Of a DNA stretch of 28,333 bases, positions 1-28,333 are shown in pieces. Every line of letters starts with the position of its first letter. Position 1 is the stretch's first letter. This stretch comes from a virus: the IMG/VR virus record IMGVR_UViG_3300044949_000170, positions 1 through 28,333 of that record. One strand, given 5' to 3'. The notes under the pieces were generated by a model, which saw only the letters and a list, made by a program, of their open reading frames with translations, was not told the origin of the DNA and searched no databases. The translations under genes were made by a program, and so were the position numbers.

Positions 1-146
1 TAGGACTTAATGCAGTTCTGCATCAATTTGCAAACGTAGGAGAAAATTGTATGATAGGAGCAAGTGCATTTGTAAAAGGAGATGCAAAACCAAATACTAA
101 ATACGCAGGAGTTCCTGCACGAGAAATCGGCTCAAACATAAGATAA
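1..146 (+). CDS. Hexapeptide-repeat acyltransferase, C-terminal end (partial)
   Basis: The reading frame is open from base 3 to the TAA at 144-146 and has lost its start at the window edge. The 47 visible residues carry left-handed beta-helix spacing (ANVGENCMIGASAFVKGDA) and end with AGVPAREIG, which closely matches the GVPAK/R tail of sugar O- or N-acyltransferases of the hexapeptide family. Such enzymes transfer acetyl or similar groups from an acyl donor onto sugars in the cytoplasm. The stop overlaps the start of the next gene (TAATG), so the two are probably translated together. With two glycosyltransferases behind it, it likely belongs to a glycan-modification cluster. The exact substrate cannot be told from this fragment. 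Confidence 0.75.
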   Translation, partial: GLNAVLHQFANVGENCMIGASAFVKGDAKPNTKYAGVPAREIGSNIR

Positions 147-733
147 TGAATGCAATAGTATACTTAAACTATAAAGATAGGAACATCAATACATTGTTTG
201 AAAATATCAAAAATGCAGGTAAGCATATTGATATAGTTACTATCATTAATGAAGAAGGTATAGCATTTGCAACTAATAAAGGCTTAAGGAATTTAAACTT
301 TGATAATATAGATTATGTAACTATTATGGGTAACGATATATTAGAACCTGATAATTGGTTGCAAATAAGAAATGATTTTTTACAAGACAAAACTATTGGT
401 ATTTGTTCTATTCCACTACATAGTACAGGTAATGACACGGCTGATTTAATTGGCAACTTTACTATAACAAAAGAAACTATAAAAAGAGTTGGTGCATTCA
501 ATCAAGAACTTGACCCATACGGAGCAATAGATTTAGATTATTGTACGAGATGCAGGGCAGCAGGTTTGCATACGAAATTTATTAAAGAATATACCGCTAA
601 TCATATTGAGCAAAATAGCATTGATGCTTATGGTTACAATAAAAATGAATTAGTACAAAAGACCTGGAGTTTGCATAGCAATAATGTATCTGCTTATACA
701 AATGGGAATAAAACATATTATATAAACTTATGA
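146..733 (+). CDS. Family 2-like (GT-A) glycosyltransferase
   Basis: This 195-aa protein is expected to transfer a sugar from a nucleotide-sugar donor. It has a GT-A fold signature. An early beta-strand (MNAIVYLNYKDR) is followed by IAFATNKGL, which resembles the NxGfaxxxNxGi loop of family 2 enzymes. DYVTIMGNDILEPDNW near residue 70 sits where the metal-binding DxD normally lies, here as GND. DPYGAIDLDYCTRCRAAG near residue 125 matches the acceptor-side E/D-D motif followed by the RxxxxG turn. It is shorter than typical family 2 enzymes, so it may be a minimal catalytic domain. The start overlaps the upstream stop by one base, and its own stop overlaps the next start by four bases (ATGA). 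The gene is visibly more AT-rich than the terminase genes, consistent with separate acquisition. Substrate unknown. Confidence 0.75.
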   Translation: MNAIVYLNYKDRNINTLFENIKNAGKHIDIVTIINEEGIAFATNKGLRNLNFDNIDYVTIMGNDILEPDNWLQIRNDFLQDKTIGICSIPLHSTGNDTADLIGNFTITKETIKRVGAFNQELDPYGAIDLDYCTRCRAAGLHTKFIKEYTANHIEQNSIDAYGYNKNELVQKTWSLHSNNVSAYTNGNKTYYINL

Positions 734-1725
734 AAATACTTTGTATAACTTCAGCCAATTCGGGTGTAGGACTGCACCGAATAATGATGCCTATTGTTTA
801 TATGGAAAAAGAGTACGCACTTATTACCGATGTATTGAATGACGAACTACTTGAACAAGGTTGGGATATTGTGTTAATGAATAGAATGCTTAACGAGATT
901 GATGCAAAGAAAATGGACACTTGGCGCACTAAGTATGGCTTTAAGTTAGTAGTAGACAATGACGATTACTGGGAACTTAGCGAAAGCCATTTGTTGTATT
1001 GGAGATACAAGTACAATAACATACCTAAATTAATTACAGATTACTTAGAGATAGCAGACCTTTGCACAACCACACACGAAAGGTTAGCAGGAGAGATAAC
1101 CCCATACAATAAGAACGTTCACATTTTACCAAACGCTTTACCCTACGGGCAAGAGCAGTTCCAGGATAACAAGACCGAAGATTACAAGGTTAGATTATTT
1201 TGGAGCGGTAGCGGAACGCACGAAAGAGATTTAGAAATTCTTAGGCAGCCGTTCAAAAGGCTACAAGGTATGAATATAAGAACTGTTATTGCAGGTTACA
1301 ATGACGGGGAGAAACCTATATGGGATAAAATGATTGATGCCTTTACTTGCGGTTTAAAGCTTAACCCTACAATTTATAACTATGCAAAGGTTACTGAATA
1401 TATGGGGGCTTACACTGATAGCGATATTTCAGTTATTCCATTGGTAGATAACAAGTTCAATGCTATGAAGTCAAATTTAAAGGTATTAGAAACGGCTTCT
1501 AAAAAGAACCCTGCCATAGTTAGCTATGTCAATCCTTATTTAGATATGCCTGTACATTACGTTAAAAGTCAAAAGGATTGGTATAAACATATTAAAGATT
1601 TAGTAAGCGACGCGGATATGAGAAAGGAAAGCGGACAAAAGCTATTTGAGTTCTGCCAAAAGAAGTATAACTTTGACGAGATAAATTTAGACCGAAAGTA
1701 TATTTATAGTAAACTATGCCAGTAA
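730..1725 (+). CDS. GT-B type glycosyltransferase (GT4/GT1-like)
   Basis: This 331-aa protein has the layout of a GT-B glycosyltransferase, two Rossmann-like halves. The N-terminal half starts MKILCITSANSGVGLHR and contains DNDDYWEL near residue 77, a segment I associate with phage and bacterial family 4-like enzymes. It is followed by ADLCTTTHERLAGEI and HILPNALP, the usual link into the donor-binding half. The second half has VRLFWSGSGTHERDLE, DISVIPLVDNKFN and SNLKVLETASKKNPAIVS, the region that normally contacts the nucleotide sugar. It overlaps the preceding gene by four bases and the following gene by ten. Together with the acyltransferase and GT-A enzyme it suggests decoration of a virion or host-surface glycan. 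That target is inference only. Confidence 0.75.
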   Translation: MKILCITSANSGVGLHRIMMPIVYMEKEYALITDVLNDELLEQGWDIVLMNRMLNEIDAKKMDTWRTKYGFKLVVDNDDYWELSESHLLYWRYKYNNIPKLITDYLEIADLCTTTHERLAGEITPYNKNVHILPNALPYGQEQFQDNKTEDYKVRLFWSGSGTHERDLEILRQPFKRLQGMNIRTVIAGYNDGEKPIWDKMIDAFTCGLKLNPTIYNYAKVTEYMGAYTDSDISVIPLVDNKFNAMKSNLKVLETASKKNPAIVSYVNPYLDMPVHYVKSQKDWYKHIKDLVSDADMRKESGQKLFEFCQKKYNFDEINLDRKYIYSKLCQ

Positions 1726-2138
1726 CACAATGCAGTTCAGGAAAATGGAAAATAGGACAAGGTGGGTGCGTGTATGAAACAAAAGAGAAGGCAATGCAAG
1801 TTTGGAAAGCTATCCTTGCAGGTGGAAAGTTTGCCGAAAGCTATACCGACTATCCCGAAAGTGCAACTAATAACGCAAAGAGGGCAATAGAATGGGCAGA
1901 TAAAAATGGTTGGGGTTCTTGCGGAGAAGCGACTGGCAAAGCAAGAGCAAGGCAGTTAGCAAATCGTGAGCCGATTAGTAGAGATACGATTGCCCGTATG
2001 GCTTCCTTTAAAAGACACCAACAACATAAAGACGTTCCTTATAGTGAAGGTTGTGGCGGTTTGATGTGGGATGCTTGGGGCGGTACAAGTGGAGTTGAAT
2101 GGGCAATTAATAAACTAAAAGAAATAGATGGAAAATAA
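1716..2138 (+). CDS. Conserved phage protein with two small modules, function unknown
   Basis: This 140-aa protein has two visible parts. Residues 1-38 form a Gly/Cys-rich unit (GKWKIGQGGCVYETKEKA, then a short helix). Residues 43-140 form a second unit with GWGSCGEATGKARARQLA, ISRDTIARMASFKRHQQHK and EGCGGLMWDAWGG. From memory, both units recur in structural or head-maturation proteins of Bacteroidetes phages, sometimes fused to proteases. I cannot name a Pfam family. It contains four cysteines, each flanked by Gly, Ser or Val, but no clear catalytic motif. The start overlaps the upstream glycosyltransferase by 10 bases in another frame. It is followed by a 55-base AT-rich gap before the HNH gene. 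It is probably virion- or packaging-associated from its position. Confidence 0.6.
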   Translation: MPVTQCSSGKWKIGQGGCVYETKEKAMQVWKAILAGGKFAESYTDYPESATNNAKRAIEWADKNGWGSCGEATGKARARQLANREPISRDTIARMASFKRHQQHKDVPYSEGCGGLMWDAWGGTSGVEWAINKLKEIDGK

Positions 2139-2147
2139 TTTGCATAC

Positions 2148-2183
2148 TTAAATTTTTTAATTATTAATCAACGGAAAATTTAA
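2148..2183. repeat. AT-only 9-bp inverted repeat in intergenic gap
   Basis: TTAAATTTT (2148-2156) and AAAATTTAA (2175-2183) are perfect reverse complements separated by 18 bases, in the gap between the two-module gene and the HNH gene. It could be an operator or a weak hairpin. In sequence this AT-rich, chance is a serious alternative. Confidence 0.3.
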
Positions 2184-2193
2184 TGGGGAAAGT

Positions 2194-2475
2194 ATGCAGA
2201 AACACACACAAATTTATTTGCAGGGAATGGGGTATAAAAAAACGGACTTCATTCCTTGCGAAGTGTGTGGCTCACAAGCGGTAGATATAGCACACATAGT
2301 TGCAAGGTCTAAGTTTGGTAGCAAAAGAAAAGAGGAGCAAGACCATATTACCAATTTATGCGCAATGTGTCGAAACTGTCATTACGATTATGACTTTAAG
2401 AATAGGTGGAGTAAGGAAGAGATAATGGAAATACACTTAAAAAATATACCAAATGGAAATCTGGAAAGATATTAA
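2194..2475 (+). CDS. HNH endonuclease
   Basis: A 93-aa protein with the treble-clef HNH nuclease layout. There is a first zinc knuckle CEVC near residue 22, then DIAHIVARSKFG carrying the catalytic His region, the Asn-containing DHITNLCAMCRNCHYDYD and a second CxxC. It is predicted to cut DNA using a metal ion. Small HNH proteins beside terminase genes are common in cos-type phages, and in HK97 the HNH protein gp74 helps the large terminase during packaging. The position 1.2 kb upstream of terS fits that role, but a selfish homing role is also possible. The ATG at 2194 gives the full fold. An ATG at 2183 is in another frame. The 3' end overlaps the next gene by 23 bases in another frame. Confidence 0.8.
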   Translation: MQKHTQIYLQGMGYKKTDFIPCEVCGSQAVDIAHIVARSKFGSKRKEEQDHITNLCAMCRNCHYDYDFKNRWSKEEIMEIHLKNIPNGNLERY

Positions 2476-2947
2476 AGGTTATGAAGGAGTATACCAAGTA
2501 AGCAATTTAGGTAATGTAAAGTCATTGCCAAGAGAAGTTAAAATTGGTAATAATAAAAGAGTAATAGCTGAAAAGCTTTTAACACCAATAAAAACTACAA
2601 ATGGATATTATTGTGTAAATTTTACTCATAATAATAGAAAACAATATTTAGTTCATAGATTGGTGGCTGAAGCATTTTATGGCACAAATATTGACCTGGT
2701 TGTTAATCATAAGGATTTTAATAAACAAAACAATAGATTGGATAATTTAGAGTTTTGTAGTCAAAAAGAAAATATATATCATTCTTGTATTGGCGGTAGA
2801 AATGGTAGGCTGATATTAAATACTCAAACGCATATTTATTATTATACTATAAAAGAAGCAGCCGAAACAATTAATAAGAACGAAGATTATTTACATAAAA
2901 GATTAGCAAACGAATTAAAGAACAATACTAATTTTATATACGCATGA
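2453..2947 (+). CDS. NUMOD4/HNH homing endonuclease
   Basis: A 164-aa free-standing homing endonuclease. Residues 1-25 (WKDIKGYEGVYQVSNLGNVK) match the NUMOD4 module that binds DNA next to HNH domains. Residues 68-112 form an HNH_3-type nuclease core (VHRLVAEAF, then VVNHKDFNKQNNRLDNLEF). Residues 120-160 resemble a NUMOD1/helix-turn-helix tail (IYYYTIKEAAETINKNEDYL, ending NTNFIYA). Such enzymes cut a related genome lacking the gene and spread by repair. The gene is strikingly AT-rich, with many AAT, AAA and TTA codons compared with the neighbouring terminase genes, which fits independent transfer. It begins inside the end of the HNH gene and its stop overlaps the next ATG, so it sits with no flanking spacer. 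Function confident, target site unknown. Confidence 0.88.
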   Translation: MEIWKDIKGYEGVYQVSNLGNVKSLPREVKIGNNKRVIAEKLLTPIKTTNGYYCVNFTHNNRKQYLVHRLVAEAFYGTNIDLVVNHKDFNKQNNRLDNLEFCSQKENIYHSCIGGRNGRLILNTQTHIYYYTIKEAAETINKNEDYLHKRLANELKNNTNFIYA

Positions 2948-3069
2948 TGGCAAAGATTAAAGAGAATAATAACAAAGTTAGCTTTGGCAAACGCAAAAGA
3001 GGGTCTGCAAAGAAGTCCTTTAATAAGCACACGCCAAGAGAAAAAGCTTATAGAGGTCAAGGCAGATGA
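2944..3069 (+). CDS. Small basic protein, 41 aa
   Basis: A short ORF from ATG 2944 (or ATG 2947) to TGA 3067-3069. It overlaps the upstream stop (ATGA) and the downstream start by four bases each, the same chaining seen across the operon. The product is rich in Lys and Arg, with KVSFGKRKRGSAKKSFNKH followed by RGQGR at the C-terminus, and has no hydrophobic segment. A protein like this could bind nucleic acid or neutralise charge in the particle, but I see no recognised domain. The Gly/Arg-ended tail looks deliberate and not like a random reading frame, and the tight overlaps support translation. Confidence 0.65.
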   Translation: MMAKIKENNNKVSFGKRKRGSAKKSFNKHTPREKAYRGQGR

Positions 3070-3287
3070 GAAAACTAAATGCTATATGGCTACTCCTTAC
3101 GCATAAAGCTTACTTCCTTGCGGTATGTAAGACGGGTAAAAACGGAGATGATATGACCACGATAGGACACTACACCTATGCAATGGCAGAAACCCTAATT
3201 AACAAACATATAGCAGACGTAGATACATACCTCGACCAAGAAGATGCAATAGACGAAGCAAACGACATAATTAACGGCATACTATGA
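3066..3287 (+). CDS. Hypothetical protein, 73 aa
   Basis: This 73-aa ORF starts inside the upstream stop and its own stop overlaps the next ATG, so it is part of the chained packaging operon. The first 20 residues are moderately hydrophobic (AIWLLLTHKAYFLAVCK), possibly a short amphipathic or membrane-touching helix. The C-terminal half is acidic and helical (DVDTYLDQEDAIDEANDII). I recognise no family. An internal ATG near residue 30 could give a shorter acidic product without the hydrophobic start. The placement between a basic protein and a packaging-region protein suggests a late structural or packaging accessory, which is only inference. Confidence 0.6.
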   Translation: MRKLNAIWLLLTHKAYFLAVCKTGKNGDDMTTIGHYTYAMAETLINKHIADVDTYLDQEDAIDEANDIINGIL

Positions 3288-3637
3288 TTTTATTAAGTTC
3301 ACAAATTGAAAGCATTGCCTCACGCAAAGACAAGACAATCAAGCTAACTTTAGCAACCCAGGAACTAAGTCCTAAAGATGCTGCGGATATATTCCAACTT
3401 AACCAACAGTTCTGCTACTTGGCAATTAAAGAAGAGCCGTTTAGTAAAGAAGAGCAAGACATAATAGAAAACCTAAAGGCTGACCCCGACACGTTTAAAA
3501 CACCAAGTCAAAGATTAAGGGGCATCTTATACAAGACATACGAACAAGACAACGAAGGATACAAAGATTTTAACACATATTACCTTTCTGTAATGGATAG
3601 GATATGCCAACACTATAAAAACAAAATAGATGGGTAG
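3284..3637 (+). CDS. Conserved phage packaging-region protein, function unknown
   Basis: A 117-aa, mostly helical soluble protein. Its phrases TLATQELSPKDAADIF, EEPFSKEEQDIIENLKAD, TPSQRLRGILY and YYLSVMDRICQHYKNK strike me as a conserved pattern in proteins encoded just upstream of the small terminase in Bacteroidetes phages and prophages, but I know of no assigned biochemical role. There are no transmembrane segments or metal motifs. It overlaps the upstream gene by four bases and terS by eight, so it is almost certainly made with the terminase. A DNA-binding or terminase-accessory role is a guess from position. Confidence 0.6.
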   Translation: MILLSSQIESIASRKDKTIKLTLATQELSPKDAADIFQLNQQFCYLAIKEEPFSKEEQDIIENLKADPDTFKTPSQRLRGILYKTYEQDNEGYKDFNTYYLSVMDRICQHYKNKIDG

Positions 3638-4040
3638 GTTTAAACTTATAGAGACACCAGAACTAATGCTTCAATACTTTAACGAGTATGCAGAATACTG
3701 CAAAAGCAATCCTATTAAAGTACACGATTTTGTAGGCAAAGACGGAGACGAAGTTTACAGATTAAGGGAGAGACCTTTAACAATAGAAGGCTTTGAAAAC
3801 TTTTGTGCAGACAAAGGAATTATAGGAGATTTAAGCCACTATTTTGCTAATACAAATAATGCTTACGCAGATTTTTTAACCATCTGTTCGCATATTAGGA
3901 GAAAAATAAGGCAAGACCAAATAGAAGGGGGTATGGCAGGGGTTTACAATCCAAGCATAACTCAGCGTTTAAATAGCTTAGTTGAGAAGTCCGAGAACAA
4001 GCACGAAGTAAGTGAGATTAAAATAACTTACGATAAGTAA
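3630..4040 (+). CDS. terS: Terminase small subunit (GP3-package-like)
   Basis: A 136-aa protein expected to recognise the phage packaging site and load DNA onto the large terminase. It has the pattern of the P22 gp3-like DNA-packaging family: a YAEYCKSNPIKVHDFVGKDG start, RPLTIEGFENFCADKGI, a central YFANTNNAYADFLTICSHIR helix, and the conserved segment IRQDQIEGGMAGVYNPSITQ followed by RLNSL near residues 92-116. The C-terminus (SEIKITYDK) is typical of an oligomer tail that touches the large subunit. The stop codon overlaps the terL start by one base (TAATG), the normal terS-terL coupling. The start at 3630 overlaps the upstream gene by eight bases. The call rests on the motif plus adjacency to an unmistakable terL. 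Confidence 0.82.
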   Translation: MGRFKLIETPELMLQYFNEYAEYCKSNPIKVHDFVGKDGDEVYRLRERPLTIEGFENFCADKGIIGDLSHYFANTNNAYADFLTICSHIRRKIRQDQIEGGMAGVYNPSITQRLNSLVEKSENKHEVSEIKITYDK

Positions 4041-5206
4041 TGCAAACAATAGGTCTAAGCTTACATAAACCACACCCTGCACAAAAGCAAGTAATCGACT
4101 GCGAAAGTAGATTTATTGTAATGATGGCAGGGAGAAGATTTGGCAAGTCCTTGATTAGCCAAACGATAAGCATAGATACCGCAGTTAATAAAAAGCGTGT
4201 AGCTTATATTACACCTACTTACCAATTAGGAAAGATATTTTTTAAAGAGATAGTAGACCTATTGCCATTAGAAATATACTCTAAGAACGAAAGCGACCTT
4301 GTTATTACATTCATAACGGGTGGAAGCATACGTTTCTTTACTGGCGAAAGGTTAGACAATCTTCGTGGTTTAAAGTTTCACTTAGCCGTAATAGACGAGG
4401 CTTCATTTATACCTAACCTTGAAGATGGGTGGCTAAACTCGATAAGACCTACCTTAACGGACTACAAGGGTAAGGCTATATTCTTAAGCACCCCTAAAGG
4501 TAAAAACTACTTCTTTAGTTTGTTTAGCAAAGCCGAACCAGATTGGCAAAGCTTTAAGTTTACTACATACGATAACCCTTACATAGACCCACAAGAGATA
4601 GACGATGCCCGAAGGCAATTACCCGAGGTTGTATTCGAGCAAGAGTATATGGCAAACCCGGCTGAGAACGCAGCAAACCCCTTCGGCAGCCAACACATAC
4701 GCAAGTGCTTACACCCAGTAACAACAATGCCGATTGTAGCTTATGGAATTGACCTTGCCAAGTCGGTCGATTGGACTGTAATAGTAGGGTTAGACGAAGA
4801 TGGAAACGTGGCTTATTTTGACCGCTTCCAAATGGATTGGCATAATACCAAGCAAACTATCCTTAGGCTGCCTAAATGCCCTATCCTTGTCGATAGTACG
4901 GGGGTTGGCGACCCTATCCTTGAGGACTTACAACGTGAAGGGGTAATGATACAAGGCTTAAAGTTTACAAGTTCAAGTAAGCAGCAACTAATGGAAGGTT
5001 TACAAGCTGCCATACATCAAGGTAAGATAGGCTACCCTGAAGGGATAATAAGCCAGGAACTTGAAGTATTTGAATATATGTACACGGCAACGGGGGTAAA
5101 GTACTCAGCACCTTCAGGCTTTCACGATGATGCCGTAATGGCTTTGGCTTTGGCTTGGCAGAACTTCAGCCTTAAACGTGGCACTGGCAGGTATGCCTTC
5201 CTTTAA
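4040..5206 (+). CDS. terL: Terminase large subunit (packaging ATPase and nuclease)
   Basis: A 388-aa DNA-packaging motor. The N-terminal ATPase has Walker A GRRFGKS at residues 31-37, Walker B LAVIDEAS with D119 and E120, and the coupling motif LSTPKGKNYFF. The C-terminal RNase H-like nuclease shows the expected acidic residues: D238 in YGIDLAKS, D285 in LVDSTG and D363/D364 in FHDDAVMALALAW. It drives DNA into the prohead through the portal and cuts concatemers. At 388 aa it is on the short side for the family but has both domains complete. terS lies directly upstream. The portal, normally next, is about 11 kb away here. No gene follows closely: a 130-base regulatory gap begins at the stop. 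Confidence 0.96.
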   Translation: MQTIGLSLHKPHPAQKQVIDCESRFIVMMAGRRFGKSLISQTISIDTAVNKKRVAYITPTYQLGKIFFKEIVDLLPLEIYSKNESDLVITFITGGSIRFFTGERLDNLRGLKFHLAVIDEASFIPNLEDGWLNSIRPTLTDYKGKAIFLSTPKGKNYFFSLFSKAEPDWQSFKFTTYDNPYIDPQEIDDARRQLPEVVFEQEYMANPAENAANPFGSQHIRKCLHPVTTMPIVAYGIDLAKSVDWTVIVGLDEDGNVAYFDRFQMDWHNTKQTILRLPKCPILVDSTGVGDPILEDLQREGVMIQGLKFTSSSKQQLMEGLQAAIHQGKIGYPEGIISQELEVFEYMYTATGVKYSAPSGFHDDAVMALALAWQNFSLKRGTGRYAFL

Positions 5207-5235
5207 CCGCTTATCCTTAATATTTACCGCTCATC
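5207..5235 (+). repeat. Near-identical 9-mers spaced 20 bp after terL
   Basis: CCGCTTATC (5207-5215) and CCGCTCATC (5227-5235) differ at one base and start exactly 20 bp apart, about two helical turns, with TTAATATTTA between them. They lie between the terL stop and the promoter at 5277. Tandem sites on one face of the helix can bind a regulator, but two copies are weak evidence. Confidence 0.3.
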
Positions 5236-5245
5236 ACAATTTTTA

Positions 5246-5265
5246 AAAAAAGTTTATACTTTTTT
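5246..5265 (+). terminator. Weak AT-rich hairpin, possible terminator after terL
   Basis: AAAAAAGT (5246-5253), a TTAT loop and ACTTTTTT (5258-5265) form a perfect 8-bp hairpin ending in a T run. With only two G-C pairs it would be weak. Its place after terL and before a new promoter fits the end of the packaging transcript, possibly working in both directions. Confidence 0.4.
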
Positions 5266-5276
5266 AGACAATTTGA

Positions 5277-5305
5277 TTGTTGAATGTGAATAGTTTGTAT
5301 ATTTG
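5277..5305 (+). promoter_or_regulatory. Bacteroidetes-type promoter (TTG-N18-TATATTTG)
   Basis: The box TATATTTG at 5298-5305 is an exact match to the Bacteroidetes -7 consensus TAnnTTTG. TTG at 5277-5279 lies 18 bases upstream, and a second candidate TTTG is at 5272-5275 (spacer 22). Transcription would begin about 5-8 bases after the box, leaving a leader of roughly 25 bases before the ATG at 5337. It is the best promoter match in the window. Confidence 0.72.
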
Positions 5306-5336
5306 ATATATCAATTAACCACAAACACAAAACACA

Positions 5337-5561
5337 ATGAAAACTCAAGTAACAAAAACATTTTATGACGGACAAAAGTTTACAGAATTAGGTTCTTACT
5401 TATCTTTAGAATTAGCACATAGTGGGCATAGTCACTATAAGTTTCAACAAACATTTGAGGATATTGATAATATGGATAGGTCAATTCCTTACATTCATTT
5501 AATGGAATTTAGGAATAATGAACATTATAACGATTTGTATTTTACTTGGAAAAATATATAA
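5337..5561 (+). CDS. Hypothetical protein, 74 aa
   Basis: A 74-aa soluble protein starting KTQVTKTFYDGQKFTELGSY, rich in aromatic residues and histidine (HSGHSHYKF) and acidic stretches (FEDIDNMDRS). I recognise no family, membrane segment or signal peptide. It has its own promoter 30 bases upstream and is followed within five bases by a structured RNA and a terminator, so it looks like an independently transcribed unit between the packaging and morphogenesis operons. That is the usual form of a phage accessory (moron-like) gene. The gene is AT-rich relative to terL. The start is the first ATG after an A-rich leader (ACAAACACAAAACACA), a context typical of Bacteroidetes starts. Confidence 0.6.
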   Translation: MKTQVTKTFYDGQKFTELGSYLSLELAHSGHSHYKFQQTFEDIDNMDRSIPYIHLMEFRNNEHYNDLYFTWKNI

Positions 5562-5565
5562 TTAA

Positions 5566-5690
5566 CCCCCAATAAGTCAGGGGTGCGACTGACCAACGCA
5601 CATATTTAACATAGTGATGTAGCATAGGTAAAGGCACTAAAATATGAACCAATGCCGTAGATGGGGAGCGCCTTACCCATATTTTTTTTA
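5566..5690 (+). ncRNA. Structured RNA candidate with terminator
   Basis: No gene of any length fits here, but complementary segments follow one another closely. CCCC (5567-5570) can pair with GGGG (5580-5583). GTGCG (5583-5587) pairs with CGCAC (5597-5601). CATATTT (5601-5607) pairs with AAATATG (5640-5646), enclosing TAGTG (5612-5616) with CACTA (5635-5639), leaving an AACA bulge and an 18-base loop. That loop contains GGTAAAGG (5627-5634), complementary, with one bulged A, to CCTTACC (5671-5677) inside the terminator hairpin. Forming that pair would use two bases of the terminator stem, as in an attenuator or riboswitch. It could be the 3' UTR of the 74-aa gene, a free small RNA, or a leader for the tiny genes from 5706. 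I cannot match it to a known RNA family. Confidence 0.5.
5661..5690 (+). terminator. Intrinsic terminator ending the structured RNA
   Basis: ATGGG (5661-5665) and CCCAT (5676-5680) form a 5-bp stem around a 10-base loop, followed by A and eight T (5682-5689). The short stem is offset by the strong T tract. Part of the loop and stem is complementary to an upstream loop, so termination could be conditional. Confidence 0.6.
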
Positions 5691-5705
5691 ACTAAACTAA
5701 ACACA

Positions 5706-5792
5706 ATGAAAAAAGAAACCGCACAATTATTAGCCGTATTAGTAGCAGCTTGTTACCTTATTGGGCAATTACAAGACATCTACTCAAAATGA
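5706..5792 (+). CDS. Micro-membrane protein, 28 aa
   Basis: A 28-codon ORF that begins with MKKETAQLLAVLVAACYLIG, a positively charged start followed by a hydrophobic run of about 16 residues, then a short polar end (QDIYSK). This is the shape of a single-pass membrane peptide. The ATG follows an A-rich leader (AACTAAACTAAACACA) very like the one before the 74-aa gene at 5337, which supports real translation initiation. The stop overlaps the next ATG (ATGA). No function can be assigned. Peptides of this size in phages include holin-like and inhibitor peptides. Confidence 0.5.
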   Translation: MKKETAQLLAVLVAACYLIGQLQDIYSK

Positions 5793-5914
5793 TTTACACT
5801 ATTTGCCTTATGCTAATTGCAACAGGTTTTGTAATGGCAGCTTTATTTGACTACACAATTAAAAACTATGACCCAAAGCACAAAAGAATACATAGACAAA
5901 TATTACGCAAGTGA
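5789..5914 (+). CDS. Micro-membrane protein, 41 aa
   Basis: A 41-codon ORF whose ATG overlaps the preceding stop. Residues 1-20 (IYTICLMLIATGFVMAALF) form one hydrophobic helix, followed by a strongly basic tail (YDPKHKRIHRQILRK) that would sit in the cytoplasm. It is read in a different frame from the following gene and overlaps it by 47 bases, which lowers confidence. The coupling to the 28-aa ORF and the clean membrane-peptide composition argue for it. Function unknown. Confidence 0.42.
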   Translation: MIYTICLMLIATGFVMAALFDYTIKNYDPKHKRIHRQILRK

Positions 5915-6080
5915 GCCGATAAGCATAATGATGTCTAACATTGATGCGACTTACTTAGAGATACTTACTTATTGCAACGAGCAGGGATATGAACCTGCAA
6001 AGCGTAAATTAAGGAGACCAGAACATAAGTCAGAAATTGGCTTTTTTGACATTGATAACTATAAACCCGAAACAATATGA
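5868..6080 (+). CDS. Hypothetical protein, 70 aa
   Basis: A small soluble protein. The open frame extends up to a TTG at 5847, but the ATG at 5868 (MTQSTKEYIDKYYASEP) is a better start with an A-rich context (ACAATTAAAAACTATG). The sequence has a helical N-terminal half, then a polar stretch (EPAKRKLRRPEHKSEIGF) and an acidic end (DIDNYKPETI). I see no family motif. Its stop overlaps the next ATG by four bases, linking it to the helix-turn-helix-like gene downstream. It may be a small regulator or accessory protein. Confidence 0.55.
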   Translation: MTQSTKEYIDKYYASEPISIMMSNIDATYLEILTYCNEQGYEPAKRKLRRPEHKSEIGFFDIDNYKPETI

Positions 6081-6286
6081 ATGCAGATATAAAAAAATTG
6101 ATTAATAGTATGCATTGGTTTGAAATAGAACTTTTAAAAGCTTACTATAATCACAATAAAAATATAAGCAAATTGAGTAAAGATTGTAAAATATCTTATA
6201 TGTATTTATGGAGAAAATTAAACAAATTAAAACAAACGGGTAAATTCAAATTACTTGACTATCCAGAATATTTTAACCAAAACTAA
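6077..6286 (+). CDS. Small helix-turn-helix-like protein, 69 aa
   Basis: A 69-aa basic protein. Residues 28-55 (NISKLSKDCKISYMYLWRKL followed by NKLK) have the spacing of a helix-turn-helix: a helix that skips to a turn at KIS and a recognition-like helix with aromatic and basic residues, resembling sigma-70 region 4 or small phage regulators. The N-terminal helix (ELLKAYYNH) would pack against it. It overlaps the preceding gene by four bases and ends five bases before the ATG of the following gene. It might regulate the phage transcript or bind DNA during assembly. The fold is an inference from pattern only, and no partner is visible. Confidence 0.5.
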   Translation: MNADIKKLINSMHWFEIELLKAYYNHNKNISKLSKDCKISYMYLWRKLNKLKQTGKFKLLDYPEYFNQN

Positions 6287-6290
6287 ACAA

Positions 6291-6755
6291 ATGGAACTTC
6301 AACAAATCTTTGAAACAACAAAAGAGCAACGGGTGGAGTTTACCCACCAATTAATTGAACGCTTAAACGCAGGGGAACTTGACCCGTTAAAAACGCATCT
6401 TCAGGTTAAAGCCTTAGAGGATATGCTTGAAACCCTAAAGGCAAACAAGGACTATAAAGATGCAGTATTACAAGCAGCCGTACTTAACGGCAAGGACTTT
6501 GAGTATATGAGTGCTAAGTTTAACATTAGGGAAGTAGGTGTTAAGTATGACTACACCAAATGCGAAAGTCCTGCATACGAGGAGATATTAAGCGAGTACA
6601 ATAGCGCAGCTAAAGCCAAAAAGGATATGGAAGATTTCTTAAAGAAAGTTCCGCATCAAGGACTTGACATTATTAACGGAGTTACTGGCGAGGTTACAAA
6701 AGTTTACCCACCTGCTAAGAGTAGCACAACAAGTGTAGCCGTATCATTAAAGTAA
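6291..6755 (+). CDS. Conserved phage protein, helical, function unknown
   Basis: The frame is open from a TTG at 6255, but the ATG at 6291 is the likely start because it follows the upstream stop and an A-rich context (CTAAACAA). The 154-aa product is mostly helical: an N-terminal half rich in Glu, Leu and Lys (MLETLKANKDYKDAVLQ), then VGVKYDYTKCESPAYEEIL, a coiled-coil-like middle (AAKAKKDMEDFLKKVPHQ) and a C-terminal TKVYPPAKSSTTSVAVSLK. I recall proteins with the same KYDY...C and YPP.K.S endings in Bacteroidetes prophages, always uncharacterised. A role in DNA transactions or early morphogenesis is possible. There are no membrane segments. Confidence 0.6.
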   Translation: MELQQIFETTKEQRVEFTHQLIERLNAGELDPLKTHLQVKALEDMLETLKANKDYKDAVLQAAVLNGKDFEYMSAKFNIREVGVKYDYTKCESPAYEEILSEYNSAAKAKKDMEDFLKKVPHQGLDIINGVTGEVTKVYPPAKSSTTSVAVSLK

Positions 6756-6763
6756 TAAAAATA

Positions 6764-6856
6764 TTGTACTTCTTTGCAATTTGCTTACCTTTGGCAGCGT
6801 TATGCTACATAGGTGGGCATCTTGCTTATGAGATAATGTTAAAACTAAGAAAATGA
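6764..6856 (+). CDS. Micro-membrane protein, 30 aa, TTG start
   Basis: A 30-codon ORF beginning at TTG 6764. No ATG is available in frame. It encodes one hydrophobic helix (YFFAICLPLAALCYIGGHLA) and a basic end (KLRK). It fills almost exactly the gap between two larger genes, and its TGA overlaps the chaperone ATG by four bases (ATGA), the same chaining found elsewhere. The non-ATG start and tiny size keep confidence low. Holin-like or scaffolding peptides are possible. Confidence 0.4.
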   Translation: MYFFAICLPLAALCYIGGHLAYEIMLKLRK

Positions 6857-7527
6857 CTTGGAACGATTTAACAGTTTGGCAGTACCAACAGATTTACCCA
6901 ATAGTTACAAAGCCTGAGAAGGATTGGACTACCTTAGACGTTGAAAGTAAGTTAGTAGGTATTTTGCATAACCTTACCGACACGCAAGTGGATAGCTTAA
7001 GCGTAGGGGAGTTTAACAAATTAAAGGTAACCTTAAACTTCTTAGATGATAAGATAGAGGGTAAGCCGGTTAAGTATACTGAAGTAAACGGCAAACGTTA
7101 CAAGTTTATCTATGATGTGCAGCAAATCAAAGCAGCCAGATACATCGAGACAAAAGTATTCAGCACCGACTTAGTAGGTAACCTGCACAAGTTAGCAGCT
7201 TCAATGGTTATGCCTCAGCGTAAAACTTGGTACGGCAGATGGGTAGATGACAAGTACGATGCTTCTAAGCATAGCGAGTATGCCGATGATTTACAAGGGG
7301 CAAATTTTATGCACGTTTACCATTCCATTGTTTTTTTTTATCAAGTATACAGAAATTGGATAGAAGTTTCTCAGGGTTATTTGGTTCAGGAAATGACGAA
7401 CAAGGGGATGAGTTTGGAACAAGCGCAAGAGGTGGTTCAAATTTTATGCAGCACTTTGGATGGCAATATTGCGCCAAATCTGTTGCCGACCACGAAAATA
7501 TCACAGTTGACCAAAGCTATGTGCTAA
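6853..7527 (+). CDS. Tail assembly chaperone (gpG-like), zero frame
   Basis: A 224-aa protein with the character of a tail-assembly chaperone, which coats the tape measure before tube polymerisation. It starts MTWNDLTVWQYQQIYPIV, has a central YRFIYD-like segment (KRYKFIYDVQQIKAARYIE), a polar loop (MVMPQRKTWYGRWVDDKYD) and a conserved-looking helix (ANFMHVYHSIVFFYQVYRNW). At codons 160-162 the gene runs through nine consecutive T (7331-7339). After it the zero frame stays open for 62 more residues and ends ISQLTKAMC. A second ORF in the -1 frame overlaps this tail, as in lambda G/GT. The position upstream of tail genes fits, although here the tape measure is four kilobases away. No strong sequence family is recalled, so the call rests on organisation. 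Confidence 0.6.
   Translation: MTWNDLTVWQYQQIYPIVTKPEKDWTTLDVESKLVGILHNLTDTQVDSLSVGEFNKLKVTLNFLDDKIEGKPVKYTEVNGKRYKFIYDVQQIKAARYIETKVFSTDLVGNLHKLAASMVMPQRKTWYGRWVDDKYDASKHSEYADDLQGANFMHVYHSIVFFYQVYRNWIEVSQGYLVQEMTNKGMSLEQAQEVVQILCSTLDGNIAPNLLPTTKISQLTKAMC
7330..7340 (+). other. Putative slippery site (G-T9-A) for frameshift or transcript slippage
   Basis: Nine T at 7331-7339 lie in codons GTT TTT TTT TAT of the chaperone gene. A -1 slip on TTT TTT joins the first 162 residues to the overlapping -1 frame and continues to TAG 7608-7610, giving a 252-aa fusion. RNA polymerase slippage adding one base, or an undercalled homopolymer, would have the same effect. Confidence 0.5.
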
Positions 7528-7610
7528 CAACCATACAATTTTTAAACACCCTATCCTATCTAAAGGCTAAAGCCGATTACGATAAGGAGCAACATAGGAA
7601 ACTTAAGTAG
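7338..7610 (+). CDS. Tail assembly chaperone, -1 frame extension (T-like)
   Basis: This frame is open from 7290 and has no ATG suited to start it; a TTG at 7356 is the first conventional candidate. Reading it after a slip at 7331-7339 adds 90 residues. It begins with a Gly/Ser-rich linker (LFGSGNDEQGDEFGTSARGG), followed by a folded-looking part: FGWQYCAKSVADHENITVD, then VLTTIQFLNTLSYLKAKADY and a basic end. A compact C-terminal unit of this sort (aromatic Trp, helix with FLN.LSYLK) is what frameshift-made chaperone extensions usually carry to contact the tail tube. It shares about 190 bases with the zero frame, so that stretch would encode two proteins. Independent translation from the TTG is the alternative. 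Confidence 0.55.
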   Translation, partial: LSSIQKLDRSFSGLFGSGNDEQGDEFGTSARGGSNFMQHFGWQYCAKSVADHENITVDQSYVLTTIQFLNTLSYLKAKADYDKEQHRKLK

Positions 7611-7641
7611 CCCTGCCAATTTTGGTGGGGTTAGTTATTTT
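7611..7641 (+). terminator. Intrinsic terminator after tail chaperone
   Basis: CCCTGCC (7611-7617) pairs with GGTGGGG (7624-7630) through five G-C and two G-U pairs around an AATTTT loop. The following TTAGTTATTTTT supplies the U-rich tail. It starts directly after the TAG of the -1 frame ORF, which supports that stop being the true end of the gene. Confidence 0.65.
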
Positions 7642-7652
7642 TAGACCTTCCT

Positions 7653-7660
7653 TATATTTA
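7653..7660 (+). promoter_or_regulatory. Possible -7 box TATATTTA before GTG start
   Basis: TATATTTA resembles the Bacteroidetes -7 box TAnnTTTG with a final A. It follows a terminator and lies 5 bases before the GTG at 7666. No good TTTG is seen 18-20 bases upstream (TTAG at 7631-7634). The same box and spacing occur at 16178-16185. Confidence 0.35.
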
Positions 7661-7665
7661 TTAGC

Positions 7666-8331
7666 GTGAGTATATCGAAAGCACAAATACAAGCGTTAAG
7701 GGATAGCTTTATACAAAGCTTAGGCGGTAGCTTTGATAAGTACAAGCCAGGAGAACTTCCCGTTTTAGAAGATACTTTAGCTTTATATGGTAAAGCCTTT
7801 AACGATAAGATTACCGAAATACTCGACAAGGAAAATATTACGAGTTCTGGAAGATTGGCAGAACCGGCTTTGCCTATAATTACAAAGTTTGGCACGGGTT
7901 ACATTTTAAGCCTCGGTTACGAACCAGGAAGTGAAGCATCTAAATACTATGACTTTGTAAATAAAGGGGTAAAAGGTACAAAGAACGAGAAGGCAGACAA
8001 TAAAACACCTTACACTTTTAAGGGTAATAAAAAAGCCGTTCCGGTAAGTTCAATAGAAAAATGGCTTGGATATAACAAGTTAAAATCAGTATCGGTTAAA
8101 AAGTATACAAAGCTTGGAACTGAAGCAAAGGCAATAGAAGGCAAGAAGTCCTTAGCCTTTTTAATTGCTCGAAGCATACATAGGAAAGGTTTAAAATCTA
8201 CACGCTACTTTGATAGAGCGGTAGCGCAAATATTTAATAAAGAATTTATTGAGAATATAGCAATCGCAGTAGGTGGCGATGTGCAAATTCAAATCAAACA
8301 AGCAATCAATGGCAATAACAATAACAAGTAG
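7666..8331 (+). CDS. Putative head-tail connector / tail completion protein (HK97 gp10-like)
   Basis: A 221-aa basic protein starting at GTG 7666. Its central part, SSGRLAEPALPIITKFG, YYDFVNKGVKGTKN, TPYTFKGNKKAVPVSSIEKW and FLIARSIHRKGLKSTRYF, follows the order I associate with gp10-like neck proteins: an oligomer strand, a V.NG-type loop, then a helix (ARSI..KG) leading to a final helix. Such proteins link the filled capsid to the tail tube. The N-terminal 40 residues are helical. The gene begins five bases after a TATATTTA box and its end overlaps the next ATG by 23 bases. It lies among tail genes and away from the other connectors at 18.5-19.6 kb, which is odd for this family. Moderate confidence. 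Confidence 0.5.
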   Translation: MSISKAQIQALRDSFIQSLGGSFDKYKPGELPVLEDTLALYGKAFNDKITEILDKENITSSGRLAEPALPIITKFGTGYILSLGYEPGSEASKYYDFVNKGVKGTKNEKADNKTPYTFKGNKKAVPVSSIEKWLGYNKLKSVSVKKYTKLGTEAKAIEGKKSLAFLIARSIHRKGLKSTRYFDRAVAQIFNKEFIENIAIAVGGDVQIQIKQAINGNNNNK

Positions 8332-9523
8332 TCCTGCACCTTATTCGTCTATGCACGATAACTTATGGTTTGTATCAAGTTCTACAAATAGCGGAACTAC
8401 AAACTTTAAATTCGTGTATGACGTATACATAAACGGAAGCCAGGTAATACGTTCTAAAGTATTCCCTGCTCCAAGTGCGGAAGGTAGCTATGGAGTGTTT
8501 AACGCATCTCCAATGGTTAGAAGTTTCGTAACTAACTACTTTGAGCCTTCGGGAAATTCAATACTTGTAGCTTCAAACGATAAAATCAAAGTAGATTACC
8601 AAGTAAGGATAGGAGAAGAGGTAAGCGGTGTTACAACTACAAACTTAGCATCGGGCAGCTATTCAGCTTACAACTTTGTGCCACCATTGTTTGCCGACGT
8701 ATTCTTAACAAAGAACCAAACACCTTTGGTGCTATCGGAATATTACGATAATTTACTATTAGAAAACTTTACCGATGACTTCTTGACGGAAAGAGACACA
8801 GACGAAATAACACTTGAATACGGAGATAACTTTTACATTACCTTCCTACGCATAGCAACGGGCGGTTATTCCGCTTGGGTAGAAGTATTAGGGCAAGGCG
8901 ATGTGGTTACTAATACTGTATCGGGTAATATTACCTTAAGCGGTCAATTCAATATGTTTAACCTACAAGCAGGACACATAAACGATTGGGCAAGTGGAAC
9001 TATTATAGACGAAGATACTTACGGCTATAACTTTTATTTAAAAAGAGGTGGCGCACAAACAAGGGTAATTAAGATTAAGCATAAGTGCTATCCTAAATAC
9101 CAACAATTTAACTTAGAGTTCTTAAATAGGCTCGGCGGTTGGGACACTAAAAAGTTTGCCCTTGTTAATAGAAGGTCAAGCGAGTATCAAAGAGCATCAT
9201 ATAGGCGAAGCGATTGGCAGCTTGTAGGTGGACAAATGACAAACATTGATGGATATAACAGATATAACGAGACAACTTTCAATTATGCTATTCAGCATAA
9301 AGATAAATATAGGCTTACTTCTGATTGGGTTAGTGAGCAAGATTATTCGTGGTTGGCTCAGCTTGTATCAAGTCCTATTGTTTATATGGAGGTTCTTGGT
9401 GCTTATTTCCCTGTTACCATAAGTACAAGCAATTACGAGTACAAGTTAGAAAGTGCAGACAAACTATTTAACTTTGAGATTGAAGTAGAAGTAGGCAAAT
9501 ACTTAACAAGCCAATTCAGATAA
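8309..9523 (+). CDS. Tail/baseplate structural protein
   Basis: The frame is open from GTG 8273, but the ATG at 8309 gives a more natural beginning (MAITITSSPAPYSSMHDNLW) and only 23 bases of overlap with the preceding gene, so 404 aa is preferred. The protein is beta-rich and Asn/Tyr/Ser-rich with no signal peptide. It has phrases FKFVYDVYINGSQVIRSKVF and YGVFNASPMVRSFVTNYF early, a middle with DEITLEYGDNFYITF and a C-terminal half with QQFNLEFLNRLGGWDTKKFA. From memory this type precedes a larger tail protein in many Bacteroidetes prophages and probably sits at the tail tip, perhaps in a distal-tail or adaptor role. The stop overlaps the next ATG (TAATG). Exact function unknown. Confidence 0.6.
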   Translation: MAITITSSPAPYSSMHDNLWFVSSSTNSGTTNFKFVYDVYINGSQVIRSKVFPAPSAEGSYGVFNASPMVRSFVTNYFEPSGNSILVASNDKIKVDYQVRIGEEVSGVTTTNLASGSYSAYNFVPPLFADVFLTKNQTPLVLSEYYDNLLLENFTDDFLTERDTDEITLEYGDNFYITFLRIATGGYSAWVEVLGQGDVVTNTVSGNITLSGQFNMFNLQAGHINDWASGTIIDEDTYGYNFYLKRGGAQTRVIKIKHKCYPKYQQFNLEFLNRLGGWDTKKFALVNRRSSEYQRASYRRSDWQLVGGQMTNIDGYNRYNETTFNYAIQHKDKYRLTSDWVSEQDYSWLAQLVSSPIVYMEVLGAYFPVTISTSNYEYKLESADKLFNFEIEVEVGKYLTSQFR

Positions 9524-11583
9524 TGATTAGTACAGAGATATACATCGAGGAACAGAAAATTGATTTATTGCAGGATATATCTACCGAGTTCACTTATGCC
9601 ATTGACGACGTAAGCGAGTTCGGTAGCCGCAATACTTCTTTTAGCAAAACAATTAGTATTCCAGGAACGGCAAACAACAATCTAATCTTTGGTTACATCT
9701 TCGAACTTAACAACGCTAATGTTACAGTAAATTCATTACCAAACGTAGGGTATAACTATAACGTAACTAAACAAGCTAACTGCAAAATCTTCATTGACAA
9801 GGTGCAGATATTTAAAGGCACTTTAAGAATATTAGAAATAGTTATTGACAAAGAAACTATTGAATACCAATGCAGCGTGTTTGGGGAACTTGGTGGTTTT
9901 ATTAATCAGTTAGGTAATAGGCGTTTAGAAGATTTAGATTTTAGCGCATACGACCACACTTATAGTGTAGCTAATATTAGTGCGAGTTGGGATAACGCAG
10001 GGGGTTCTGGCTACTATTATCCATTGATTGATTACGGAAGTGTTAGCACAGGGCAATATGGAACGGCTAAAAAGGACTTTCAATACACAACTTTTAGACC
10101 TGCTTTGTATGTTAAAGAATATATAGAGAAGATATTTGCAGGTACAGATTATACATTTGATTGCTCTTTCTTTGACACCCCTTTATTTAAAAGGCTTATT
10201 ATACCGCATAACCAAACAAACATTACTGCGTTAAACAATACCAGTATGAGCGCAACTGCTATTAATAGAGTTATGGTATTAACAAGCGACCCTTACGTTC
10301 AATATACCTTAGTTACTATAGGTAGCTTTTCACTTGACGGAACTAATAGTTTATTTACTTATAGCGGACCAGCTACAACTACAAATGTACAAATTACTTT
10401 AACTGGCTTTGTTGATTTATTCGACCCTTCGCAATCTACCTACACAGTTATACTTAGAAAAAATGGAGTACCGATTGCCTCGCAAGATTTCGATGCAAGT
10501 GTGAGAAGAATACTTGATTGCAATTTTACTGCTCAAGGTATTACGTTTAATAGTGGAGATACTATGCAAGTAGAAATACTTGGAACTTTAATGGAGATTG
10601 AAATATTTACTGGTAATGTAGGAGTTACTACAAGCACACCTACACAAGTACAAATTAACTTGGGCGAAACTATTAAGGTAAGTCAAACAATTCCAAAGGG
10701 TATATTTCAAAGAGATTTCTTTTTAAGCATTGTTAAGATGTTTAACCTTTACGTTTATGAGAATAAGTTTAACGACAAAGAACTTGTTATTAGCCCGTAT
10801 GTTACTTTTTATCCAGAGAAGTCAGGCAATGCAGAAGATTGGACTAACAAAATAGATAGGGCAAAGCCTTTAAGCATTAAGCCAATGAGTGAGATTAACG
10901 CTCGTTACTATAATTATAAGTTCAAGCAAGATAATGACTTCTATAATGAAAACTATCGCAAGAAGTACACGGAAGGTTATGGCGATTTTATTTACGATAC
11001 TGAGTTTGACTTTGTAAAAGAAACCGATGTTTTAGAAGTTATATTTGCGGCATCTGTACTTTATCAAGCAACAGGTCAAGACAAAGTATTCCCTGCAATC
11101 TATAAGAAGTCAAATACCAATAGCGCAGAGGATAGAATGGATAGCATTATTCGTATAATGCAAACAAAGAAGATTACAAGCGTTACAAGTTGGAACATTA
11201 TGAATACTACAACTGTGTTAGGTAGCTTTACAAGTTATGGATATGCAGGGCATCTGAATGACCCAATTAACTCTACAAGCGACATTAACTTTGGCGCACC
11301 TAAAGAGATACAATTTTCGCCTTCTAACTTTACGGAGTTTAACGTATTTAACGAATACCATAGTCCTTACCTTGCTGAGATTACAAACAAAGATAGTAAG
11401 TTATTAAGCTGCTTTGGTTTGTTAGACATAGTAGACATTTTCAATTTAGATTTTAGTAAGTACGTTTATATTGACGGGGTATTATTTAGGCTTAACAAAG
11501 TTGAGAACTTTAACCCTATGGAATACAACACTACTAAGCTATCATTTTTAAAAGTGATTAACACAAAATACCCAGTAATATAA
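9523..11583 (+). CDS. Large tail-tip/baseplate protein
   Basis: A 686-aa beta-rich protein beginning MISTEIYIEEQKIDLLQDIS. Residues 25-60 (FGSRNTSFSKTISIPGTANN) and the following IFKGTLRILEIVIDKE strand pair strike me as a conserved N-terminal domain in Bacteroidetes phage tail proteins. The middle contains repeated Thr/Asn-rich strands (YSGPATTTNVQITLTGF, NSGDTMQVEILGTLMEIEIF). The C-terminal third is more mixed (YYNYKFKQDNDFYNENYRKK). Its size, position next to the tape measure and coupling to the 404-aa protein suggest a baseplate hub or tail-associated protein analogous to Tal. I cannot see a peptidase or lysozyme motif. The stop overlaps the tape-measure start (TAATG). Confidence 0.6.
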   Translation: MISTEIYIEEQKIDLLQDISTEFTYAIDDVSEFGSRNTSFSKTISIPGTANNNLIFGYIFELNNANVTVNSLPNVGYNYNVTKQANCKIFIDKVQIFKGTLRILEIVIDKETIEYQCSVFGELGGFINQLGNRRLEDLDFSAYDHTYSVANISASWDNAGGSGYYYPLIDYGSVSTGQYGTAKKDFQYTTFRPALYVKEYIEKIFAGTDYTFDCSFFDTPLFKRLIIPHNQTNITALNNTSMSATAINRVMVLTSDPYVQYTLVTIGSFSLDGTNSLFTYSGPATTTNVQITLTGFVDLFDPSQSTYTVILRKNGVPIASQDFDASVRRILDCNFTAQGITFNSGDTMQVEILGTLMEIEIFTGNVGVTTSTPTQVQINLGETIKVSQTIPKGIFQRDFFLSIVKMFNLYVYENKFNDKELVISPYVTFYPEKSGNAEDWTNKIDRAKPLSIKPMSEINARYYNYKFKQDNDFYNENYRKKYTEGYGDFIYDTEFDFVKETDVLEVIFAASVLYQATGQDKVFPAIYKKSNTNSAEDRMDSIIRIMQTKKITSVTSWNIMNTTTVLGSFTSYGYAGHLNDPINSTSDINFGAPKEIQFSPSNFTEFNVFNEYHSPYLAEITNKDSKLLSCFGLLDIVDIFNLDFSKYVYIDGVLFRLNKVENFNPMEYNTTKLSFLKVINTKYPVI

Positions 11584-13307
11584 TGGCACAAGAGAACGTA
11601 GGTATAAATATAACAGTCGGCGGTAACCAAGACCAAGCTTTAGGCTCGTTAAAAGCGCAGCTAAGAGAAGCAACCGCTGAGGTAACAAAACTATCCGAGC
11701 AGTTTGGAGCAAGTAGCAAGGAAGCCGTAAACGCAGCAAAAAGGGCAGCAGAACTTAAAGACCAAATCGGAGATGCAAAAAGTTTAATTGATGCGTTCAA
11801 TCCAGATGCTAAGTTCAAAGCCTTAACTGCATCGCTTAGTGGTGTAGCCGGTGGATTTAGTGCTTTACAAGGTGCAACTGCTTTATTTGGTAAGGAGAAC
11901 GAGGACTTGCAGAAAACTTTACTTAAAGTAAATTCTGCTATGGCTTTATCGCAAGGCTTACAAGCAGTAGGGGAAAGCATAGATAGTTTTAAGCAATTAG
12001 GTACAGTTATTAAAACGCAGGTAGTAAGTGCATTTTCTACTTTAAGAGGGGCTTTAATCGCAACGGGTATTGGTGCTTTAGCAATCGGTATTGGTTTAGT
12101 AGCTGCTAACTTTGACAAAGTAAAGAAGGCAGTTTTAAATTTAGTGCCAGGACTTGCACAAGTTGGAACTTTCTTTAGTAGTATTATTACAAAAGTTACC
12201 GACTTTGTAGGTGTTACATCACAAGCAGAACGTGCTTTAGCTTCTTTAGAGAAAACAACAAAGCGTGGTAACGAAGGTATTGAGGCAAGAATTAAAGTGC
12301 TTACTGCACAAGGTGGAAAGGAGAAGGAGATATACGAATTATCTAAACAACAAGGAGAAGCAGAACTTAACTTTTTAAGGGCAAAGCTAAAAACTAAAGA
12401 AGGTTTAAACGAAGAAGAACTAAAAAAGTTTAGAGGTTTAAAAACAGAACAAGCGGTTTTAGATGCCCAAGAACAAAAGCGACAACAAGATATTTTAAAA
12501 GAAAATGCTAAAGCAGGAGAAGATGCAAGTAAAGAAGCTGCGGCAAAACGTAAAGCTGAAAACGATAAAAAATTAGCAGAGGATAAACAATTTTCTGAGG
12601 ACTTATTAAAGAACCAACAAGACAGAAGGAAGCTATTACAACAAGATAATCTAATTAGTCAAAAGCAAGTTGCTCAAGATAAAAAAGATGCAGACGAAAA
12701 AGCTAAATCAGAAAAAGAAAAAGAAGATAATGATAGAATAGCTGGGCAAATGAAGGTTATGTCTACTACGACTAACTTTGCTTTGCAAGGTATTAAAAAT
12801 CAACAAGAAGCAGCAAACGCATCAGTTCAAATAGATAAACTAACTGCAGAACAAAAGATAGCTTTAGCACAACAAAGTGCAGCAGCTTTAACTGCGGTTA
12901 GCGATATATTAGGTAAAGAAACGGCTGCAGGTAAAACACTTGCAATATCGGCTGCATTAATTAATACTTACTTAGGTATTTCTGCCGGTGTAAAATTAGG
13001 TTTCCCGGCTGCTATTCCTGCCGTTGCTATTGCAGCGGCTACGGGTTTTAGTGCAGTTAAAAACATTATAGCAACAAAAGTTCCAGGTGCAGCAAGTGGT
13101 GGCAGTGGTGGTAATATGACTGCTCCAAGTGTTTCGGCAGCAGCACCAATAGCACCGCCACAACCTCAAGCAGCGACTACTAACCTAAGCAATCAGACAA
13201 TTAATGCAATAGGCAATCAAGCAATTAGAAGCTACGTTGTAGAAAGCGATGTAACAAGTAACCAACAAAGGATTGCAGCTATTCAGCAAAGGGCAAGGTT
13301 CGGTTAA
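11583..13307 (+). CDS. Tape measure protein
   Basis: A 574-aa protein that sets tail length and lies inside the tube. It shows the usual signature: Ala/Gln/Lys-rich coiled coils (KAQLREATAEVTKLSEQFG near the N-terminus; a long Lys/Glu/Asp/Gln coil at about residues 260-400), a hydrophobic segment LIATGIGALAIGIGLVAANF near residue 158-177, and a second hydrophobic area LAISAALINTYLGISAGVKL plus PAAIPAVAIAAATGF around 450-490. A Gly/Ser/Pro-rich linker (AASGGSGGNMTAPSVSAAAP) precedes the C-terminus. By the common rule of about 0.15 nm per residue the tail would be roughly 85 nm, consistent with a siphovirus. It lies downstream of the tail-tip genes, the reverse of lambda. Confidence 0.9.
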   Translation: MAQENVGINITVGGNQDQALGSLKAQLREATAEVTKLSEQFGASSKEAVNAAKRAAELKDQIGDAKSLIDAFNPDAKFKALTASLSGVAGGFSALQGATALFGKENEDLQKTLLKVNSAMALSQGLQAVGESIDSFKQLGTVIKTQVVSAFSTLRGALIATGIGALAIGIGLVAANFDKVKKAVLNLVPGLAQVGTFFSSIITKVTDFVGVTSQAERALASLEKTTKRGNEGIEARIKVLTAQGGKEKEIYELSKQQGEAELNFLRAKLKTKEGLNEEELKKFRGLKTEQAVLDAQEQKRQQDILKENAKAGEDASKEAAAKRKAENDKKLAEDKQFSEDLLKNQQDRRKLLQQDNLISQKQVAQDKKDADEKAKSEKEKEDNDRIAGQMKVMSTTTNFALQGIKNQQEAANASVQIDKLTAEQKIALAQQSAAALTAVSDILGKETAAGKTLAISAALINTYLGISAGVKLGFPAAIPAVAIAAATGFSAVKNIIATKVPGAASGGSGGNMTAPSVSAAAPIAPPQPQAATTNLSNQTINAIGNQAIRSYVVESDVTSNQQRIAAIQQRARFG

Positions 13308-13338
13308 ATGATAACAATTTAAAACACTTAATATTTAA
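13302..13338 (+). repeat. 37-bp intergenic element, copy 1
   Basis: GGTTAAATGATAA, 13 unrelated bases, then TTAATATTTAA (13328-13338), straddling the tape-measure stop. An element with the same two blocks and the same 13-base spacing occurs at 13918-13954. It lies 4 bases before the protease start, so a regulatory role such as a promoter or activator site is possible. Confidence 0.45.
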
Positions 13339-13342
13339 GATT

Positions 13343-13927
13343 ATGGACTTACCTGTTTATTTATTAGACATTAGCGAGGATATGAATGACGATGCCGAGG
13401 TAGATTACGTTGCACTCGTAGACAGACCTGCTATTCAAAAGAATTGGAATGCCTTTAAAAACCAACAACGCTTTGAAGTGGTTAGCGAAGATAAGCGCAT
13501 TATCAGCGGACCAATAATGTTGTCAGATGTTCCGATATTTCGTAGTGATTCTACCTATGGAGATTATTATGTCGTTTTTACTAAGGAGACGATTTTTAAG
13601 ATTGCGCAAAAGTTTTTCAAAAGAGGCTATCAGTCAAACGTAAACTTAATGCACTCCCCTGAACAACAAGTAGAAGGGGTTACTATGTTTGAAAGCTTTA
13701 TTACAGATCAAAGCCGTGGTATACAACCAATGAAGGGTTTTGAAGATGCACCTGACGGCTCGTGGTTCGGTTCTTTCAAAGTAGACAATGAAGGCGTGTG
13801 GAACGATGTAAAAGAGGGTAAATTCAAAGGCTTTAGCGTTGAGGGATTGTTTACATACAAGACAAAGCCGACTAAAGAACAAGAACTTATGAATGCAATA
13901 AAGGAAATATTGCAACGGGTTAAATGA
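13343..13927 (+). CDS. Prohead maturation protease (Peptidase S78_2 / XkdF-like)
   Basis: A 194-aa serine protease that cleaves scaffold and capsid subunits during maturation. The N-terminus EVDYVALVDRPAIQKNWNAF, followed by RFEVVSEDKRIISGPIMLSD, is characteristic of the XkdF-like S78_2 family. H104 in NLMHS and S165 in FKGFSVEGLF are the likely catalytic pair. ESFITDQSRGIQP and DGSWFGSFKVDNEGVW form the conserved core between them. The length is normal for the protease domain alone. The C-terminal KEQELMNAIKEILQRVK is a helix of the type cut off during assembly. It lies directly upstream of the scaffold and capsid genes, the standard order. Confidence 0.88.
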   Translation: MDLPVYLLDISEDMNDDAEVDYVALVDRPAIQKNWNAFKNQQRFEVVSEDKRIISGPIMLSDVPIFRSDSTYGDYYVVFTKETIFKIAQKFFKRGYQSNVNLMHSPEQQVEGVTMFESFITDQSRGIQPMKGFEDAPDGSWFGSFKVDNEGVWNDVKEGKFKGFSVEGLFTYKTKPTKEQELMNAIKEILQRVK

Positions 13928-13954
13928 TAAACAAAATCTTTTATTAATATTTAA
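13918..13954 (+). repeat. 37-bp intergenic element, copy 2
   Basis: GGTTAAATGATAA (13918-13930), 13 bases, TTAATATTTAA (13944-13954). It overlaps the protease stop and ends 9 bases before the scaffold ATG. The left block is read in a different frame from copy 1 (TAA stop there, TGA here), so protein conservation does not explain the match. Confidence 0.45.
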
Positions 13955-13963
13955 ACAAAAAGA

Positions 13964-14551
13964 ATGATGAACGCAAAAGATGCAATTATGCAAATTAGGG
14001 CTTTGTTCGAAGATATGCCACAAGTAGCAGCTCCTGCTCCTGAGCCTGTTGTAGAAGAATTGCCTGTTACATTTGCTGAATATAGCCTTATGGATGGTAC
14101 AAAGGTTATGATTAGCGAATTAGCTATTGGCGGTGAAGTTACTTTAGCTGACGGAACACCTGCTCCAACTGGCGAACACCAATTAGCAGACGGAACTCAA
14201 ATTGAGTTAGACGAAAACGCTAAGATTATTTCTATCGAAACTCCAGAAGTAGAAGCAGAAATCGCTGATGAAACTCCTGCTGAAATGGGTAAAAAGATGG
14301 ATGAGAAAATGGCAGACGAAATCGCTGCTTTAGTGTCTGAAAATGAAAATCTTAAAACACAAGTAGCACAATTAGAGGCAAAAGTTAAGAATGGCTTTAG
14401 TCAAGTAGCTGAGTTAATAGAAGCACTTACTAAGACACCTAACGCTGAACCTATTGCGCAGCCAAAAAACAACTTCGGTTCTAACGTAACTACACACTCA
14501 ATGAAGTACGATAGGATTGAGAAATTTAGAAACGCTTTATTAAACAAATAA
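13964..14551 (+). CDS. Capsid scaffolding-like protein
   Basis: A 195-aa acidic protein between the protease and major capsid genes, where siphophages encode scaffold. Residues 20-33 are Pro/Ala/Glu-rich (QVAAPAPEPVVEELP). Residues 36-90 form a small beta unit with repeated DGT turns (MDGTKVMIS, LADGTPAPTG, LADGTQIELD). Residues 105-155 are a coiled coil (ENENLKTQVAQLEAKVKNG). The basic C-terminus (YDRIEKFRNALLNK) resembles scaffold tails that bind the capsid subunit. It would shape the prohead and be removed by the protease. The repeated DGT unit strikes me as conserved in Bacteroidetes phage scaffolds. Two adjacent ATGs (13964 and 13967) are both possible starts. Confidence 0.68.
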   Translation: MMNAKDAIMQIRALFEDMPQVAAPAPEPVVEELPVTFAEYSLMDGTKVMISELAIGGEVTLADGTPAPTGEHQLADGTQIELDENAKIISIETPEVEAEIADETPAEMGKKMDEKMADEIAALVSENENLKTQVAQLEAKVKNGFSQVAELIEALTKTPNAEPIAQPKNNFGSNVTTHSMKYDRIEKFRNALLNK

Positions 14552-14563
14552 AAATAAAATAAA

Positions 14564-15517
14564 ATGGGATTTGATGTATCTGCATTAGCAAACTATACAA
14601 AAGAAAACGAAGCTCTACTTGTAACTTCATCTGTATTGGGTGCAAAAACTGCTTCTCTTATTAAGAGCGCAGGTAACGTTATGGTTGGCGTAAAGTCAAG
14701 CGAAAAAATCAACATTATGGAAACTGACGCTATCTTCCAAGATGGTGCTTCTTGTGGCTTTAATGCTTCTGGTTCTACTACCTTTACTCAACGTACTGTA
14801 ACTCCTGGTAAAATTAAAGTAAACGAAGCTTTATGTCCTAAAGACCTTGAAGCTAAGTATTTACAAAAAGCTTTACCTACTGGCTCTATGTACGATAGCG
14901 TACCTTTCGAGCAAGAGTATTCTGAAAAGAAAGCTAAGACAATCGCTGCACAATTAGAAACTGCGTTATGGACTGGCGACACTACAAGTGTGAATGTTAA
15001 CCTTAACCGCTTCGATGGTCTTGTTAAGTTAATCGGTGCTGCTTCAGGTGTTGTTGCTGCAAACGCTTCTACTTACATTAGTGGTGCTCCTTTATCAAGC
15101 ATTACTGCTGCTAACGTAATCTCTATCTTTGATGGTGTTTACCAAGCAATCCCTGCTAAAGTTGTAGCTGCTGACGATATGACTATCTTCTGTGGTCAAG
15201 ATTTATTCCGTACTTACACTGTTGCTCTTAAAAATAGCGGTTCTTTCAATTACCAAATTGATGTTAAAGCTGATAGCGAATTTGTACTTCCTGGTACTAC
15301 AATTAAAGTAATTGCAGTTGCAGGTCTTAACGGAACTAACAAAGTTTACGCTATGCGTTTAAGCAATATGTTCTTAGGTACTGACTTATTGAACGAAGAA
15401 GAGAAGTTTGAAATTTTCTATGCTAAAGAAGCTGACCAAGTACGTTTCGTATCTGAGTTTAAGATGGGTGTAAACATTGCCTTCCCTGACGAAGTAGTGA
15501 AGTTTATCCTTGCATAA
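14564..15517 (+). CDS. Major capsid protein
   Basis: A 317-aa protein, the expected main shell subunit with an HK97-type fold. Supporting points are the position after protease and scaffold and a strong intrinsic terminator right after the stop. Composition is typical of capsids: Ala/Thr/Ser-rich, few Cys, and no long coil. Motifs fit a capsid core: KINIMETDAIFQDGASCGF near the N-terminal arm, QEYSEKKAKTIAAQLETALW in the spine-helix position, and VISIFDGVYQAIPAKVVAAD with TIFCGQDLFRTY in the A-domain. The C-terminal part has FLGTDLLNEEEKFEIFY and VRFVSEFKMGVNIAFPDEVV. Codon choice is noticeably more optimised (frequent GCT, GGT, AAC) than in neighbours, as expected of a highly expressed gene. 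Confidence 0.9.
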   Translation: MGFDVSALANYTKENEALLVTSSVLGAKTASLIKSAGNVMVGVKSSEKINIMETDAIFQDGASCGFNASGSTTFTQRTVTPGKIKVNEALCPKDLEAKYLQKALPTGSMYDSVPFEQEYSEKKAKTIAAQLETALWTGDTTSVNVNLNRFDGLVKLIGAASGVVAANASTYISGAPLSSITAANVISIFDGVYQAIPAKVVAADDMTIFCGQDLFRTYTVALKNSGSFNYQIDVKADSEFVLPGTTIKVIAVAGLNGTNKVYAMRLSNMFLGTDLLNEEEKFEIFYAKEADQVRFVSEFKMGVNIAFPDEVVKFILA

Positions 15518-15523
15518 TTTATA

Positions 15524-15553
15524 GGGGGATTGAAATATATCCCCCACTTTTTT
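15524..15553 (+). terminator. Strong intrinsic terminator after major capsid gene
   Basis: GGGGGAT (15524-15530) and ATCCCCC (15539-15545) form a perfect 7-bp stem with an 8-base loop, followed by ACTTTTTT. It is the strongest terminator in the window. It would limit readthrough of abundant capsid transcripts into the tail-tube gene. Confidence 0.88.
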
Positions 15554-15576
15554 CAAACTAATTTAATTCAATAACA

Positions 15577-16098
15577 ATGGCTTGTGCTTTAACTCAAAAT
15601 TATACCTTAGATTGTAAAGACAGTTTAGGTGGTATAACCGAAGTTTATTTTATGGCAGCCTCAGATGTAACTTCTACAACAGAAGCAAGTGGTGTAATCA
15701 CCGCTTTAGTAAAAGCATCTGGCAAGAAGTTCTTTAAGTACGAACTTGTAAAAGGCACTTCTCAATTAGTTGAGAATGTTAATGCAAACGTACAAAACGG
15801 AACTATCTTCTACGCTCCTGAATTGACTATCGTATTAAACAAATTACAGGCGAACACAAGAAACGAAATCTTGTTGTTGGCTCAAAACACTTTAGTAGCA
15901 GTTGCCAAAGATAACAATGGCAAATACTGGTACTTAGGTAAAACAAGAGGCTTAGACCTTACCGCAGGTAGTGCAGGTACAGGTACGGCTGAAGGCGACA
16001 GAAGTGGCTACACTTTAACCTTCACAGGTGCGGAAGCTGCCCTTGCTCCAGAAGTTAATTCTACTGTTGCAGGTCAATTAACTACCGCAGGTTCTTAG
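15577..16098 (+). CDS. Putative major tail (tube) protein
   Basis: A 173-aa protein expressed as a single gene between two terminators, beginning MACALTQNYTLDCKDSLGGI. The sequence is beta-rich with Thr/Ala/Gly-rich strands (EVYFMAASDVTSTTEASGVI, NGTIFYAPELTIVLNKLQAN) and a C-terminal YTLTFTGAEAALAPEV unit. Single-domain tube proteins of siphophages have this size and are highly expressed beside the capsid gene. I recall the start pattern (CxxTxxxxLDCxDxxGG) in Bacteroidetes phages, annotated as structural. The codon choice matches the capsid gene. The alternative is a decoration or head-fibre protein, since no strict tube motif is visible. Confidence 0.6.
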   Translation: MACALTQNYTLDCKDSLGGITEVYFMAASDVTSTTEASGVITALVKASGKKFFKYELVKGTSQLVENVNANVQNGTIFYAPELTIVLNKLQANTRNEILLLAQNTLVAVAKDNNGKYWYLGKTRGLDLTAGSAGTGTAEGDRSGYTLTFTGAEAALAPEVNSTVAGQLTTAGS

Positions 16099-16122
16099 GT
16101 TGTTTTGGTTTTGTATATAGAT

Positions 16123-16158
16123 GCCCTCGTCTTTAATTAGGCGGGGGTTTTTTATTTT
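16123..16158 (+). terminator. Intrinsic terminator after tail-tube candidate
   Basis: CCCTCGTC (16124-16131) pairs with GGCGGGGG (16140-16147) over eight positions, including G-U pairs, around a TTTAATTA loop. It is followed by six T and then ATTTT. Together with the terminator at 15524 it brackets the tail-tube candidate as its own unit. Confidence 0.82.
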
Positions 16159-16185
16159 GCAAACAATCGTGATAGTTTATATTTA
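16156..16185 (+). promoter_or_regulatory. Putative promoter TTTG-N18-TATATTTA before GTG
   Basis: TTTG at 16156-16159 and TATATTTA at 16178-16185 are 18 bases apart, close to the Bacteroidetes consensus with one mismatch (final A for G). The GTG start of the next gene is at 16191, only 5 bases after the box, so a transcript would begin at or near the start codon. The TTTG overlaps the terminator T tract, so the two elements are tightly packed. Confidence 0.5.
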
Positions 16186-16190
16186 TAGTT

Positions 16191-16565
16191 GTGATAAGAT
16201 TAACTAAGGGACAAACCCAAAATATAATACTTACCTTGACTGAGAAGCAAACGCTTACAAGTCCTAATTATCTATTCATTTTCGAGAATAGAAGCACAAA
16301 CACGGACATCAAATTTGTTAAGCTAAACAATACCGACATAAGTGCTTACAAGGAAAGGTACAACGAGTTTAGCATTGTAGTTAATAGCTACTTTAATAGC
16401 TCTTTAAACGGGCAATACACTTACTCAGTTTACGAACAATCAAGTCCTTCAAACACAAACCCTACTGGCTTAAACCTGCTTGAAACAGGCATTATGGAAC
16501 TCGAGGGTACAACTATATCATTCACAGAATACGAAACAACAAGCACATTCACAATTAGACAATAA
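16191..16565 (+). CDS. Small beta-rich phage structural protein
   Basis: A 124-aa protein starting at GTG 16191 (MIRLTKGQTQNIILTLTEKQ). It is beta-rich, with YLFIFENRSTNTDIKFV, a conserved-looking ISAYKERYNEFSI segment, and GQYTYSVYEQSS leading to LLETGIMEL. I recall similar short proteins starting MIRLTK.Q near the portal of Bacteroidetes phages, without assigned function. It could be an immunoglobulin-like decoration or neck protein. The start is supported by the family-like N-terminus and by the absence of a closer ATG, but the box-to-start distance of five bases would make the message almost leaderless. The stop overlaps the portal ATG (TAATG). Confidence 0.55.
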   Translation: MIRLTKGQTQNIILTLTEKQTLTSPNYLFIFENRSTNTDIKFVKLNNTDISAYKERYNEFSIVVNSYFNSSLNGQYTYSVYEQSSPSNTNPTGLNLLETGIMELEGTTISFTEYETTSTFTIRQ

Positions 16566-18541
16566 TGGAAATACAAGTATTGACATTTGCGGAAGCAAAG
16601 CAACCGGAATATAAAGAGAAAAAAGGCGAAGGGTATATGCAGTATGGTCAAAACAATGACTATCCGCAGTACCTATTAGACCTATTTAACAAATCTGCAA
16701 AGCACAACGCTATTATTAGAGGCAAGGTTAATTACATTGTCGGCAATGGTTGGGCAGGAGAACAAGCGATTGTTCAAAAAGTAAATAGAGATGAGACCCT
16801 TAATGACCTAACTAAAAAGGTTGCTTTAGATTTAGAACTATTTGGTGGTGCTTATATCCAAGTTATTTGGTCTGTAATGGGCGGTCAAGTTGCTGAATTG
16901 TGGCATTGTGATTATACAAAGATTAGAACCAACAAAGACAATACGCAGTTTTGGTATAAAGAAGATTGGAAGGCTACACGCAACCAAGAAAAAGCTGAGA
17001 TATACAATGCGTTTAACCCTGCTAACCCACAAGGTGTGCAGATACTTTATGTAAAGGAGTATCGCCCAGGAATGAACGTTTATAGCCTTCCTGGTTATTT
17101 TGGTGCGCTTAACTATATCGAAAGTGATGTTGAGGTAAGTAAGCACGTTTTAGGAAATGCTCAAACAGGGTTTTCTGCAAGTAAACTTATTACTTTACCA
17201 AACGGAGAGCCAAGCCCAGAGGAAAAGCGACTTGTTAGCAGACAATTCGACAATATGTACACGGGTGCAGACGGCAAGAAGTATTTACTTGCGTTTGTAA
17301 ACGATTTAACCCGTAAGCCTATTGTAGATGATTTAGGTGCAAGTGATTTAACTAAAGAGGACTTTAGCCGAGTAGACGAACTTATACAAACTAACATATT
17401 TAGTGGACACCAGATTACAAGTCCTGACTTGTTCGGTATTGCTACTCCAGGTCAATTAGGTAGCAGACAACAGATGCGTGATAGCTACGAAATATTCCGT
17501 AATACTTACGTTCACTACAAGCAAATGCAAATTGAAGGCATATTTAATATGTTAGGACAATATGCAGGAGTTACTGAGGAATTAAAGCTTCAACCTGTAG
17601 ACCCGATTGGTATTGACTTTAGCGAAAGCGTAATTAAAGAAGTTGCACCTAAAGAATGGATATTAGAGAAGTTAGGAATTGACCCTACACAATACGGGAT
17701 AGTTTCAGAAACTCAGCAGCCAATGTCAGCAAGTCCTTTAAGTGTTAACGAACACATTAAAGGATTGAAAGGTAGAGAGTGGCAAAATATGCAGCGCATC
17801 ATTAGAGATTTTAACAAGGGAAAGATTACAAGGGAACAAGCAAGTTCTATGCTTAAAGGTGGATATGCTTTAAGTGATGACGAAGTTTCTACTTGGTTAG
17901 GTGCTGAAGATTTAGAATTTAACGAAACTGATTTTCAGGTTTTCTTTGAATTTGGAGAAGATAGAAGTGCTTACGAAGTATTTAAAAGCAAATCAAGATT
18001 TAACGATGATGCGGACTTTGAAATGTTTGCAGATGTATCGCAGTTGCAATCTAATATCTTGGACTTAATTGTTAAGGACAAGCGTATTACTCCAGAAGTA
18101 ATTGCTGACACTTTAAAAGAAGATGTTGGTGCGGTTAAGCGTGTTATTGATTTATTAATCGAGAAGGGGTTTATTAAAACAAGCGAAGTAAAGCAAGGCA
18201 AGGGAATTGATAGTAACATAATTATCGAAAGGCAATTAACTGCTCCTATTGGTCAAATTGTTGAAGCTATAAAGCCTCAAACTTCACAAATTTTAATTCG
18301 TTATTCATACGAGTGGAAAGCAGGTTTTAATGATGGCGATTTAGATACAAGCAGACCTTTTTGCAAATACTTAGTAACCGCTAACAAATTTTATAGCCGT
18401 AGCGAAATAGAAATGATGAGTGCAAGGCTTGGTTATAGCGTATGGGATAGACGAGGCGGTTGGTATACTAAGCCAGGAACAAACACACATTCTCCAAGTT
18501 GCAGACACGAGTGGAAGTCAAACATAGTTAAAAGAAAATAA
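16565..18541 (+). CDS. Portal protein with wHTH-like and MuF-like C-terminal extension
   Basis: A 658-aa protein. Residues 1-380 look like a portal of the SPP1/HK97 superfamily: a GYMQYGQNNDYPQYLLDLF start, a KVNYIVGNGWAG segment, VALDLELFGGAYIQVIWSV, then DYTKIRTNKDNTQFWYKED, ALNYIESDVEVSKHVLGNAQ and PDLFGIATPGQLGSRQQMRD. It forms the dodecameric ring through which the terminase pumps DNA. Residues about 493-537 (ILDLIVKDKRITPEVIADTL, then AVKRVIDLLIEKGFIK) have a winged-helix-like pattern. Residues about 597-658 (RPFCKYLV, LGYSVWDRRGGWYTKPG, CRHEW) match the end of MuF-like minor head proteins of Bacteroidetes phages. So portal and minor head functions appear fused. It lies downstream of the capsid gene, not upstream. 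Confidence 0.85.
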   Translation: MEIQVLTFAEAKQPEYKEKKGEGYMQYGQNNDYPQYLLDLFNKSAKHNAIIRGKVNYIVGNGWAGEQAIVQKVNRDETLNDLTKKVALDLELFGGAYIQVIWSVMGGQVAELWHCDYTKIRTNKDNTQFWYKEDWKATRNQEKAEIYNAFNPANPQGVQILYVKEYRPGMNVYSLPGYFGALNYIESDVEVSKHVLGNAQTGFSASKLITLPNGEPSPEEKRLVSRQFDNMYTGADGKKYLLAFVNDLTRKPIVDDLGASDLTKEDFSRVDELIQTNIFSGHQITSPDLFGIATPGQLGSRQQMRDSYEIFRNTYVHYKQMQIEGIFNMLGQYAGVTEELKLQPVDPIGIDFSESVIKEVAPKEWILEKLGIDPTQYGIVSETQQPMSASPLSVNEHIKGLKGREWQNMQRIIRDFNKGKITREQASSMLKGGYALSDDEVSTWLGAEDLEFNETDFQVFFEFGEDRSAYEVFKSKSRFNDDADFEMFADVSQLQSNILDLIVKDKRITPEVIADTLKEDVGAVKRVIDLLIEKGFIKTSEVKQGKGIDSNIIIERQLTAPIGQIVEAIKPQTSQILIRYSYEWKAGFNDGDLDTSRPFCKYLVTANKFYSRSEIEMMSARLGYSVWDRRGGWYTKPGTNTHSPSCRHEWKSNIVKRK

Positions 18542-18544
18542 GAA

Positions 18545-19126
18545 ATGAGTTTAAACACATTATTTATAAGCGTACAGAATATTAAAGAAAGGTCTGGCTT
18601 ACACGCTAACGTAGACGAGAAACTTGTATTGCCTGAGATCAAAACTGCACAAGATATTTTTATCTTACCGGCTTTAGGAAGTGCTTTATACAACCGACTA
18701 CAAGCAGGTATTACGGCTAATAACTTAAACGCAGCAGAAGTAACTTTATTAGACAATTACATAGCAGATACTTTGGTACATTATGTACTTAGTGAATTGC
18801 CAATGGGTTTGTCTTATCAGTTCTACAACAAAGGCTTGTTAAGAAAAACGGGAGAGAATACTGAGAACCCTTCGATGCAAGATATGATTGACGTGGCGAA
18901 TAGATATAAGACCCGTGCGGAGTTCTACAAGCAAAGAATGATTAAATACCTAAAAGAATATTCAACACTTTACCCTGAGTACCTTAATCCTGGAAGTGGC
19001 GTTGATGCAATACACCCTGAAAACGATGCTTATACAACGAGCATTTGGTTAGGAGATTTTGATTGCTGCGCAGGTAAAAGCTTCGAGGAACTATATCAAG
19101 GGAATAGAGGTTGTAGCGATTGTTAA
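18545..19126 (+). CDS. Head-tail connector protein (DUF6712/gp6-like)
   Basis: A 193-aa helical protein beginning MSLNTLFISVQNIKERSG. It contains LVLPEIKTAQDIFILPALGS followed by ALYNRLQAG, YIADTLVHYVLSELPMGLSY and MIDVANRYKTRAEFYKQRMI. This arrangement matches head-completion proteins that attach below the portal (gp6-like/DUF6712, as far as I recall). The C-terminus ends with a Cys-rich FDCCAGKS and RGCSDC. It is separated from the portal gene by only three bases. The likely role is to close the filled capsid and provide the tail docking surface. Confidence is moderate because the family is short and divergent. Confidence 0.65.
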   Translation: MSLNTLFISVQNIKERSGLHANVDEKLVLPEIKTAQDIFILPALGSALYNRLQAGITANNLNAAEVTLLDNYIADTLVHYVLSELPMGLSYQFYNKGLLRKTGENTENPSMQDMIDVANRYKTRAEFYKQRMIKYLKEYSTLYPEYLNPGSGVDAIHPENDAYTTSIWLGDFDCCAGKSFEELYQGNRGCSDC

Positions 19127-19128
19127 AT

Positions 19129-19260
19129 ATGAGCAAAGTAACAACAATAAAAAACCAAAATAAGCTTCGTGTTTATTTAGAAAAAATTAAGAATGAGCCT
19201 GACGTTAAACCAAATAGTCAAACAAATAACAACACTCGGAAGCGACCACGAACAAATTAA
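19129..19260 (+). CDS. Small basic protein, 43 aa
   Basis: An ORF from ATG 19129 to TAA 19258-19260, starting two bases after the connector stop. The product begins MSKVTTIKNQNKLRVYLEKI and ends with a polar Asn/Thr/Arg tail. It overlaps the next gene's first 68 bases in a different frame. If the gene at 19193 really starts there, the C-terminal half here is read from shared DNA. The helical first half and the immediate position after the connector favour a real gene, but the low-complexity tail may be only a consequence of the overlap. Confidence 0.45.
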   Translation: MSKVTTIKNQNKLRVYLEKIKNEPDVKPNSQTNNNTRKRPRTN

Positions 19261-19636
19261 CTTTGTTTACTTCGGCGATGTGTGGGAACGTTTAAGCAAT
19301 GGCGAGGTTACTTACCCTGCTATGTTCTACACTTTAACGGGTGCGACTATAAACGCTAAAAATATTACCTATAATTTTAGCCTTTATTTTATGGACAGAA
19401 TGTTAATGGAAGAGACAAACGAAACCGAAGTTTTATCCGATATGACTTTAGTAGGTCAAGACATAGTGGCTCAGTTACGTTATCCTAAAGCAATTTGGGA
19501 TATTGGCGATACTGCTCCTTTGACTTACTTTACCGAGAGCGACCCAGATTATCTTGCAGGAGTTAAGATAGACATTACAATGGAATTACCTTACTTAAAC
19601 GATAGATGCCAAGTGCCATCAATATACCAATACTAA
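19193..19636 (+). CDS. Tail terminator/completion-like protein
   Basis: A 147-aa protein with an alpha/beta arrangement: an N-terminal helix MSLTLNQIVKQITTLGSDHE, then INFVYFGDVWERLSNGEVTY, PAMFYTLTGATINAKNITYN, FSLYFMDRMLMEETNETEVL and SDMTLVGQDIVAQL. The last motif, with the acidic EEETNETEVL-like run before a helix, resembles tail-terminator or neck proteins of Bacteroidetes phages as I recall them. They stop tail polymerisation and join the tail to the head. It sits between the connector and the tail fibre. No catalytic motif. Ends one base before the fibre gene. Confidence 0.55.
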   Translation: MSLTLNQIVKQITTLGSDHEQINFVYFGDVWERLSNGEVTYPAMFYTLTGATINAKNITYNFSLYFMDRMLMEETNETEVLSDMTLVGQDIVAQLRYPKAIWDIGDTAPLTYFTESDPDYLAGVKIDITMELPYLNDRCQVPSIYQY

Positions 19637-19637
19637 G

Positions 19638-22600
19638 ATGATAGGAAAAAAGATTAACCAATTAGCGACCGAGTTAGCACCAGTTAGTACCGATTTAACT
19701 ATTATAGGCGACCCGATTAGTGGAGTAAGTAAGAAGATTACACTTGCACAATTAGGGGCGATATTTAGCGGTGCAGTTAGCTTTTATACTGACTTAGCTT
19801 CGTTCCCTGCAACGGGCGATATTAATGTGATCTATTGTGCTAAAGACACTCAGAAACTTTATTTATGGAGTGGCTCGGCTTATGTTGAAGTATTCCCTTC
19901 ACAAGCTTTATTAGATACTTATCAATTAAGAAGTGAAAAGGGTAACGCTAATGGTTATGCTTCTTTAGATAGTGGCGGTAAAGTTCCTATCAGTCAATTA
20001 CCAAGTTCTATTATGGAATACAAAGGAACTTGGAACGCAGCGACTAACACCCCAACACTTGCGAATGGAACGGGCGACACGGGAGATGTTTATATTTGTA
20101 ACGTAGCAGGAACAGTAAACTTTGGCGCAGGTCCTTTGACTTTTGCGGTGGGAGATTATGTGATCTATTCAGGAAGTATTTGGCAGCGTTCAAGCGGTGC
20201 GGTGGGTACTGTAACAAGCGTAGCTGCAACTATTACAGGGGATAGCCTTACAATTAGCGGTTCTCCCGTAACTACTTCGGGAACTTTAGCTTTTGCTTTT
20301 AATGGCACAACGGCTCAGTATATTCGTGGTAATGGTACACTTGCTACCTTCCCTTCTTTAACGGGTTTTGTTCCGTACACGGGGGCGACTGCAAACGTAG
20401 ATTTAGGAACGCACACTTTACTTGCTAAAAATTTAGTAATTAATCATTCAAGCGGTAGCGGAGTTGCTGCATCAATTACTAAGGGCGGTAGCGGAGAGGC
20501 TTTAACTGTTGTTAAGAGTTCGGGAAGCGGCAACGCTGCATCTATTACGGGTGGTGTTACTTTACTTGATGAATTACATTTAAATACTGATTTAGCCGAT
20601 GCCTATATTGCAAGTGCTACGAATTGGAACGCTGCATACAACGATAAAATAAATAGTGCTGCGGTAACGGGTACTACAACAAAGACCTTAACACTTACAC
20701 AACAAGACGGGGGAACAATAACGGCTTCTTGGACTGACGATAACACCGATGCAGTAACAAGCGTATTCGGTAGAACAGGTGCAGTTGTGGCAGCAAGTGG
20801 CGATTATACAACGGCACAAGTAACGGAAAGCGGTAACCTTTATTTTACGAATGCTCGTGCTATTGCAAGTACCTTAACGGGTTACACAAGCGGAGCAGGT
20901 ACTATAACTTCAAGCGATAGTATTTTAAGTGCGATACAAAAGTTAAACGGAAATATCGGTGCTTTAACTACGGGTGTATCAAGTGTAAACGGGTTAACGG
21001 GTGCGGTTACTTTAACAACATCTAATATAGCAGAAGGTACTAACCTTTATTATACCGAGGCAAGAGTAAGTGCTAATACAGATGTAGCAGCGAATACGGC
21101 AGCAAGACACAACGCAGTAACAATAGGCACGGCTAATGGTCTTAGCTTATCTACTCAGGTTTTAAGTTTAGGTTTAGCATCGGGTTCTACAACGGGTGCG
21201 CTTTCAAGTACCGATTGGAATACGTTTAATAACAAGACAAGTAACACGGGTACAGTAACAAGTGTTGGTTTATCTTCTGCAACAAGCGGAGTAACTATTG
21301 GCTCTACACCTATTACAACAAGTGGAACTATTACTTTAGCTATTGCAACTGCAAGTGGTTCTCAACAAGGTTTATTATCAAGCACCGATTGGACTACATT
21401 TAACAACAAACAAAACGCTTTAACCAATCCAGTAACGGGAACAGGTACTACTAACTACCTACCTAAGTTTACAGGTGCAAGTACAATAGGGGATAGTCAG
21501 ATATTTGATAATGGAACTAATGTTGGTATCGGAACTGCATCTCCAACAACAAAATTATCTGTTTATGCTGCTACCGGAGGTTCAACTACTGGCTTAACTG
21601 TTAATGGCTCAAGCAATATGTTGAATTTGTTTGGTTCATCAAGTACGGGCGCAGGGGTTATTTTTGATGCAACAGATGGAACAGTAGGAAGCGCAACTGC
21701 AGTTCCTATGATTTATCGTTTAGGTGGAACAGAGAGAATGCGTCTTGACGCTTCAGGTAATTTAGGATTAGGAGTTACACCGAGTGCGTGGGGAAGTTCA
21801 GCAATAGCTTTACAAATAAGAAATGGGTCAATTTGGAATTATAATAATTCAGATAACTTAATTATAGCATCAAATAATTATTTTGATGTAACAAATGCCG
21901 CTTACAGATATGTAATTACAGGATTTGCAAGTGAATATACACAAGACCAAGGTAAGCATATTTGGAAAACAGCTCCTTCAGGTACGGCAGGTAACGCTAT
22001 ATCCTTTACCCAAGCAATGACGTTAAATGCTTCAGGTAATTTATCAATAGGAAACACTAATGATACATATAAGCTTGATGTAAGTGGTACAGGTAGATTT
22101 GCTGCTTCATATACTGCAAGTGGAAGTGTAGCAATAGAAACTTGGCAAAGAGTAGGTGGTGCGGTTTCTGCTGATATGACCTATAATGATGCTAATACAT
22201 CAATGAATTTTGGTACAAGTACTTCGCATACATTAAATATAAAAACAAATAATACAACGGCTTTATCAATAGCATCAGGTGGAGCAGCTACATTCTCAAG
22301 TAGTGTAACGGCACAACAAAGTAAATTTTGGGATGGAACACAAGGTTTGTTTATAGGAGCATTTACAGGGGGGTCAGGATTTGGTGCTATTTATCCAACA
22401 ACTGTTACTCCTTCAAACTCAAATCACGCATTTGCAGCATCAAGTGGTGCAACAGTAATAAACACAGGAGCAAGTGGTATTATAGATTTAGAAATTAATA
22501 CTACATCTGCACTATATATTGCTAATAATCGTAACGTAGGTATAGGTACTACATCGCCAAGTTCATTTTTACATATCGGTACTTACGCAAGTTCAGGAAA

Positions 22601-23246
22601 ATATATTGATAGTTCAACACTTCCAAACACTCCAAGCAATTACTTATTAACCTTAACACCTCCAAGTACAACAAATTATTATGGAGGAGGCATTGGATGG
22701 TCAGAAGGAACTAATACAGCAGCAAGTATAAATGCTTATGATGATGGAGCAGGAGGTGCATTAGGGTTAGTTATTGCTACTGGTAATAATACAACTCTTA
22801 CTGAACGTATGCGCATAACAAGTGGGGGTAATGTAGGTATAGGTACTACATCGCCAAGTGAGAAGCTTGATGTAAACGGAAACATTAAAGCTTCGAATTT
22901 ATATAGTGGAACTTATACTCCTACACTATCATCAGTATATAATATTGCATCTTCAACTGCTTTTGTATGTCAATATATGAGAGTAGGAAATGTAGTAACT
23001 GTTAGTGGTGTAATAAATGTAACGGCAACTGCTACAAATACTTGGACAAGAATATCAATGACATTACCTATATCTTCTAATTTTGATTTTTCATATAGAG
23101 CAGGTGGTGGCGGTGGTGCAAATTCTACAAATAATGTTTGTGTTATTTTAGCAGGTGCATCAACAAGCGTAGTTTATTTAGATGCTTATCCAAATTCAAC
23201 AAATAGTTTAAGTTATTATTTTAGTTATACTTATCAAATTATATAA
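19638..23246 (+). CDS. Tail fibre / receptor-binding protein, 1202 aa
   Basis: A very long Gly/Thr/Ser/Ala-rich protein that probably forms the trimeric host-binding fibre. The N-terminus (MIGKKINQLATELAPVSTDL) and the run up to residue 130 form an attachment region. Then come many short shaft repeats: GTVTSV twice, SSTDWNTFNNKTS / SSTDWTTFNNKQN, YYTEAR, and five GN(V/L)-G-(I/L)G-type units at residues about 625-1075 (VGIGTASPTTKLSV, LGLGVTPSAW, LSIGNTNDTYKLDVSG, VGIGTTSPSSFLHIG, VGIGTTSPSEKLDVNG). The C-terminus (about 1085-1202) is a beta-rich tip starting GTYTPTLSSV with QYMRVGNVVTVSG. No S74 self-cleaving chaperone domain is visible. The later half looks more AT-rich than the first, consistent with tip exchange. 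Confidence 0.85.
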   Translation: MIGKKINQLATELAPVSTDLTIIGDPISGVSKKITLAQLGAIFSGAVSFYTDLASFPATGDINVIYCAKDTQKLYLWSGSAYVEVFPSQALLDTYQLRSEKGNANGYASLDSGGKVPISQLPSSIMEYKGTWNAATNTPTLANGTGDTGDVYICNVAGTVNFGAGPLTFAVGDYVIYSGSIWQRSSGAVGTVTSVAATITGDSLTISGSPVTTSGTLAFAFNGTTAQYIRGNGTLATFPSLTGFVPYTGATANVDLGTHTLLAKNLVINHSSGSGVAASITKGGSGEALTVVKSSGSGNAASITGGVTLLDELHLNTDLADAYIASATNWNAAYNDKINSAAVTGTTTKTLTLTQQDGGTITASWTDDNTDAVTSVFGRTGAVVAASGDYTTAQVTESGNLYFTNARAIASTLTGYTSGAGTITSSDSILSAIQKLNGNIGALTTGVSSVNGLTGAVTLTTSNIAEGTNLYYTEARVSANTDVAANTAARHNAVTIGTANGLSLSTQVLSLGLASGSTTGALSSTDWNTFNNKTSNTGTVTSVGLSSATSGVTIGSTPITTSGTITLAIATASGSQQGLLSSTDWTTFNNKQNALTNPVTGTGTTNYLPKFTGASTIGDSQIFDNGTNVGIGTASPTTKLSVYAATGGSTTGLTVNGSSNMLNLFGSSSTGAGVIFDATDGTVGSATAVPMIYRLGGTERMRLDASGNLGLGVTPSAWGSSAIALQIRNGSIWNYNNSDNLIIASNNYFDVTNAAYRYVITGFASEYTQDQGKHIWKTAPSGTAGNAISFTQAMTLNASGNLSIGNTNDTYKLDVSGTGRFAASYTASGSVAIETWQRVGGAVSADMTYNDANTSMNFGTSTSHTLNIKTNNTTALSIASGGAATFSSSVTAQQSKFWDGTQGLFIGAFTGGSGFGAIYPTTVTPSNSNHAFAASSGATVINTGASGIIDLEINTTSALYIANNRNVGIGTTSPSSFLHIGTYASSGKYIDSSTLPNTPSNYLLTLTPPSTTNYYGGGIGWSEGTNTAASINAYDDGAGGALGLVIATGNNTTLTERMRITSGGNVGIGTTSPSEKLDVNGNIKASNLYSGTYTPTLSSVYNIASSTAFVCQYMRVGNVVTVSGVINVTATATNTWTRISMTLPISSNFDFSYRAGGGGGANSTNNVCVILAGASTSVVYLDAYPNSTNSLSYYFSYTYQII
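22536..22859 (+). repeat. Two exact 27-bp direct repeats within tail fibre gene
   Basis: The 27 bases at 22536-22562 are repeated exactly at 22833-22859 (core GTAGGTATAGGTACTACATC plus GCCAAGT). They encode the VGIGTTSPS unit. The identity at every codon position suggests recent duplication or gene conversion, and recombination between the copies would delete 297 bp in frame. Confidence 0.85.
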
Positions 23247-23247
23247 A

Positions 23248-23640
23248 ATGGCATTAGAAACAAAATGGCTTATTAGCCAAATGGACACCGCACCAAGCGA
23301 AGATGGTTTAACCGATGTAGTAAAAACAGTACATTGGAGATACGAAGGAAAAGACGGAGAATACACCGCAGAAGTTTACGGAGCAATGGCTTGTGCTACT
23401 CCTTCGGAAACCGACTTTACTGCTTACGAAGATTTAACTTACGAGCAAGTATGCGAGTGGTTAGTTGCAGGTAACAACGTAGAAGCTATGGACTTAAACT
23501 TAGCTACTCAGATTGAGAACCTTAAAAACCCACCAATCGTAAATTTACCTTTGCCGTTTAGCAATCCACAATTATCTTTACAAATAAAAAACAACGAAAA
23601 TGAAGTACAAACAACTCAAACAATTAGTGCAGAACATTAA
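23248..23640 (+). CDS. Conserved phage protein downstream of tail fibre (DUF7936-like)
   Basis: A 130-aa acidic protein. The N-terminal part, WLISQMDTAPSEDGLTDVVK followed by TVHWRYEGKDG, with EVYGAMACATP and TAYEDLTYEQVCEWL, matches a small family I recall next to tail fibre genes in diverse phages (DUF7936, uncertain number). The C-terminal third (NPPIVNLPLPF) is proline-rich. There is no recognised enzymatic motif. It begins one base after the fibre stop and may be a fibre-assembly or tail accessory protein. The 3' end overlaps the next gene by 41 bases in another frame. Confidence 0.6.
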   Translation: MALETKWLISQMDTAPSEDGLTDVVKTVHWRYEGKDGEYTAEVYGAMACATPSETDFTAYEDLTYEQVCEWLVAGNNVEAMDLNLATQIENLKNPPIVNLPLPFSNPQLSLQIKNNENEVQTTQTISAEH

Positions 23641-23986
23641 TGCAGTAATCGAAAACCAAGAAACAAAAGTAGCTAAGAAGCTTGTAAAAGTTTATGAGAA
23701 GGTTAAAAAGTATCACGAAGATTACAACTCACAACTTGAGGAACTTCGTTTGGATAACGCTTCAGTAGACGAAAAAGGTATTTTAGTGCTTACAGAAAAA
23801 GGAGATTACAAGTTCTCAAAAGAAGGCATCAAGAAGCTGACTAAAGATATTGATGCGCTAAATGATAAAGAATTTGATTTTCAAATAATTAACGTAGTCA
23901 ATCCCCAGGGCTTAGAAGATTTTACTTTCTTACAAGATTGGACTACTGGCATAGAATTTAACAAACAAGAAGAAGAAGAACTATAA
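23600..23986 (+). CDS. Coiled-coil hypothetical protein, 128 aa
   Basis: A 128-aa charged protein with a Lys/Gln/Glu-rich N-terminal helix (MKYKQLKQLVQNINAVIENQ, then KLVKVYEKVKKYHEDY), a middle acidic unit (DNASVDEKGILVLTEKGDYK) and a C-terminus ending in a run of glutamates (NKQEEEEL). No family recognised. The start lies 41 bases inside the previous gene. Its stop overlaps the ATG of the first lysis-cassette gene (TAATG), so it is the entry to that operon. A tail accessory role or a chaperone for the fibre is possible but not shown. Confidence 0.6.
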   Translation: MKYKQLKQLVQNINAVIENQETKVAKKLVKVYEKVKKYHEDYNSQLEELRLDNASVDEKGILVLTEKGDYKFSKEGIKKLTKDIDALNDKEFDFQIINVVNPQGLEDFTFLQDWTTGIEFNKQEEEEL

Positions 23987-24156
23987 TGGAAAATAACCAC
24001 CAAGCAGACCAATCAACAATCGTATCAGTAATTAGTGCTATTTTAAGCCTATCGGATATTCAACCGCTATTCACATTGATTGCAAGTTTGGTGGCTATTA
24101 TTTCCGGTCTTATGGCTATCCGTTACTATTACAAAATGACTAAAAAGCTTAAATGA
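23986..24156 (+). CDS. Small membrane protein, 56 aa (holin candidate)
   Basis: An ORF starting ATG 23986 (TAATG with the previous stop) and ending TGA 24154-24156, overlapping the next ATG. The first 20 residues are polar, then there is one long hydrophobic helix (PLFTLIASLVAIISGLMAIR) and a basic end (YYYKMTKKLK). A short protein of this shape at the head of a lysis operon could be a pinholin-like or antiholin protein. The weakly hydrophobic N-terminal segment ISAILSLSDI could be a second, surface helix. I have no family match. Confidence 0.65.
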   Translation: MENNHQADQSTIVSVISAILSLSDIQPLFTLIASLVAIISGLMAIRYYYKMTKKLK

Positions 24157-24584
24157 GATTAATTTTTTTAGCCTTATTACTTACTTCGTGTGCTTCAGTA
24201 AAGAAGGCATCGGAGCGATTAGATAGCACTGTTGTCAAAACATTTGATAGTGTGCGTGTGGTTGTTTTTGATAGTGTTACCAAAGTAGTAGAAAAGGAAG
24301 AGTATTTTACCAAGACAATAACTTACTACGATACTTTGTGGGTTACTAAGGATAGTATGATTACAATTCCTAAGTACACGGAGACCTACACAAGAGGCAC
24401 AAAAGAGAAACAAACGGATAGTAAGCAGACCAAGACGGACTCAATGGCTCTCAGTCGCACAGAAAGTACCCAAATTTCGAAGATAACTAAAACTAAGGAT
24501 AAGTCCTTTAGCGAATTTTATAAGGCTCTAATTGCGCTTATATTGATAATTACGCTAATCTTATTCTTTTGGAAAAGGAAATAA
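24153..24584 (+). CDS. Unimolecular spanin-like lipoprotein
   Basis: A 143-aa protein with both ends membrane-bound. The N-terminal signal (MRLIFLALLLTSC) has the lipobox LTSC with C13 as the lipidated residue, so the N-terminus should be anchored to the outer membrane. Residues about 125-140 (ALIALILIITLILFFW) are a C-terminal inner-membrane helix with a basic KRK end. The periplasmic middle is Thr/Ser/Val/Lys-rich, with alternating beta-like strands (VVKTFDSVRVVVFDSV). This is the topology of T1 gp11 u-spanin, which fuses the two membranes after the endolysin degrades the wall. There is no two-gene Rz/Rz1 arrangement. It overlaps the small membrane protein by four bases and ends one base before the holin. 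Confidence 0.78.
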   Translation: MRLIFLALLLTSCASVKKASERLDSTVVKTFDSVRVVVFDSVTKVVEKEEYFTKTITYYDTLWVTKDSMITIPKYTETYTRGTKEKQTDSKQTKTDSMALSRTESTQISKITKTKDKSFSEFYKALIALILIITLILFFWKRK

Positions 24585-24585
24585 T

Positions 24586-24921
24586 TTGGACAAGTTAATA
24601 AATAGCTTCATCAATGGGGGGTGGGTAGTTTTGCTTATTGGTGCAGCAGGTATGGTAGCAAGGCTTGTTACAACTAATGAAGAGCAATCTATTAGAGATA
24701 TCTTTAAAAAAATGATAAGTTCTATGATTGCATCTCTTATTGCTTGGTTTATTATGGAGCAGTTTGAAGTTGAGTCGATGTACAAGGCTATCGCTTATGG
24801 CTTAGTTGGTTTAAATAGCCCTGAGATAATACAAGGGGTATTAAAAATAAGTAGTCAATTTGCAGCAGACCCTATGTCTTTTATGAAAAAAGAACAACCA
24901 AAACCAAAACGAAAACGATGA
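24586..24921 (+). CDS. Holin (LydA-like, PF16083-type), TTG start
   Basis: A 111-aa protein starting at TTG 24586, one base after the u-spanin stop. It shows hydrophobic stretches GGWVVLLIGAAGMVARLV (residues 11-28), MIASLIAWFIMEQF (about 47-60) and MYKAIAYGLVGLNSPEIIQG (about 65-84), then an amphipathic helix and a basic Lys/Arg-Pro tail (KKEQPKPKRKR). This pattern matches LydA-type class holins of tailed phages: GAAG-type turn in the first helix and a Gly-Leu-rich last helix. It would form the inner-membrane lesion releasing the endolysin. A second holin candidate is at 26439. Which one acts as holin and which as antiholin cannot be told. Confidence 0.75.
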   Translation: MDKLINSFINGGWVVLLIGAAGMVARLVTTNEEQSIRDIFKKMISSMIASLIAWFIMEQFEVESMYKAIAYGLVGLNSPEIIQGVLKISSQFAADPMSFMKKEQPKPKRKR

Positions 24922-25550
24922 AAAACACATTACTAATTATTCTTACTGCAATAATTTTGACTATTGCAGGGTTTGGTAAATATGTAGAATACACAATTAA
25001 AAAGACGGCAACAAGCGTTTACCAAGATAGATTAGTACCGCAACCTTATTTGAGCCGCAAATTTGATTATTACGGCTCAGCAATACAAGACCAAATTAAA
25101 GTTATTAAAGGCGGCAAAATCGATTTAGTTGCTATCCAAAAAGAAAAGGAGATTACAGATACAATGTGGGCTGCTTACTTAAAGACATTCCAAACACCAG
25201 AAGAGAAAGAAGTAAGCGATAAAGCGCAAATGTATATTACCGAAGCTGATAATTATTTTGCTCAAATATCGGCAGACGGCATAGTTAATGATGAGGAAGC
25301 CAAAGAAATGGATAAAAAGATTTATCCTGTTTTAGAGTATGTGAACGATTTAATAGACATTCAAACAACAATAGGGGCAAAGGAAACCAAAGGAATGATA
25401 ACCTTGCTTAACAAGTTCTCTCATTTTATGATAGGTGCTATTGCTTTAGCTATTGCTTTACTTGGTTCTATTGTATATGATATGTTTAAAAAGAAGAAAG
25501 TTGTAAAAAAGCCTATCAAAAAAGCTGCTACTAAAAAGAAAAAGAAATGA
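24918..25550 (+). CDS. Orphan four-helix-bundle (4HB_MCP-type) sensor protein
   Basis: A 210-aa membrane protein shaped like the sensing half of a chemoreceptor. Residues 4-20 (TLLIILTAIILTIAGFG) are a signal anchor. Residues 22-165 are a helical periplasmic domain that starts TATSVYQDRLVPQPYLSRKF, closely matching the YxDRLVP entry of the 4HB_MCP ligand-binding domain, and continues with helices such as EEKEVSDKAQMYITEADNYF and the acidic loop ISADGIVNDEEAKEM. Residues 170-190 (FMIGAIALAIALLGSIVYDM) are a second membrane helix. Only a 20-residue tail with 13 lysines follows, so HAMP and signalling domains are absent. Overlaps of four bases with the holin and with the next gene place it inside the lysis operon, suggesting a timing sensor or antiholin-like regulator. 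That role is inference. Confidence 0.72.
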   Translation: MKNTLLIILTAIILTIAGFGKYVEYTIKKTATSVYQDRLVPQPYLSRKFDYYGSAIQDQIKVIKGGKIDLVAIQKEKEITDTMWAAYLKTFQTPEEKEVSDKAQMYITEADNYFAQISADGIVNDEEAKEMDKKIYPVLEYVNDLIDIQTTIGAKETKGMITLLNKFSHFMIGAIALAIALLGSIVYDMFKKKKVVKKPIKKAATKKKKK

Positions 25551-25981
25551 GATTAATAGCAATAATATGCTTGTTTTTTGCGTTAAAAGGCAATGCTCAA
25601 TATTATGTTATGGCTGCTCCAAACGTAGCTTTTAACACACCTTTAAACGATACTAAAAATTTATTAGGTGGAACTATTGAGGTTGGAAAGTATTTTGGCA
25701 AAACGGCAGTAGGTATCAATAGCGGTTGGTGGACTTATGATAGTAAAGATTTTTACCAAGAAATAATGGCTACGTTCCCTATATATGAAAACTTTAGCGT
25801 AAGTGCTGCGGTAGGATATTTTTACCATTATAAAGATATAACAATGGAATACGATTTTAATTACACTATTCCATTAAAAAAAGATTATTCATTTGTTTTA
25901 AGTTACGGAGCGCAAAGTGCCTTTGGTGGAACTTTTGGTGCGTATTCAATCGGTATTAATAAAGATTTTAAAATAAAATAA
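25547..25981 (+). CDS. Small outer-membrane beta-barrel-like protein
   Basis: A 144-aa exported protein with a clear signal peptide: MRLIAIICLFFALKGNAQ with cleavage after A17, a Bacteroidetes-style NA|Q site. The mature part alternates aromatic and glycine residues in beta strands: YYVMAAPNVAFNTPL, LLGGTIEVGKYFGKTAVGI, FSVSAAVGYFYHYK, ITMEYDFNYTIPL, SFVLSYGAQSAFGG and GAYSIGINKDFKIK. About eight amphipathic strands fit a small outer-membrane barrel. The C-terminal residue is Lys, not Phe, so barrel insertion by Bam is not certain. It lies between the sensor and the endolysin, overlapping the former by four bases and one base before the latter. It could weaken the outer membrane, block superinfection or support spanin function. 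Confidence 0.68.
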   Translation: MRLIAIICLFFALKGNAQYYVMAAPNVAFNTPLNDTKNLLGGTIEVGKYFGKTAVGINSGWWTYDSKDFYQEIMATFPIYENFSVSAAVGYFYHYKDITMEYDFNYTIPLKKDYSFVLSYGAQSAFGGTFGAYSIGINKDFKIK

Positions 25982-25982
25982 A

Positions 25983-26429
25983 ATGCAATTAAACGAGAAA
26001 GGGAAAGACCTAATTAAATTCTACGAAGGCTGCAAATTAGTGGCTTACAAATGCAGTGCTGCAAAAGATACAATCGGCTACGGGAATACTTTTTTTGAAG
26101 ATGGTAAACCTGTAAAGCCTGGCGATAAGATTACGCAAGAAAGAGCCAATGAGTTATTTGAGATTATAGCTAAAGAGTTTGCTGATAAGGTTGCTCCATT
26201 GGTTAAAAGTTCAGTTACACCTAATCAGTTCGCTGCTCTTACAAGCTTTGCCTATAACGCAGGTATCGGAAACCTAAAGAGTTCTACTTTACTAAAGAAG
26301 GTAAACGCTAACCCTAATGACCCTTCAATAGCTTTAGAGTTTGCTAAGTGGGATAAAGCAGGTGGCAAAGTTCTTGCAGGTCTTACAAAGCGTAGAGCAT
26401 CTGAGTCAAAATTATACTTCACACCTTAA
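25983..26429 (+). CDS. Endolysin, GH24 lysozyme (T4/P22 type)
   Basis: A 148-aa muramidase that cleaves the peptidoglycan MurNAc-GlcNAc bond. The catalytic signature is present: E15 in FYEGCKLVAY, then C24 nine residues later and T30 fifteen residues later, followed by GYGNT. This is the E-8-[D/C]-5-T triad, with Cys in place of the T4 Asp, as in several lambdoid GH24 enzymes. The conserved core follows: VTPNQFAALTSFAYNAGIGN near residues 80-99, and the C-terminal GLTKRRASESKLY. There is no signal peptide, so export depends on the holin. The length is standard. Confidence 0.95.
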   Translation: MQLNEKGKDLIKFYEGCKLVAYKCSAAKDTIGYGNTFFEDGKPVKPGDKITQERANELFEIIAKEFADKVAPLVKSSVTPNQFAALTSFAYNAGIGNLKSSTLLKKVNANPNDPSIALEFAKWDKAGGKVLAGLTKRRASESKLYFTP

Positions 26430-26438
26430 ATATAAAAT

Positions 26439-26657
26439 ATGAAATGGTTAGCCAATTTATTATCAGACGAAAGAGGTAGCGTGTCTACAAAGCGAGTGAT
26501 TGCTTTACTATCGGCTTTGTTTATCTGTGTTACCTTATTAGCTAATAGCTTCACGCATCAAGAGATTGCCCCTTCGGATAAACTTGTAGATGCCGTAATG
26601 GTTATTTGCATAGCTGCAATGGGTACTACTACAATAGATAAATTCAGCCAAAAATAA
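26439..26657 (+). CDS. Two-TM membrane protein, holin-like, 72 aa
   Basis: A 72-aa protein with a polar cytoplasmic N-terminus (MKWLANLLSDERGSVSTKR), a first hydrophobic helix (VIALLSALFICVTLLANSF), a short loop (HQEIAPSDK) and a second helix (LVDAVMVICIAAMGTTTIDK). The pattern DERGxVSxKR followed by two helices is one I recall in many Bacteroidetes phages beside the lysozyme gene. It is likely a second holin or an antiholin partner of the LydA-like protein. It follows the endolysin by nine bases and precedes the exonuclease by three. No RBS is visible. Confidence 0.7.
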   Translation: MKWLANLLSDERGSVSTKRVIALLSALFICVTLLANSFTHQEIAPSDKLVDAVMVICIAAMGTTTIDKFSQK

Positions 26658-26660
26658 ACA

Positions 26661-27395
26661 ATGCTAAAATCAAAACGCAAACGCCTATTCTTTGACATCG
26701 AAACCTCGCCCAACGTTGGCTTTTTCTGGAGTGCAGGATATAAGCTTAATGTAACGGCTGATAGCATAATACAAGAACGTGCTATTATTTGTATTTGTTA
26801 CAAATGGGAAGATGAAAAAGAAGTTTACTTTTTACAATGGGATAGCAAACAGAACGATAAAAAGATGCTACAAAGTTTTATCGAAGTAGCAAACACGGCT
26901 TCGGAATTAGTAGGGCATAATGGCGACAAGTTCGACCTTGCGTGGATAAGAACCAGGTGCTTGTTTCATAAGATTGAAATGTTCCCTTCTTACGTTACTA
27001 TTGATACGTTAAAAGTAGCAAGGCAAAAGTTTAGATTTAATAGCAACAAGCTTAATTACATAGCTGACTATTTAGGCATTGGCACTAAGATAAAGACCGA
27101 ATATAGTTTATGGAAAGACATCGTTCTGCATAAGGACAAAGTGGCTATGGCTAAAATGATTAAGTACTGCCAAAAAGATGTTGTGTTATTAGAACAAGTA
27201 TTTAACGCACTTAAAAACCACATAGAACCTAAAACACATTACGGAGTTATATTTGGACAAGACCGAGGCTCTTGCCCTGAATGTGGTAGCGATGATTTAA
27301 CAATTCAAATGAGGCGCACAACCGCAACCGGAGTAAAGAAGATATTATTCAAGTGCAAAACTTGTTTTAAGATACATAGCAAAACCGACAAATAA
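26661..27395 (+). CDS. DEDDy 3'-5' exonuclease with C-terminal zinc ribbon
   Basis: A 244-aa RNase H-like nuclease of the DnaQ/PolB-exonuclease group. Exo I is RLFFDIETSPN with D12 and E14, Exo II is LVGHNGDKFDLAWI with D92, and Exo III is YCQKDVVLLEQVF with Y169 and D173, so all four acidic residues plus the tyrosine are present. A C-terminal zinc ribbon has C205-C208 (CPEC) and C232-C235 (CKTC), which may bind DNA or a partner. It could proofread or process DNA ends during replication or recombination. It begins immediately after the lysis cassette and marks the switch to DNA-metabolism genes. Confident on fold, unsure of substrate. Confidence 0.82.
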   Translation: MLKSKRKRLFFDIETSPNVGFFWSAGYKLNVTADSIIQERAIICICYKWEDEKEVYFLQWDSKQNDKKMLQSFIEVANTASELVGHNGDKFDLAWIRTRCLFHKIEMFPSYVTIDTLKVARQKFRFNSNKLNYIADYLGIGTKIKTEYSLWKDIVLHKDKVAMAKMIKYCQKDVVLLEQVFNALKNHIEPKTHYGVIFGQDRGSCPECGSDDLTIQMRRTTATGVKKILFKCKTCFKIHSKTDK

Positions 27396-27599
27396 ATGGA
27401 TAGTAAAATACTTAGCTTAGTAATAGAAGATATGCGTAGCCGTGAGCAAGTAGGTAAAAAGAAGTACAACTGCACAATGGACAGGCAAGATTTATCAACA
27501 GGCGAATGGATTACACATTTGAAGCAGGAACTTCAAGATGCGATTTTATATTTAACCAAACTTGAACAGATACACAATGCGCCTCAAAAAGATATTTAG
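27396..27599 (+). CDS. Small MazG-like protein (putative NTP pyrophosphatase fold)
   Basis: A 67-aa all-helical protein. VGKKKYNCTMDRQDLSTGEW followed by ITHLKQELQDAILYLTKLEQ resembles small phage proteins of the MazG/all-alpha NTP-pyrophosphatase type, with E and D of ELQDA in the place of the EExxD metal site. Only one half of such an active site is present, so it would need to dimerise or be a degenerate relative. It starts directly after the exonuclease stop, and its 3' end overlaps the acetyltransferase start by 23 bases. Nucleotide pool control is a reasonable but unproven role. Confidence 0.5.
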   Translation: MDSKILSLVIEDMRSREQVGKKKYNCTMDRQDLSTGEWITHLKQELQDAILYLTKLEQIHNAPQKDI

Positions 27600-28005
27600 C
27601 TTCGGCAATATATTAGACCGAGATACCTACGAGCAATTAAGGGAGTTAGATTACACCAATCCTAACTTCAAGGGTTGCGCCGATGAGTTCCAGTTCAATC
27701 GTGAATGGTGGGTTATGCTTGACCAAGGCGAAATAGTAGCTTACTGCGGTTCTATTTACTCAAAAGGCATTTGCATATTTAATCGTGCGTGGGTTAAAAA
27801 ATCACATAGAGGACAAGGCATACAAAGACGAATGATTAAAACAAGGCTAAAGGCTGCATCTACCTTTTGCCACATAGCTATTACATATACTACCTTAGAC
27901 AACTTCCCTTCAGCTAATAACCTTATAGATTGTGGGTTCAAGCTATACCTACCGGAGTATTCTTACGGGGGTTCTGACAAACTTTACTTCCAGAAGTTGC
28001 TATAA
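27577..28005 (+). CDS. GNAT-family N-acetyltransferase
   Basis: The frame is open from TTG 27562, but ATG 27577 gives a 142-aa protein with a normal start (MRLKKIFSFG). The GNAT acetyl-CoA site is clear: NRAWVKKSHRGQGIQRRMIK, where RGQGIQ forms the Q/RxxGxG/A pyrophosphate loop, preceded by the beta-strand ICIF. The end of the domain follows: ITYTTLDNFPSANNLIDCGF, the usual Asn-Leu-x-x-x-GF signature, then KLYLPEYSYGGSDKLYF. It would acetylate an amine of a protein, small molecule or nucleobase. Substrate unknown. In phages such enzymes can modify host proteins or DNA. Confidence 0.8.
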   Translation: MRLKKIFSFGNILDRDTYEQLRELDYTNPNFKGCADEFQFNREWWVMLDQGEIVAYCGSIYSKGICIFNRAWVKKSHRGQGIQRRMIKTRLKAASTFCHIAITYTTLDNFPSANNLIDCGFKLYLPEYSYGGSDKLYFQKLL

Positions 28006-28035
28006 AGTGCAACTTATTATAAAATAGGAAAACTT

Positions 28036-28326
28036 ATGGCAACAAGAGTAAAAGTAACATACATAGCTATAAATGAGTATAAGCCTATATTATCTGCTTC
28101 ATCTTTTAAGGCAATTAAAGAAGGCTTAGATGAGTATTATGGTGTAGATAAAGGACAAGCTGAATGCTTAGGATTTACCCCATATGATACAAAATACCCT
28201 GATGATTATGAAGGACACTATTCTTATTCATATACGATGAAACAATATGATAAAGAAATAACTAATATAGATGTAGTTAAAATTTACTGCGTTAGCTATT
28301 ACCCACATACAATTTATGAAGTTTAA
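28036..28326 (+). CDS. Hypothetical protein, 96 aa
   Basis: A 96-aa Tyr-rich soluble protein beginning MATRVKVTYIAINEYKPIL, with a helix (SSFKAIKEGLDEYYGV) and a C-terminal half of Tyr/Asp/His-rich strands (YPDDYEGHYSYSYTMKQY, IDVVKIYCVSYYPHT). No known motif, signal peptide or membrane helix. It is the only gene after the exonuclease that does not overlap its upstream neighbour: a 30-base AT-rich gap (CTTATTATAAAATAGG) precedes it, without a convincing promoter. It is AT-rich compared with the GNAT gene and may be an independently acquired accessory gene. The stop is 7 bases from the window end. Confidence 0.6.
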   Translation: MATRVKVTYIAINEYKPILSASSFKAIKEGLDEYYGVDKGQAECLGFTPYDTKYPDDYEGHYSYSYTMKQYDKEITNIDVVKIYCVSYYPHTIYEV

Positions 28327-28333
28327 AGGTAGT

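Follow-up and report, generated by a model that had tools for sequence, protein, structure and literature searches.

A 4HB receptor-type protein encoded next to the holin of uncultured phages, a candidate regulator of lysis timing

The window that we analysed, 28,333 bases long, is an IMG/VR virus record. On its + strand, an open reading frame with an ATG start (24918-25550) codes for a protein of 210 aa, here called the 4HB protein, whose assignment as a 4HB partner of the holin draws on the reading frame, its PF12729 relatives, the AlphaFold bundle and PDB fold matches. Hydropathy places two transmembrane segments in it, TM1 at residues 5-23 (24930-24986) and TM2 at residues 168-186 (25419-25475). 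Between them lies a four-helix bundle, residues 24-167 (24987-25418), that was outlined from the AlphaFold model and hydropathy and is predicted to be periplasmic. Three short motifs stand out in the bundle: YQDRLVP at residues 35-41, FDYYG at residues 49-53 (25062-25076) and LIDIQTTIG at residues 145-153 (25350-25376), the last being a helix-4 signature common to chromosomal solo 4HB proteins. The frame ends after a 24-residue tail behind TM2 (residues 187-210; 25476-25547), polybasic by its Lys/Arg counts and predicted to be cytoplasmic; lysine makes up 13 of the 20 C-terminal residues, and the window protein has no HAMP or MCP signalling domain. Congruently, an earlier note on this DNA had described a frame with TM1, a helical domain, TM2 and 13 lysines in 20 residues, all of which we found by frame analysis, hydropathy and counting. 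It had also taken YQDRLVP for a 4HB pattern, and chromosomal Bacteroidota 4HB proteins do carry this motif or close variants of it.

Directly upstream lies the holin gene (24586-24921, + strand, TTG start, 111 aa). Its identity rests on profile matches to PHROG 6384 (E 5.5e-8) and, below the cut-off, to the LydA-type family PF16083 (E 1.7e-4). Downstream, on the + strand at 25547-25981, is the usual third member of the cassette, a protein with a signal peptide that AlphaFold models as an 8-stranded barrel; its fold matches resemble OmpX and the OprF N-domain, pointing to an outer-membrane type, and it has no Pfam or PHROG match. The GH24 lysozyme that follows (25983-26429, + strand; PF00959, E 3.1e-39) is the endolysin of this phage. 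The 4HB gene overlaps both the holin gene and the barrel gene by four bases, so that the overlaps and the lysis-cassette setting are as the earlier note had stated them. Two small membrane proteins complete the picture on the same strand. A lipobox (LLTSC) near the N-terminus and a C-terminal TM at residues 122-140 make the product of 24153-24584 look like a unimolecular spanin; relatives of this lipoprotein are found at L071:4909-5346 and L094:1488-1943. The other, at 26439-26657, is a 72-aa protein with two TMs that may be an additional holin or, in place of 24586-24921, the real one; in most relatives, small TM proteins like it lie close to the holin or the endolysin.

The 4HB gene recurs in 62 IMG/VR loci, with 78-100% identity in nearly all of them, and its dN/dS of 0.04-0.08 (pairs with defined dS) indicates strong purifying selection; on both grounds it is not a chance reading frame. 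Invariant residues of the protein are found both in the TMs and in the bundle, which suggests that it is more than a membrane anchor.

We then looked at the family to which the protein belongs. Its top Pfam match is PF12729 (4HB_MCP_1), with 16.7 bits against a cut-off of 27 and an E-value of 0.0056. The same family was matched by 20 of 21 close relatives (best 1.6e-5), and five full-length phage homologues, ~40% identical to the window protein, pass the 27-bit cut-off with 46.4, 38, 36, 32.9 and 32.1 bits, which settles the assignment to the 4HB family. Weak matches to PrgI (in the tail) and DHOase stayed below the Pfam cut-offs, were inconsistent across the relatives and were discarded, and no PHROG matched the 4HB family convincingly. 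The AlphaFold model, built on a 21-row alignment, has helices at residues 2-39, 41-62, 70-88, 94-117 and 125-195 with a pLDDT of 84, and together with the two TM segments it presents the TM-flanked, putatively periplasmic four-helix bundle of PF12729. A PDB search by sequence returned chance matches only. By fold, the best PDB matches (all with a Foldseek E >0.001) include the chemoreceptor ligand-binding domains 8bsa, Tar (2lig; TM 0.65, 3.1 A) and MCP2201, as well as the sensor kinases KinB and NarQ; the Borrelia OspC bundle likewise scores in Foldseek. The phage protein thus shares its fold, its TM-flanked topology and its family profile with the 4HB domains of chemoreceptors such as Tar and MCP2201, but differs from them in lacking the HAMP and MCP signalling module and in sitting in a phage lysis cassette. 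The 4HB fold proposed in the earlier note is therefore borne out by the model, the chemoreceptor fold matches, the five homologues above the cut-off and the match to a solo-protein HMM described below. The best viral fold match was BFVD A0A8S5L4P1, named as a 4HB MCP domain and derived from an ssRNA phage record; here the fold may have been captured a second time, or the contig may be misassigned.

In 62 close viral relatives, the gene order is holin-4HB-barrel wherever the contig reaches far enough. The same linkage between holin and 4HB was recovered from searches started at the 4HB protein, the holin, the barrel or a broad 4HB alignment, each of which covered its best 80 loci (for the broad 4HB alignment, the best 80 of 133 relatives). 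Seventeen loci carried distant holins or barrels; 16 hold a complete divergent 4HB protein, detected by the 4HB HMM, directly behind the holin, and the remaining one, L247, is a fragment that ends ~500 bases after the holin. All loci pooled yielded 61 distinct complete phage 4HB proteins, with identities to the window protein down to 32% and on contigs of about 4 to 322 kb. Among the best 80 loci per search, the coupling to a holin gene that is expected of an antiholin was found in all 59 distinct proteins with sufficient upstream DNA: the holin is directly upstream in 59/59, with gaps of −4 (42 cases), +4 (8), −1 (4), +1 (3) or +5 (2) bases. Conversely, every holin frame with room behind it was followed by a 4HB gene (307/307, a count over redundant loci, again from the best 80 per search). 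The pair looks obligate and, apparently, one-to-one. Homologues lying mostly away from lysis genes, which the earlier note had named as evidence against a lysis role, were not seen; all those examined are beside a holin. A tblastn search of INPHARED with the window 4HB protein, two distant 4HB relatives and two holins gave no matches, and the barrel gave just two chance-level ones, in a DNA polymerase gene. The search therefore revealed no annotated relative from a cultured phage, and the relatives are all uncultured viruses.

To trace the origin of the domain we turned to bacterial genomes. At E 1e-6, 103 of 395 Bacteroidota genomes encode PF12729 proteins, several of which are short and have no output domain. 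These chromosomal solo 4HB proteins (L157:6024-6707, L158:5611-6312, L161:5795-6460, L163:5873-6538 and L170-L173) are about 210-235 aa long and resemble the phage proteins in TM1, DRL(V/I)P, the four-helix domain, the helix-4 motif L-x2-[ILVM]-Q-x3-G, TM2 and the missing output domain. They differ in having no FDY[YF]G motif, a short C-terminus with few K/R and no lysis neighbours: no recognisable lysis genes were seen beside them, and their neighbours recur almost only within two locus pairs, L161/L163 and L170/L173, which are seemingly closely related. An HMM built from 11 of the solo proteins matched the window protein over residues 5-197 with 41.6 bits (E 2e-11 at Z=4000). In the reverse direction, the phage 4HB profile found six places in the 395 Bacteroidota genomes, five of which were PF12729 places in receptor-length or solo open frames. 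A pattern scan of genome contigs with the 4HB protein turned up no relative, and PHROG 6384 had merely five weak, uninformative matches in Bacteroidota genomes.

A tree of 55 rows placed the phage 4HB proteins in one clade (100/100) on a long branch, adjoining the chromosomal Bacteroidota solo proteins (93/80) and, together with them, apart from nearly all MCP-type domains. The helix-4 signature, as [LIG]-x2-[ILVM]-Q-x3-G, follows the same division: it is present in 61/61 phage and 11/11 solo proteins and in 1/27 MCP/HK proteins, 0/9 other short 4HB proteins and 3/81 background sequences. Two features mark the phage proteins alone, FDY[YF]G (61/61 against 0/38 bacterial relatives) and a polybasic tail with at least 10 K/R within the 30 C-terminal residues, carried by all 61 and absent from the bacterial relatives. 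Since the tree places the phage clade beside solo proteins that likewise have no output domain, the absence of a signalling domain is probably ancestral, inherited from the solo 4HB lineage rather than lost in the phage. The earlier note was right that the protein has none, but this is no peculiarity of the phage. The tree also speaks against a fragment of an MCP, as the phage proteins group with the solo ones instead. With lysozyme relatives mostly in Bacteroidota as well, the host of this phage is probably a member of that phylum.

Taken together, we propose that the product of the 4HB gene is a membrane protein dedicated to the neighbouring holin, with the solo 4HB proteins as relatives, and most likely an antiholin-type regulator of lysis timing, a reading to which we give about an even chance. 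The protein would sit in the inner membrane with both ends inside (N-in/C-in) and the bundle in the periplasm. Its TM helices, its basic tail or both may contact the holin there and hold or tune holin assembly, and the bundle with its invariant FDY[YF]G would be the input end. At this end a ligand, some phage component or the barrel could act on the protein and, in the manner of a chemoreceptor, displace its TM helices, which would alter the moment of holin triggering. Regulation, sensing of a ligand or of superinfection and an effect on lysis time are inferred here, and ligand binding by the bundle is the least certain step. More tentatively, and with considerable doubt, the captured chemoreceptor-type domain may sense a small molecule or a phage-derived signal and gate its cognate holin directly, with no kinase or transcription step.

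The strongest competing explanation is that the 4HB protein is a co-holin or assembly subunit, a structural part of a two-component membrane lesion that senses nothing and whose bundle serves just for dimerisation. A complex of fixed ratio would fit the obligate one-to-one pairing and the translational overlap with the holin, and both proteins have basic C-terminal tails; yet the periplasmic domain is conserved, ~145 residues long and marked by invariant motifs, which goes beyond what a holin subunit would require, and the fold relatives are sensors. The constraint on the periplasmic domain makes this explanation somewhat less likely, and we regard it as rather unlikely, if serious.

The barrel allows another explanation, in which it forms an envelope module with the 4HB protein, acting for example in superinfection exclusion or in weakening the outer membrane, and the holin is linked merely as a late gene. 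In 54 of the 61 cases the barrel gene comes immediately after the 4HB gene, with a 4-base or 1-base overlap at the junction, and it is constrained as strongly as the 4HB gene. However, six of the cases lack the barrel and in a seventh it lies 406 nt away, whereas the holin was present in every case with sufficient upstream DNA, and we hold this reading to be improbable. The endolysin varies too: four unrelated families, GH24 in the window and GH19, M15 and Amidase_2 in relatives, were found near the holin-4HB pair, and in L374 and L380 no endolysin was recognised in the next genes shown. As the endolysin family varies and the barrel is sometimes absent or displaced, the constant partner is the holin. 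The earlier note had proposed to look for the gene next to holin and GH24 genes; the holin always adjoins the phage 4HB genes examined, but GH24 is not constant. The association is in fact stronger than had been supposed: the holin looks like an obligate neighbour, the barrel is a usual one, and neither link depends on the type of endolysin. A role as regulator of the endolysin was rejected, given that the endolysin family swaps while the 4HB-holin pair stays.

A decoy that forms mixed dimers with a host solo 4HB protein or chemoreceptor, and thereby blocks the host protein, would agree with the Bacteroidota solo proteins being the closest bacterial relatives. It leaves the obligate linkage to the holin unexplained and sits poorly with the long branch and phage-only motifs of the phage proteins, and we consider it quite improbable. 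Finally, a spanin that links the inner and outer membranes and disrupts the latter at lysis would also be an inner-membrane protein with a helical periplasmic part within a lysis cassette, but the topology disfavours it (two TMs and nothing to anchor it in the outer membrane, such as a lipobox), the spanin-like lipoprotein of the window is the product of another gene (24153-24584), and we attach hardly any probability to it.

Environmental control of lysis timing is known from a few phages such as T4, and each step of the proposed mechanism has a precedent. In T4, RI controls the holin T in the periplasm, where it binds the periplasmic domain of T, and it also works while membrane-bound (PMC11413866); it has a cleavable signal peptide (PMC8385771). 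Our working model for the 4HB protein resembles RI/T in pairing a membrane-targeted protein that has a periplasmic domain with a holin, but the 4HB protein keeps two TMs and the window holin has no large periplasmic domain. The antiholin LydB of phage P1 is encoded in one operon with LydA and has no predicted TM (PMC9025707). The likeness to P1 lies in the LydA-type holin and in an antiholin gene, here a candidate one, within the same operon; the differences are the two TMs of the phage 4HB protein and its 4HB domain, none being reported there for P1. GlnX of Corynebacterium glutamicum has no MCP module, and its 4HB bundles are proposed to pass their signal on through TM helices (PMC9769921). 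GlnX is similar in its periplasmic 4HB bundles and in lacking that module, and unlike the phage protein in having two bundles, a partner kinase and a role in metabolic rather than lysis control.

In full-text literature searches, with subscription papers mostly outside their scope, we found no description of the holin-4HB pairing, in concordance with the earlier note, which had taken it to be undescribed. What looks new here is the apparently obligate pairing and a candidate for a holin-linked regulator derived from a known sensor fold. If confirmed, it would be another structural solution to the control of lysis timing, with a 4HB receptor-type domain in place of RI, and would offer a clue to what the chromosomal solo 4HB proteins of Bacteroidota do. 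The module occurs in diverse uncultured phages, on contigs of up to 322 kb. In this large group, which probably infects Bacteroidota, lysis timing may be under the control of a borrowed bacterial sensor.

Finally, proteins with an N-terminal TM and a beta-strand-like C-terminal end were seen upstream of the holin at L097:5102-5647, L109:4976-5605 and L239:2383-2988. No spanin-like lipoprotein was seen in these loci, and the proteins are possibly another type of outer-membrane disruption protein.
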